From: Diprion similis
Taxonomy: Eukaryota > Arthropoda > Insecta > Hymenoptera > Diprionidae
Direction of reading: 5' to 3'
Length of the DNA stretch: 64,000 bases
NCBI RefSeq assembly: GCF_021155765.1
Contig: NC_060118.1
Location: 1,488,001-1,552,000 of the forward strand
Made by a program: the position numbers and the translations under genes. Below, one piece after another: positions 1-64,000 of the stretch. Under the pieces are notes generated by a model, which had not been told where the DNA came from, did not search any database, and was given only the letters and a program-made list of their open reading frames with translations. How positions within the stretch are numbered: the first letter of the stretch is position 1; every line of letters starts with the position of its first letter.

Positions 1-913
1 ATGCCCGTAAATCTTTAATATTTTTCGGCTCTGGTATTTTTTGAATGGCCGCCACTCTATCTTTTAACGTGTATACTCCGTGCTCATCAATTTCGAAGCC
101 TAAGAACCTTATTTTTTTCTCTAAGAAAACGAATTTCTCTTTTTTTATTTTTAGACCGCAGTCTTGTATAATCTTAAAAACTTCCTCAGTTGTGCGCACG
201 TTTTCTTCTATTGTTTTCCCTTTGATTACTATATTGTCGAAGAAAACGTTTACGTTTGCGACATTTCGTAAAATTCGTTCCATATTTTGTTGGAAATACC
301 CTGGGGCAGACGCTACTCCGAAAGGCAGTTTTGTAGGTTGAAATAACCCCTTGTGTGTGCTAAGTGTTAGAATTTTCCTGCTGTTTACTTCGAGAGGAAT
401 TTGCGTATACGCTTCTCTAAGGTCTATCTCTGTGAAAAATTTCCCCCCCTGTAGGTTACTAATCAGGTGATCTCGATTAGGAATCGGATGTCCATTTGAA
501 ATTATTTGGGGATTAACCGTGACCTTGTAATCCGCGCACAACCGAAGGCTCCCGTCTGGCTTCGTTACCGGTACTACAGGCGTTCCCCACTCTGAATTTT
601 CAACTGGCGTTAAAACTCCGGCTGCTACGAGTCTATCTAATTCTTTATCGAGCTTGCCTTTCAATGCGTATGGAACGGTTCTTGGTTTGCAATATTTTGG
701 TTTCGCACCAACCTCAAGCTTTAATTCGAAAGTCCCCTTGGTGAATGTACCAAGACCTTGTGAGAAGAGATTTGCATGTTTTTCTATGAGCTCCTGTTTG
801 AGTAACTTAATTTTTTCCTTTTCATTTTTTATGTTGTGAATTTTTGAGTTGATTATCGTTTTTTCCCGCGATTGTACGATTTCTAGCGGCCAGATTCCTA
901 ATTTTCTAACCAT
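1..913 (-). CDS. pol: Gypsy pol: reverse transcriptase (partial, 3' end outside window)
   Basis: The minus-strand frame stays open from an ATG near 913 to the window edge. It lies in the -1 frame relative to the upstream nucleocapsid/protease ORF and overlaps its end, the usual Gypsy arrangement for a -1 frameshift, although no classical slippery heptamer is obvious. Fingers and palm motifs are readable: a WGTPVVPV segment, LRLCADYK, FTEIDLREAY and LPFGVASAPG. The catalytic YxDD box reads FFDN, with the second aspartate replaced by asparagine, which should inactivate polymerisation unless it is a sequencing error. The connection-side motif FLGFEIDEHG follows. RNase H and integrase would lie left of the window. 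Confidence 0.85.
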   Translation of the reverse strand, partial: MVRKLGIWPLEIVQSREKTIINSKIHNIKNEKEKIKLLKQELIEKHANLFSQGLGTFTKGTFELKLEVGAKPKYCKPRTVPYALKGKLDKELDRLVAAGVLTPVENSEWGTPVVPVTKPDGSLRLCADYKVTVNPQIISNGHPIPNRDHLISNLQGGKFFTEIDLREAYTQIPLEVNSRKILTLSTHKGLFQPTKLPFGVASAPGYFQQNMERILRNVANVNVFFDNIVIKGKTIEENVRTTEEVFKIIQDCGLKIKKEKFVFLEKKIRFLGFEIDEHGVYTLKDRVAAIQKIPEPKNIKDLRA

Positions 914-1587
914 TCGCGACCGATAAGCGGTGCACCTGTTTCGCCCATAGTGTATAGATCTCCCTCAGACGTTATTTTATCATATTGCATCTTAACGTTT
1001 TCAATTACGCCAATCGGGCGTTTCTCTGCGCCATCGTAAAATCGTATATTAATATTTGATTTGGATATCTTTTTGCTTTTAAAGTAACGATCGTAGTCTC
1101 CTTGACTAATGAGAGAAATTCCTGCTCCTCCGTCTATTTCCATTTTAATTACTTGATTCTCGATTTTTATCGGTAAATATTGCGGCTCTACCGTTACCAA
1201 ATTACAGTCATAATTATTAACGTTCATAGAAAATAAGTCTCTATACCACTCGCAGTCTTCCTCGTCGTCGTTGTTGGAGTCGTTGCTGTCTTGTTGTAGA
1301 TTGCCCACCGACGTACGCTGCTTGCTTTTCTTCTTCTTCTTACACACTTGTTCGAGGTGTCCTTGCTGGCCACACGCGTCGCACGTTTTTTTTTTGTGCC
1401 AGCATTCGCTCGCCCAGTGATTCGGGCGTCCACAGCAGAAACACGAGATGTCTTCCCCGCCGCCCCTTGGTCGGCGCTGATGAGATTGTTGTTGAGATCC
1501 GCGAGCCGAGCCCCGTTTATTCGGTGTTCCTCGTTGCGAGTTTGTCTTGGGCCCCGGATTCCGCGTCTGTGTGCGTTGTTTCCCCAT
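898..1587 (-). CDS. Gypsy nucleocapsid zinc knuckles plus aspartic protease
   Basis: This 229-residue ORF starts with a very basic Arg/Gln/Ser-rich region. Two zinc knuckles follow around residues 50-85: CFCCGRPNHWASEC (CX2CX4HX4C) and CDACGQQGHLEQVC. A low-complexity acidic spacer comes next. Residues 150-229 look like a retropepsin, with the flap/C-terminal signature GAPLIGREWL. The catalytic triplet is IDGGAG instead of the usual D-T/S-G, an odd substitution at the position that supports the active-site aspartate. The frame is the same as gag, separated by one in-frame TAA at 1621, so either gag-NC readthrough or a single nonsense mutation explains the split. Confidence 0.85.
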   Translation of the reverse strand: MGKQRTQTRNPGPKTNSQRGTPNKRGSARGSQQQSHQRRPRGGGEDISCFCCGRPNHWASECWHKKKTCDACGQQGHLEQVCKKKKKSKQRTSVGNLQQDSNDSNNDDEEDCEWYRDLFSMNVNNYDCNLVTVEPQYLPIKIENQVIKMEIDGGAGISLISQGDYDRYFKSKKISKSNINIRFYDGAEKRPIGVIENVKMQYDKITSEGDLYTMGETGAPLIGREWLEN

Positions 1588-1620
1588 GTATTGTACACTC
1601 GCGTTGTCAACATCTTCGTG

Positions 1621-2391
1621 TTAATCATCGGCGTTCGATGTGACCGTGTTTACGGCTTTCTTCGCTTCTTCTACAGCGGACGCTTCCTTCAATGCGAGAT
1701 CCAATGTTAAGTTCTCTATTTTAAATAACGCTTTCCTGGCTTCATCGTCTGATAACCCCGTGATTAGTTGGTCCTTTATTGAATCATCTGCATCGTTGAA
1801 GTTGCATTTGATTGCTAACTCCCTGAGGGCCGCAATATATTGTGGGACACTTTCATCCTTCCCTTGCATGCGGCACCGGAACTGTGAGCGTAGCACCGTC
1901 ACGTTGACTTTAGGTTTCAAATAATCCGTTGTTTTTTTAATTATTTCCTCGAAGGGAACGTCACCGGGTTTGTTTGGAGCACATATTTTTTTAATGACCG
2001 CGTATGTTTTAGCACTCACTTTGGTGAGGAAAATGGCTCTTTTCTTGACAGCGTCGGTCACATTGTTAGCAATAAAGTAGAACTCCATGCGCTCTACGAA
2101 CTGCTCCCAATCGTCTTTCTCCCAATCATAGTCCACTGAAGCCCGATATTCCATGGTCGCAATTTGATTACCAGTCTGTTCTCCCTGGTCGTTGACGGCG
2201 TTGTCTGTGACTTGCACCGATCTACCACTTTCTTCTACGACGAGCTTTCTCAGCTGCTTGCGAAGGCTATCCAGGTTATTTGACTCGTCGGCGTTCTGTT
2301 CTCTGCGCTTCAATTCCTCCACCACTTGAGCTTTACTCAAGTCGTAAATCCACGATAACTTTTCCTTCTTATCAACACCGCTCATGGCCAA
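1621..2391 (-). CDS. gag: Gypsy gag capsid region
   Basis: The 256-residue product has the typical Ty3/Gypsy capsid pattern: a start resembling a helical matrix-like region, then a segment around residues 90-200 with WEQFVERMEFYF, RAIFLTKV, YLKPKVNV, FRCRMQGKDESVPQY and ELAIKCNF. Such Gag proteins form the particle shell that packages element RNA. It ends with TAA just upstream of the in-frame zinc-knuckle ORF. Start chosen as the first ATG, 40 nt downstream of the presumed end of the LTR. Confidence 0.85.
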   Translation of the reverse strand: MAMSGVDKKEKLSWIYDLSKAQVVEELKRREQNADESNNLDSLRKQLRKLVVEESGRSVQVTDNAVNDQGEQTGNQIATMEYRASVDYDWEKDDWEQFVERMEFYFIANNVTDAVKKRAIFLTKVSAKTYAVIKKICAPNKPGDVPFEEIIKKTTDYLKPKVNVTVLRSQFRCRMQGKDESVPQYIAALRELAIKCNFNDADDSIKDQLITGLSDDEARKALFKIENLTLDLALKEASAVEEAKKAVNTVTSNADD

Positions 2392-2430
2392 ATTTTATTT
2401 GCGTAATCCATTATTTTCCTCGTCGCCACT

Positions 2431-2561
2431 TGGAGTAAAGGTAGGGGAGCAAGATAAGTGGGCAGACGTGAAGAACAAGAATGTTTATTCCGTGCGAACA
2501 GCTAGCGGGCTAGCTCGCTACTGACGACGGTGTGTTTACTATTGTATATATATATAGTACA
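2431..2561 (-). repeat. Candidate short 5' LTR with adjoining primer-binding-like site
   Basis: On the minus strand this stretch begins TGTACTATA and ends CTCCA, and it contains an AATAAA signal. It is followed at once by AGTGGCGACGAGGA, which looks like the primer-binding site of many insect Gypsy elements. At about 131 bp it would be a short LTR. The 3' LTR is outside the window, so the outer boundary is inferred. Confidence 0.5.
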
Positions 2562-2637
2562 GTATTTTGGTCGCCGAGTAAAATATAACATATACTACAG
2601 TTTGAAACCGGGGTATTTATAGGAAATATGGTCGATC

Positions 2638-3348
2638 ATGTCCAAGATGCGGTTTGAGGCACAACCTACTAAGCTTCCCATGATAAATTTCGAAAAACTT
2701 TCAGAGCAAAATGTGAAAAGACAAAAACGGCATGGGGAATCACTTTCGAACAGTGTGCGTGCAATATTCTGCGGTCCGGCCAATTGTGGTAAAACTAATG
2801 CGGTGCTCACACTTATAACCCACCCCAATGGACTTAGATTTGAAAATATCTATATCTACTCAAAATCCCTTAACCAACCGAAGTACCAATTGCTGAAGCA
2901 ATTGTTGGACAACGTTGAGAATATGGAGTATTTTCCTTATACCGAGCGTGAGCAAGTGATTACACCGGACGAAGCACGACCCAACTCGATAATCGTTTTT
3001 GATGATGTAGCGTGCGAGAAGCAGGACAATATTAGAGCCTACTTCTGCATGGGCAGGCATCACGATGTTGATTGTTCCTATCTCTGTCGGACGTACGCGC
3101 GTATTCCTGAACATCTCGTGCGTGACAACGTAAACTTACTCGTGTTATTCAAACAAGACGATATGAACCTGAGACACGTATACAACGACCATGTGAACAC
3201 CGGTATGTCTTACATACAGTTTGAAGATGTGTGCTTCGCATGCTGGAACGGTGATAAGTACGGGTTTCTTGTGATCGACAGAGACAGCGAGCCCAACCAT
3301 GGACGTTATAGGAAGGGATTTGATTTTTTCAGTAGCCTGGAAAAGTAA
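2638..3348 (+). CDS. Polinton genome-packaging ATPase (FtsK-HerA/A32 type)
   Basis: An intact 236-residue ORF. A short N-terminal tail (SEQNVKRQKRHGESLSNSVR) precedes a P-loop at residues 46-53 (GPANCGKT). The Walker B strand is NSIIVFDDVA at about 117-125. Later motifs include CMGRHHDVDCSYLCRTYARIP and NLLVLFKQDD. These match the A32-like packaging ATPase shared by Polintons, adenovirus-like and poxvirus-like DNA viruses, which would pump the element genome into a capsid. The homologue in Polinton B (42.7-43.0 kb) is a remnant. Uninterrupted, so possibly still functional as a protein. Confidence 0.9.
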   Translation: MSKMRFEAQPTKLPMINFEKLSEQNVKRQKRHGESLSNSVRAIFCGPANCGKTNAVLTLITHPNGLRFENIYIYSKSLNQPKYQLLKQLLDNVENMEYFPYTEREQVITPDEARPNSIIVFDDVACEKQDNIRAYFCMGRHHDVDCSYLCRTYARIPEHLVRDNVNLLVLFKQDDMNLRHVYNDHVNTGMSYIQFEDVCFACWNGDKYGFLVIDRDSEPNHGRYRKGFDFFSSLEK

Positions 3349-3408
3349 TAAAAATCTTGCGTTTTCAAGCGAGAGACACAGTAGCGTTGCAGACTCAGTT
3401 GCGTCAAC

Positions 3409-3753
3409 ATGCAGAGCTCTAAACTTCCCGAGCAAAAAGAAGTCCTACATCAGATTGCTCAAGCGAGTGCTGCGATCCGTCGAAAACACAGATTGCTCAA
3501 GTCGGGCAAGGAATCCACGGCTCGGAAATTGAGCGACGTTTTCAAATCAGTAGTGACTCCGTTGCGAGAACTGGTGAATGTTACAAAAGAGACGAAACCC
3601 TCGAAACAAGGAATGGCAGAAATCAAACAAGAAATAAAGCAGATGAAAAATGAAACGAACAATGAAACAGTCTCGGAAATGGATGATTCCTTTGCTTTGG
3701 CAGGAGATAAAACAATCGTAGAAACACCTGTTGATGAAACCGAGAATGAGTAA
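3409..3753 (+). CDS. Small charged Polinton protein, function unknown
   Basis: A 114-residue ORF follows the ATPase by 60 nt. It is Lys/Glu rich with long predicted helical stretches (for example EIKQEIKQMKNETNNE), so a coiled coil is likely. I recognise no domain. Its place between ATPase and the next conserved Polinton gene, on the same strand, makes a real gene more likely than chance. A small virion or scaffold-type protein is a guess from position only. Confidence 0.6.
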   Translation: MQSSKLPEQKEVLHQIAQASAAIRRKHRLLKSGKESTARKLSDVFKSVVTPLRELVNVTKETKPSKQGMAEIKQEIKQMKNETNNETVSEMDDSFALAGDKTIVETPVDETENE

Positions 3754-3759
3754 TTCGGA

Positions 3760-4308
3760 ATGATGAGAGATGAGACGAGAAAAAGTGAATTCGATAACGT
3801 ATACGGTGTACGCAACCTCTCAACTGGACTAATGATTGGTGATTCGTTGATGAGTTTTGGGAGTGACCAGATCCGTATTAGGAGTTCGGTTTACCCAGAA
3901 ACGGAGGGGTTGCTGGAACTTTCGTTCAGAAAGGAGCCCGACAGGTCCAATGTGAGCGACAAAGATCGGGAAAATTATAGAAACATAATCCTCAAAACGA
4001 ACGCACATAAAAAGTATTACTCATCCGATGGAGCTGTTCGAAGCGATAACAGTTACAAATTGAGAAATGTCATTGCCGAATAGTTGGATTATTCACCATC
4101 GCCTCAGCGAAAGGGTAAAGGTCTATTTCCGCAAGCTATGATCACACGACAAGGCGTTGAAACGGAATACGTTTTCTGGGATAATCCAAATGAGTTAGTG
4201 GAGCGTCTTCGTCTAGTCCTAGCATCCCAGGCAGCGGGAAATCCGAGTCACAACAACGAAATAATGTCCATTATCGAAGAACTACGCGAAGCAGAAATCA
4301 TTTATTAA
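3760..4308 (+). pseudogene. Conserved Polinton protein (YPETEGLLELSF family), one amber stop
   Basis: One reading frame codes 182 residues, broken only by TAG at 4081-4083. The N-terminal part has NVYGVRNLSTGLMIG and YPETEGLLELSFRKEPD. The stop falls between LRNVIAE and DYSPSPQRKGKGLFP. The C-terminal part ends with IEELREAEIIY. I know this protein as a frequent companion of ATPase and integrase in animal Polintons; its function is unknown to me. A decayed copy of the same C-terminus is readable in Polinton B near 42.4-42.65 kb. The frame remains clean on both sides of the stop, so the mutation is recent. Confidence 0.7.
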
Positions 4309-4341
4309 GCCGCTCTTATCGCTTTTGCATCCATTTTCGAG

Positions 4342-4743
4342 ATGAGCGTCGATGTGTTCGGACGGCATCTGGATAAAAACACAGCTGCGGGTAATCGCGG
4401 CCCTTCCGGTGTCGGATTTCAAATCACTGCGGACGGACATTAAGATCTACGGAATAAAAGACTGTGCAATGTCGCAGAACCTGTTGAGCAAAACAATGCT
4501 GTAACTTTGAAAATCTTACGACGAAAATTCAACGTGCTGCAAAAACAAATCGACAATCTCGATCAAATGATCAAAGCTTTGGAGATCAGGACGGGGAAAG
4601 CTTTGAATACCTTCTACGCAGATTTCAAAACAGACAGAGACCTGTCGATTCGAAACGCTGAAATCATTTCCAAATTGGACACCAGACTAAGAGCATTGGA
4701 ATATGAACGAGAAAAAGCTAACGCTGGTGACGGAACTGCATGA
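4342..4743 (+). pseudogene. Fibre-like Polinton protein with coiled coil, one ochre stop
   Basis: Starting at the ATG at 4342, the frame gives DVFGRHL, then a GPSGVGFQITADG segment, an in-frame TAA at 4441-4443, then NKRLCNVAEP and a heptad-like region (LKILRRKFNVLQKQIDNLDQ). Short glycine-containing heads followed by coiled coils resemble virion fibre or spike proteins, but that role is inferred. The 3' end overlaps the start of the integrase by 41 nt in another frame. A matching fragment occurs at about 42.1-42.35 kb in Polinton B. Confidence 0.6.
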
Positions 4744-5629
4744 GCCCGCCCGCCGGAATTACCAGCGTCGCCGTGTAGACGTGCGCGGCATCGACGAGAC
4801 CTGGCAGGTGGATCTTGTTGATATGATGTCATACGCAGGACAAATCAAAGGCTACAAGTATATGCTCACAGTCATTGATATCTTTTCAAAGTATGCGTGG
4901 GCTGTACCGATAAGGAGCAAGTCCGGGGATGATGTTACAAAGGCCATGGAATCTGTGCTAACTCAAGGACGTGTACCGAAAAAATTACACGTTAATAGAG
5001 GAACGGAATTCTACAACTCAAAATTTGAAACTCTTCTGTCACGCTATGGAATCAAACTCTACTCCAAGTACAGTAATTTGAAGGCTTCGATCTGTGAACG
5101 GTTTAATCGTAAGCTGAAAAGTAAAATGTGGAAACGGTTCAGTATGCAAGGAAGCTACAAGTGGCTCAACATCTTATCTGATTTAGTATCGGCTTATAAC
5201 AACACGAAACACCGAACCATAAGAATGAAACCATCGGATGTCACCGTTGCGAACGAAAGGCTGGTATTACGTCAGTCGTACGGAGGGCTTGGAACGAAAC
5301 CTTTCAAACCGGCAAAGTTCAAAACCGGTGACAAAGTTCGAATCAGCAAATTCCAAAACGTCTTTGAGAAAAGTTACACTCCCAATTGGACGACTGAAAT
5401 ATTCACAATAAGCCAAGTAGCAAATACCAATCCTGTGACGTACAAGCTCAAAGACTACCAAGGTCAACCCATCGCTGGTGGTTTCTACGAACAGGAGCTT
5501 CTCAAGTTGCGACATCCGGACATCTATCTGGTGGAGAAGGTGCTTCAGAAGCGGGAAAGAAAGTTTTACGTCAAGTGGCTAGGTTTTGATACTACACACA
5601 ACAGTTGGCTAAATGAATCTGATATGTAA
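4703..5629 (+). CDS. Polinton integrase with C-terminal chromodomain
   Basis: A continuous 308-residue ORF of the retroviral integrase (rve) fold, which in Polintons inserts the element DNA. It starts with the usual ELHEPARRNYQRRRV segment. The catalytic core begins at WQVDLVDM (D37). The second catalytic position lies in LHVNRGTEFYN, where the conserved aspartate is asparagine (N98). The glutamate is in SICERFNRKL (E132). The C-terminus DIYLVEKVLQKRE...FYVKWLGFD is a chromodomain, which can steer integration to modified chromatin. In Polinton B the matching site reads VDRGT, so the N is private to this copy and probably inactivating. Convergent with PolB. Confidence 0.9.
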   Translation: MNEKKLTLVTELHEPARRNYQRRRVDVRGIDETWQVDLVDMMSYAGQIKGYKYMLTVIDIFSKYAWAVPIRSKSGDDVTKAMESVLTQGRVPKKLHVNRGTEFYNSKFETLLSRYGIKLYSKYSNLKASICERFNRKLKSKMWKRFSMQGSYKWLNILSDLVSAYNNTKHRTIRMKPSDVTVANERLVLRQSYGGLGTKPFKPAKFKTGDKVRISKFQNVFEKSYTPNWTTEIFTISQVANTNPVTYKLKDYQGQPIAGGFYEQELLKLRHPDIYLVEKVLQKRERKFYVKWLGFDTTHNSWLNESDM

Positions 5630-5680
5630 TGTTGAATAAACGAAATTATTTTTCGAGTATTTGTCTTTATTTTTTACATC

Positions 5681-8600
5681 TTAGAGATACAATTCATACC
5701 GATGTTCAGTTCGACTGCAGGTCTTGTAGCCCCACGGCAGAGTATCGGTTGTGTTTCGAAATACGATACGCTTATCGTCGTTCCAGCTCAGTGCTACTTT
5801 TTTCTGTTCATTGGTATAGACCTGATGCTTCTGACTCTGTATTAGACTCTGACGTTCGACTGAAATTTCGTGTTCTCAAGCACACTTCAAGTTATCATTG
5901 AAGGTTATAGTTTTTAACAGGGATCCTTTGACACCCTTGGCTCGTTTTTCATCCTTATCCTCCCCCATCACTCTGAATGAGTACAACTTCGCTCTCAAGC
6001 CAATAAATTCCACCATTATTTTTCTGTTACACTCATATTTCATCAGACCCAGAACTTTTTTGTGAACCAACGGAATTTCGTAGATGTTGTCAGGTGGATA
6101 ATCGGAGGTATCAAATTTATCCAAGTCCTGTTTGATGCATTCGTAAATGTTGGGGACGGTAATGTGATATATCACACTATCCGTGTCAGTGTACATTAAT
6201 TTTGCCTGATGCCCAAAACTTCGTTTCAATATACTTGTAGTGAAAATCGTAGATAAAGGTCTTCGCAAGATCTAAAATGGAAGAACCTGCATACAATGGT
6301 TTGTTGACTTTGACTGTCGTTCTACGCAATTCAACTATTATCATATCTTTATCAAAGATTGTACAACTGTGGAAATTTGGTTTGGCTATAGTAGCTCTAG
6401 CACCGTATTTTCCATCCCATTTCGTGATCAGCCTGACATCTCTATACTTCCTAACATTTTCCATTGTCTTACCGAAAACTGCGTTGTTCATCAGTTTATA
6501 GAAGTTTTTTTCGAATTTATTGTTTGATTTTTTGCGTAAGTGTGTATTTAAATCTATGTACTTTTTGAGCCACGGTGTTTGTCTGAACTTTGAAACTCTA
6601 TATATTCTAGCTAGTTTTAAACTTAATTCTAAGCATTGTTTCAAGACGCGGTAATGAACAACGTAGTTTTGCTTGGAAAGTAGCGTGGTCGTCAATTTCG
6701 GCTGCTTACTTTCTAAGATAGGAGGTATGTAGCGTTCCGGACACAGTGATAAATCTTTATGCATTTCATGCAGTTCCTTGGGATATTCCAAATCTACCTG
6801 TAATAAGTAGCTAAACTCCGCTTCGTCTGTGATGGCAAAAACATCGAATTGTCTGAAATCTAATATCCATTCGAGAGAACTGCATGGTAGAGCAAAGCTC
6901 ATAGCCGCGCCGTACAAGTTGTTAACGTCGAAGTACATGAGATAAGACTCTTCGAGCGCTGTATTGAAAGCATCTCTCATGTATCTATTGTTAGCCTTTG
7001 CATATCGGTTAGAGCATTGGGACACACCGCCTCGAATACCTTTTTCTATAAACATAAGCATATCTATGTCAGTGAGAAGCTCGAGCTCGATACCGGTACA
7101 TTTTAACATTGCGTCAAACGAAAGACCGGGCGCTGTAGAATAATGTAACGGGTCCAGGTTGTATGTTGCATAACAATTTTGTCGAAAGTTTTCAAAATCG
7201 TCAGCCAACAGAAAAACATCAGTTTGCAAATGTAAGTCTGAATATTCCCCCATCGTTTTTAGGTTAAAAGCTTGCCAAACTTTACACGCGTGTGCGTCAT
7301 CGTTATCCGAAATATCTTGGTTGTTCAATTTTGAATAACATCTTTCTTTAGGTGGTAACTTTACGTTCTCGAGCTTCTCCCAACCATCCATGTACTCGTA
7401 CGGAAAAACATCTTTCCTGGTCAATAACTCGAATTTTCAAGAGCTAGTGCAAAATTTACGTGTAATTGATTTTTAATTATCATTCAAATATGTTGCCAAT
7501 TTTTCGAGACTGCTGGGCATAAAACGGAACGAATCTAGAAATCTAAACTTCATATCTGTCCCTTTACATGTTTTGTGAACGAAATGTACTTTTCTTTGTT
7601 CACGGGTAGAAGCTGAATAGTACCCTAAAAAGTTGTGGCCAATGCTCTAATCAAAAAATGCGAATCGTAACCCGACAGATTGTGGAATATCACTGGGAAA
7701 GTATGCGAGTTTTGATAATTACGATTACAGCTTTGATGCGCAGGACCACGGTACCTTCCTGTGAAATGACAGTGATCACGGTGTTTCGCGTCTTCGCGCG
7801 TGAACGGCTTTTCAGAAATATGACATACCTTTGATAAATTAAATTCGTCAATTTGATTGAAGTTCAGCGACTCTATAGGTACAATAGTTCTGAAATACGT
7901 TCCTAACGAGTGTGCCAATGTCTCCAACTCGTTCACAAACCATTCGATGCAAGTCTCCCCGCGATTAATTTTGAACTTTGAATTGGAATCGTTAAAGGTG
8001 CAATGCAGGTAAAATGCTATACTGTAAGGAATATGATTTTGGTAAATTGTTCTATTTTCTGACACTTGAATGTTAGTAGCTTGCAACAAGCATTCTAGAT
8101 CCGCGTAAATACAGAACGGAACGGTTTCTTTGTGCCTAAAATTTTTGAATTCCAGAATCTCTTCCTCTTCCTCGGGTAAAACAACTTTGGTGTCGTTTAA
8201 ACTTATGCAATAAACTCTATGGTTCGCCATACATCTTTCAGATTGGAAGTGCATCAGACATCTACCACACAACCAGATACGAGGATGGTGCTTAGAAATT
8301 TGAGAACTTGTCAAGCGTGATAAATTGCGAATCTAAGCAAAATGAAAGATTCTATTTTTTTTCACAATATTCCGTATCAATATCATCGTCATCGTCTGTA
8401 ATTTCGGTTTCCACTGCCAAGAGATGAATTACGGGTTTATCAGACTTATTCTGACTCAAGTGAATCGGTACTATTTCATTTTTTTCCCCACCATCTTGGT
8501 CTACACCATAAACATTGATGGAAAGTCCGTTGAGTTTTTCAAATTTCGAAATAGTATTTTTATCTAGAGACGTGAGAAAGTTTATACTGTCATACCGTAG

Positions 8601-9449
8601 CACTGAGCTGAAATGTGGATACGAGCTGGTTATGTTGGGATTTCTGTTGTTAGCTGGGTACAGAGCTGCGGTGACCGACTAAAGGAAGCAATACGAGTCG
8701 TTGTTTGAGATTTTTACCACAGCCTTTTTATCTCTGATGTGCTTCGGTAACGGGGTGTAGGTATATAGACCACCTCGAAGTGGCGTATACTTGTTAATGT
8801 TGACGGCAAGATTGATAATTTCAAGTAACGACCAGCCTGAATCCTTTCCCTGGAAATCTTCCGCCTTTGTTAACAAACGGTTTGTTACATTTTCGATGAA
8901 CCATTCATTAATATCCGTTGTCTGGAGGATGATTTCGTTTTTCGTATTAAAGAATTTGTTCTCTTCTACTGTGTGATCATCCTTTTTTACTTCGAATTTA
9001 CAAGCCAGGATGACGTTTACTTTTAGGCTCCCCGTTTTCCGCAAAGCGTTTATCAGTCTTGTCACAGCAAGTAACTTCGCGTCTTCTAGAAACCTCTCCA
9101 CGTCTTTATGCTTCAAATTGGTGATGGATCCTGTTCGTATTCTTCCCTCGAAAGCAGACTCCAATTCCTCCCAGTGTACGCGATCGCTTCGTCTTTGTTT
9201 CCGCGTACCGTCACCCGTTCTCCGAAGCCGTTTGAATTTTTCCGCCAGCGACTTCAAGAGTCCGATCGTTGTGATAATTTTCGTTTTCTCACCTATAGAT
9301 AAAGCCTTCGGCAGAATTTTGTTTAGAAGCCGGATATTTTGCGTCCCAAATTTAATCCATTTCTGAATCTCCGTTGGCGATGATTTGTTCAACATTTTGT
9401 ACGCAGATTCCATAATGTTGATCAATTTCAAACATATCGCGGATTCCAT
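5681..9449 (-). pseudogene. Polinton A protein-primed DNA polymerase B, broken
   Basis: This is the large replicative polymerase of Polintons (3'-5' exonuclease plus palm). Readable motifs from the N-terminus: NDSYCFL, the exonuclease segment [11 protein letters not shown], a Cys/His patch ([18 protein letters not shown]), [12 protein letters not shown], polymerase motif [13 protein letters not shown], motif [16 protein letters not shown] and motif [13 protein letters not shown]. The C-terminus is recognisable to a TAA at 5681-5683. Breaks: TAG at 8679 in place of a conserved Trp, a stop at 8352, frameshifts between about 8350 and 8314, near 7500 and near 6230, and a TGA at 5876. The start ATG at 9449 matches the start in Polinton B. 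Confidence 0.9.
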
Positions 9450-9517
9450 CTTTCTTACTTCTCACGTGCTCTTGACAAGTTTAAACATGAATGATCGTTT
9501 ACTGTGATGGTAATTCT

Positions 9518-9525
9518 TTTTATAG
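9518..9525 (-). promoter_or_regulatory. TATA box of PolB A
   Basis: On the minus strand TATAAAAA is followed by ATTACCATCACAG. The same block (TATAAAAT...ATTACCATCACAG) sits at the same distance upstream of PolB in Polinton B at 24808, so it is a conserved core promoter. Confidence 0.7.
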
Positions 9526-9654
9526 AGCGAGCTATACGTGTGTCTATTACGCGTGGTGTCGTGTCATTCGGTAAACATGGGAGCCACCATACGATATCAC
9601 ATTTCTCCGTTTGCAAAACATAAACACAAGGGTTCGTTACATTAGAGTCCTGGA

Positions 9655-9960
9655 GAGGTATTTGGTGGGGAGAAAGAACGTCACGTGGTTGATATCACTT
9701 CGGACTTGGGATTTTTGATAAGAATGTCACGCGGTTGATAACGCATCGAACCTTGGACTGGAAAAGAACATCACGTGGTTCACCCCAGCCCTTCTCGGAA
9801 CTATTAATTGTCGAATGTTACGTGGTTGATATCATACCGGTCCTTGGACCACACAAGCAGTTTACGAGAAAAGAATGTCACGTAATTGATATCGGGTCAA
9901 CGAAAACAATTCTCGGAACTTCTAATTGCGGAATGTAGGGTGTCAAATATCACACCGCAA
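9655..9960. repeat. Polinton A terminal repeat: CACGTG-centred array
   Basis: About five degenerate units of 50-80 bp, each with a core like GTCACGTGGTTGATATCA followed by a CGGACTTGG-type block. It begins 200 bp upstream of PolB. Closely related arrays lie at 17385-17690 and, in inverted orientation to that one, 47650-47960, so this is terminal-repeat DNA of the family. CACGTG is also an E-box, so a regulatory role is possible. Confidence 0.75.
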
Positions 9961-10029
9961 GCCGCTGAAAGTTAACCGGAACATTCCTGAGATAGGTACG
10001 TGGGGAACAGAAGGGTTTGCGTCTCCGCT

Positions 10030-10220
10030 AAACCTCGACCGTCGGTAGGGGGGAATAACAGCGAGACCGATGGTGAAGCCGCGTGATTTTGACCTTCGGT
10101 CGATGAAACAGTCGGTAAAGCAGCAAAATTTTGACCCTCGGCTGATAACACTGTCGGTAAGGTTGAACCTTCGGTCGATAAATAGGTAGCGCCATTTTGA
10201 TCGACGGTCGGTACAGTAGA
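10030..10220. repeat. Tandem repeat with CGGTCGGTA-like units
   Basis: Four degenerate units of roughly 40-45 bp share TTTTGACCTTCGGTCGAT followed by CAGTCGGTA. A minus-strand ORF runs through it and encodes a matching peptide repeat (TEGQN...LPTVSS), which I take as a by-product. Confidence 0.55.
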
Positions 10221-10489
10221 CTGTGACGTCATCGCGGAGAAGGGTTTGAGTCTGGGGAAAAATGTCGGTAAGTGTCGGTAACAGGAATCTATACGCAGAA
10301 TGCCCCTTGTATTACTTCTGTAATGAATCCAATTCGATTCAGTATTCATTCCGTATTTGGATATTATCAATCTAAACAACCTGGAAAAGTTAACAGAAAA
10401 TATGTTTATTCTGTTTGAATAATATCGTCCGATTACATTATACTTACTACAGGGAAATCGCGGTCTTATCGTTAGCATCTAGTGACCGA

Positions 10490-11470
10490 AATTTGATAGT
10501 ATATCTACATTGGAATATGGTATATTCTAAGGCTTTATAATGCAAAATGAGGGCATTAGCGCAAGGTATAGACGTTATTAGGAGTAGTAATGGTCAATCA
10601 CGAAAAATGGTAAACTTGAAAGCCATGGTCACCAATGACGGTAATATCGTGAATGTCGTGAAGAGACAAAAATATGTGATTACTCTGGGCGATAAGAACA
10701 TGTTTGCTTAGCGTTACGCACTGCTAGTGTTTGTTGCTCGAAGTTTTTATCATTTAATTGATTATACTGTGGCAAATTTATGATTTTTGCTTGAGAAAAC
10801 AAGCTTTTCACAGGTGCAGATTTTGGAAGTGGTGTAATATAGTGCAGAAATAGTTGTGTTACGTAAGAATATTCGTTATCTTTCGGGTAACTTCATACAT
10901 TTTCAACAAGTAGCGAAATTGAGTTCGTTTCTCGATACAAAAGTAAATAAGTAATGTAATATAATATAAGTAGTTAGGGGTAGTATAATATAGGTAGTAC
11001 CGGTATTATATGTAATCCAATTAAATCACACAATAATGGTAATTTATTGTATCTAAAAATATATTTCGGTAGATGATAAGCATGGCTTCTGTTGATTTTT
11101 CTAGATTATTCCATTTAATTACATGAATACAGAATAATTACTAAATAAAGTTGGATTCTGTCGCGATAGGAAGTTGTCACCTTGATTATGTCCGAGGGAA
11201 AAGGTTCTACAAAGAAATGTTGCACACGTCATGCAGATGCGTGAAACGCGAACAGAAAATAGATATTATTTCAAAATACGCACAGAGTGACGCTGAACGA
11301 TACACAACGTTGTGACGTACTCTCGGAGACTGCCACTGAGGACAGCTGATCCGCTAATCCTCATGACACACACGTGCGGTCGCGGAAGGGTACGCAAATC
11401 GCAACATCCTTTCATGAGCGCTAGAGCTCACACTTCGCACTCATGCCAAGCACAACAAATAAACGCAAAA
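10490..11470. other. AT-rich DNA without recognisable genes
   Basis: I see only short chance ORFs, AT-rich blocks (10930-11060) and no domain, repeat pair or promoter that can be supported. Confidence 0.5.
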
Positions 11471-11472
11471 CC

Positions 11473-11690
11473 CAAAAGTGGTTTTGAAATGAATACTTCA
11501 GCGAGCTGGATTCATAATTCATTCATTTTGGAATGAATACTGAGTCAAGGTGAATTTGAAATTGGCTTTGGAATGAATGCTAAACCAAGTTGAGTTTATT
11601 ATTGACTTTCGCACTGAATACTGAAACCTGTGGAATTTACTACTCATTTTCGGAAGCAATATTGAATCCAACAGGATCGATTATTCATCA
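11473..11690. repeat. Degenerate tandem repeat, about 42-bp units
   Basis: Five imperfect units share TTTGGAATGAATACTGA followed by a GTTGAATTTATTATT-like part. Divergence is high, so this is an old array. Confidence 0.5.
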
Positions 11691-11840
11691 ATAGATGTAA
11701 TTTTGAATAAGTTTTTTTATTCCTAATGAATAAAAAAAAATTCAAATACCCCCAACCCTGCTGATTTTATTGTGCACACAGTGAGTTCCTGATGTGATTC
11801 ACCGGGAGAGCGAGGAGTAGCAAAAATCCACGACACAAAC

Positions 11841-11858
11841 TGGCACCCAACGTGGGGC
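11841..11858 (+). other. Possible tRNA-Lys primer-binding site of a lost LTR element
   Basis: TGGCACCCAACGTGGGGC differs by one base from the well-known Lys-1,2 primer-binding site of retroviruses and retroelements. No gag or pol is readable downstream and no paired LTR was found, so this is at most a relic. Confidence 0.4.
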
Positions 11859-12479
11859 CGTCGAGAAATTTCCGTTGCAAATTTTCGAATTTGATAGTGG
11901 CGTCATGGGCTTCAGAAACTTCGAGTTAATAACGGCTGGCGGAGAGTCTAGTGAAAATTTCGATACCACCTCTACAAGCGTGAACGGGTAGGGTGACGAG
12001 ATTACAGGAATTGCGAGATTTAGTAACTTAATACCTTGAGGAGGCTCGTGAGAGGCAGATGCGAAATTATAACCGCGGTCACCGTGACGTTTGCTTTGAA
12101 GTCGATAATTAACTACAGAAGAGAAATAGAGTTTTGTCGTCTGTAGCGGCGAAGTTGGCTCCGAAGTTCGCAGGCTCATTTCGCCTTACAACGATTATTT
12201 CTCCAGTTGTATATGAAATCGAGAATACCGAAGGAAAAAATCTGAGTGGGCAATTGGGGTAAAGCGCTTCTAGATTTATTTCCAATATTCACTACCAGAG
12301 GGCGTGACCCGTCTACTATCTCGGCACTTCTACAGGACAGAGGGGCGGCGGGACGGGAGCGAGAATGTGACAGTTGAAAATAATGGTAGCGTGCTTTGAA
12401 CAAATGTTTTTACCAATTATAATAATATTTATTCGTCACTTCATTTATTTAGTATATTTACAATCCTTACGTGAAATTC

Positions 12480-12940
12480 ACGGTGAGTCATATTTGGTAA
12501 ATATCGTGGTGGGGGAAGTGCCACCTCATTTTCAAATTGACTTTTACCAATTTCTTCACCACACCGCTAATTGTACTGTACTCGACGATGCAATCACTCA
12601 TGATCACGACCCTGATGGTGGTAGACCACTCTTGATGAAACGCCGCGAAACTTGAAATTCCCCCATCAATATCAGATTCGCGTGAATCAATCTTGGCAAG
12701 AGGCTGGTGTGGTAGCTTGGTTAGCTTTTGTCGATCGTAAACACAGGCCACTGCAGTAGGGTCTCAGGTATAATCCCTTGCCCCACACATTCGTTTCCAT
12801 TGTTTTATCATGCCGTTGGGCCTCGATCAAGTTCGCACCCACGCCTGAGATATACTCGCGACACCACCCGCTAGAGCTCCAGTAGCGCTTAGATCTATCA
12901 GCTTGAATTGGACTGGGATACAACTCGAGCCGCATGCGAT
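12480..12940 (-). pseudogene. Polinton fragment C1: ends of minor capsid, protease and major capsid genes
   Basis: Reading the minus strand gives, in changing frames: SATGALAGG and RHDKTMET...GKGLYLRPY, which is the C-terminal part of the PLA2-type minor protein; then KLPHQPLAKID, the start of the protease; then CIVEYSTISGVVKKLV, the extreme C-terminus of the major capsid protein. Thus an internal deletion joined protease start to capsid end. Compare the intact order in Polinton B at 43.6-46.3 kb. Confidence 0.65.
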
Positions 12941-12959
12941 TCCTCCTGTATTCGACGCG

Positions 12960-14120
12960 CAGCCATTCTTACGTTTTCCCATCAGACGCTACCCGCTTGC
13001 TTTCTTTTTGTCGTTCAATTCCTTCATCCAGCAGAAAGTAGCAGGCTCAAATCAGCAACCATAACAAAAGTGCTAGAGAGATTCGACAAAAGCAAACAAG
13101 CTCAAATACGAACTATAACAATATATGAAGAATTAGAAATGTTAGGTGTTTCGGTCAATATTTTAGCCACTAATAATTTTATTAAAGACGTTTCGGTCCT
13201 GCGGCCTCAGTTTCCGTGGGAAAGAAATACTGAAAACAAATTAAAATCAAGCTAGAATATCTGGTAATGTGTATAAAACGACTGCAAAAACCTTATGTGG
13301 AAACTCACCACGAGGTTCAGCCTGGGTTAAGGTTCGCAGAGTCAGATCCTTCCCATGTGGGCGAAATAATTATTGACTTGAAATATTGTTGCATTTTCTC
13401 AAAAGGCTTTCCTCGAGCAATCTTTTGCTACGAATCATGGACATAAATCACTTGGGCAAGAGCCTACGGATAAGATTTCACCTCGATACCGATCGCCACT
13501 GCACTTCGGTAATCGATCAAGTATGTTCTACGTTCTCTATTTCGCCGATGGGAAGTGGACGTGTTTAGGGTCAGACGCGATTGATGACCATTTTTTCCTC
13601 AAAAGCTGCTGTTGCAGAACGTGGAAAACCCTCATCTCCCCAAAATTCTTACGATCCATCCGTATAAGGTTGGCGCATCCAACACAAGCTCATCAGTCTT
13701 ACGCAGCACGTGAAAGTTAAAAATTTTGAATATCATGGTAACCAACGTCAAAGTCATGGCTGCCGAAGCATACATGGAACTCGTCGAGTAGATAGAGGAG
13801 ACGCGCAATTTGCTGAGCAAGCAGACTCCTGAAGGAGGGGATCACGACATCGTGAACTATTGGATCGGTATTGGAATAGCAAATATCATACTTCTGCGAG
13901 ACATTCTCCAACCACCGAGAGAAGTGTGAGTGTGAAACAACAAATCCAATAGAAGATCTCCCTCATACAATCCTGGGTGGCAAAGATCCAACAGTAACAG
14001 TGGCAGCACGGCGTGGTGACAGGCAGTAATATAGACAGTCCTGCGGGCGTCATTGTTGATAAAAAACAGACATAACATTTGGGAGTTGGAAATATGGTCG
14101 GAATGTAGTAAGTAAACCCC
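12960..14120. other. Decayed DNA, nothing certain
   Basis: Short ORFs only. Because it sits between Polinton fragments it may be eroded Polinton sequence, but I find no supportable motif. Residual PolB sequence may extend into 13900-14120. Confidence 0.4.
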
Positions 14121-14129
14121 TCTACAGGG

Positions 14130-14660
14130 TGACACAGTCGGTTTACTTTCAAGATTTTTATCACGACAAATTGCTCTATTGCTTGGTCTACATAAACAGA
14201 ATTCGTTTTACACAAATCACACCAATTATGCGCAGGACTGCAATATTCACCTGTAAAGTGACAGTAATCATGGCAGTCTTTCTCCTCGGGGGTAAGCGGG
14301 TTTTGGCAAACATAGTAATTGGGGGCACACATGTGACGATCGTGTTGCACTTGGGTAAGAGACTTCATCTTAATTATATTTTTGAATCGTGATTCTACTT
14401 CAATCGATGAATTTTTTCAACTCTTGCACGAACCAATCTACGCAATCAGCACCGTGTTCACCGTAAGACTCCGATAAGGTCTTATCGTACGCGCACTATG
14501 TGTATTATGCCTCCCTGTGCAGAATATGCTTTGAAATTTCATGTTTTACAGTTGTGAAATTCGTATACAGGTTCGGGCATTGATATACATTAAACATCAG
14601 TATGAATAACAAACGGGACGGTGCCTTTGTTTTTATAATTTTTGAACTGCAAATTTAAAT
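14130..14660 (-). pseudogene. PolB fragment of a different Polinton (C2)
   Basis: The minus strand reads FKNYKNKGTVPFVI (exonuclease I region), then GADCVDWFVQELKKF, then the Cys/His patch CQNPLTPEEK...CHFTGEYCSPAHNWC. The same ordered segments occur in PolB of A and B, but residues differ strongly, so this is another lineage. Frames change several times; no polymerase palm motifs remain. Confidence 0.7.
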
Positions 14661-14924
14661 CCTTAGATTTTGGAAATTCCATGCGCACTTCAACATAATA
14701 AATCCCGCCGTTGGTGGACGTAGGTGTGTTTTACGGCGAAGTGGCATGGGCATAAAAACATGAAAACAGTTTGCCTTCATCATGACATAATTGTTTGCTC
14801 ACCAATCGTAAAAAAATTTTTCATTCAAGCAAAGTGGTATCTTGGTGTGGACTCGCGGGTAATTTCATGCTCGGGACAATCATTACACAGGCACACAAAA
14901 AAAAATGGAATTGAATGTTAACAT

Positions 14925-15275
14925 GCTTATAAAGACGCATTCTACACCTCGAAAACGTGAGGATGCAAAATTCTCAAACCGCCCAAGCGATCAGAAAAGT
15001 GGAGCGTCTTCTTACTTTTTCCAAATTTGGAAAAAAATCTCACAGATTAGTTACCATCCACAGAAATTGGCTAAATTTTGACAGCTGCACTAAATGTATC
15101 GAACTATCCGGTATATTGCCACTCGGCGGTCATGAAACACATATTTTGAGCCCAGTCTCATGAGATTTGATGGTGAAATGACGAAATGGCAGCTGATCTG
15201 GTTTTCGATTATGGAGAACACCGAAATTTCATTTTGGCGACATTTGTAACCGACATTACACGCATGCCGGCTTTA
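14925..15275 (+). repeat. Inverted repeat, left arm
   Basis: The arm begins TTATAAAGACGC and includes GGTGAAATGACGAAATGG and TTCATTTTGGCGACA. It is the reverse complement, with moderate divergence, of 16670-17080. The two arms enclose a candidate LTR insertion. Confidence 0.7.
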
Positions 15276-15453
15276 CATTCTCGATGCCCTCTGCCCCTAC
15301 TCATTAGTTTTATTTCAGTTTTCGTTTAAATTTATTTATATCTCATATTTTTGAGTCTCCGTATGCATTGTATGCATACGGCTTTCTTTATCACTTTTTA
15401 CGGCTCTGGGAAATAACCACCCCCAGCTTATAATAATCTTACTCATTAAATAA

Positions 15454-16574
15454 TGTTACGGGATAATCCTTACCTAAACAGAATAGAATATACAAACTCT
15501 CTAAGAGTAACCAGATGACCGGAAATCGCTTCTCGATATTTCCAGGTATGCAGAATCTGGCACGCACGTGCAACGGATTAAAATCCATATAGCCATCTTT
15601 GAAGTGTCTGTTTGGACAGGGTCATCCCGAACATACAGTAGAATAATTTTTATCATGTACCAAAACAAGCACGGCAATTCCCACCCGCACTCATGAAAGA
15701 GGCGGGATTAGTTAAGATAGTTTTGCATGCTACACCGTACCCAAAGGGCGAGGGTAGTTAATGGCGAATGGGAAACTCAAAATCTTATCAATACTTCCTT
15801 ATTGGGCAGCTCTCTCAAAGATGCTGGGAACCAATCAGGAAGTAGTTTCTCTCAATTCTCAATTTTTCTGAACAGTCAGTCGTGGGATAGTCGTCAAGCA
15901 GTTGTTACCGTTTCGTCAAGTAGTTGTTACACAGACGTCAAACAGTCGTTACATTTTTTCGTCAAGCAGTCGTTACATAGTTGTCAGCCAGTCTTCATCA
16001 AGAAGAAGCAGCTCTCAGTTTTTTCAAGACATTCATTGCTCATTGTTTATTCGCAATTCTCATTTTCTCAAGTCTCATTCTCAGGCTTCATTTTCTAATA
16101 TATCTTCTCAGTTATTGACAGTCTTCGACCAGAAATCGTTTTCTCAGTTTTAGGCAGATCAATCAGACCAGAGAATCTGTTAGAAATTCAAAAGGTCTTT
16201 TATTTTATTTGATTTAACAAACTAAAGCGCTAAAAGGGAATTCCGTGACTTTACATTTAAACCTTCTATCTTTTATAATTAAAATCATTATAAGAATTTT
16301 CTTTAAACTTAATTTGAATAAACAAATACTCGTGTGTTAAACCTTAATTGAATAAACAAATATTCGTGTGTTAAACTTACATCGCGAGTTGAACAATTAA
16401 TTACCTTTAACGCCTAATATAAGTTAAGCGATCAGTAACTTTAACCAATCTCACCACCGGCCGAACACGCAGAGCCGCCCACATAGCCCGAATCAACGGT
16501 CACCAGCAAAAGGTAAGTGACCATTTTATTATCAAAGTCGGTTCAACCAAGAGGGAAAACGACATCAAAATTCA
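15454..16574. mobile_element. Candidate solo LTR (TGTTACGG...TTCA)
   Basis: Starts TGTTACGGGATAATCC and ends AAAATTCA, with the 5-bp sequence AATAA on both sides, a possible target duplication. Two near-identical 34-bp blocks each holding AATAAA lie near 16310-16375, as expected for an LTR polyadenylation region. The flanks are AT rich, so the duplication could be chance. Confidence 0.45.
15892..15992. repeat. Short tandem repeat, 22-24 bp units
   Basis: Four units of the form CGTCAAGCAGTTGTTACNNNN start at 15892, 15914, 15936 and 15960. Confidence 0.7.
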
Positions 16575-16669
16575 AATAATTCACCATCCGGGAGAACTAA
16601 TCCGAGCCAAGCGTTATATTTTTGGGAGTGGTTTGGTCATCAGCCAACCCAGCCCATAACACCGGTAAT

Positions 16670-17080
16670 GTATGCGTGTAATGTCGGTAAAAACTTACCC
16701 GTATGTGTAAAAGGTCGGTAACAAGTGTCGCCAAAATGAAATTTCGGTGTTTTCCATAATCGAAAACCAGATCAGCTGCCATTTCGTCATTTCACCATCA
16801 AATCTCATGGGACTGGGCTCAAAATATGTGTTTCATCACCGCTAACTGGCATTATACCGGACAGTTCGATCCATTTAGTGCAGCTGTGAAAGTTTAGCCA
16901 ATTTTTGTGGGTGGTAACTAATCTGTAAGATTTTTTTCCAAATTCAGAAAAAGTAAGAAAACGCTCCACTTTTTGTCAAAATCAGGCAGTAACTGCCCAA
17001 GTTTCACTCTGATCGCTTGAACGGTATAGGAATTTGGCATCCCCGCGTTTTCGATGTGTACAACGCGTCTTTATAAGCAC
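16670..17080 (-). repeat. Inverted repeat, right arm
   Basis: Reverse complement of the arm at 14925-15275, including the mirrored TTATAAAGACGC at its outer end. It abuts the left end of Polinton B. It could be terminal-repeat DNA of another Polinton. Confidence 0.7.
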
Positions 17081-17384
17081 CTTAATCGACGAAACGATGG
17101 TAATCCTATGTATATTTTGTTCGCTGCATCCGGATTTGGTGCTGGTCAAAATGTATCACGTCAGGTTCATGGGCATTTTAAAGTTAAATGGCGCAACAAA
17201 TACGGGAGTAGGAGATAAAAGTGTACCTTCATGTTTTTAGGGTCACTGAATCCGAATCCAGGGAGTAGTTATACACTGCCGGTTTTGGCCCGATTAGTGT
17301 TAGTGCGTGTGCGTGTGAGTTTTGTTAGTATTAGCGTGTCTGTGTGTCAACTCCCGCTGTACCAACCGAAAGTCAAACATCCAG

Positions 17385-17690
17385 CTCTACATGTGAGTAC
17401 AAAGTCCTGTGCGTTATCAACTACGTGACATTCTAATCAAAAGAACCGTTCAGTTCCCAAAGTCCGGTTTGAGATCAACCACGTGGCATTCCAAAATTAT
17501 TAGTTCCGAGAATTGTTTTTCGCCAAACCGGATGCGGGGGTGAACCTCGTGACATGCCGTTCCCATGATATCAAACCACGTGACGTTCTTTATGTGAGTT
17601 CAAAGTCAAGTGTATTATCAACCACGTGACATTCTGATCAAAAGTCCAAAGTCCGATGTGATATCAACCACGTGACGTTCTGTTTCCCCA
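17385..17690 (+). repeat. Polinton B left terminal repeat: CACGTG array
   Basis: Repeated ATCAACCACGTGACGTTCT-like units. It aligns closely, inverted, to 47650-47960, sharing for example GGGGTGAA and CCCATGATATCAAACC. Homology continues outward to about 17088. Confidence 0.75.
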
Positions 17691-17954
17691 CTATTGGAAA
17701 TTGATCCAGTTAACAATACGATGTGCGGGATGCGAGGGAAACATAAATCAAGAGAGCAAAATAGGAGAAACGTCTGTTCTGTTTATTTCACCGGACGAGA
17801 CTGGGGGTCTCTTGCCTACGTGCGATACAAGTGTATTGTTTTGTGTGCATTGGTGTTTGTGTTTGTGCTCTATGTGTTAATGTATGTGTGCGTGAGTTTG
17901 GTCGTCGTCGATACATATATTTCAATACCCACCAAATGCGTGTGGCGAGGACGT

Positions 17955-17962
17955 TATAAAAG
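17955..17962 (+). promoter_or_regulatory. TATA box of left OB-like gene
   Basis: TATAAAAG inside GCGAGGACGTTATAAAAGCC. The identical context, inverted, lies upstream of the right OB-like gene at 47638-47645. Confidence 0.65.
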
Positions 17963-18039
17963 CCACAACCTGGAATTTCATCGTCGGCCTAAAGCTGTGC
18001 TTCCTGGAGACTTTGATCAACTGCACAGTAAGAATCAAA

Positions 18040-18430
18040 ATGATGGATTTGGCAAAACTTAACGTGGTTGCACGGATGAAGACGTCTCTTCCTTTGAAGA
18101 AACTTGCGGACCTGGAAGCCTACTTTAATTACCGTGTCAGTGGAATCCACCAAGTTAAGTCGAAATTTGGAGACAAAGTCGTCATAGACTTGTGAAATTC
18201 ATTCACGGTCTTCCTACCCAATCGATTGACGGAAATTGTTCAAGAAGACGAAAAGCTGCTGCAGCAGATGGTGTCAGCCGCCAACGATTCTCGATTACAC
18301 CGATATCGATATCTTGGTGGGCAGTAGAACCGACTTGAATTCGTGTACATGTGATTTCAATATCACAGTAAAAATTTTGTACCTCGTACGTCGAATATTC
18401 AATAGAAAGGATCAAAATTGTTCGTATTTT
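18040..18430 (+). pseudogene. OB-fold-like Polinton gene, left copy, broken
   Basis: Readable motifs are LPLKKLADLEAYFNY, VKSKFGDKVVIDL, then after TGA SFTVFLPNRLTE, and after further breaks RYLGG and NRLEFV. The pattern 'lysine-lysine-phenylalanine-glycine, strand, FLP' is one I know from insect Polintons and resembles a small beta-barrel, perhaps single-strand DNA binding; this function is inferred. The gene is the counterpart of 47074-47586 but clearly more diverged than the neighbouring terminal repeats, and its N-terminal part seems deleted. Confidence 0.55.
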
Positions 18431-18859
18431 TTTACTTAACATTAAACCATCTTGTTCACGCTTATCCCGACATGTATCTGTAATTGATAATCAACTCAGG
18501 TTCTGTTTTTTTGAATCAACTTCAAATTGCGTTTTTAAATCTAAGAAACTACTGCTCTGAACATCACTAAGAAAAAAAAGATGAAGATTGTCAAACAAAA
18601 AAATTGTATTTCAATCTTGTTACTGTAACGTGAGGTGAGCGGTCTTTATCAAGGATAGAATGCACGGCTGATCAACAGCTGAAGTAGTTGTATACTAGTC
18701 AGAGCCTCGTATCTACGGTGTTGGGTGACTATCGTTCAAGTACAGCTCGGTCAAAGATGGGAACCAAGGTCGAAGGATATATAGGTTTGGTATTAAGATT
18801 TTGACTCTGGCCATAATCTATTCCATCTGGGAAAATGAGTAAAAGACTTGGTGACAAAA

Positions 18860-18862
<3 letters not shown>
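18431..18862. other. Intergenic DNA of Polinton B, no gene seen
   Basis: No ORF or motif of note between the left OB-like gene and the AT microsatellite. Confidence 0.5.

Positions 18863-18914
<52 letters not shown>
18863..18914. repeat. (AT)n microsatellite
   Basis: About 26 AT units immediately left of the TGTGACG start of an LTR-like element. Confidence 0.95.
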
Positions 18915-18917
<3 letters not shown>

Positions 18918-21900
18918 GACGTGGTATTTTATACCCCGTCATATGGTATTTGAATATCGCACTCCTTATCTTCAGAATGTCGTAAAAAGTAACGAAAACA
19001 CGTCTGAAGCCAATACTCCAAAAAGAACGACTAATTAATTTCTAAGTGAGACTTATCTATTAAGCTAATTCCTATCTTTTTTTATCTTTGTATCGCACTA
19101 CGAGAACTATCTTCAACGACACCGCTTCGAGGGAACTAAATATCGCGAAGCAGAGGTCACGTACCGGGTCAACAGCCAACTATCGTCAACTGCAACAAAT
19201 CGGATACCGCCAAGTCAACTTCAGATGGATGCCTACCTAGATTGCGTACAGGGTCGCGCGTGAAGCACAACGAAGACCTCCGATCATTCAGACTTATCGG
19301 CCAGGAGCCGAACCATCGCTACAACGCCACTGCCGCATGGATGCATCGTAGACGGCGTACAGGACTGTGCGTCAAAAACACAATCAAGCCTCCCGTCGCG
19401 GTACTTATCAGCCTGGAGCTGAACCAGCATACCTACTGTTCCGCCTACTATACCGCAGAATCGTAGCTGTCTACAAACCTACGATTATCGAAGGACTGCA
19501 TCGTGAGGACAAGCCCGAGAAACAGTGGTGGACCACGCCGGACTGATAGTCTTAAGGATGGGAACCCTGCGTGTAAATCATCACCATCAGGAAGGCTCGC
19601 TGCAACAGTGCCGTAGAGCCCACACCGAGTTGCAGTACCGGAGAGATAGTCAGCGCGGGGAGTACTAGCACTGCATAAGTTGACGACGGATCAATCACGA
19701 ATTCTACAAAGTATCGATATCGCAACAGTGTGAGTAGGATCATTCTTCTCGTCGTCGTTCCTAGATCTTCTCGCACATATCGATACCGCAATACCGTGAG
19801 GGGTAGACCCTCCCCTCTCACGAGTATCGCAAGCAGCTAACCATAGCCCTCCCACATATCGCTCGACGGATCGATATTTCCGTATATGTCATCGTGGGAG
19901 GAGAAGACACCCAGGAATGGACTATCGCCCATCTACTCCTGTTGACCCGTACCACGTGACCCTCTGGCCCAATTATCGATCACCGAACACCGGAAAAGAA
20001 TCACGTGACGAAATCTCGCCGAAAATCGACCGGGATCGTCAGGATCGCCGCTCGTCTCTACCCATTCTACGTTCAGCCTAGGTTTCGACTAGACGTGTTT
20101 TCGCTAACGTTATTCTCGCTATCTTTATATTCATTCGCTAACATTTCAATTCAGTGCCTTGTACCTGCTTCCGACAGTCGCCTATCTACTCTCTACTTTT
20201 CTTCTATCTTCTATCTTCGTGAGTGAGGTTTTTTTATCCATTTTGTGAAGCCACGAATTTACTTGCTTTAGATCTTTTTCTCTCTTTTCTTACCTATTAT
20301 CGATTTTCTTTCTTTTATCTCGCAGTTTGCTCTGCGTGAGCCACGTGGGCTCGTATCGTATTCTCTTCTTATCTCCTATCTTATTTTCTCCCTTATTATC
20401 GAATATTGCAAGTAATTTCGCGACTGGTTAGTTTACTATTATTTGTAGTGACTATTATCTATTTCCTCGATTTATCTCGTTTGAATGATTTTCATGATAT
20501 CACTGAATAGCAACGCCTTACTTATGCTTTCGTAGAATATCTCTGAATACCGTATCTTATTCGAATCTCTGATTTATTGTTCTCAGTAGTGATTGTTAAA
20601 TCAATTAGCTCATAAAGTCTCTAATTTTGTCTCTTATTTCGTTTCTCGCTATCTAATATCTATTTTCTCTCTGTATCTCTTTTATAATTTCTCAAATATC
20701 GTTTCTTTGATTTCTTAATATTTTGCTGATTTGAATATTATCGAATATCTTTCTGATTTAATTATTATCGAATATCTTGGAGGAATTATATCATAAGCGC
20801 ACTGCGTGCGCGATCTTATATCGCTGCGCGGTATAGCCGTTGTTCTCTTTTGACATTGGAGTATTGTGTCGTACCGAATAACACCTTTTTCACCGCTTTC
20901 TTTGGTAATACCACAGTAACGTAGTTTGTCCGTAGATCTCTAGTTTGTAATATATCGCACTATAATATTTTGCTCTCTATCATACCTGTTCGTGACACGT
21001 GAAGATATCTATTTCTTGTTTATCGTAATTATAATATTTCGTCGTATCGCATATATCGCAAGCTAGAACCTACGTATTTCTCTAATTTCTCTTGTAATTG
21101 CTTTCGTAATTTCTCTTGTAATTTCTATCATACCTGTTTTACATTATTTCGCTATACCTGATTATTTCTGACTTCGCTTCAAGTATCGAATTATCTCACT
21201 GACTTGTCATCCTTGCCTTGTCGATTAATTGCAATATCTCTTGTTCTCGATTAATTGTAATATCTCTTGTTTCTCGATTAACTATAATATCTTTTGCTTT
21301 TTGACTAACTATAATATCTCTTGCCTTCTCTTGCCAATTGTATTCTCGTATCTTCTATCTATTATCGTGCCTCATTATTGTTACACATTGTTGCGATTAT
21401 TCTCTATTTCTATGTAATCATATTTTTCTCGCCATACTTTGCTATTTGATTTAAATTGTAACAATTAGTTTAAGAACCCTAGATTGTGCATTGCATGCTA
21501 GCCTATTTCTTATCTGCTTTGTAAACTTGCTGATTGTTATACCGAGTAATAGTATCGCGATCACCCCGCTTCATACCGCTAAATCACACGAATAATTGTA
21601 TCGCTACCGTGTTATCTTTGAATTCACTTTCTCTCTGGCTGTACCTGAATTTCTCTGCTTGTCTTTTCAATACAATTGATACTATTACCATTTTCGTTAA
21701 TATTGTGTTTTAGCGAATTGGATACAACCCATCCCCTCTACCGTTATTTTTACCTGCTGAGTGAGCTGTGCAAAACCGTCGTAGAATCTGATCTATTTAA
21801 TTGTATCGTCTTCTCTAATTATCGTATCTCTGACGCTACTGCGTCTGGCGCCCAACACTTATCTCTTTTTCTAATTATCGTTTTATTCAGTGATTAGGTC

Positions 21901-21981
21901 AGTAACTGCGCCGTCGGGTAGCGTGATCATCCCTTCCTCGGAATTATCTCTATTTTCCTTTTAAATAATAATCACGTTGCA
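18915..21981 (+). mobile_element. LTR-like element, 3.07 kb, TSD ATAT
   Basis: Starts TGTGACGTGGTATTTTATAC, ends CACGTTGCA, flanked by ATAT on both sides. It is inserted at the end of an AT microsatellite, so the duplication is weak evidence by itself. Blocks such as GGCCAGGAGCCGAACC and GCGTCTGGCGCCCAAC recur, inverted, in 49709-52394, which shows a repeated family. No coding capacity; the last third is a T-rich TATCTC-type low-complexity tract. Confidence 0.6.
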
Positions 21982-22042
21982 ATATAAATATATAAACAAA
22001 TATATATGTATATATATATATATATAAACAATAAATACATAC

Positions 22043-23888
22043 TGTGACGAGGTTTTTCGCCGCTCTTGGTCACCCGGAAAAGTTCCCAAGAGTTAACCTG
22101 GTGCACAATGATTCGGCAACCCGCGATGCAATCTACAGCTTACAAAAGCTATCGCGAAATTTTGTTGGGCGCCTGGCGTGATAAACACGCCTCGAATCTT
22201 TACCTTCGCAATTCCTCGGCTGTCCTTCTCTATGCCAGGTAGCTCAGTACCGCGGAGAGGGGGTGGGTAGTTTTGCGGAGAGAAAGAACGGACACTCGAC
22301 ACGATACAGAATTTAACAAAATAAAATAAAATAATATATTCAAAAAAAAAACCGAAGCGATACAAAACAAAAGGAAAAAGAAACAGATACTCAATTCGCC
22401 TCCCACGATTCCACAAACAAAATAGAAAGAAAATCAAATCTTAACTAGACCTTAAATCTACGTGCGCTAGTCGCGTTACTCGTCTCAACGAGATCAACAA
22501 AACAAAAATCAAAATACAGAAAATCGACAACGATACGAACACGCTACTCGTGATCGTCCTTCCCGTAATTATAAATATCGGCGCTATTCGCCAAACCCAA
22601 ACAGAATTATCGCGCTAATCGCAAAACATACCCTACAAGTACTCGACAGTAATTCTTACTTAACAACTTGAATCGAAGCGATTAATCGCGACGCATCCGA
22701 AACTTCACTATCTTCCGAAACAAATCAAACAAGGAAACTAGAAATAATAACCCAGCCAAACAGAGCGCTCACACTTAGCGATACGCGACCTACACGAGAG
22801 GCGACACTTTCCTAACACGCGAACGCGACTTGACCCTGTGCAGCGGAATTTGGGCTGCTAGCAAACAACGAAACGAATGACTCTACTCAACATGTACAAT
22901 AGCCAAAATTGACTCGATACGTTATCGCAAAAAAAAAATCAAGCTCCGGCCATCAACCAAGGAAATCGGCAAACGAATTTCGAGTATTGTTTGACGCAAT
23001 TCAACATGGCCAACCGTTACCCGATGCGCTGACCTAAACCGTTCTCGAAATTTGTCCGCAAAGAAGCAATAGCGCTTACCGCAATGAATCCAGACCAGAA
23101 AAATCTCCGTCACGATAAGTGGACAATAGTCCCGTCTTCCGCGAATCCCAAAATTCTAACACCACTAGCTCAACTCTCTCAGTAACCCAAAAAAACTATC
23201 GTTACAAAATTTTCTCAGCCTTCGCTAGAGTCAGCACCAGGACGCAAGTGTCCTGCTCCGGCACGCCGAGTCAAAATTTCAAACCGAGGCGTTGTCGTTT
23301 CCGAAATTTGACGTATCTTATTGGGTATCGAATTACGCGACTCTTAAATTCTAGCTTATTGCTAACGTCGGTTTCCGCTGTCGCGGCTCGCAGATTGGTC
23401 GTTGGACTCTCCGGTGTTCAGTCCTCGTCAGTGGCGTAGAGGCAGCACGATCGTTGGCATGATGGTGTATCGCGAGGAAGGCAGGCTACGGTTCGCTGGC
23501 CAACAGCGGGAATCTCGTCCGCCTTGGTTTCCCTCGCGGCAGAGCTCGGCGTTGGCGCTCCCTCCGTAGCCTCGTGTGAGACCCTTCGCTCGCGGTGTAT
23601 CCTCTGTTGAGGTGTCTCTTTACGGCCGGTTCCACACTCTCGAATTCGTCGTCTATCTCCCTGGTTGGTGTCGCAAATACTCAAAACAAAATTAAACAAA
23701 AAGACCCTGTAATACTCCATTCGCTAGCCTGTAAAGGGTCCCCTCTCAGTGTTTCGGATGCGTGACCCTTGTCCTGGCGCTCTTTACGAATTAGATAATC
23801 ATTCTTGTCGCGAAATCCCTTGTTAAAGTTCCACCTAAGGTTCGGGGAGCCACTTGTAACGAGCATCAGAAAAAAATGCCACGTTACA
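22043..23888 (-). mobile_element. LTR-like element, 1846 bp, TSD ATAC (copy 1)
   Basis: On the minus strand it begins TGTAACGTGGCATTTTTT and ends CCTCGTCACA. Both flanks are ATAC. A second copy at 59957-61796 is nearly colinear. A CGCCCAAC box lies about 130 nt from the CGTCACA end. ORFs inside are fragmentary and not conserved between copies, so I regard it as non-coding, probably a solo LTR. Confidence 0.8.
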
Positions 23889-24029
23889 ATACATACATAT
23901 ATATGTAATTTTTCTTATTTACTCATCAAAAATAAAACGGATTATACCAAAACTTGATTAAAAGTAATATTTACTTGATATCATTATTGTATTTACTCAA
24001 TATATGCTATAATACTTAATATAATTATT

Positions 24030-24290
24030 TTACAGAACGATCTTATCTAAATATACATCTGCAGCTTCGTCATAAGTTAAGTGTATGAGCGTGTCCCTGA
24101 ACGCAAAGAACGCTTGTACGCATTGGACGATACCGTCCAACCGCGCCACCAGATCCACCAATTCGTCTATCTCTGCGGAGGACGACCGGTTTTGAATTAC
24201 ATCCTGAATCCGCTGTCTCCGCAGATTCGGCAGATCTGGATCCTGTGGCATATGGGCAGCATTTGACTGCCTCTGTGCGTCTGGCACCAT
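24030..24290 (-). CDS. Small intron-containing gene divergent from PolB, 86 aa, unknown
   Basis: The coding exon starts with ATG at 24290, just inside a strong splice acceptor (TTTCTTTTTCAG, intron end at 24294). A donor GTAAGT at 24560 would close a 267-bp intron. Upstream is a non-coding exon, an initiator TCAGT near 24638 and TATATAAG at 24655-24662. The product is acidic, with SSSAEIDELVDLVARLDG and a C-terminal helix-like stretch (CVQAFFAFRDTLIHL). I do not recognise it. It is intact while all neighbouring Polinton genes are broken, and Polinton A lacks it, so it may be lineage-specific cargo. Confidence 0.55.
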   Translation of the reverse strand: MVPDAQRQSNAAHMPQDPDLPNLRRQRIQDVIQNRSSSAEIDELVDLVARLDGIVQCVQAFFAFRDTLIHLTYDEAADVYLDKIVL

Positions 24291-24654
24291 AGTCTGAAAA
24301 AGAAATTCGGAATTGGTTTCATTTGGTGAAATATGAGTACGCTCGAGCAAGAGAAAGCGACATCGTGAACAGAATGGAAAAAGCTTTCATGTTTCATAAG
24401 TACATAAAATTTTTTTTTTTTTTTTAACTGAAAATATTTCAGAAAAGTCGAATGTTTTTTTTCTCTTCACTACAGTGACTTGGATAAGTGTCTAACAAAC
24501 ACGATAAATGAACAGATTCAGAAATGTTGAAGGTAACAATAGTGGAATTCAATTACTTACCGCTTCTGTTCCGTTTACTGACGCGCAATACTCCGCTTAG
24601 CACATGAACCACTGTCAGGTTTGACTGTCAATGAACTGACCCTGGACCCGCACT

Positions 24655-24662
24655 CTTATATA
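24655..24662 (-). promoter_or_regulatory. TATA box of the 86-aa gene
   Basis: TATATAAG on the minus strand with a TCAGT initiator about 25 nt downstream (24635-24639), the canonical arthropod core promoter spacing. Confidence 0.65.
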
Positions 24663-24807
24663 ATGATCCCTCGTGTTTATGTTTTGCAAATGAAAAAATG
24701 CGATATCGCAGGGTGGTCCTCATATTCACCAAATGCCGGTATCTCGCTTTAGGTGATAGACCTAGCACATGAAGCTCTACGCGCACAGACACACGTACAG
24801 TTCACCC

Positions 24808-24815
24808 TATAAAAT
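24808..24815 (+). promoter_or_regulatory. TATA box of PolB B
   Basis: TATAAAAT followed by ATTACCATCACAG, conserved with the PolB promoter in Polinton A. It forms a divergent pair with the promoter at 24655. Confidence 0.7.
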
Positions 24816-27307
24816 AGATTACCATCACAGCAAACAATCACTAAAGTTTCAACTCGTTGAGCACAAGTGAAAACCAAAAAAAATGGAACCCGCTGAATGT
24901 TTGAAGTTGATTAACGTCATGGAATCTGCTTACAAAATCTTGGGGAAATCATTGCTAACAACAGAAATTCAGGAATGGATGAAATTTGGGACGCAAAATA
25001 TCCGGCTTCTTAACAAAATCCTACAAAAGGTTTCAACCATTGGTGAAAAAACAAGAATTATCACAACGATCGGACTTTTGAAATCACTAGCGGGAAAATT
25101 CGAACGTCTTCAGAGAACGGGTGACGGTACGCGCAAGCAAAGAACAAGCAAATCTGCTTTTGCGGGAAGAATTCGAACCGGTTCCATTGTCATTTTGAAA
25201 CATAAAGACGTGGAGAGATTTCTAGAAGGCGCAAAGGTACTTGCTGCGAGAAGACTAAAAAACGCTTTGCAGAAAGCCAGGAGCCTGAAAGCCAACGCAA
25301 TCCTGGCTTGTAAATTTAAAATAAGAAAAGAGGATCAAATGATGGAAGAGATCAAATTTTTTGATACGAGAAACAAAATCATCCTCCAGACCACGAATAT
25401 TAACAAATGTTTCATGGAAAACGTGATAGAGCGTGTATTAACGAAAGTTGAAGATTTCCACGAAAAAGAATTCAGGCTGGTCGTTAATCGAAATTATAAA
25501 TCTCACGGTTAACATGAACAATTATACGCCACTACGGGGTGGTCTGTATACCTACACCCCATTACCAAAGGATATCAGAGATAAGAAGGCTGTGGTCAAC
25601 ATCCAAAACAACGACTCTTATTGCTTTCTTTGGTCGGTCACCGCAGCTCTGTTCCCAGCCATCAGGCACGCTACAGAAACCAGAGTGTACCCACATTTCA
25701 GCTCAGTGCTGCGGTATGATGGTATGAAGTTTCCCATGTCTCCGGATAAGAAAACCATTTAGAAATTCGAAAAACTTAACGAACTTTTCATCAATGTTTA
25801 TGGTATAGACCAAGATGGTGAAAAAAAAGGAAATAGTACCGATTCACTTGAGTCAGAATAAATCTGCTAAACCTGTAATTCATCTTTTAGTGGTAGAAAC
25901 TGGAATGACCAACGATGACATTGATGATAATGATGTTGATATGGAATATTGTAAACAACATAGAATCTATCATTTTGCGTGGATTCGGAATTTATCGTGA
26001 TTGACAAGCTCTCAAATTCCAAAACGTGCACATCATATTTGGTTATGTGATAAATGTCGGACACGTTTCGACTCTGAAAGATGTTTAACAAAGCATAGAA
26101 TCGATTGCTCGAATTTAAACGAGACCAAAGTTGTTTTACTGGAGGAAGTGGAAAAGATTCTGAGATTCAAAAGTTTCAAGCACAAAGCAACCGTTCCGTT
26201 CTGTATCTACGCGGATCTCGAATGCTTGTTGCAGGCTACTCAAGGATATTCAAGCGTCCGAAAATAGAACAATTTACCAAAATCATATTCCTTACAGTAT
26301 AGCATATCACCTGCATTGCACTTTTAACGATTCCATTTCGACGTTCAAAATTAACCGCGGGGAGACTTGCATCGACTGGTTTGTGAACGAGTTGGAGCAA
26401 TCGGCACACTTGTTAGAAATGTATTTCAAAACCATTGTACCTATGGAGTCACTGAACTTTGTAATATATTTATTTATTCACGGAGGTTTTAATGATTCAT
26501 ACAGATACGAAAATACACAATAATCATGAAATGCGATATGATTTATTAGAGCAATGAGCTCTCAGAAGCGGAGTGACAAAGGAAAAATGCGTTAACAATT
26601 GAGATTTCTAACATAGATTAACAAATTTAAATGCGAAAATATATAAACTGCTCAACAAAGCGCCGGAATAACAATGAACAACACCACAGGTGCGAAAATA
26701 TAACAAGATGACTCGAGTACGAGTCGACAAGTTTAAAATTGTATAACGAAGAACATATAATACAGCAAACGATTTAAAATAACACTGGTGATCACATCAG
26801 AGATACATTAAGACACATAAATAACTAGGTAATTGTGAAATAACGACTTGACAAAATATAAAACAATGAACAAATAGAGAAAACTAGGCGGTTCGACGGG
26901 AGACTGTAACGTGAAGGTGGCTTTTCAGCTCCGCAGATTATTCAATAAATAAGCAAATGTGGCTCCAATCGTCGATAAATAATAATAATCGTCTTTCAAC
27001 TCACATTCGGCATATAATTATTCTATGATGTTGGCGACAAAACAGCGATGACCAGAAAGTTGATGTGTATGTAGCTGATTGCGATGAATGAAACGGCGGT
27101 ATTGACAGGTGCTGTATGCGCGATATGCAATGGCTCAACAAGTCATCCACGGTAATTGAAACGCTAATTAGAGAAATGCAATAGAAGAACAAATGTTCAG
27201 AATTAGGTCAACGCCTCGAGAGATATATACTAAATGAAACTTACCCCTTTCGGGCTATGTGAAGATGTAGACCAAGAGCGATAATGTGACGATTACAACA
27301 CGTATAG

Positions 27308-29620
27308 GAGCGGATCCACGTCACTTCACTCAAAAAAAAACCGTCAAGTCACGGATCTTTGCGTCATTTGAAATATCCGTAGTGTTATGTAAAAAAAATA
27401 CAATTTCAAGGATTTTGGAATTTTTTCAAAAATGGCCGAGTTCGAGCTATGTAAAGTTTTGTATATCACTGTTGCACTGCTATGTTTAAAAATTCATATC
27501 TCCGAAAGTATACATCGGAGCGGACTGATCCTGCAATCGTTCTGTTCGTAAAAGAATGCGCTTCGATGAAAAGAAATTTATTTGAAAAAAAAAATTTCTT
27601 TCAATATTTTTTTACCGTTTCCTTTTTTGATTTCGCTGCCATTTCCGCGGGACTAACAACAATTCATGGAAATATTTTTTTTCGGATACCTGTATCCTTC
27701 CTCTTTAATCCAAAAAAAAAACAAATTAATGGAGAAGTTACCAGGGCCGGAGAAAAAAAATGAAACGTCTCGTCGCGCGTCACCGCGCGCGCCGATCCAC
27801 GTCAGCGCTACTCCCGCGAACTCGGTGTGTTGCGTATATTATATACGATAAAGTGGAGTTCAATTTGATTTGATGCTTTTCCACTCACCCGGGCTATCCA
27901 TTCTACGGAAATAGATATTAACTACCCTAGCCCTCAAGTATCCGTCCACTGGTCATCCTTTCTTGGAGTTAAACTGTATACCTGTTCTGAGAATTCCAGT
28001 ACGGTTATGGTTCGTTGAGCACTCCTGTGCTGAAATTGGGTTTAATTCTATTTCACTCAGTTTGTGTTACATGACTGATAGATAATCTTGCAATATGTTG
28101 GTGGCTCTGAAAAGGGCCGATATTTTCACCGATGATTCGCAGGATAACGCTTAGTAGCCAACCTCTATTTGAAATTAATTCATAATTTTCGTCGAATCAA
28201 ATTTTTCTGATGCGGAAAATAATTTTGTTTTGATGAGTTTATGAGATACTGGAATAACCGCATGTAATTTTAGAGTGCCACGAACTGTCAAGGCTTTATC
28301 GAATCGATTTTGTGAAATAGATTCTTCCGCTTGATATTCTGCAGACGTACAGTACGCAAAAGATATGCTCCGAAAATAAGAACCTGCCCAATTATACAGA
28401 TCCAGGGGTGTTTGGATAGGATCGGAATTGCCAATCAGTTGTAAACTCGTACGCGAAGCTACTCTCTTAACAGTTGCACCAACACCATCACACGGCCATT
28501 TTCCATGTGATGTAGCAAAAAAATACCATTCGGTTTCGCATTGAAAGTCTTCGAAGTGATGTGTTATGTTTATGAAATTTCTTTTTGTTCTAATATTGGG
28601 AAGCTGCTCCATCGGAGAAATAAATTATTTTTTCTATAGGAATCGAATTTTGAAACTTCTCTCTAATAAAGTTGATCAACTTTTTTTGAAATAAATGAAC
28701 CGCGACTGTATTATGTTTCAGATGCTCTGAAATTATCACAAAACTAAAATGTCTCAACTGGTCGTCGGCGTAAATTTTATGGTAAACCACGATTGGATTA
28801 ATAGTCGCCTGATTATTGGTCTAGTGAAACCCTTGCGTGGAATCTTGTACAACAAATGCATAATTCTCAGCGAAATCGCATACTACTGAAAATTCACCAA
28901 CTCTACAAATTTAGAAACACCGATTTTTTTACCCGGATAACGATCACGGAATAATCGATACAATTCTCTCAGATTATTCAACATCAGATGCTTCTGAACC
29001 GATATTTTTTCACCATTTCTTTCAACGGTTATGCAGCTTCTTTGACCTGGAATTATGTGACCGACCTCCTCACTTCGATACATATACATATACACAACAC
29101 ACCGAGTTCGCAGGAGTAGCGCCGACGTGGGCCGGCGCGCGCGGTGACGCGCGACAAGACGTTTCATTTTTTTTCTCCGGCCCTGGTAACTTCTTCATCA
29201 ATTTTTTTTTCTAGGATTAAAGAGGAAGGATACAGGTATTCGAAAAAAATTATCTCCATGAATTGTTGTTAGTCCCGCGGAAATGGCAGCAAAACCAAAA
29301 AAAAAACGGTAAAAAAATATTGAAAGAAATGTTTTTTTTTTCAAATAAATTTTTTTTTATCGAAGCGAATTCTTTTACGAACAGAACGACTGCAGGATCA
29401 GTCCGCTCCGATGTATACTTTCGGAGACATGAATTTTCAAACATAGCAGTGCAACAGTGGTATACAAAACTTTACATAGCTCGAAGTCGGCCATTTTTGA
29501 AAAAAATTCAAAATCCTTGAAGTTGTATTTTTTTTTACATAGTACTACGGACATTTTAAATGGCGCAAAGATCCGTGACTTGACGGTTTTTTTTTTGAGT
29601 GAAGTGACGTGGATCCGCTC
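27308..29620 (-). mobile_element. DNA transposon with ~560-bp terminal inverted repeats, TSD ATAG
   Basis: Ends are GAGCGGATCCACGTCACTTC and its inverse, flanked by ATAG on both sides. The two arms (27308-27860 and about 29060-29620) are near-identical inverted copies. A broken transposase gene lies between them on the minus strand. A 4-bp duplication with long repeats fits Sola-type elements among others; I cannot name the superfamily with certainty. Confidence 0.85.
28175..29167 (-). pseudogene. Transposase-like gene of the nested DNA transposon, broken
   Basis: Three minus-strand pieces follow each other: one with LRELYRLFRDRYPGKKIGVSKF, one with SEHLKHNTVAVHLFQKKLI and IIYFSDGAASQY, and one with CETEWYFFATSHGKWPCDGVG and KRVASRTSLQ. 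I have seen this ordered set (FSDGAASQY, then FFATSHGK.PCDG.GG) in many arthropod repeat proteins; the Asp-containing strands look like a DDE/RNase H-type transposase. The first piece starts inside the terminal repeat. Frame changes separate the pieces. Confidence 0.6.
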
Positions 29621-31712
29621 ATAGATGAATCGAAATATATTAATTTAACACGTGGTGCTGTATGGTCAGACACCGAACGGGTCTCGCCTAGTTCTGCGGT
29701 ATGATGACGACGCTACGCACCTACAGCTTAGAAATCGAAGAGGGGGAACTTCGTGACGACACATGTCGTGATATTGTGAGATTGAGGGGAATCAAAATCC
29801 GTGACAACTTCAATCAAATTAACGAATTTGATTTATCAAAGATATGTCACATTTGTGAAAAGCCGTTCACGCGCGAAGACGTGAAACACCGTGATCACTG
29901 TCATTTCACAGGAAAGTACCGTGGTCCTACTCATCAAAGCTGTAATCTTAATTATCAAAACTCGCATACTATATCAGTCATATTCGACAATTTGTCGGGT
30001 TACGATTCTCATTTTTTGATTATAGCATTGGCCACAACTTTCCAGGTTACTATTCAGCTTTTACCCGTGAACAAAGAAAAGTACATTTTATTTACAAAAC
30101 ATGTCAAGGGGACAGATATAAAGTTTAGATTCATAGATTCGTTCCGTTTTATGCACAGTAGCCTCGAAAAATCGGCAACGTATTTGAATGATAATCTAAA
30201 AGCAATTACACGTGAATTTTGCACTAGCTCTGAAAAATTCGAGTTATTAGCCAGCAAAGGTGTTTTTCCGTATGAGAACATGCATGGTTGGGAGAAGCTC
30301 GAGGACGTAAAGTTACCACCTGAAGAAAAATTTTATTTTATATAACGATTACGCACACGCGTTAAAGGTTTGGCATACTTTTAATCTTTAAACGTTGGGG
30401 GAATATTCAAGCTTATATTTGTGAACTGATGTTTTTCTGTTGGCTGACGTTTTTGGAAACTTTCGACAAAGTTGTTATGCAACATGCAGCCTGGACCCCT
30501 TACATTATTTTACAGCGCCCGGTCTTTCGTTTGACGCAATGTTGAAATGTACCGGTATTGAACTCGAGCTTCTCACTGACATAGATATGCTCATGTTTAT
30601 AGAAAAAGGTATTCGAGCTGGTGTGTCCCAATGCTGTAAGCGATATGCAAAGGCTAACAATAGACACATGGTAGCTGCTTTCAATCCAACGCTAGAAGAG
30701 TCTCATCTCATGTACTTTGACGTTAACAACTTGTACGGTGCGGCTACGAGCTTTGCTCTGCCATGCAGTTCTTTAGCATGAATATTAGATTTCAGACAAT
30801 TTGATGGTTTTGCAATCACAGACGAAGCGGAGTTTGGCTACATATTAGAGGTAGATTTGGAATATTTCGAGGCACTGCATTATATGCATAAAGATTTATC
30901 ACTGTGTCCGGAACACTACATACCTCCCATCTCAGACAGTAAGTAGCCGAAATTGACGACCACGCTACTTTCCAGGCAAAACTACGTTGTTCATTACTGC
31001 GTCTTGAGACAATGCTTAGAATAAGGTTGAAAACCAGCTAAAATTCAAAGAGTTCTCAAGTTTAGACAAACACTTTGGCTCAAAAAATACATAGATTTGA
31101 ATACGGATTCACAAAAAAAATCAAACAATGAATTCGAAAAAAACTTGTACAAACTCATGAACAACGCAGTTTTCGGTAAGACAATGGAAAATGCCAGGAA
31201 GTATAGAGATGTCAGGTTGATCACGAAATGGGATGGAACATACGGTGCTAGAGCTACTATAGCCAAACTAAATCTCCACAGTTGTACAATCTTTGATGAA
31301 GATATGATAATAGTTGAATTTCGTAGAACAACTGTCAAACTCAACAAACCATTGTATGCAGGCTTTTCCAGTTCAGATTTTTCGAAGACCTTCATCTACG
31401 ATTTCCACTACAAGTATATTGAAACGAAATTTGGACATCAGGCAAAATTAATGTACACTCACACGGATAGTTTGATATATCACTTCACCGTCCCCAACAT
31501 TTACTATTGCATCAAACAGGACTTGAATAGATTTGACACCTCCGATTATCGATCTGATAATATCTACGGAATGCCGTTGGTTAGCACAAAAATTCTGGGT
31601 TTGATGAGAGATGAGTGTAACGGAGAAACAATTACGGAATTTATTGGTTCGGGAGCGGACGTATTCATTCAGAGTGATGGGGGAGGATAAGGATGAGAAA
31701 CAAGCGAAGGGT

Positions 31713-32306
31713 TGTAATAGATTTGTTGTACAAAATTCAAATAATAAAATATCAAGTCACAACTATGAACTAAACAAAAAAAAAATGAATAAAACAATCA
31801 AGGAATAAAAATACGCAGATATTTATGTGTATGGATAAAACAAAATTAGGTTCGTGTAAATAGCAAAATTAAATAAATATATTGTGAAAATAAAAGCACT
31901 CATACATACACATTAAAATAACAACAAAACGTTAATATTAATAAATAAATAAAAAATAAATAAATAAAGAAGTAAAATAACAAAAATTGTATAAAATAAT
32001 CTTGTCGATTACATATCTTTCGTTGGTCGAGTCGGTCCGTGATCAGTTGATTTTTTTATTTATATTTCCCAACAGGGTCGTCGCAAATTATTCAAGACTG
32101 GGACATAGGCGTAGATATTTGTTTACACGAATAGAAAAAAAAAATATAAAATATATACTGCAAATCGTCGTGAATCTAGTGACTTGGCCAAGTTCTAATA
32201 TACTGTCTTCACCATGTCACGTCTATGGACCGACTGACTAGCTGAGCGTGTTCACCGCTCAGCTAATCCTCATACACTGTATGTGTGATATACATATATC
32301 GTCACA
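31713..32306. mobile_element. Solo LTR-like insertion, 594 bp, TSD GGGT
   Basis: PolB coding sequence runs to AAGGGT and resumes at GGGTGTCAAAGG. The insert starts TGTAATAGATTTG and ends ATATCGTCACA, is AT rich and non-coding. Comparison with Polinton A proves the empty site. Confidence 0.85.
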
Positions 32307-32682
32307 GGGTGTCAAAGGATCCCTGTTAAAAACTAAAACTTTCGATGATTACCTAAAGCGTGCTTTGGAACACAAAAATTCAGTCGAACATCAGAGTTTG
32401 ATACAGAGGCAGATGCATCAAGTCTACACCATTGAACAGAAAAAAGTAGCACTGAGCTGGAACGGCAATAAGCGTATCGTATTCCGAAACACAACCGATA
32501 CGCTGCCGTGGGGTTACAAGACCTGCAGTTAAGCTGAGCATCGGTGTGAATTGTATCTCTAAGATGTAAAAAAAAATTAAGACGAATACTTGAAAAATAA
32601 TTTCGTTCATTCAGTATTACATATCAGATTTATTCATCCAACTACTGTGTGTATTGTCAAAACCTCACAACTTGACGTCTAA

Positions 32683-33357
32683 TTATTTTCCCTGCTTCTT
32701 GAGCACCTTCTCCACGAGATAGATGTCTGGATGTTCAACCTTAAGAAGTTCCTGTACGTAGAAACCACCAGTGATGGGTTGACCTTGGTAGTCTTTGAGC
32801 TTGTACGTCACAGGATTGGTATTTTCCACTTGGCTTATTGTGAATATTTCAGTCGTCCGATTGGAAGTGTAACCTTTCTCAAACAGGTTTTTGAATTTGC
32901 TGATCCGAATTTTGTCACCGGTTTTGAACTTTGCCGGTTCGGAAGGTTTCGCTCGAAGCCCTCCGTACGACAAACGTAATACCAGTCTTTTGTTCGTAAT
33001 AGTTACATCCGACGGTTTTATTCCTATGATTCAGTGTTTCATGTTGTTGTAAGCCGATACTAAATCAGATAAGATGCCGAGCCACTTGTAGCTTCCTTGC
33101 ATACTGAACCGTTTCCACATTCTACTTTTCAGCGTACGATTAAATCGTTCACATATCGAAGCCTTCAAATACTGTACGTGGAGTAAGGTTTGATTCCATA
33201 GCGTGACATGAGAGATTCAAAGTTTGAGTTGTAGGTTCCCGTTCCTCTATCCACGTGAAATTTTTTCGGTACACGTCCTTAAGTTAGCACAGATTCCATG
33301 GCCTTCGTAACATCATCCCCGGACTTGCTCTTCATCGGTACAGCCCACGCATGCTTT
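32683..33357 (-). pseudogene. Polinton B integrase, C-terminal part
   Basis: Reading the minus strand after the breakpoint gives HAWAVPMKS, then HVDRGTG (second catalytic aspartate present, the following conserved Glu changed to Gly), ICERFNR with the catalytic glutamate, then ELLKVEHPDIYLVEKVLKKQ, where the chromodomain starts and stops early at 32683. The N-terminal part is 8.5 kb away at 41854-42084 because of the Gypsy insertion. Several frame breaks in 32973-33357. Confidence 0.8.
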
Positions 33358-34236
33358 GAAAAGTCGTCCCGACTCGAGTAAATCGTGACAATATAAAAAC
33401 GATCCAGTAGTCAACGCTCCAAGGTGAGTCGCAGACATTGGCTCTAAAAATTTGAAGACTCCCTTCTTACTACCTGGCATTCGCCCACAGTCTCAAGGTA
33501 AACCATAGAAAACCTTGAGCAGATAGCCGAGCAATATAGCCAAAATCCAATATTTTTACATTATTCTGTCACATGGGTTTATCGTGTTAGTGTAAAAGTG
33601 TTATGTAATCCTCTTCATGTAAAAATCCAAGGGTGTCACAGGATCCGGGAAATCAGGGAGGACTCGAGCGGAAGTCCAAAAGAGATCCTGGAGTTTTGAT
33701 ACCACCACTGGGAAAAGGCGGAGGAAAGGTGGTGGGCCGGTTCTGGGATTTCTCCGAGAACAGCACACCCTAGATTGGGAGGACAGACGTGAGCAATGGT
33801 GATCGTACATTCCAAATTCGTTCAAAGAATTTAGTTGAAGAAAGATTCATTAATAAAGATCGTTATCAAATCACTAAACGTTTATTTCTAATAAAAGAAA
33901 AGAAACGATCTTATCTGAATCTGGAGAAGAAAAACCCGGCTCGTCGATCACCAGTCGTCCTCGGGAATAGAGAAAGGAATCACGGGAAAGATGTTGTGAC
34001 AGGAAACATGAAAATGCTTACGAAATCTGACACAAGGGTTAATAAAATACGAAAAGCATTCAATCGCTTGTCGACCTCGAAAAATAATAGTGGCTGTTTT
34101 CACTTCGTTAATCTCATCAAAGCCTACCGATTCCAAAGCTTCATCTACGAAGAAAAAGCTTCTAGAAAGAAACAAGATCAAAAGAAATCAAATGAAGAAA
34201 GCAAAATCAACGTTGCGTTTCTTAGTAGATTTAGAC
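33358..34236 (-). other. 3' region of the left Gypsy copy, possible small ORF
   Basis: Downstream of the kinase, the minus strand has TTGTTTCTTTCTAG, a good splice-acceptor-like sequence, followed at once by an open frame to 33948 that encodes FFVDEALESVGFDEI and RGRQAIECFSYF. The acceptor-like sequence is conserved in the right copy near 40750-40765. Another patch shared by both copies encodes SRLSSQSRVC (33.78 kb and 41.13 kb). The polypurine tract and LTR expected after this are missing. Confidence 0.35.
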
Positions 34237-34929
34237 TTATACACGCTTTAATTGGATAGAATTATAGAAATTTTCATAAACTTGATCAGCGGAGGCTTCA
34301 GCGTCTATGATCATAACGGGGGCAGGTAAGGAAGAAAATTTTCCTTTAACTAGCCATTCTTCGTGGACTTCATGAAGAGTTCTGAGCAACTCAAAAGAAA
34401 CTCTGAGTTCTTCTTCTCGTGAGCGAGAAGAGACTCGAGCAAAACAAGTCTCAGGGAAAACTCGAAGATAAACAATCAAATCAGCTCCGAGTCCTAACGC
34501 TTCAATAAGGAGAGCGGAATTCCTGTTGAGTAAATGAGACTCGAAGTCTCGAAAATTTCTCAATCTACGACGAGCTTCGATAAAACAATTGCTACTATAA
34601 ATTGATCTCTCCATCACTTTAACAGGAAGAGAGGTTATTTGAAGATGTCTATTACACATAACCTGTTGGACGTGGTTTTGAAATTGATAACAAAAGCGAT
34701 CCGGGTCTCCGTACATCAAATCGAGTAGGTTAACCCCGGCAATATTACGATATTCATCTAGCGACTCTAACAAAGTACAAACCCGAGGATCGGCCAAAAA
34801 CCTTTTGGTGAAGGTTGTTTTTCCACATCCGATGTTTCCTTCGATGATGATTGTCAGAGGTCCTGTTTTCTTTAATGAGATTCCAAAAGGAAGGTTGCCT
34901 TTCCAATCAATGACGAACTGGAAGAGAGG
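34237..34929 (-). CDS. dNK: Deoxynucleoside kinase captured by the Gypsy element
   Basis: The frame is open for 231 codons after a TAG at about 34930-34932 and has no ATG before the P-loop. Features of the Drosophila-type dNK/thymidine kinase 2 family are all in order: P-loop EGNIGCGKTT (about residues 30-39), the acidic residue in TLLESLDEYRN, GVNLLDLMYGDP, the substrate-site motif VMERSIYS (about 106-112), ADLIVYLRV, the arginine-rich lid RVSSRSREEE and LHEVHEEWLV, with the C-terminus APVMIIDA. Such enzymes phosphorylate deoxynucleosides for dNTP supply. It lies 33 nt behind pol in the same frame, separated only by the pol TAA and this TAG. No intron is seen. Expression could need readthrough or splicing. 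Confidence 0.9.
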   Translation of the reverse strand, partial: PLFQFVIDWKGNLPFGISLKKTGPLTIIIEGNIGCGKTTFTKRFLADPRVCTLLESLDEYRNIAGVNLLDLMYGDPDRFCYQFQNHVQQVMCNRHLQITSLPVKVMERSIYSSNCFIEARRRLRNFRDFESHLLNRNSALLIEALGLGADLIVYLRVFPETCFARVSSRSREEELRVSFELLRTLHEVHEEWLVKGKFSSLPAPVMIIDAEASADQVYENFYNSIQLKRV

Positions 34930-34962
34930 CTAAATTTGTTTCGGTTGACGGAAGAAATTCTC

Positions 34963-37668
34963 TTAATGTCTAACCTTGTTAGACGTTCCGGTCCTTGGTG
35001 AGTCTGATTCAGGTTGATGTCCATCTTCGAACGGAGCAAGGCGGTCGAGGTGTACAACTTTTGCCTTACTATGAGGGCCTTTTCGGATTCTATAAACAAC
35101 ATCGTTTATCCGGTTAACCACCTGGTAAGGACCTTCACAGTTTCGTTGTAATTTTGGGCATCGTCCTTTCTGCCTTCTTGGTTGAAATAACCAGACGGAA
35201 TCTCCGGGATTAAACTTTAAACCCCTGGCTCGCATATCGTAACGAGCTTTAAGCCTATCTGAAGCTATAGAAATTCTATTTCTTGCAAAGTTGTGAATTT
35301 CTTCTAGACGTCGCTGTAAATCGGAGGCATAATCTGTCTGAGGTGATGATTGTACGGAAACAGGGCCTTTTTCTAAATCCACGGGGAGTCGGAGTTTCTT
35401 TCCCGTAAGCATACAAGCGGGCGTCTGTTTTTTCGTCTCGTGAATCGCAGATCTATAAGACAGGAAGAAAAAGGGAATCCAGGTATCCCAATCTCTCTGA
35501 TTCTGTTCTACGAAGGACGACAAATATTGGAGTAAAGTTCTATTTAGACGTTCTATCATGCCGTAAGACTGAGGATGGAGGGGAGTAGTACGAGTTTTTC
35601 TAACCCCTAAAATTTGAGTAACTTCTTTCATTAAGCTTGACTCAAAATTTCGGCCCTGATCGGTGTGAAGTTCTAGTGAAACTCCGTACCTGCAGATGAA
35701 TTCTCTAACGAACGCCTGTGCTACAGTGGAGGCTTCTTGATTACTTATTGGGACCACTTCTGGCCACTTGATAAAGTAATCGGCGATAACCAGAGCGTAT
35801 TTATTCCTTTCGTAGGTGGTAGAAAGAGGACCGAGGATGTCCATCACTGCCCTTTCGAAAGGAGCTCCCACGTTGTATATTTGAAGAGAGCTCTGTCCTC
35901 TAGCTCGGGGTCCTTTCTTCGCCGTGCAGATTTGACATTTTCTGCACCAGTCTTCGACGTCTGTCCAGCAGTGTGGCCAAAAGTAACGGTCGCGTATCCT
36001 GCCCAGAGTCTTGTTCGAAGCGAAGTGTCCACCTGTAGAAAAATCGTGATGGAGTGCAAGAATCTCTGGTACTCTGATCCTGGGAACCAGAAGTTACCAC
36101 TTGATCTCACTCAAGTCTGCGGATTCCCATTTTCGGTATAAAATTCCATTTATCAAAGCGATGGAGTCCCACTGAGCTCAATAAACTTTTAGGTCCGGTC
36201 CAGCTGGGGATATTTCCTGCCGTTCCCGACGAGTCCCCGTTTCTTTCCAGGACTTTAATTGGGTTAGAGTCGTATCTTCTTGCTGTGATATTCTCCAGTC
36301 TTCTAGGTCCCCTCCGAGTGTAATGCCTCGAATTAAACAAGGAGGGTTTCGATATTTCTCCAGTCTTGCACACTGTCTGCAATATGGCGTGTCTTCGCAA
36401 GTGTCTTCGCAAGTTCTTCTTGAAAGGGCGTCCGCGTTCGCATGTTGCAGTCCAGCTCGATGTTTGATGTCGAAATCATACTGACCGAGTCTCTCTAACC
36501 AACGAGCTACCCGGCCTTCGGGCGACTTGAACGAAAGCAACCATTTCAATGAAGCATGGTCTGTTCTAACAAGAAATCGCCTACCGTACAAGTAATGGTG
36601 GAAATGGACTACTGTTTTAACGACGGCTAAAAGTTCTCGACGGGTAACGCAGTAGTTCCTCTCAGCCTTGCTAAGAATCCTGCTAAAATAACAAATCACG
36701 CTTTCTAGACCTCCTTGAACCTGTGACAGAACCCCACCTATCCCTGAAAGTGAAGCGTCAGTATCTAAAATAAAAGGAAGATTGACTTCAGGATAAGCTG
36801 ATATAAGTGAAGAGGTTAACCAAATTTTCAGCTTTTTGAAGGCTTCTTCGCACTCGGGCGTCCAATCGAAGGGAGTCTTTAGTCCCGTTAGATGATGAAG
36901 AGGTTTCGCTACGGAGGCGAATCCTTTTACAAATCTTCTATAATAAGTGCAGAGTCCCAAAAAGCTCTGTACCTGTTCTTTGTTGACAGGCGTTGGCCAG
37001 GAAGAAACTTTTTCGATTTTTGACGGGTCAGTCTTCACTCCGTCAGCTGAGACGATGTGTCCAAGGAAGCTGACTTCTCGCTGGAACATATGGCACTTTT
37101 TCGGACTCATTTTCAAGCCTGCGTGCTTCAGCCTGGCGAAAATTTCTTTAAGATTATGCATTTCTTTTGTGAAGTCCCTGCCGAAGACGATTATGTCGTC
37201 TAGATAGACGAGGCAAATTTTCCCGATGAGTCCATGGAGGATAGCCTCCATCATCCGTTCGAAGGTAGCCGGGGCGTTACTCAAGCCAAATGGCATTACC
37301 TTGAACTGCCATAGTCCTCCTAAACCCGTAACGAAAGCTGTCTTCTCTTTGTCGGAAGAGTCCATCTCGACCTGCCAGTACCCACTCTGGAGGTCTATGG
37401 TGCTGAACCAATTGGCGCCAGCAATCAGGTCGAGAGTTTCGTCCATCCTGGGTAAAGGAAACAAGTCTTTCTTCGTAATATTATTCAGCTTCCGGTAGTC
37501 GATACAAAATCGTTTCGATCCATCTTTTTTGTTGACTACGACAATCGGAGAAGCCCAGGGGCTGGACAAAGGTTCAATAACGTCGTTCGCCAGCATGTCT
37601 TCCACCAGCTTCTTCACCTCCTCCCGGAGATGTACGTCGGTAAAACACAAGATCGACCTCGGAGGCAA
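34963..37668 (-). pseudogene. pol: Gypsy pol, left copy: RT, RNase H, integrase, one nonsense
   Basis: The N-terminal piece (37668-36178) has RT motifs DYRKLNN, FSTIDLQSGYWQ, MPFGLSNAPATF, catalytic VYLDDIIVF, then RNase H with ILDTDASLSGIGG and TDHASLKWLL. A TGA at about 36178 replaces a tryptophan (KVY-stop-AQWDS; the right copy has W). The same protein continues with a zinc-binding HHCC region, integrase core MDILGPL, ELHTDQGRNFES and IERLNRTL, and GPYQVVNRINDVVYRIR. It ends with TAA just before the kinase frame. Gag and protease are absent. Confidence 0.9.
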
Positions 37669-37720
37669 TCCTCCAATTTAACAAGCTCCCCGGAGGCTCG
37701 CCCTTAACGGCAGGGAGGAA
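37669..37720. other. Head-to-head junction of two Gypsy copies
   Basis: Outward from this point both strands encode REEVKK within a few codons, preceded by PPRS on one side and APRR on the other, the same place in RT. Breakpoints in the two copies therefore nearly coincide. Confidence 0.7.
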
Positions 37721-40354
37721 GTGAAGAAATTCGTTGAAGATATGCTGACCAACAACGTAATCGAGCCTTCTTCCAGCCCCTGGGCTTCTCCGATCGTCCT
37801 GGTCAACAAAAAGAACGGTTCCAAGCGATTTTGCATAGAATACAGGAAGCTGAACGACATAACCAAGAAGGACTCCTATCCTCTCCCCAGAATCGACGAA
37901 ACGCTCGATCTGATTGCTGGCGCAACCTGGTTCAGTACCATTGATCTTCAGAGCGGTTACTGGCAGGTCGAGATAGATCCCCTGGACAAGGAAAAGACAG
38001 CCTTTGTCACGAGACTAGGAGCATTATGGCAATTTAAGGTAATGCCTTTTGGCTCAAGTAACGCCCCGGCTACCTTTGAACGGATGATGGAGACTGTTCT
38101 CCAAGGACTCACAGGGAAAATTTGCCTCGTTTATTTGGACGACATAATCGTCTTCGGGAAGGACTTTGAGGAAGAAGTGGACCACCTTGAACAAGTTTTC
38201 TCCAGGTTAAAACAGGCAGGCCTAAAGATGAGTCCAAAGAAATGCCATCGGTTCCAGAAAAAAGTCAGCTTCCTCGGCCACATAGTCTCCGCTGAAGAAG
38301 TAAAGACCGATCCCTCCAAGATCGAAAAGGTCTCTGCTTGGCCGAACAAGGAGCCAGTTCAACGCTTTTTGGGCCTCTGCACCTATTACAGAAGATTCGT
38401 AAAAGGTTTCGCCACGATAGCCAAGCCCCTGCATCGTCTCACAGGAATCCAGATTCCATTCGCCTGGACTCCGGAATGCGAAGAAGCCTTCGAGAAATTA
38501 AAAGAAAATCTTACTTCTTCCCCGATTTTAGCCTATCCGGAGGTCGGACTCCCTTTTATTTTAGATACAGACGCCTCTTTGTCAGGGATAGGCGGAAACT
38601 TGTCACAGATTCAGGAAGGTCGAGAGAGAGTAATTAGCTATTACAGTAGAGTCCTTAGTAAAACCGCGAGAAACTATTGTGTTACTCGTAGGGAACTCTT
38701 AGCTGTTGTTAAAACCGTAGTCCACTTTCATCATTACTTGTACGGGAGGAAGTTCTTGATTAGAACAGACCATGCTTCTTTGAGGTGGTTACTTTCGTTT
38801 AAATCCCCCGAAGGTCAGGTAGCTAGGTGGACTGAGAGGCTCGGACAGTACGATGTCGAAATTCGTCATCGAGCAGGTTTACAACATGGAAACGCTGACG
38901 CTCTTTCTCGAAGGCTCTGCGAAGAAACGACAGATTGTAGGCAATGCACTCGCCTTGAAAAATACAGAGATCCTCCTTCTATAATACGGAAGATTTCTCT
39001 TGGAGAAAACCTCGAAGATTGGAAACGATCTCAACAAGAAGATTCTACTCTGTCACAAGTTAAATCTTGGAAAGAAGCGGAAACTCGCCCAGACTGGCAA
39101 GAAATATCCTCAGCTGAGTCTGATGTCAAAATTTACTGGGCTCAATGGGACTCTATTCTTTTAATAAACGGAATATTATACCGCAAATGGGAATTAGCGG
39201 ACTTGAAAGAGATCAAGTGGCAGCTTTTGGTTCCCAGAAATCGAGTTCCAGAGATTCTTGCTTTTTACCATGATTCTCCTGCAGGTGGACACTTTGCCTC
39301 GAATAAAACTTTAGGCAAGATACGCGACCGTTATTTTTGGCCTCGTTGTCGTGCTGACGTGGAAGACTGGTGTCGAAGATGTCAAGTCTGCACGTCGAAG
39401 AAAGGACCTCGAGATAAAGGACAAAGATCTCTCCAAGTTTACAACGTGGGAGCTCCTTTCGAAAGGATAGCAATGGATATCCTCGGTCCTCTTCCTACAA
39501 CCTACAGTGGAAATGAATACGCTTCAGTCATCGCTGATTATTTTACCAAGTGGCCCGAAGTATTTCCACTCGCCAGTCAGGAAGCCTCTACCGTAGCTCA
39601 GGCGTTCGTTAAAGAGTTTATCTGTAGGCACGGAGTACCTTTAGTAGTACATACTGACCAGGGCCGAAATTTTGAATCGAGTTTAATGAAGGAGGTCACT
39701 CAGATTTTAGGGGTTAGGAAAACCCGGACGACTCCCCTCCATCCTCAATCTGACGGCATGATAGAGCGTTTGAATCGGACTTTACTGCAGTATTTGTCGT
39801 CTTTCGTCGAACAGAATCAGAGAAATTGGGACACCTGGATCCCCCTTTTCCGCTTATCTTATAGATCTGTGATCCACGAGACAACGAAACGGGCGCCAGC
39901 TTTCATGCTCACAGGGAGAAATCTTCGACTTACGTCAGATTTAGAGAAAGGCCCTGTTCCCGTGCAAACACAACCCCAGACAGATTATGCTTCTGATTTA
40001 CAACGACGCCTAGAAGAAATTTATAATTTTGCAAGGGAAAGAATTTCTATGGCTTCGGATAAGTTACAAGCTCGCTACGATATACGAGCTAGAGATTTAA
40101 AATTCAATCCCGGAGATTCTGTCTGGCTTTTCCAACTAAGAAGACAGAAAGGACGATGTCCGAAACTCCAACGAAACTGGGAAGGCCCTTACCAGGTGGT
40201 TAACCGGATAGACGATGTTGTTTATAGAATCCGAAGAGGCCTTCACACAAAAGCAAAGGTCGTTGACCTAGACCGGCTTACTCCTTTCAAAGATGTACAT
40301 CAGTCTGAATCGGGCTCACCGAGGGCTGGAACATCTAATGAGGTTAAACATTGA
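37721..40354 (+). CDS. pol: Gypsy pol, right copy: RT, RNase H, integrase, open
   Basis: An uninterrupted 877-residue ORF. RT: FCIEYRKLND, FSTIDLQSGYWQ, MPFGSSNAPATF and catalytic VYLDDIIVF (about residues 136-144). RNase H: ILDTDASLSGIGG (about 275) and RTDHASLRWLLSF. Zinc-binding N-terminus of integrase: HDSPAGGHF...CRRCQVC (about 515-560). Integrase core: MDILGPLPTTY, VHTDQGRNFES and IERLNRTL with D, D and E present. GPF/Y module: WEGPYQVVNRIDDVVYRIR. The 5' part of pol, protease and gag are missing, so the element cannot move by itself. About 85 percent similar by eye to the left copy. Confidence 0.9.
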   Translation: MKKFVEDMLTNNVIEPSSSPWASPIVLVNKKNGSKRFCIEYRKLNDITKKDSYPLPRIDETLDLIAGATWFSTIDLQSGYWQVEIDPLDKEKTAFVTRLGALWQFKVMPFGSSNAPATFERMMETVLQGLTGKICLVYLDDIIVFGKDFEEEVDHLEQVFSRLKQAGLKMSPKKCHRFQKKVSFLGHIVSAEEVKTDPSKIEKVSAWPNKEPVQRFLGLCTYYRRFVKGFATIAKPLHRLTGIQIPFAWTPECEEAFEKLKENLTSSPILAYPEVGLPFILDTDASLSGIGGNLSQIQEGRERVISYYSRVLSKTARNYCVTRRELLAVVKTVVHFHHYLYGRKFLIRTDHASLRWLLSFKSPEGQVARWTERLGQYDVEIRHRAGLQHGNADALSRRLCEETTDCRQCTRLEKYRDPPSIIRKISLGENLEDWKRSQQEDSTLSQVKSWKEAETRPDWQEISSAESDVKIYWAQWDSILLINGILYRKWELADLKEIKWQLLVPRNRVPEILAFYHDSPAGGHFASNKTLGKIRDRYFWPRCRADVEDWCRRCQVCTSKKGPRDKGQRSLQVYNVGAPFERIAMDILGPLPTTYSGNEYASVIADYFTKWPEVFPLASQEASTVAQAFVKEFICRHGVPLVVHTDQGRNFESSLMKEVTQILGVRKTRTTPLHPQSDGMIERLNRTLLQYLSSFVEQNQRNWDTWIPLFRLSYRSVIHETTKRAPAFMLTGRNLRLTSDLEKGPVPVQTQPQTDYASDLQRRLEEIYNFARERISMASDKLQARYDIRARDLKFNPGDSVWLFQLRRQKGRCPKLQRNWEGPYQVVNRIDDVVYRIRRGLHTKAKVVDLDRLTPFKDVHQSESGSPRAGTSNEVKH

Positions 40355-40390
40355 GAGAATTTCTTCTGTGAACCGAGACGAATATAACCT

Positions 40391-40766
40391 CTCTGCCTGT
40401 CAAGTTATGGAGAGATCGATTTTTAACGACAATTGTTTTATTCAAGTTCGTTGCAAATTAGGAAATTTTTGAGACTTTGAGTCTCATTCACTCAGAGAAA
40501 ACTCTGCTCTCCTCGTGCAAGTGTTTAAACTCAGAGTAGATCTCGTTGTTTATTTGCGAGTTTCCTCAAAAATCTCTTATTTTCGGATCTGTTCCCGTGT
40601 ACGTGAGAAAGAAACAGAGATTACTTTGGAGTTGCTTCGAACTATTCATGACGTTCATGAGGATTGGTTAGTTAGAGAAAAATTTTCTTCTTCACCTGCT
40701 CCCGTTCTAGTTTTAAAACGCCGAACTTTAGATTTTGTTTCCTTCCTCGATTTTGTTTCTTTCTAG
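40391..40766 (+). pseudogene. Deoxynucleoside kinase remnant of the right Gypsy copy (P-loop half deleted)
   Basis: After the pol stop the sequence matches the left copy (ENFF... and a second stop), then jumps directly to VMERSIFNDNCFIQ, skipping roughly 300 bp that hold the P-loop. A TGA at about 40470 follows, then FESHSLRENSALL, VDLVVYLRVSS, RICSRVREKE, LHEVHEEWLV-like IHDVHEDWLV and SSSPAPVLVL. Without the P-loop it cannot bind ATP. Its presence shows the kinase was already part of the element before the two copies separated. Confidence 0.85.
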
Positions 40767-41638
40767 AAAATTCTTCTATTGAATCGAGTTTTGTGTCGGA
40801 CCGGCTCTGATTTATTCAGAGTCTGAATGGAGCCACGATTATTATTTTTCATGGTCGGTAAGCGATTATTTGATTTTCGCGTTTTCCTAACCCATGTGTC
40901 AGTTTTTGTCAGCACTTTTTCAGGTTGCTTTATCACACAACTCCGTTTTCCTCTAACCTCTCCTGGAACCTGAGGATGACTGAAGGCCCCGATTTTAATG
41001 AAGCACTGAACATTAATCCAGATAACATCGTTTATTTTCTCTCTTTCAAATGAAAATAAAATCTATACAATCCATGCTGTTCCCAAATTCGCTTAGCGAA
41101 TTCGGATTCGTCTGCCTTCACTCACGTCTGTCCTCCCAATCTAGGGTGTGCAGTTTCCGAAAGAGTTCAGGACCGGCTCGCCTCCTTTCCCCTCCCTCGT
41201 TCCCGAAGGTTGAGAAGAGGCCCCAAAAGCTTCCTAAGGCCACCGTCGATTTTGGACTCCTATTGGAACCTCTCCTGTCCCCCGTGGTACTTTTCCGGAT
41301 CATTTCGGGTCGATTTGGGTTTTCCTGATTTCCGGAATTTGGAAACTGGTCGCTCCTTCGAATTTCACACGAAGCTGTACACTACACACTTTTACACTGA
41401 CCTTTGTGAAAACAAGGCACATAAAATTTTGGAAATTCAGTTCAATGCTCGACTATCTGCTCAAGGTTTTCTGTGGTTTACCTTGAGACTGTGGGCAAAT
41501 GCCAGATAGTAGAAAGGGAGTCTTTGAATTTTTAGAGCCACAGCTCCGACTCACCTTTGAGCACCGTCTGCTAGATCAGGATCACTATTGTTTCAATTTG
41601 TACGAGTCGGGACGACTCTTTTCCTCAGGGGGGAGTAG
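40767..41638 (+). other. Long 3' region of right Gypsy copy with polypurine tract
   Basis: Non-coding or decayed. Ends with a purine tract AGGGGGGAG at 41627-41635 immediately before the LTR. Blocks such as CAAGGTTTTCTGTGGTTTAC also occur, inverted, at about 33500 in the left copy. Confidence 0.6.
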
Positions 41639-41845
41639 TGTTACAAAGGGTAAAATCACCCGTTTTACCCCCCTTTCAAATGATCTAGAAGTCGGCTTGT
41701 GACGCAAGAAGTATAAGCGTTCTCATGTTAACAAATGAAGAGGATTGCTGCGTCAACCGCTATTATTGTAAAAACAGTCCTGTTTCAGACTTGAAACAAG
41801 AAACACATATTGCCATTAAAGCATTTTTTCTCCAAATATTTTACA
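41639..41845 (+). repeat. 3' LTR of dNK-bearing Gypsy, 207 bp
   Basis: Starts TGTTACAAAGGG directly after the polypurine tract and ends ATATTTTACA. TG...CA ends and position support an LTR; no partner LTR remains because the 5' end is deleted. The following 40 bp up to the integrase fragment are unexplained filler. Confidence 0.65.
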
Positions 41846-41853
41846 TAGCACCG

Positions 41854-42084
41854 TTAACAAAGCTCACGTACCCACATTTTATTTGAAACGCGAGTCCGTT
41901 TCAATATCAATGACCGTGAGCATGTACTTATAGCCTTCGTTTTGCCCAATATATACGATATCATATCAGCAAGATCCGCCTGCCAGGTCTCGTCGATGCC
42001 GCGCACGTCTACACGGTGACGTGTGTGATTCCAGCATGCAAGTTTATGTAGTACCGTCACCAGCGTGAGCTTTTTCTCGTTCAT
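41854..42084 (-). pseudogene. Polinton B integrase, N-terminal part
   Basis: The minus strand encodes NEKKLTLVTVLHKLACWN, RRVDVRG-like RHRVDVRGIDETWQADLADM with the first catalytic aspartate, and SLILK at the break. Corresponding sequence in Polinton A continues without interruption through VIDIFSKYAWAVP. A small deletion shifts the frame near the end. Confidence 0.75.
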
Positions 42085-42700
42085 ATTTCGATGCCCTTAG
42101 TCTGGCGTCGAATTTGGTAGCGATTACAGCGTTCCGAATCAATAGGTCTCCGCCTGTTTTGAAATCTGCGTAAAAGATATCAAAAGCTTTCCCCGTGGTG
42201 ATCTCCAAAGCTTTGATCATTCAATCGAGGTTGTCAATTTGCTTTTGCCGCAAGTTGAATTTTCGTCGTAAGATTTTCAAAGTTACATCATTGTTTTTCC
42301 CAACAGGTTCTGCAACATGGCACAGTCTTCCATTCTGTAGAATGTGAACACGTCGACACCCATCTCGGAAATGAATGCAAAAGCGATAGGAGCTGCCTAA
42401 TAAATGACTTCTGCTCCGCACAGTTCTTCGATAATGGACATTATTTTGTCGTTGTGACTCGGGTTTCCCACCACCTGGGGTGCTAGGAGTGGACAAAGAC
42501 GCTCCACCAACTCGTTTGGATCATTCTACAAAACGTATTCCATTGGAACACCTCGTCGTGTAATCATAGCTAGCGAAAGTAGACCTTTACCCTTTCACTG
42601 AGGCGATGGTCAATAATACGGCAATTCGGCAATGACATTTCTCAATTTGTAATTGTTATCTCTGCGAACAGCTCCATGAGATGAGTCAAACTTTTTATGT
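42085..42700 (-). pseudogene. Polinton B remnants of the fibre-like and YPETEGL-family genes
   Basis: From right to left on the minus strand: NYKLRNVIAE and PSPQ...GKGLLS-like residues, NPNELVERL, SHNDKIMSIIEELCGAE, then a deleted head, CHVAEP, and the coiled coil LKILRRKFNLRQKQIDNLD, with TGA/TAG breaks and an end at GDGTT. Same order as 3760-4743 of Polinton A. Large internal deletions. Confidence 0.65.
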
Positions 42701-43020
42701 CCGTTCGTTTTGAGGATTATGTTTCTATAATTTCTAACAATTGCTTCAGCAACTGGTATTTCGATTGCTTGAGGGATTTTAAGTTGATATAGATATTTTC
42801 AAACCCAAGTCCATTAGGATGGGTTATATGTGTAAGCAACGCATTAGTTTTACCACAATTCGGGTGCGCAGAATACTACACGCACACTGTTCGGAAGTAA
42901 TGCCCGACGCCATTTTTGTCTTTTCACATTTTGCTCTGAAAGTTTGTCGAAATTCATCACGGGAAGCTTAGTAGGTTTTGTCTCAAACCGCATCTCGGTC
43001 ATGACTGATCGGATGTTCTA
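42701..43020 (-). pseudogene. Polinton B packaging ATPase remnant
   Basis: Minus strand shows MRFET, KLPVMNFDKLSEQNVKRQK and, with a frameshift, the P-loop area (CGKTNA) and HPNGLGFENIYI, LKQSKYQLLKQ. A deletion then joins it to the YPETEGL-family gene (NIILKTNGHKK). Only the first third of the ATPase survives. Confidence 0.75.
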
Positions 43021-43065
43021 TAAATATCTCGGTTTGAAACCTTTCCCATCAGTCATAGCCCGAAC

Positions 43066-43844
43066 ATGATCATGTACCGAGGTAATCGAAGCAACAAGCG
43101 ACGACATCGTGGTAAGGGTCTAGTGAAAACAGCCTTCCATTCGAATTGCACGTGCCTGGTTATCAGTACTGTGGACCTGTTACTGACTTATCAAAGAGAC
43201 TCGCGCGAGGTGATCCGGGAATCAATCCTTGCAACACAGCTTGCAAGAACCATGACATTGCTTACTCGCAGAATCGTGAAAATCTTGAAGTCAGGAACGC
43301 GGCTCATAGAGTGTTGGCTGAAAAAGCTTGGAAACAGGTTTTCGCACCAGACGCCAAATTAAGTGGAAAAGCAGCAGCTTGGGCAATAGCTAACACAATA
43401 AAAGTTAAATCAAAAGTTGCGATGGGAATTCGAAAACCGAAAAACGTGACCTTAAGAAATATTATGAATGCTGCAAAACGATCCATGATTTCAAGCAACG
43501 ATGCAGTAGAAGCTATCGAGTCTGCGCTCAAGGGAGCCGAAAACGCTATTCGAATAGCGGGTGGTAAATGTGAAGTGGAAACACCGCACATTCTACCGAT
43601 ACCGTCAAAAGTTGATGGATTTCTACGATTACTGATTCCCATTTTCGCTGGACTTAGTGCCACTGGCGCGATAGCTGGTGGTGCGGCAGGTATAGTAGAA
43701 GCTGTGAATGATGCGAGCGCTGCTAAACGAGAACTGGAGGAGAGCGAACGGCACAACAAAACTATGAAAGCTATCGCGTTTGGCAAAGGGCTTCATTTGA
43801 AACCGTATGAAACGGGTCATGGTCTCCATTTTCCAAAAAACTAG
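43066..43844 (+). pseudogene. Minor capsid protein with parvovirus-type phospholipase A2 domain, one frameshift
   Basis: A basic start (RSNKRRHRGKGL) runs to about 43145, where a frameshift is needed to reach the rest. The PLA2 domain follows: calcium loop YCGPVTDL and catalytic HD in ACKNHDIAYS. The family consensus of the loop is GPGT; here the second Gly is Val. Further on, a Gly/Ala-rich hydrophobic segment (LSATGAIAGGAAGIVEAV) and a C-terminus with GKGLHLKPYETGHGL, reminiscent of adenovirus minor proteins. In parvoviruses such a domain acts in membrane passage; here that is inferred. Divergent from the ATPase. Confidence 0.8.
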
Positions 43845-44224
43845 ATGCAGAGCTGCCACGTCGAGCGTTCACTGATTGGGATTTGTTGAAATACGCAGAA
43901 ATCTTCAAGATTCCCTATCTCCGCGGTGTTTTTATGCGGAACGAAGTGCCCAATAGCGGTCCACGAAAAAACGAGTCAGACATAGTCAACCTTGACGACA
44001 AAGAGGGTCCCGGAACACACTGGGTTGCGTACAAGAAACGTGACAATAACATCGATTACTTAGACAGTTTCGGTAACCTTCAACCGCCGTCGGACCTCAT
44101 CAAATATCTCGGTTTTGGTAGCGTTGAATACAATCATAAAAGGTACCAGGATTATAATACGTTAGAACGCGGACACTTGTGTCTGAAATTTTTGGGCGGT
44201 GAGCTATATAAGTATCGTGCATAA
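43835..44224 (+). CDS. Adenain-like cysteine protease
   Basis: An open frame of about 125 codons begins before the end of the PLA2 gene and lacks an obvious ATG. LPRRAFTDWDLLKYAEI and IPYLRGVFMRNE are followed by the catalytic region: histidine in GTHWVAYKKR, acidic residue in DYLDSFG and cysteine in GHLCLKFL. This is the Ulp1/adenovirus maturation protease type, which cleaves capsid proteins during assembly. All three catalytic residues are present and the frame is uninterrupted. Confidence 0.85.
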   Translation, partial: KKLDAELPRRAFTDWDLLKYAEIFKIPYLRGVFMRNEVPNSGPRKNESDIVNLDDKEGPGTHWVAYKKRDNNIDYLDSFGNLQPPSDLIKYLGFGSVEYNHKRYQDYNTLERGHLCLKFLGGELYKYRA

Positions 44225-44254
44225 TTCAACATAGTCAGTCCATCACTCGCAACA

Positions 44255-44941
44255 ATGGATGATTCACTAACGCTAACGATTTCGGGAGCCTCTTCGATTC
44301 TCGAAGCGCGATATTTGCCACCGATTGAACTTGCTCGTGATAAAAGTTATGCTCTTGGTTTGGTAGAATTGTTGACTTTTAATTCGATTCCCGAAGTTGA
44401 TGCTGGTCACAATAAAATTTACGTGGCTGATAGAGTGATCACCATATTTACTGGCAGCTACGAGTTTGAAGACACAGAGAAGTATCTTCAAAATGTACTA
44501 AGAAATACAAACATCAGGTTCAACATTTAGCCCAACAATGACACATTACACAGCGAAATCACATGCAACCAAATTCTAAACTTCGAACCAACCGATTCCA
44601 TTGTTCAACTTCTGGAATTTACACCTCGTGTATTAGAGTCTGATAGAACTTACGAATCAGACGTGCCTGTAACTATACTCAAGGTCAACGCATTGCAAGT
44701 TGAGTGCATTATTACCACGGGTGCCTACGTCTACGGACGTGAAGTACACACTATTCACGAGTTTTTTCTAACCGTCCCACCAGGATATGAGATTTCAGAA
44801 GTGCCGTCGCACGTCATTTACCTTCCGATCATCGTCAGGACCATAGATCACGTTCAGCTTCGGTTAGTAGATCAGGACGGAGACTTGGTTAATTTTCGTG
44901 GTGAAGTTGTAACTGTGAGAGTACACATCAAATCGCAATAA
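44255..44941 (+). pseudogene. Penton-like minor capsid protein, one amber stop
   Basis: The frame covers 228 codons with a single TAG at 44528-44530. Motifs: LTISGASSILEARYLPPIEL, TGSYEFEDTEKYLQN, then after the stop SEITCN, VPVTILKVNALQVEC, AYVYGREVHTIHEF, LPPGY-like VPPGYEI and RLVDQDGDLVNFRGE. This beta-rich protein precedes the major capsid gene in insect Polintons and is generally viewed as the single jelly-roll penton; the assignment is by context. The C-terminus of a homologue is at 56.5-56.9 kb. Confidence 0.75.
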
Positions 44942-44944
44942 ACG

Positions 44945-46282
44945 ATGGGTATCGTTTATAACAGACAGCCAAAGAGTAGATACATCAGTGAGTCGACATG
45001 TTCCGATCAAGTCAGTTATCAATTGATTCTCGAACCGTCAACACCTCGGAATGTAGAGTTCCTGATGGCACTCGGCTTAAAACTGACACCTTTTAGAAGA
45101 GGGAATTCTGGCAAATAAAAATTCGATTTTGCTGTCTTATCGTCTGCTCCGTACCGTGGAAGAAGAAATCTCAAACAGTCAAACACCGGTCATCTTTGAC
45201 GAATCCATTGCGCATTACGAAATTCACGCTTACAAACCTTACGCCTCGTTAACTTTCAACAACAGCGATGAAATTCAAATCACCGTTCAGCATCAGGATT
45301 TATGCATATTACCCGGCAAAAGTTTGGTCCATATCCACCGACGACTCCTGAAAGTTTGAGATCGATAGAAGCAAGAATGTTGGCTTGTCATGTCTAATGA
45401 AGGGTTACGCTTCTCTGAACCCTGGTCAGAGTTGGCTGATAGAGAACGCAGGATGGCTTGACGTGGAAGAGAAGAGAAAATTAACCGATGTCGAGGTCAA
45501 TTTCGACATATTGATACCGCTCAGCACGATACTGAGTTCCGCTGAAGACTACCGCAAGATCGTGGTCAATGCCAAACACGAATTGATTTTGACGAGATCA
45601 CAAACTGATGTAAACGCAATTGTGCAGACTTAAGAGGAGGAATACAAAATCGTGACCAATACAATGGAATGGCTCGTACCGCATTCGAAACTCGCGGAAG
45701 AGACAAAAGGTTAACCTGCTCCAATTTCAAAGACCCGCCTATTTCGATGAGCTTCCGCAGTTGGGAATTATACGAATATCCTTTACTTCTCACTACATCG
45801 AAACACGTTTGGACTGTGAAAACTTCCACTCAGCTTGAAAAACCTCGATATGTAATTTTGGCCTTCCAAACAAGTCGAAAGAACAAGATCGGCATAACGC
45901 AAGTGATTTCGATCACTGCAATGTCACGGACGTCAAGCTGTTTTTAGACTCACAATCTTATCCGTACGGTAACCTGAACCTAAACATGAGTCGTAATCTG
46001 TACGCACTCTTGTACGAGATGTACGTAAACTCCCAAGCTACCTACTACGACAAGAACCCCGAGCCGTTGTTGTCAAAGAGTGAATTTCTTCAGAAGGCTC
46101 CCTCATTTTTTATTACCTGTTCAAAACAAAACGAATCCTTGAAGTACGGGCCTGTTGACATCCGCCTTGAATTCGAAGCTAAAGCCAACTTTTTCACTGA
46201 AACATCAGCGTACTGCTTGATTGTTCACGATCGTATTTTTTGATACAACCCATTCAGTGGCGTGGTGAAAAAGTTGGTATGA
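44945..46282 (+). pseudogene. Major capsid protein of Polinton B, multiple breaks
   Basis: ATG at 44945 (MGIVYNRQPK). Readable in changing frames: TPRNVEFLMALGL, HYEIHAYKPYASLTFNN, VQHQDLCILPGKSL, LNPGQSWLIENAGW, NAKHELILTRSQTD, FRSWELYEYPLL, KTSTQLEKPRYVIL, LNMSRNLYALLYEMY, LKYGPVDIRLEFEA, SAYCLIVHDRI and, after TGA, SGVVKKLV. This is a double jelly-roll type capsid family widespread in insect Polintons. Frameshifts near 45115, 45370 and 45640, plus stops. Last codon TGA at 46280-46282. Confidence 0.8.
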
Positions 46283-46318
46283 AAGCTGACCAATTTCACC
46301 ATCTCCCACAGTTCAAAA

Positions 46319-46792
46319 ATGGAGCTTATCGTTGACATACAAGGCTTCCGTAGACCTTGCGATAACACCTTTACGTTGAAAGAATTGGCTGTAATCTCAA
46401 TATACTCAGAAGCATCTCCATCGACGTTTCTCTTTAAACCACCTTAGGAACGGGACTGTCTGCACGTCAAATGTCAAAGCCAAAATTCATGGTTGCAACG
46501 CAATTTTTACGGTTCACCTTGGAGCTGTGGAAATATACCGATTGAGAAAGTGGAATGGACAATTGAATACGAGCTGTGCAAAGCTCGCAGGGTTTACGTG
46601 AAGGGAGGAGTAAAACGAGATTGGCTGCTATAAGTTGTCCTCAAATTTCAAATCATCGATTTGCTGGTCTCGGGCTGTCCATCGCTGCGAACCATCCAAA
46701 AAACTTCGGCTGTGCACGTACGATGTGATGAGCACACAATACCCAACGCAAGCTGTGCAGCTCGAAATGTCATGTTACTTCAAAATTGGTAA
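46319..46792 (+). pseudogene. 'QGF' protein of Polinton B, two in-frame stops
   Basis: One frame of 158 codons with TAG near 46445 and TAA at 46631. Signature: VDIQGFRRP, LKELAVISI, NSWLQRNFYGSPWSCG, VYVKGG, then GCPSLR and a Cys/His-rich tail (HVRCDEHTI...CAARNVMLL). The same ordered signature occurs at 54.1-54.5 kb and 62.46-63.39 kb. I know it as a recurrent partner of Polinton capsid genes in arthropods. Function unknown; a nuclease-like fold has been a personal guess only. Confidence 0.65.
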
Positions 46793-47073
46793 CTGAATCA
46801 CCATGTTGTACGGATGACGACGGTGAGTGATTTGTGCTACTGCGCAGAAGCATCTACAAGAACAATCCAGCATTCGTGGCGAAAATATCATCTTGGTAAT
46901 AATACTGTTGAATAAAATTATTGTACTCACTATAAGTATTTTCAATAAAGCTTTTTCTCAAAATATTCATGCATTTATTTAATACCTCACCTTCCACTGT
47001 TGAGAGAATAATTTTTATCATCATCAGGGGGGGGGAGGAAGCTCTTACGCTGATTGACAAACGCATATCAATT

Positions 47074-47586
47074 TCAAGTGTTTCCTCTAATATTAAAAAT
47101 ACATTGTCGGGTACAAAATTTGATATATGGGGTTATTTGGAATCTGCAACACGTGACGAATTCAAGTCGGTTGTGTCCACCCAGATATCGGAGGTGTAAT
47201 CGATTTTCTTTGCTGGCTACCACAATCCTCTGGAATCGCTCCTCGTCATAATCGTCTTCTTCGATGACTTTCGTTATTCGATGTAGTAGAAAAACGGTGA
47301 ACGAATCCTCCAAATCCACAATTATCTTAGTACCAAATTTTGTCCTCACTTTATGAATTCAGCTCACTTGGTGGTCAAGGTTGGTTTCAAGGTCTGCAAG
47401 TTTCTTGACTGGGAGTACTTTTCCATCATTTTCTTGGTGAATATAGATTCTGCCGAATTCTCTTCTGAGTTGATTCAGGTCGGATCTGAGTCGCAGCAGA
47501 TATTTTACTTCGTCAATATTCTTGATCAACAGTTCCAGTCGCTTCTTTAATGCACGTTGTTGTTTGAGAGTACTTTTCATTTGCAC
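47074..47586 (-). pseudogene. OB-fold-like Polinton gene, right copy, one opal stop
   Basis: ATG at 47586, one frame of 171 codons broken only by a TGA at 47359. A helical, basic start (KQQRALKKRLELLIKN) is followed by LPVKKLADLETNLDH, then VRTKFGTKIIVDLEDSF, TVFLLHRITKVIEEDD and LHLRYLGGHNRLEFV. Small beta-barrel, perhaps single-strand DNA binding (inferred). Homologous to the left copy at 18.04-18.43 kb. TATA box at 47638-47645. Confidence 0.6.
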
Positions 47587-47637
47587 TAAGAACAGCTCGA
47601 GACTTACGATGAAATTCCAGGTATTGGCTTTTATAAC

Positions 47638-47645
47638 GTCCTCGC
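47638..47645 (-). promoter_or_regulatory. TATA box of right OB-like gene
   Basis: TATAAAAG on the minus strand in the same GGACGTTATAAAAGCC context as at 17955. Confidence 0.65.
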
Positions 47646-47649
47646 CATA

Positions 47650-48540
47650 CGCATTTGGTGGGCAAAAAGAACGTCACGTGGTTGATATCACATCGGACTT
47701 TGAAATTTGATAAGAATGTCACGCAGTTGATAACGCACCGGACATTGAACTCACATAAGGAACGTCACGTGGTTTGATATCATGGGAACGGCTTGTCACG
47801 AGATTCACCCCAGCATCCGGTTCGGCGAAAAACTATTCTCGGAAGTATTATTTTGGAATGCCACGTGGTTGATAACGAACCGGATATCCGACTTTCGAAC
47901 TGAACGGTTCTTTTGATAAGAATGTCACGTAGTTGATAACGCACAGGACTTTGGACTCACATGTAAAGGTGGATGTTTAACTTTCGGTCGGTACAGCAGG
48001 AGTTGACACACAGACACGCCAACACTAACAAAATTCACGCGTACACGCACTAACATCAATCGGGCCAGAACCGGCATTGTACAACTACTTCGGGGTCAGA
48101 TTGAACATATCGAGTCAGGTTCAAGGGCATTTCAATCAAAGTCTGCCATCATGTTTATATCATAGAATCACTCTTGTTTTCTTGAGCGACTACGAGAACT
48201 AGTTTTGACTAATCGAATATACATACCTTGACCCTAACCAGGCAGGTCAATCAAACGCAGAATTTGAAGTCTACAACCTCGAAAACATAAAGTACAATTT
48301 AACGTTTTTTTTACCATTTGATCTCAAAATGCCCTTGACCCTGACTAGATATGGTTAAACTGGCCCAGGATTCGGATCCATAGACCTCAACAACATGGCG
48401 GTACACTTTAATCTCCTACCCACGTATTTGTTTCGCCATTTGACCTTGAAATGCCCCTGAACCTGACGTGATACGGTTTGGCCAACACCAGATTTAGATT
48501 CAGCGGAAATTTACATAGGAATACCATGGTTTTGTCGATG
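47650..48540 (-). repeat. Polinton B right terminal repeat with CACGTG array
   Basis: 47660-47960 carries at least five GTCACGTGGTTGATATCA-like cores; outward homology to the left end persists to about 48540 (for example TATCACGTCAGGTTCA on the minus strand at both ends). Confidence 0.75.
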
Positions 48541-48559
48541 CACGTACGAATTGATTTTT

Positions 48560-49364
48560 TCTTTTGTGGACCTGTGTTATTGTCAAGCATAAGAAGATGA
48601 ATCGTGTGAACGTCTGCGCTACGCAAAGGCCATAGAGCATGGTTGAGCAGGGTGAAAATGCTTTTCATAAATGTATAAATGATATTCTATGGATGTGTAG
48701 ATACTACGAAAACATAAAGATCCTGAAAATTTTAGACCTGAGTCTGTATTGGTCTTTTCAAAAAGTCAACAAAATAGAAATTGGAAAACAATTTTTTTCT
48801 TTAGAGTAAGTTAACCGACCTATTTGACAATCCAATACGTTATGCAGGCAATAGAGAGCTCTTACGGGCATCACGGACCAATTCCTAATTCAGTAAATTG
48901 ATGATCAAAAAAATGATTTTCTCCCACTTTTCCAATTTTTATTAAGATAATTTTTTAGCAGAATTATGATTCTATCATTTTGACATTTCTCATAGGACCT
49001 TTAATGACTCGGTATTTTTTCGAAATTTTCTTAATAGTACACTGTAGTTAAAAAAAATAATGTCTTTTTTTATGTTACCGAAAAATCAAATTTTTCAACA
49101 AATTCTATTCAAATAATTGCAAATTATACTATCATTATCATATAAATGATACGCTGAAATAAATCTCTCGCATTAAAGATGAAAAGAAAATAATTTTCTT
49201 TCTTCCGATGAAATATAAAGCCCGTTAAGATTTAGTAAAAAGATGTTTTTACTTCCAGTAATTTTCTTCAATGTATTTCGAATCGAATTGCGTTTTGAAT
49301 TGAGTAGTTCATGAAATTGTCGTAAGCAAGAGCACCACAGTCGCATTCAATTTACATGTGGCCA
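48560..49364. other. AT-rich DNA without recognisable features
   Basis: No ORF above chance, no repeat recognised. Confidence 0.5.
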
Positions 49365-49548
49365 TAAGGCTGGGATTTAATGAGCAGCAAAAAGTAGCAG
49401 CGGTAGCAGCATTTCTCACCATACAAGCATTCTGATTGATTGACTAAGGTTGGATTAGGTTATTCAACTGACCAAAGGACCTGGATGTTGGAAAATGCTA
49501 CTGCTGCTGCTACGGCTTGCTGCTTATGAAATTGCAGCCTGAAGATTA
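49365..49548. repeat. MITE-like inverted repeat rich in GCAGCA
   Basis: Left arm (GGCTG...GAGCAGCAAAAAGTAGCAG) and right arm (its reverse complement, CTGCTACGGCTTGCTGC...GCAGCC) of about 45 bp enclose 80 bp. No coding capacity; no clear target duplication. Confidence 0.5.
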
Positions 49549-49708
49549 TTCATACTATTTCTAGCATACAGAGCTTCCGAAAACAGTTAAAATTGCCTAA
49601 GCTGTAATTTTGAGGTGATCGTTCGGAAAAGTAATAAACACAATAATATTTCATAAAAGAATTGTTTTCATTCATAAATACTAGTTAATTTTTCATCCGA
49701 ATATGTTT

Positions 49709-52394
49709 TGTGACGCTAAATTCTGTTACCCTCTGACGAGGACTTACCGTTAACACTTTGGCGCGATTCTCCAATTATTCGATACGATATTTAAGATACG
49801 AAAAGATACTCGTTGGGCGCCAGACGCTTCAGCGTCAAATTTTTAGAGGAAAGGAAAAGATACGATACGATAATAATAATTAGAGAACCCGCTGTATGGC
49901 TGGCTAGGCTCAGGTACTCACACGAACTGGTAGAGTGGCGGTATCCAAAGGCAGTTACAACAGTTACGGAAATAAGGAAAATAAAGAGATCAAGAAATAA
50001 GCTCGAGCCAAGTAAATTAACAAGCCAATCAGTCGTATATTATTGATCAGTTCATAAGCGGTAGATTAGTCAGTTTGTTACAGAAAGTTAACAAAAGATA
50101 TTTAGTCAACGAGAGTGATTTACAAGGTTTTCGGTTAAAGAAGCTAAGCGATAATTCGCACAAAACAATAGTTGGCAAAAGAAATTAATCGTAGGTCGAG
50201 AGAAGCGATATAATGCAAAAAGTCTACTCAAACTAGACGTCACTGGGCGACGTGATCTTACCCAAATTTCAGAAGCGGCACTACGAGAATTGTTACATTA
50301 AAGCAAGAGTGAAACTTTAGCGAAAATCGGTAGTTGACGGAATTGACGGTAGCTTAGAACTATAGTGACAAGAAAATACTATTTAAATTACGACAAATGG
50401 TAATTAGCGAGAAAGATTGACAATGATATACGATTCACAAATATCGGAAGCTTATTCGGAAGAATTATTCACAGCAAGCGGTTTGATAATTACAACAGTC
50501 AAAATTACGATATTAAATTAACAAGGAAATTCGAAATTACGATAGCGAGAGAAAATACAAAAGTTATACGAGATTGAGAGGTTTAGAGAAGGGATTGCAG
50601 AGTAAAAATAATACACTAAATACACCTGGTTACAACAAGCAACTTAAGATAACACAGAAGTACGATATTCGGGAAACAAGAAAATATTACAAGGTAATAA
50701 GAAATGTAAATCAAGATAAGCGATAGAAAACAAAGGTGCAGTAGTATTTAGCGGCGTAATCTACGCTCAGCTATACTCCAAGTAGCTCAATATACGATAT
50801 GAAATTTCATGCACAAAGCAAATAATATAAAACAAGCGATACGATACAAAGCGATAGGCAATACTAGTAAGAAAAGTAAAGATAGCGATAGCGATAGACA
50901 GTAGAAATTACACAAGCGTTTCTAGCATAAAATTACGAGAAGCAAAGAAAATTAGAGATACAAAAGATAAGCATCAAGCAAAGAAAATTCAGAAATACAA
51001 AAGATATTCGGTAGTTACGAGGTCGCTCACGATAGTTTTCGGAAATTAATTACGAAACGAAATCATGCAGTCGCACGGCGGCTTAAAGCACCTCAATGTC
51101 CGTGGACCATGATTCACAAAGATACTGGCATCATTCGATGCAACCAAAACGATAATTAAGATACGATAAGAGAAACAGAAATTAGAGCAACTTCGTAACA
51201 GTACGATATAAAGGCAAAAGCCTTACCTTAGTCGGTGACGAGATTAGGCACTGATTTTAAATTAAATTAAACTTAAAGAGAGCGAAGAAGGAAGGAAGTG
51301 AAGTTAACGGAAGGAATTGAAGCTAAAGGAAGGAGTGAAGCTAAAAGATCAAAACGGTAGTGGGTGCGAAAAAGGTAACGATAGCGATAGCGGTAGAGGA
51401 ATAAGCGATAGTGGTAGAATATAAGAGGAAGGTTGAGGATTTCTAACTAAACGAGAGCGAGGTGGTAGCGAAGCTGTCTCCTGGCGGGTTGAGCGTAGAA
51501 TAGGCAGAGTTCGGAGTCCGGATCAGCGATCTCGCCGGTGTCGTCAGGTGATTCTTCTTCCCCTTCGGTGGTCATTCAATCCCCACCATAATTGGGTCAT
51601 CCCTCTGGCGAATATCGGCTACGCGTTATCGACGATTACCGCTAGATGAGCGTAGTTGACATCACACGTACTTTTCTTCGGCTGCTGCGTCGTACTGTCC
51701 AGGTTGCCTGTCATTGGGGGTTCCCTCCACGGGGCAGGTACGTAGGCTACCTCCGGAAGGTTACCGGATGGAGTGCAACTCCACATTGTTTGCCTCCACC
51801 GGCTTCATCGTCTAGGCAGCGGCCAACTGCCCACGATATATCACGAAGACCATGCAGTCACACGGCGGCTTACAGCACCTCATCGTCCGTGGACCATGAC
51901 TCACAATGATTGTAGCCCTTACTGACAGGGAGGCTGCGTCGATCCTCAGGACGAGGGCTTTATCAACTTTGGACGTAGTGTTTTAGGCTCGGTCCGGCTC
52001 CTGGCCGGTAAGTCGGTGAACGACAGGCTGCGGTCTGCCCTTGATGTCGAACTTACGGCATCCGAAAAAGTAGGCATTCAAAGTTGTACGGGAGATTCAT
52101 GATTACGAAACGGTAGTTGAATTCGTCGGTAGCTGGAACTGTAGTTTTCGGTAGTTGTCGATCCCTCGGTGAATCAAAGAAACGTGTTGATCCCTCGATG
52201 ATCGTGGTCGCGGTACCTGTTTAGCTTGCGCCGAAGCGCGAGATTACAAAATTTGTACAGAAAATATTAGTAACTAGTATTTTTCGCCTATATCGTATCG
52301 AGCTTGCTTGGAGTACCCCGCCAGGGACGCGTTTTCGGTAGTTTCCTTTAGATTTTTAGCCTTGTAACGAGCCATTCTGAAATGCCACGTTACA
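49709..52394 (-). mobile_element. LTR-like element, 2686 bp, TSD GTTT
   Basis: On the minus strand begins TGTAACGTGGCATTTCAG and ends TTTAGCGTCACA; both flanks are GTTT. It shares its first ~37 bp with 22043-23888 and internal blocks with 18915-21981, including CTGGCGCCCAAC about 110 nt before the CGTCACA end. A-rich internal tract of GATA/AATA type. No gene. Confidence 0.75.
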
Positions 52395-53540
52395 GTTTTT
52401 ACTAAAATCTAATAATATTAAATGTCCAATTTGTGACCAATTGATCAAGAAGCGTGCAGAAATTCCTAAAGTTATTTCGACAGAAGGAGATTGTAGCACA
52501 AAATTCGAAGTCGCAACGGCTCAACACGAAATTGATATTATGGACAAATCAGTGCCTATTTTCCTCACTGCACTCAACGATATATATCTACGTATAATCG
52601 TATTGTTTGGCGGCAGGAAAAAATTTTTCTGGTTGCCTTCTTACGTTGGCCACGTGACCGGCTGTGCTCGTCGGTTTGTCGGCACCGGGTGACGGTATTC
52701 GATAGAGGCTCCTGGCAATCGAAGTTTGCAAATTACGGAAGGAGCGGGGAAGGAAAGGGTCAAATACACAGTATGTAGAATTAACCTGTATCTCGTTTCA
52801 TTTAATCCTTCTGGGTGTCATTTTTCGTCACTCACACGCTCACACCGAGCTTCTTTTCACTCTTTTGCGTACAACGTTGAACGTGCCCACTCCACTTTGT
52901 CGAGAAGACAAATCAAGATTCTTGCCCAGCCGCGCCACGAATGCAACCCGACGTGTCGGCTGCTCGGCTACACGAGAGTAGGAACGCTTGGACAGTTCTG
53001 GATACAAATCCTTACTTTATCAACCCAGCGCGGACGTGAACCTTTTTCGCGGGGCAGGAGGTGTGGGGGATTATCCCCATCGGGACCGACGTGGTCGACC
53101 ATTACCCGCTCTGCACTCTGCGTTACTATCATATCGATTGTCAGGAAAAATCATCCGATCTGCGCTCTACCTTATCATCGTTCATGATGAAATTATTCAC
53201 ATTGGCGTCATTTTTTTACCTGCGTCGGTAATGAATCGAGTGTTTTACCCTTGCATGAGTTACCATCATCAGCTGCTTCGTAACCGCATCGGTAATATAT
53301 GAAGTTACCATCATCTGTGAAAAATCTAGCGCTTGACCTGTCACCGATATGCATCGAGCAAAATCCAGACGTAGGTGTAAATTCACGCTGTTTGACAACA
53401 CTCAGAAGGTTCTGCCACCGCGAGATAGCTTTGCGAAAATTCTTTTTCCGGAGAAAGTAAGATGTTAAGGGTGTTAGCGAAACCGAATTCGCTGAATGTA
53501 AAAGGACAGTTCTTGGAATCACTAGACAAGTTGCGGCAGA
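52395..53540. other. Unassigned DNA
   Basis: Overlapping short ORFs on both strands in GC-richer sequence, none with a recognisable motif or codon pattern. Confidence 0.4.
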
Positions 53541-53544
53541 ACGT

Positions 53545-53810
53545 TAAGAGGCCTGCGTCGAGCGGCAAAACGTCAAAGGTTATGAATTCAAACCAGCATG
53601 GGAGTTGAATTAGTAAAAACAAAACGGACCGTTTGCCAAGTAGCAGCGTGACATTGAGCGGCCCGCGTCGATCGGCGAAATATTGAAGGTTCTCGATTCA
53701 CACCTGCATCGATGACGAATAAATTAGCAAATCGTATGACATGACGTCAAGCAGCCCATGATGATCAGCGAAACGTTGAAATAGTTGAAGCTTTGGCACA
53801 ATTTGTGAAA
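53545..53810. repeat. Degenerate tandem repeat, ~100-bp units
   Basis: Three diverged units start with GCGGCCCGCGTCGATCGGCG-like sequence at about 53549, 53659 and 53752. Confidence 0.5.
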
Positions 53811-54142
53811 AACAATTCTCGAAATCCTCCGACATAATGACTAGCGATCGGAAAACGTGGAAGTCTGAAGGTTCTGACTTAAATATAAGGTAATAGGTTG
53901 TGAAAATAATTGTGATAATGAAGGAAATGATTTTATTCAAAGAACTTAAGATTACGATTTACATGAATCCATAATATTAGTATAAGGATTACATATAGGT
54001 TTCTTATTCAACGGTATTATAACCAAGCTCCAGGCCGAACAGTTTGAGAAGATATTGATAGGGTTTTATGTTTCAATAAGAATTTTAGTGAAAGAAACAC
54101 TTTTATGCAGCAGAATTCGGACGTGAGCATCCGTGATGATGA

Positions 54143-54526
54143 TCACAATTGAGTAGAGTGTGAAACATCTTGTTTTACTTTTGCAACGAATGACATCCCA
54201 ACTCCATCAAATCGACGACTTTGAAATATTTTTCGCGTAAGATGTTCTCCGAACATTTCTTGTGAAGCATGACGTAGTGTTTTATATCTGAGGATGAAAG
54301 AAAGCTTGTCGGATGGTAGATCACCGCTGCTCCAAGATAATCCATGGAAATTACATTGTAATCGAGAATTTTCTCTTTCGAAAAGGACAGACAAATTGTC
54401 CCAACCGTATAGTGTTTCGAACAGGAAAACTGGTGGATGAGCTTCAGAGTTCATAGATAAAACCACCAACTCTTTCGCTGTGAAACTAAGTACCATTCTG
54501 TTGAATCCTTGCGTGTCTAATATCAA
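54143..54526 (-). pseudogene. 'QGF' protein of Polinton D
   Basis: The 127-codon frame starts ILDTQGFNRM and has FTAKELVVLSM, CNFHGLSWSSGDLP and a diverging C-terminus. The expected tail (MELGC.SL) is readable in another frame near 54200, so a frameshift truncates the family protein. Follows the capsid gene as in Polinton B. Confidence 0.65.
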
Positions 54527-55300
54527 TTAAATCGTGTGAAATACTAAATCGAATGCTGCAATCTGCACAGTTTTATACCAAATCTCTTACCCCACCACTC
54601 AGTCAGTTATATTTGATTATACGATCATGTGAAATCAAGCCGTATGCGGAGGTACTAGCTGAAAAGTAATTTGTAGCTTCGAGTTCGATACAAATAACGA
54701 CAGGTCCAGATTTGAGGGTTTCGTTTTGTTTTGGACAGTCAATGAAAATTAACGGTTCGTACTGCAGAAATTAACTCTTCGTCAACAAAATTCGGGTTCT
54801 TTACCGTAATACGTAGTTTTGAAGTTGGCGTACATCTCGTACAGCAACGTGAAGTGATTGAGACTCATTTCCAAGTTCGAGTTTCTGTAATAATAATACT
54901 CTGAATTCAAAAGAGGTTCACATCTGTAATGTTACAGCGATCCAGATGATTGGTATGAAATGAAATTCAATAGCGACATTTTTCGTTGATTAGACGGCTT
55001 TAAATGTGGGACTAACCATTCTTCTTGATCAATAACAATTCTGAAATCTTCGTCTTGGTTTTGAACGATAGAATTCAAATCACTTTTAGATCTCGTGAGA
55101 ATAAGCTTATGCTTTGCGTTACGATCATCTTGCAAAAAGCTTCAGCGAAGCCCAATATCATGCTAAGGGAAGTAACTACATCGAAGGTACCATTAGCACC
55201 GGTTAATTTTTTCGTTTCTCCAACATCGAGCGATCCGGCATTTTCCATAAAACAACTCTGACCAGGACTTAGCGACGCGAAACCCTTCAGCAGGCTGGTT

Positions 55301-55541
55301 TGTGACGAGGTGTTCGCTTCGCACGCTGTATGGATGAGGAGGAGGGAGACGAGAGACGGGGTAGAGGTACTGCACGCGTCAAAATGGTAGAGAACAAATA
55401 TGAAATGTATTTTTCTTGCCCCCGGAACGGCCTTAAAAGCTAGAATACAAAAGGGTGGTCCCACGTGGCGGCCGGTCACGCCCCGGCCGACTAGCGTGAG
55501 CTTAAAACTAAGTATCTTGAAACTAGTGAGTGGTTACAGGC

Positions 55542-55616
<75 letters not shown>

Positions 55617-55981
55617 TGCGTGCGCGCGTGGGTGTGTGGGGGGGGGGGGGGGGGGGTGGATGTTAGCGAGTGGTTGGCAGGACAGGTGGAGGATGAGTGC
55701 AGGGGGGTTTGGTGAGAGTGCTAAGATGAGATAGGGTGAGTGGAGGAGGAGGTGGTTGACGTCGGGGTTGCCCGAGGTTGAAAACTAGGATTGGCTGACC
55801 TTCTGTCCTGAGGTAGATGGCTGTGGCGTTGCTTCTTCTCTCACGGGTTGCTGGCACAAGAGTGGTCACTTTGGCCGGCCCGGTGCGTCTTCAGGTGCGC
55901 CCGGGCCGGTTCGGCCTTGTTCATCCTCGCTCCGCGGATTTGGGGCTTACTGCGATGTGCACGCGGGGGTGCAACGTCACA
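55301..55981. mobile_element. Solo LTR-like insertion, 681 bp, TSD GGTT
   Basis: Begins TGTGACGAGGTGTTCG, ends GCAACGTCACA, GGTT on both sides, inserted in the capsid gene between GLT and LKGF codons. Contains a (TG)n/(CGTG)n tract and a poly-G run. Confidence 0.85.
55542..55657. repeat. (TG)n microsatellite followed by poly-G
   Basis: About 28 TG units grade into CGTG units and then a run of about 20 G. Unstable low-complexity DNA inside the solo LTR. Confidence 0.95.
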
Positions 55982-56499
55982 GGTTAAACCAACGATTTTG
56001 TTCTTATCAATTTTCACTGCCTTTAGTTCGTAGCGTACCTCTCAGAACAAATGGCAGGTGGCATTATTAACCGTGGTTGTGACTGCTGTTGCAGTACCGT
56101 CAGATTTGATCAGTCTCCCAGAGAAATGGAACGAACTCTTGCTCGGTAAAGTACACGAATTCTGATCTTGAATGGTCATGTGAATCTGATCACTGTTGTT
56201 GAAACTCAATGATGCATATGGCTTGTGCGCATGTATTTCTAGGTGTGCGATTGACACGTCAAAGACAATAAGTGCTTGAATGTTTGAGATTTTCTCTGCC
56301 ATAGTACGTAGCAGGCAGAGAAACAGAATCGACATTTGACTTGTCGGAAATTCCTTTGCCAGAAGGTGTTAGTTTTAAACTCACAGCTATCAGAAACTCT
56401 ACGTTCCGACGTGTTAACGGTTCGGGAATGGATCGATGACTAACGAACTCGCGTTATGTAAATGTACTTTCATAACTCTTCTTGGGTAATCTGTCATTT

Positions 56500-56935
56500 A
56501 CAATACCCATCTTTTATTGCTATTTGTTCTGCAGTCTCACAGTTATAACTTCACCGTAAAAAACAAACCAGATTTTCTTCATGATCGACTAACCTAAGTT
56601 GTATGTGATCTACGGTCTTCACGGCGATCGAAAGATGAATGACGTTCGACGGCACTTCTACAATCTTATATTCAGGTGAAACGATCGATTAAATTCGTGT
56701 ACAGTGTGAACTTTGTGCTCATTGATATATGCACCTAACATAATGCCATATTCGATTCGCAACGCGTTGACCTTGCAGATAGTTGCAGGCATATCTGATT
56801 GGTGAGTTTTTCTAGCTGTCAATACACACAGTGCGAATCCGAGAAGTTCACCTATGAAGTCGACTAGTTCAAAATTTACGATAGAAGTGAATATACCAGG
56901 ACAATCTATTGATACTATGCAAGAAGTGCGCATGC
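56500..56935 (-). pseudogene. Penton-like protein of Polinton D, C-terminal part
   Basis: DMPATICKVNALRIEYGI and AYINEHKVHTVHEF, then in another frame VPSNVIHLSIAV and HIQLRLVD, match the penton-like protein of Polinton B. The N-terminal half is missing beyond 56935, where the element breaks off. Confidence 0.7.
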
Positions 56936-58600
56936 GTCAAATAATTCAATCTCATTGGTCAGCGAAATTGCCCCGCGGCGTAATTTTCGTCAGCTAACCA
57001 AGGGGACTAACATACACGAAATGTGACAAGGCTGTGAATATCTCGTGGGTAAAATAGCGTAGTGAGGTTATGTTGATATTTATTCCTACTTAGCGTGAAT
57101 TTTCTAAGAAAAGTGTCATTCAGCAATACCGTAGTTGATATTAAAAGATTCTTAATCGATACGATAAAGGTGTCAATCGGGAAACAAATATCAAAAGCTA
57201 CAGAAATTGGATCAGTTATTTATTGAAAGAATAAATCTGAAATTAAATGTGAAACGTCATCAACGAGTGGGAGTCTAGACAAACTGAGGCAGGTAAGAAA
57301 AAATATTGTTTATTTCAAACAGATTCTTTATTTACATAAAATTAAAATTGAATGGATTGTTGAAACCCAGTAGAGGGTAGCTCTGGAGTAGATTAGTTAC
57401 AGTGCGGTGCTCCGGAAGCCAGAAATCAGTGCCGATAAACATGAAATATTGAAATAAAATCAGTGACAAGGAATAAAAGGAATAGTGTATTTCAAAACAC
57501 AAAGCTTAGGAGTACAAAAAGTAGCAATTCGTTTTTCTGTCGCACTTTATTGAAAATTAGTGGTATCTAAAACAATTGGAAGCTCTTGTTTGATTATAAT
57601 ATCTTTTGATATTTTCAGGTGGGCAGCAACCATCATCGAAGCGGGACTAAAGTTATCAGGCGTCAAAGCGTGTGAGTAAATTTCTGATTCTATAATATTT
57701 GCATATTACAATATTTTCACATGTATTCAATGATGAAATTCGTTTGTTCTGACAGACTTAAAGTTTCAAGTTTGGGTAAAAGGATGGAAATCATACCTCA
57801 CCTGATAGTCAAAACGTTTTGGTGGCTAGGACCCTAGTTTCTCGATTAGTGCCACCGTTCCAACCATCAAACCTTGTTGTTCCGTTGTTCCATGAGGCAA
57901 CAGGTATCCGAGGGGATTTCTTCTGGTCATCGCCACCTTCTGAACATCAGTCGTGGCAAAATTGAAGAGCACGACACGCTACAGATCATGGTGTCTGAAT
58001 ATTCGATCATTTTAGATCTATCAAGCCGATAGTAATAATGTTGTTATTCGACAATTACTGCCAACTAATTTTATAGAGCAATCATTCTATGCGCCATTGT
58101 GATCCAAGCAGTATTGTTGACCCGCATTATTTTTCAAATTTTATTTTCTGGAGTTTTGATATTTTATTTCTTACTCGCTTGGTATTCAATTCAGATGAAT
58201 AGTGTTTCAAGTGGTGAATCATATTCCAGAGATGAATTCTGATAGGTAAGCTGAACCATTCTCAATCTAAAAATGTTGGATAACTTTAGTTGAAAATTTC
58301 TTCAAAGTCAATATTAATTGACAGTATCATCTGACTAGCTAGTTGCAGCTATCATCCGTGCTTGAGTCTCGTTCAACCCCAGCAAGGTCTAAGGAATGCT
58401 CTCACTTACAAGTACACGTTACAAATGATCACTTTGTCTGCAGTAGGATTTACTTGCTGGCTACCTTTTTTATGATGAATCTTGATCAGGGAGTTATCCG
58501 TTAACTTATTGATATCTTGAAACCAGACTGAATTATATACTTTCACAATGGTCAGTAGTATAGGGGCACTTTGGGGCGTCACAACAAACCCCCCTCCAGC
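56936..58600. other. AT-rich DNA without recognisable genes
   Basis: Stops in all frames; no repeat or domain recognised. Confidence 0.5.
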
Positions 58601-58614
58601 CCCTCTCTGACGCC

Positions 58615-59215
58615 AGCCCCTCACCTAGGAGTGACTTGGGGGCGCGTTCCCCTTCCCCCGCCGCCCCTTGCCTAGGAGTGACTTTAGGACGCATACCCCT
58701 TCCCCCGCCGCCCCTCGCCTAGAAGTGGATTTCGGGACGCGTACCCCTTTGCCCGTCGCCCCTTGCCGAGGAGCGGATTTTGGGACGCGTACCCCTTTGC
58801 CCGCCGCCCCTCACCGAGGTGTGACTTTAGGACACGTACCCCTTACCCCGCCACCCCTTGCCAAGGAGCGGATTTTGGGACATCATTCCTGTTCCCTGCC
58901 ACCCTTTTGCCTAGGAGCGATTTTCGTCCAGAAGCTTCTATGGCCCGTCAACCCCTTTTCCCGCTACCCCCTTGACCAGAAGCTATTTTCGGGCGCTGTT
59001 CCCCTACCCCGCGACCCCTGGCCAGCAAAACTGATTCCGGGCTCTATGCGAAGGCTGCTGAGTGTGTACCCTTTACCCCGGATCCCCTGTTCACGAGACG
59101 GACTCCTTCCTCTCACCCTCGTGCCCCTGGCCGCGGGACAGACTTTGGGCCACGAACTTCTCTACCCGCTACTTCTGACCACGAAGCGAACTCTGTGCCA
59201 TGGACGTCTACGACT
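58615..59215. repeat. GC-rich 48-bp minisatellite
   Basis: About twelve units with consensus like CCGCCCCTTGCCTAGGAG then a GATTTTGGGACGCGTACCCC block; later units are degenerate. The 48-bp period is a multiple of three, so a plus-strand frame (58668-59258) stays open and encodes a 16-residue repeat containing FGTRTPLPAAP. No promoter or conserved domain supports a real gene. Confidence 0.8.
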
Positions 59216-59427
59216 GCAGTCACTTCCTCCTCCTCCTCCTCCCCCTTTACCCCAATGATGACCCAGACTCTCTGCCTACGTCACGAACGGGACTCGTTCT
59301 TCCTTCATGCCTGTTCTCTGCGGCAGTTGTTCGTGTCACTGACCTTCCTCTGCCAGTATTTATTCTAAGGCTTACTTATACTTGGAAAATGTAGACATGC
59401 TTTTCTAATGTTGAACTATAGTCGTAC

Positions 59428-59452
59428 TTATATATATATATATATATATATA
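59428..59452. repeat. (TA)n microsatellite
   Basis: Twelve TA units. Confidence 0.9.
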
Positions 59453-59457
59453 GATAG

Positions 59458-59776
59458 AAGGAATGTGAATTTCGTCGCAAAGGCACAATTTGACTGTGTC
59501 TGTGAGATGTTATAGACAGTACAGTGTGTAAGACTCAGAGTGTAACTCGGTATCACTACTCAAGCCTGTTGGACGGACGCGGCCCTCCAAGAAAGATATG
59601 AAGAAGTCATATCGAAAATGCGAAGTTGGTTTGCTAGCAAATTTTATCTACAGGCTCGTCCAACAGGCTTAAGTAATGATACTGAGTTACACTCCCAATC
59701 TTACACACTGTACTGTCTATAACATCTCACAGTCACAGTCAAATTGTGCCTTTGCGACGAAATTCACATTTCTTCT
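59458..59776. repeat. Large near-perfect hairpin (arms ~115 bp)
   Basis: Left arm AATGTGAATTTCGTCGCAAA... is matched by its reverse complement ending ...TTTGCGACGAAATTCACATT, with about 80 bp between the arms. Few mismatches, so the fold-back is young. A MITE or an inverted-duplication footprint. Confidence 0.8.
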
Positions 59777-59850
59777 ACAAACAATACGGCACACGAAAAC
59801 AAACAGTTCGAATATAGGTTGATGAGAGAAATTAATGACACTGGTGTCAG

Positions 59851-59926
59851 GGCGGCTAGGTGGTCTAGTAGAGTAAGTCTCCGGCTAAGCATCGCTAGAT
59901 ACCAGGTTCGATTCCTGGCTCCGTCG
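59851..59926 (+). tRNA. tRNA-like sequence (relic or SINE head)
   Basis: The T arm is perfect (CCAGG-TTCGATT-CCTGG) with a good B box GGTTCGATTCC, and an A-box-like GGTGGTCTAGTAGAGTAAG lies upstream. The acceptor stem pairs only partly (GGCGG with CCGTC) and the anticodon arm is poor. A functional tRNA is unlikely. Confidence 0.4.
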
Positions 59927-59956
59927 TTGATTTTTCAAGTCAGTTTTCATATATAT

Positions 59957-61796
59957 TGTGACGAGGTTTTTCGCTGCTCTTGGTCACCCGGGGAAGTTCC
60001 CAAGAGTTGACCTGCCGCACAATGATTCGGCAACCCGCGATGCAATCTGCAGCTTACCAAAGCTATCGCGAAATTTTGTTGGGCGCCTGGCGTGATAAAC
60101 ACGCCTCGAATCTTTACCTTCGCAATTCCTCGGCTATCCTTCTCTATGCCAGGTAGCTCAGTACCGCGGAGAGGGGGTGGGTAGTTTTGCGGAGAGAAAG
60201 AACGGACACTCGACACGATACAGAATTTAACAAAATAATATAAAATAATATATTAAAAAAAAAAAATTCGAAGCGATACAAAACAAAAGAAAAAAGAAAC
60301 AGATACTCAATTCGCCTCCCGCGATTCCACAAACAAAATAGAAAGAAAATCAAATCTTAACTAGACCTTAAATCTACGTGCGCTAGTCGCGTTCCTCGTC
60401 TCAACGAGATCAACAAAACAAAAAGCAAAATACAGAAAATCGACAACGATACGAACACGCTACTCGTGATCGTCCTTCCCTTAATTATAAAAATCGGCGC
60501 TATTCGCCAAACCCCAACAGAATTATCGCACTAATCGCACAACCTACCCTACAAGTACTTGACAGTAATTCTTACTTAACAACTTAAATCGAGGCGATCA
60601 ATCGCGGCGCATCCGAAACTTCACTATCTTCCGAAACAAATCCAACAAGGAAACTAGAAATAATAACCCAGCCAAACAGAGCGCTCACACTTAGCGATAC
60701 GCGACCTACACGAGAGGTGACACTTTCTGAACACGCGAATGCGACTTGACCCTGTGCAGCGGAATTTGGGTTGCTCGCAAATAACGAAATGACTGACTCT
60801 ACTCAACATGTACAATAGCCAAAATTGACTCAATACGTTATCGCAAAAACAAACAAAATAAAAATCAAGCTCCAGCCACCAAACAAGGAAGTCGGCAAAC
60901 GAATTTCGAGTAATTTCGCAATACAGTCTCACAATGGCCAACCGTTACTCGGTGCGCCGTTCTAACTCGTTCTCGAAATTAGTCCGCAGAAATTTATAAG
61001 CGCTTACCACTACGAAGCCACGTCAAAAAGGCCCCGACGCGATAGTCGGACATCTCCCGGGTTTTCTTTTTCTTTTTTTTCCTCTTTTTCTTTTTCTAAC
61101 TTGCTCAATTTTCTTGGTTCCGAATTTACTTGGCTTCGCTTTCGCCACCAGGACTCAAGTGTCTCGTTCCGCCACGCGGAGCCGGAATTCCAGCTTAGCC
61201 TCCTCGTTTTCGAAATTCCTCGCATTCCATTGGGTGTTCGGTTACGCAATTCTTAAATCTAGCTTATCGCTAACGTAGGTTTCCGCTGTCGCGGGTCGCT
61301 GATTGGCCGTCCGTCTCCCAGGTTCTCCGCCGTCGCCAATGACGTGTGGATCGTGCGGTTGTCGACGGGATGGTGTGTCGCAAGGAAGGTAGGCTACGGT
61401 TCGCTGGCCAACAGCGGGAGTCTCGTCCGCCTTGGTTTCCCTCGGGGCAGAGCTCTACGTTGGCGCTCCCTCCGTAGCCTCGTGTGAGACCCTCCGCTCG
61501 TGATGTACCCTCCGTCGAGGTCCTCCGTCGTGACGGTCTCGAGGTGGTCGGATTCGTCGTCCATTTCCCTGTTTGGTGTCGTATATGCTCGAGAAAAAAA
61601 TAAACAAAAGAACCTGTAATACTTAACTCGCTAGCCTGTAAAGTGTCCTCTCTCAGAGTTTTGGATGCGTGACCCTTGTCCTGGCGCTCTTTACGAATTA
61701 GATAATCATTCTTGTCGCGAAATCCCTTGTTAGAGTCCCGTCCAAGGTTCGGGGAGCTACTGGTAACGAGCATCACAAAAAAAATGCCACGTTACA
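59957..61796 (-). mobile_element. LTR-like element, 1840 bp, TSD ATAT (copy 2)
   Basis: Colinear with 22043-23888 over its whole length except a local replacement around 60930-61240. Ends identical in type, flanked by ATAT in AT-repeat DNA. A T-rich stretch at 61060-61100 is unique to this copy. Confidence 0.8.
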
Positions 61797-61799
61797 ATA

Positions 61800-62460
61800 T
61801 ATATATATATATATATGTATATACTTATACGAGGATGCAGATGGATAAGAAAACGGAATTAAAAACGACGCGATGGCGTATAGAAATTAAACTTATTACA
61901 GATTTATTCAGAAATTACGGATACAAATAAATGTGATGGTAGAGCGGGTATGAATACGTAACGAATCAATGACAATTGCAATGTTCTCATTTCTATACAC
62001 ACACACACACACAAGATATGATAGCAGGGTTCTTTCTTATTTACCAGTCTTATACGCTAGCGGCATTACAATTCTTAGAGGTACAACATTGAAGACACCT
62101 TACAGGATCAACGTTATTCGAATTAATACTGAGACTTTTACGCTTTGAGACATAGGCTGGTCGGTTGTGGAATGATTCTGCGATACGATCGTTTCTTTTG
62201 AGGTCAGAAGTACATATATTGAGAACCTGCCGCAAAGAAAAACCAGCAGCCATAAAGTGCATAAAAAAATACAAAATTGTCCACATACATCAGAAGAGAG
62301 GCTTTAAAGCTGTCTGTCGTTCCAGGCGTATCGTCTGCAATTTCTTCGTAAAGTCCGCTTATGGTGAGGGATGAATGGCGGTAATCCGAAGCTGTCAAAG
62401 TATGTTCCGTGTCCCGAGGAACTGACGAAAAATGCCACCTAGTGGCTACCGGGTCGCGTG
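61800..62460. other. Non-coding DNA with AT and AC microsatellites
   Basis: (AT)n at 61797-61818 and (AC)n near 61997-62013. A minus-strand ORF (62050-62286) with two close Cys pairs could be an eroded gene, but nothing supports it. Confidence 0.4.
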
Positions 62461-62463
62461 TGG

Positions 62464-63393
62464 TCATCGGTGTTTGATACAAAGGCTGTCGGGCGTGTCC
62501 AGATGAGTGGTATCTGATCCGCTGCAAAAATCCCGGTCCTTCCGTTTGGAATCGTCGGCATCGCGCTCCATATCTGTAGACTGTCCATTTTGCGCTTCGT
62601 CGTCTTTTTCTTCTTCTTCTTCCTCGTCCTTGTTATCGGAAATAATCACACCACGCGCGGAAGATTGTAAGGGGGTATTCGAGCCGCTCGTAGCAGTAGT
62701 ACGCAGATCGTAGGAAACGACAATTTCGCTATCGGACGTAGGTCTCGGCGAATCAGGAGAGATTTTCGATGAAGCGTCTGGTTCTGGTATGACAGCTTCT
62801 AGCGATGAATTTCTCTGTGGTGGTTGAGGGGCCTGATGACTGGACGAACTCTTCTCTTCGGTGATGCTGTGCTTACTGGCTGACGATGCTTCTGTATATT
62901 CGTATTTGGTTAGAATGTCTGTGTTGATGACCCATTTTTTGAGTTTGAGTGCGTTGTTTATCGCGCAGGCGAAAGATTCCTCCTTCTTCACACCATGGAA
63001 GAAGCACCATTCCGAAGAACGTTCCAGCTTGCCGAATGTCGGTCATTCGAGGTCCTCCAAGGTCAATACTTGTTGCGCAGTAACATTTTCAATATATTTT
63101 GATTTCTCGCGTCCGCGGGCAACAATACGATGAGTGTTACGTGCGATTTCTCGTAGATTGACAGCTAGTTGAAGCAGGGTGATGTCACCTTCGAACCACC
63201 CGATGCCGTGGTGGTAACACGTAACGTAATTACTTACGGCACGTTCTTCAAGTGGCGGATCCGCGAAGGGATATGGTGATTCTACTAGCCAATGTGCCGA
63301 GTAGCGGTGATCGAGGGTGACGACTGCCACTTCTTTCGGTATGAATTTGCCGTAGACATCTGGAAACCCTTGGATATTTATCACGTAATCCAC
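62464..63393 (-). pseudogene. 'QGF' protein of Polinton E, single opal stop
   Basis: One frame of 310 codons broken only by TGA at 63043-63045. N-terminus MDYVINIQGFPDVYGKFI, then KEVAVVTLDHRYSAHWLVE, NYVTCYHHGIGWFEGDI and VARGREKSKY. After the stop come PTFGKL, WCFFHGVKKEESFACAINN and LKLKKW, matching the tail of the family. By alignment the stop sits at a conserved cysteine. A long acidic/Ser-rich extension (KDEEEEEEKDDEAQ) is unique to this copy. TATA and initiator are upstream at 63500. Much closer to intact than copies B and D. Confidence 0.7.
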
Positions 63394-63469
63394 ACTTGAG
63401 CTTCAACGAACGTACTCGAGTGAACAAAGATTGCAAGAGTGATGCTGTCGCGGTATGGTTTAAATGCTG

Positions 63470-63507
63470 ACTGACTCGGCATTGCAGTTGCGTGAGGCGT
63501 TTTATAT
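63470..63507 (-). promoter_or_regulatory. Core promoter of the Polinton E 'QGF' gene
   Basis: ATATAAAA (63500-63507) and GAGTCAGTCAGC (63468-63479) on the minus strand are about 30 nt apart, the canonical TATA-initiator spacing. Confidence 0.7.
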
Positions 63508-63648
63508 GCAGCCATGTTTAATCGATGTCTCCAACTGGCCTGATGCTTCCCTTGAAGACGTTGGAGTGGGGGAGTGAGCGCGTCCCCTCTAGCGGAAGTC
63601 ACCACCTGCTGTGTCGCGGCAGCGCCCGAGATGCGAGAGGAGTACCTC

Positions 63649-64000
63649 TTACCCCGAAAAATCTGTAATGACCTGACGTGCAGCATCCACTTCAATCAGA
63701 TTATCGAATTCAGCGTACACCAGGCAATTCACAGTTTCTTTGAGGGCTTCGTCAAAGCGCACTTCGACCCTGAGAGTTCCGTGTTTGATGAGCAACCAGT
63801 AAGACGGACAGTTGGCGGAGAGATCCGGAGTTAGATCAAATGCCATTAGACAATTTCCTTTGGCGAACTGTTGTCGATTGATACTATTTCCGTCGTTCAG
63901 AAAATGAATCCCCGTACCGGAGAAGAGGGTGTGACAGGCGTCCACGTAGAGATCGTCTTTGTCAAAGTTCATCTGTAGCGGTTTCGATGGAACTTGCACT
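63649..64000 (-). CDS. F54H12.2-like major capsid protein of Polinton E (C-terminal part)
   Basis: The frame is open from the window edge to TAG at 63649. Motifs PSKPLQMNFD, ACHTLFSGTGIHFLNDGN, LMAFDLTPDLSANC, KHGTLRVEVRFDEALKET, VNCLVYAEFDNLIEVD and a C-terminal VITDFSG are those of the protein annotated in many animal genomes as 'uncharacterized protein F54H12.2', which is the double jelly-roll capsid of one Polinton group. It is not alignable by eye with the capsid of Polintons B and D. The start is beyond the window. Confidence 0.8.
   Translation of the reverse strand, partial: VQVPSKPLQMNFDKDDLYVDACHTLFSGTGIHFLNDGNSINRQQFAKGNCLMAFDLTPDLSANCPSYWLLIKHGTLRVEVRFDEALKETVNCLVYAEFDNLIEVDAARQVITDFSG

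What the first reader, a model, noticed from the sequence alone, without database searches (positions are those of the whole stretch)
34237..34929. Deoxynucleoside kinase carried by a Ty3/Gypsy retrotransposon
A complete dNK-type kinase (P-loop, MERS motif, lid arginines all seen) lies 33 nt behind integrase, on the pol strand and in the pol frame, inside a Gypsy element. Reverse transcription in non-dividing cells is dNTP limited; some retroviruses carry dUTPase, but I know of no described LTR retrotransposon with a nucleoside kinase. Inference: the cargo could raise dNTP supply during cDNA synthesis.
Basis: partly seen in the sequence, partly recalled or inferred. Interest (0 to 1): 0.92.

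Follow-up and report, generated by a model that had tools for sequence, protein, structure and literature searches.

The report
Spliced nucleoside kinase of sawfly retrotransposon
A jumping gene of the pine sawfly carries its own copy of an enzyme that makes DNA building blocks, keeps it under strong selection and appears to express it by RNA splicing, which suggests that the element may help supply the nucleotides it needs to copy itself into DNA.

Summary
The ORF is a real insect-type deoxynucleoside kinase (dNK). It belongs to a dispersed Ty3/Gypsy family in the window's genome (Diprion similis). Of 42 family integrase matches reaching the 3' part, 25 have a kinase (some partial) starting at or before the P-loop, 16 one without its N-terminal half, 1 none. 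Seven copies have LTR pairs (96.6-99.6% identical). Element kinases form a clade apart from the intron-containing host dNK; median dN/dS is 0.165.

New here: 17 of 18 kinases have no ATG before the P-loop. A 56-65 nt GT..AG intron holding the pol stop separates integrase from kinase in 19 of 19 copies that keep the donor, with lengths in all three phases. Three genomic copies lack this intron, a 4.3-kb gag-to-integrase intron, or both, at the predicted sites. Spliced RNAs would encode Gag-Pol-dNK and GagN-integrase tail-dNK.

The window copy is itself truncated. A role in dNTP supply is inferred. My searches found no report of a nucleoside kinase in a retroelement.

The parts
34237..34917 (-). 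deoxynucleoside kinase coding exon (exon 3; stop codon 34237-34239), no ATG before the P-loop
   Evidence: PF01712 1.4e-40; acceptor position; model and fold
34918..34974 (-). 57-nt mini-intron (AACAAG|GTTAGA ... CTCTCTTCCAG|TTCGTC) that contains the pol stop codon 34963-34965
   Evidence: comparison of 21 junctions: 19 of 19 that keep the donor have GT and AG; exact absence in L021 and L042
34975..35089 (-). integrase C-terminal tail, predicted exon 2 (115 nt) of the doubly spliced kinase mRNA; acceptor GTTTATAG| ends at 35090
   Evidence: acceptor motif in 18 of 21 oriented sequences; junctions in L010 and L021
34963..36093 (-). Ty3/Gypsy integrase (H2C2, rve, p58_C) with its stop codon
   Evidence: Pfam
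36181..37625 (-). reverse transcriptase and RNase H, truncated at 37625 (head-to-head join with the second copy)
   Evidence: Pfam; nucleotide map
33359..34236 (-). pieces of the element's 3' region that in other copies lies between kinase and 3' LTR; no LTR match here
   Evidence: blastn of L016, L017, L022 against the window
37626..40354 (+). second family member, pol (RT-RH-INT), truncated at its 5' end
   Evidence: Pfam
40384..40719 (+). kinase remnant of the second copy: N-terminal half with the P-loop deleted, stops in the frame
41636..41907 (+). 3' LTR of the second copy (266 columns matched to 41888; family match runs to 41907)
   Evidence: blastn with LTR of L011, 88.7%, and with L017, L022

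Best explanation
This is a dispersed Ty3/Gypsy LTR retrotransposon family of the sawfly Diprion similis that captured a cellular insect-type deoxynucleoside kinase and keeps it as its third gene, behind integrase, where gypsy-type elements carry env. Anatomy of the best-kept copies: LTR - gag - (A AAA AAC site) - PR-RT-RH-INT - 64-nt intron - dNK - about 1.5 kb - LTR. The kinase has no start codon of its own; splicing expresses it. Unspliced RNA makes Gag and Gag-Pol. Removing the mini-intron deletes the pol stop and yields Gag-Pol-dNK. Removing a 4.3-kb intron from gag (AAG|GTCTGT) to the integrase tail (TTTACAG|) as well yields a compact GagN-(37 aa integrase tail)-dNK fusion of about 408-436 aa. 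Shown by comparison: linkage, LTR boundaries, purifying selection, intron sites and frames, and genomic copies of spliced RNAs. Inferred: that the proteins are made, that the kinase phosphorylates deoxynucleosides (probably pyrimidines, as in Drosophila dNK, recalled), that the Gag or Pol part carries it into or near the virus-like particle, and that this raises dNTP precursors for cDNA synthesis where they are scarce.
For: Linkage: 17 of 20 fetched kinase copies have integrase directly upstream on the same strand; 2 more keep only the integrase tail. 25 of 42 integrase matches reaching the 3' part have a kinase that starts at or before the P-loop. LTR pairs in 6 of 9 copies examined, 97.9-99.6% identical, and in L011, 96.6%; an LTR match behind the kinase in 18 of 20, weak in 4 and partial in L010; ATAT on both sides in 5 of 6. 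Selection: median dN/dS 0.165 over 92 of 105 pairs with dS>0.3, maximum 0.28. Stops per 100 codons: 0.28 in 18 whole kinases, 0.09 in their residues >=98, 2.99 in 15 N-half-deleted remnants, 0.25 in integrase of those same 15 copies. Splicing: GT and AG kept in 19 of 19, intron length 56-65 nt in three phases, each with a stop in the pol frame; predicted spliced frame right in 6 of 6 copies measured. Genomic copies of spliced RNA: L042 lost the small intron, L010 the large one, L021 both; the last 22 nt of L010 exon 1 equal the L016 donor context. Another genome: P0122, 952 aa RT-RH-INT-dNK in one frame, 64% identical in integrase, 53% in kinase; the D. similis assembly has nothing nearer than 62% end to end or 67% over RT-RH-INT. 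Clade apart from host dNK, 100/100.
Against: No RNA or protein data were seen; splicing rests on comparison. Donor 1 (AAG|GTCTGT) is a weak match to the usual consensus (recalled). The control for pattern 1 also gave 1 hit, so that match counts because of its place between integrase and kinase. In L021 the gag part is in another frame than the tail and kinase (decay), and in L010 a stop interrupts the gag part. L026 has a Met four residues before the P-loop. Among near-identical pairs dN/dS is near 1 (L012-L013 0.96, L018-L024 1.13), as expected for recent copies but no support. 16 of 42 integrase matches have a kinase without its P-loop half, two of them with a pol frame of 1137 codons, so pol can be kept without a kinase in cis. 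Pfam found nothing in the one ORF of the 1.5-kb 3' region that I scanned; what that region does is unknown. P0122 comes from an unnamed assembly and ends inside the kinase.
Confidence: 0.8

Rival explanations
1. The kinase is a real, selected, spliced gene of the element but acts mainly outside the particle, for example by raising dNTP pools of the whole cell or by a non-enzymatic role of the GagN-dNK protein, rather than by local supply inside the particle.
For: The doubly spliced RNA separates the kinase from most of Gag and from RT; a kinase gives dNMP only, so host kinases must finish the job (established biochemistry, recalled).
Against: The retained Gag N-terminus and integrase tail suggest targeting to particles (inference); the singly spliced form would tie the kinase to Pol.
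Confidence: 0.3
2. Host gene fragment or processed dNK pseudogene that the element happened to land beside, or that was carried once and is now drifting.
For: The window copy is truncated; the host has a dNK gene; 16 of 42 integrase matches have a kinase without its N-half.
Against: Recurs at many loci between integrase and LTR; dN/dS about 0.165; splice sites kept in 19 of 19; present in another genome; element kinases are a clade apart from the Diprion host gene.
Confidence: 0.03
3. The kinase ORF is reached by stop read-through, frameshifting or re-initiation behind pol, not by splicing; the GT..AG stretch is a coincidence.
For: In the window copy the intron length is a multiple of three, so read-through of its stops would stay in frame.
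Against: 18 of 19 introns are not a multiple of three and all 19 contain stops in the pol frame; three genomic copies lack exactly the predicted introns; no ATG precedes the P-loop in 17 of 18 copies.
Confidence: 0.05
4. The kinase belongs to the Polinton/Maverick-type DNA viruses scattered through the same window rather than to the gypsy element.
For: DNA polymerase B-like pieces lie at 29692-31690 and 6186-8332 (only 29692-30342 has a Pfam match, the rest by eye).
Against: Kinase copies elsewhere are bounded by gypsy integrase and the gypsy LTR; spliced junctions join it to gag and integrase of the gypsy element.
Confidence: 0.01

Closest known systems
Insect multisubstrate deoxynucleoside kinase (dNK; Drosophila dNK structures 1j90, 1oe0; PF01712)
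   Same: Sequence family, fold, P-loop GNIGCGKT, ERS motif, lid R..R.EE
   Different: No own start codon; predicted to be fused by splicing to Gag/integrase parts of a retroelement; Trp to Tyr at the position aligned with DmdNK Trp57 (numbering recalled), own clade
Gypsy/errantivirus elements with env as ORF3 from a spliced mRNA
   Same: Order gag-pol-ORF3, pol read by a frameshift from gag, ORF3 from a spliced RNA (PMC4276936, passages seen)
   Different: ORF3 is a metabolic enzyme, not env; a second, small intron allows an integrase-kinase fusion as well
Retroviral and bdelloid-rotifer LTR-element dUTPases; captured ORF3 enzymes (GDSL esterase, DEDDy exonuclease)
   Same: Nucleotide-metabolism enzyme or captured enzyme in an LTR element (PMC5408684, part of the abstract and passages seen; the word kinase does not occur in its main text)
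   Different: dUTPase sanitises the pool (recalled) and lies between PR and RT there; here a salvage kinase that adds to the pool, behind integrase, and spliced
BARE1 of barley, spliced gag RNA
   Same: A small intron (104 nt) in an LTR retrotransposon decides which proteins are made (PMC3735527, part of the abstract and passages seen)
   Different: There splicing removes pol expression; here it adds a kinase. [quoted passage not shown] here three are present

Membership tests
Deoxynucleoside kinase family (PF01712) | Profile match over the whole domain | tested here: met
   E 1.4e-40, residues 27-225 on profile 1-198 of 203
Deoxynucleoside kinase family (PF01712) | P-loop, ERS and lid arginines (roles recalled) | tested here: met
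   Alignment A2: G31, G34, K37, E107 R108 S109, R165 R169 R171 E174 kept in the window copy; L013 and L022 have P-loop changes, so not every copy is whole
Deoxynucleoside kinase family (PF01712) | Fold of Drosophila dNK | tested here: met
   AlphaFold2 pLDDT 89.3; Foldseek 2vp4 E 3.6e-18
Deoxynucleoside kinase family (PF01712) | Phosphorylates deoxynucleosides | not testable with these tools
   needs an enzyme assay
Ty3/Gypsy LTR retrotransposon (Metaviridae) | PR-RT-RH-INT order on one pol frame | tested here: met
   L018 pol ORF of 1140 aa with PR, RT, RH, INT domains in that order
Ty3/Gypsy LTR retrotransposon (Metaviridae) | Paired LTRs TG..CA and short target duplication | tested here: met
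   6 of 9 copies paired, L011; ATAT in 5 of 6
Ty3/Gypsy LTR retrotransposon (Metaviridae) | tRNA primer site and frameshift signal | tested here: inconclusive
   TGGTGTCAGAA follows the LTR, tRNA not looked up; CTCAAAAAACTAGATTCAGATGA at the gag-pol overlap in 8 of 20 loci, not assayed
Errantivirus (gypsy with env) | env gene as ORF3 | tested here: inconclusive
   kinase occupies ORF3; one 120-aa ORF of the 3' region gave no Pfam match; the rest of that region was not scanned
Errantivirus (gypsy with env) | ORF3 from a spliced subgenomic RNA | tested here: met
   by comparison only, no RNA seen: L010 and L021 junctions, 6 of 6 frames

The most novel reading that the evidence does not exclude
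A reverse-transcribing element has evolved its own nucleotide-salvage step. A captured dNK, made by alternative splicing as Gag-Pol-dNK and GagN-integrase tail-dNK fusions, travels with the virus-like particle and feeds cDNA synthesis with deoxynucleotide precursors in cells where host dNTPs are low. This would be the first nucleoside kinase of an LTR retroelement that I know of, and two introns would tune how much kinase is made against genomic RNA.
Probability: 0.45. Interest if true: 0.9.

Novelty: new variant of a known kind. Interest (0 to 1): 0.82.

Why it matters
dNTP shortage limits reverse transcription in resting cells (host SAMHD1 exploits this, recalled). Large DNA viruses answer with their own kinases and reductases (recalled); for reverse-transcribing elements I recall only dUTPase, and my searches showed nothing else. 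A retrotransposon with a kept, spliced salvage kinase would show that such elements can address the same limit, and it makes the limit testable in an insect germline. Family members without a working kinase provide a natural comparison. It also offers a clear case of intron use by an LTR element in which genomic copies of the spliced RNAs record the splice sites.

Tried and rejected
Rejected: chance neighbour, host pseudogene, Polinton cargo and read-through (see rivals). My first idea was one spliced mRNA as for env, donor not yet known. The untranslated leader has GTGAGT/GTAAGT in five of six copies, but joining there would give no AUG in front of the kinase, and L010 and L021 use a donor inside gag. 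Origin of the kinase: the trees do not settle it. A first tree put the element kinases next to an unnamed dNK outside the insects used, with warnings about long branches. A second left them unresolved, and an AU test did not reject a union with Hymenoptera (p 0.255) or with Diprion plus Athalia (p 0.237). A one-residue gap at SAR-CF is present in 8 of 8 hymenopteran rows and in 6 of 6 element-type rows that have this stretch (window, L013, L015, L018, L022, P0002; P0001 lacks it), and in 0 of 17 other rows (A2). I lean to a hymenopteran source but do not claim it. A scan of viral contigs with the kinase found no relative. The third protein search, limited to proteins of about 520-1670 aa that share words with the P0122 kinase, found only P0122 itself and P0241, a distant match without retroelement domains. 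Gene models P0001 and P0003 use the same splice regions (P0001 takes another acceptor for the kinase), but they may be ab initio, so I gave them little weight. PubMed Central searches for a nucleoside kinase in a retrotransposon: searches gave 0 papers; one search gave 3 (a retroviral restriction review, algal viruses and neural replication stress; search listing only); searches had nothing relevant in the part listed. Subscription papers and preprints are mostly not held, so absence from print is not shown.

Rows dropped: from the coding set I left out L016, L027 and L028, whose kinase match is split, so statements on whole kinases hold for the other 17 and the window. One search used 15 of those 18. 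One search used 15 of 16 N-half-deleted matches (C11:14069134 dropped, its remnant lies 2.9 kb away). One search set aside 7 integrase rows without a 3' part and, of 111 rows, did not carry the 56 below 44% identity. Genome counts are lower bounds by the tool's own note.

Full report
What is there. The reported frame is real: 230 aa on the minus strand, 33 nt behind integrase, Pfam dNK at 1.4e-40, nearest solved structures the insect dNKs at about 1e-41. A model made with an alignment of 32 sequences is confident (pLDDT 89.3) and matches Drosophila dNK best. The genome is 269 Mb in 60 contigs. Two proteins named Diprion similis lie on contigs whose lengths equal contigs C10 and C1, so the window is from this sawfly.

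A family, not a single event. The kinase has 84 matching rows in the genome. 23 of them cover at least 188 of 230 residues, the window among them; I fetched 20 of the other 22. In 17 of 20 a long gypsy integrase match lies directly in front on the same strand; L010 and L021 keep only the integrase tail, and L009 has none. An LTR match lies behind the kinase in 18 of 20, weak (68-71%) in L009, L012, L013 and L014, partial in L010, absent in L021 and L026. Both LTRs were found in 6 of 9 copies whose upstream piece I fetched, 97.9-99.6% identical, and in L011 at 96.6%. ATAT stands at both ends in 5 of 6. From the integrase side, 55 of the 111 rows were carried into (those of 44% identity or more). 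Of these, 49 have at least 55% identity; 42 reach residue 280 of 376 or beyond. Of the 42, 25 have a kinase whose match starts within its first 40 residues (some are partial, for example residues 1-52 only), 16 a kinase without its N-half (in one of these the remnant lies 2.9 kb away), 1 none. The six integrase rows at 44-46% identity had no kinase row within 3.5 kb; rows at about 32-35% were not checked.

Selection. Among 15 kinase copies, 92 of 105 pairs have dS above 0.3; their median dN/dS is 0.165 and the largest 0.28. Two very close pairs are near 1. Whole kinases have 0.28 stops per 100 codons (8 of 18 copies have at least one); in their residues from 98 on it is 0.09. In 15 N-half-deleted remnants it is 2.99 (12 of 15 have at least one), against 0.25 in the integrase of those 15 copies. 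So the kinase decays once its P-loop half is gone while pol is kept. Copies are related, so the Fisher values printed there overstate independence.

How it is expressed. No ATG precedes the P-loop in 17 of 18 copies; L026 has one four residues before it. Aligning the junction of 20 copies and the window shows an interval that begins AG|GTT and ends in AG behind a pyrimidine-rich stretch in all 19 copies that keep the donor. It is 56-65 nt long: 12 lengths leave remainder 1, 6 remainder 2 and 1 (the window) remainder 0. Every one contains a stop in the pol frame, and the two sites stand in the same codon phase. L009 lacks the donor side. L021 lacks exactly this interval. A search of the genome for the predicted spliced junction gave one match, with one mismatch, sitting between integrase and kinase at C8:9885368 (the reversed control pattern also gave one match, so place matters here). 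There the frame runs from integrase into the kinase, which has a later stop and is cut short (L042).

A second, large intron. L021 also jumps from the first part of gag to the integrase tail; its gag part is now in another frame. From it I predicted the junction gag ...AAG|GATCCG... One genomic match with three mismatches and no control match came back, in L010. The last 22 nt of its upstream side are identical to the donor context of L016, and its frame runs from the gag ATG into the integrase tail, interrupted by one stop. L010 keeps the small intron, L042 has lost the small one, and L021 both. In 6 of 6 copies measured, exon 1 (437-521 nt from the ATG) ends in phase 2, exon 2 is 109 nt, their sum is a multiple of three, and 224-226 kinase codons follow the acceptor; one of the six has a stop in exon 1. 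The gag-pol overlap has A AAA AAC with the same 23-nt context in 8 of 20 loci.

Origin and spread. The host dNK is a three-exon gene at C2:13551797-13552701. Element kinases, P0122 and P0002 form one clade, 100/100, apart from all cellular dNKs used. P0122, from an unnamed assembly, has RT, RH, integrase and dNK in one open frame and ends inside the kinase. It is 53% identical to the window kinase over 150 residues, against 46% to Athalia dNK. The D. similis assembly has no near-identical copy of it: 62% end to end at best, 67% over RT-RH-INT. So the arrangement also exists in another genome and is probably older than this species. Whether P0122 has no intron or is a spliced transcript cannot be told. 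The source of the captured gene is open.

What it means. Shown: a kept kinase gene of a gypsy family, and intron sites recorded by genomic copies of spliced RNA. Inferred: translation, activity, particle targeting and dNTP supply. The nearest precedents are spliced env of gypsy (PMC4276936, passages), dUTPase and captured ORF3 enzymes in rotifer elements (PMC5408684, part of the abstract and passages) and the spliced gag RNA of BARE (PMC3735527, part of the abstract and passages). I found no report of a nucleoside kinase in a retroelement in ten searches of the open library, not all of which were aimed at that question.

The window copy itself. It is a fragment joined head to head at 37625/37626 to a second copy whose kinase lacks the P-loop half. 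It therefore cannot act on its own; the case rests on the family.

Noticed in passing
L038 (G000:C2:1503600-1512000), LTRs 4117-4403 and 7366-7652: A 3.5-kb element with 99.65% identical LTRs, a gag end and an N-half-deleted kinase remnant, but no RT, RNase H or integrase match: a young non-autonomous relative. Many further kinase rows (residues about 104-226, no integrase nearby) look alike but were not fetched.
   Followed up: partly
window 37600-37650: Two gypsy copies of different subfamilies meet head to head with no gap, both cut at the same point of RT; origin of this inverted join unknown.
   Followed up: partly
window 6186-8332 (-), 29692-31690 (+), 2623-3348 (+), 4691-5629 (+): Pieces of Polinton/Maverick-type elements: DNA polymerase B (PF03175 just under its cut-off, PF02945, at 29692-30342); the other polymerase pieces, packaging-ATPase-like and integrase-like ORFs judged by eye.
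   Followed up: no
window 43116-43844 (+): ORF of 242 aa with a YCGP..CNTACKNHDIAYS motif, by eye like the phospholipase A2 domain of parvovirus or adintovirus capsid proteins.
   Followed up: no
L010, L011, L016 against L015, L018 (kinase ends and intron types): Kinase sequences of one subfamily joined to intron types of another, and two alternative kinase C-terminal ends (...CKAMLTK or ...RLLSNLY) among close copies: recombination between copies, perhaps by template switching.
   Followed up: partly
L027 5167-5253 and L028: Kinase C-terminal stretch (residues 193-221) is matched a second time, overlapping the end of the main match: a small duplication or frameshift.
   Followed up: no
L009 4341-4720 and 7552-7931: A 380-bp direct repeat (86%) flanks this kinase copy; it is not the LTR found elsewhere.
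   Followed up: no
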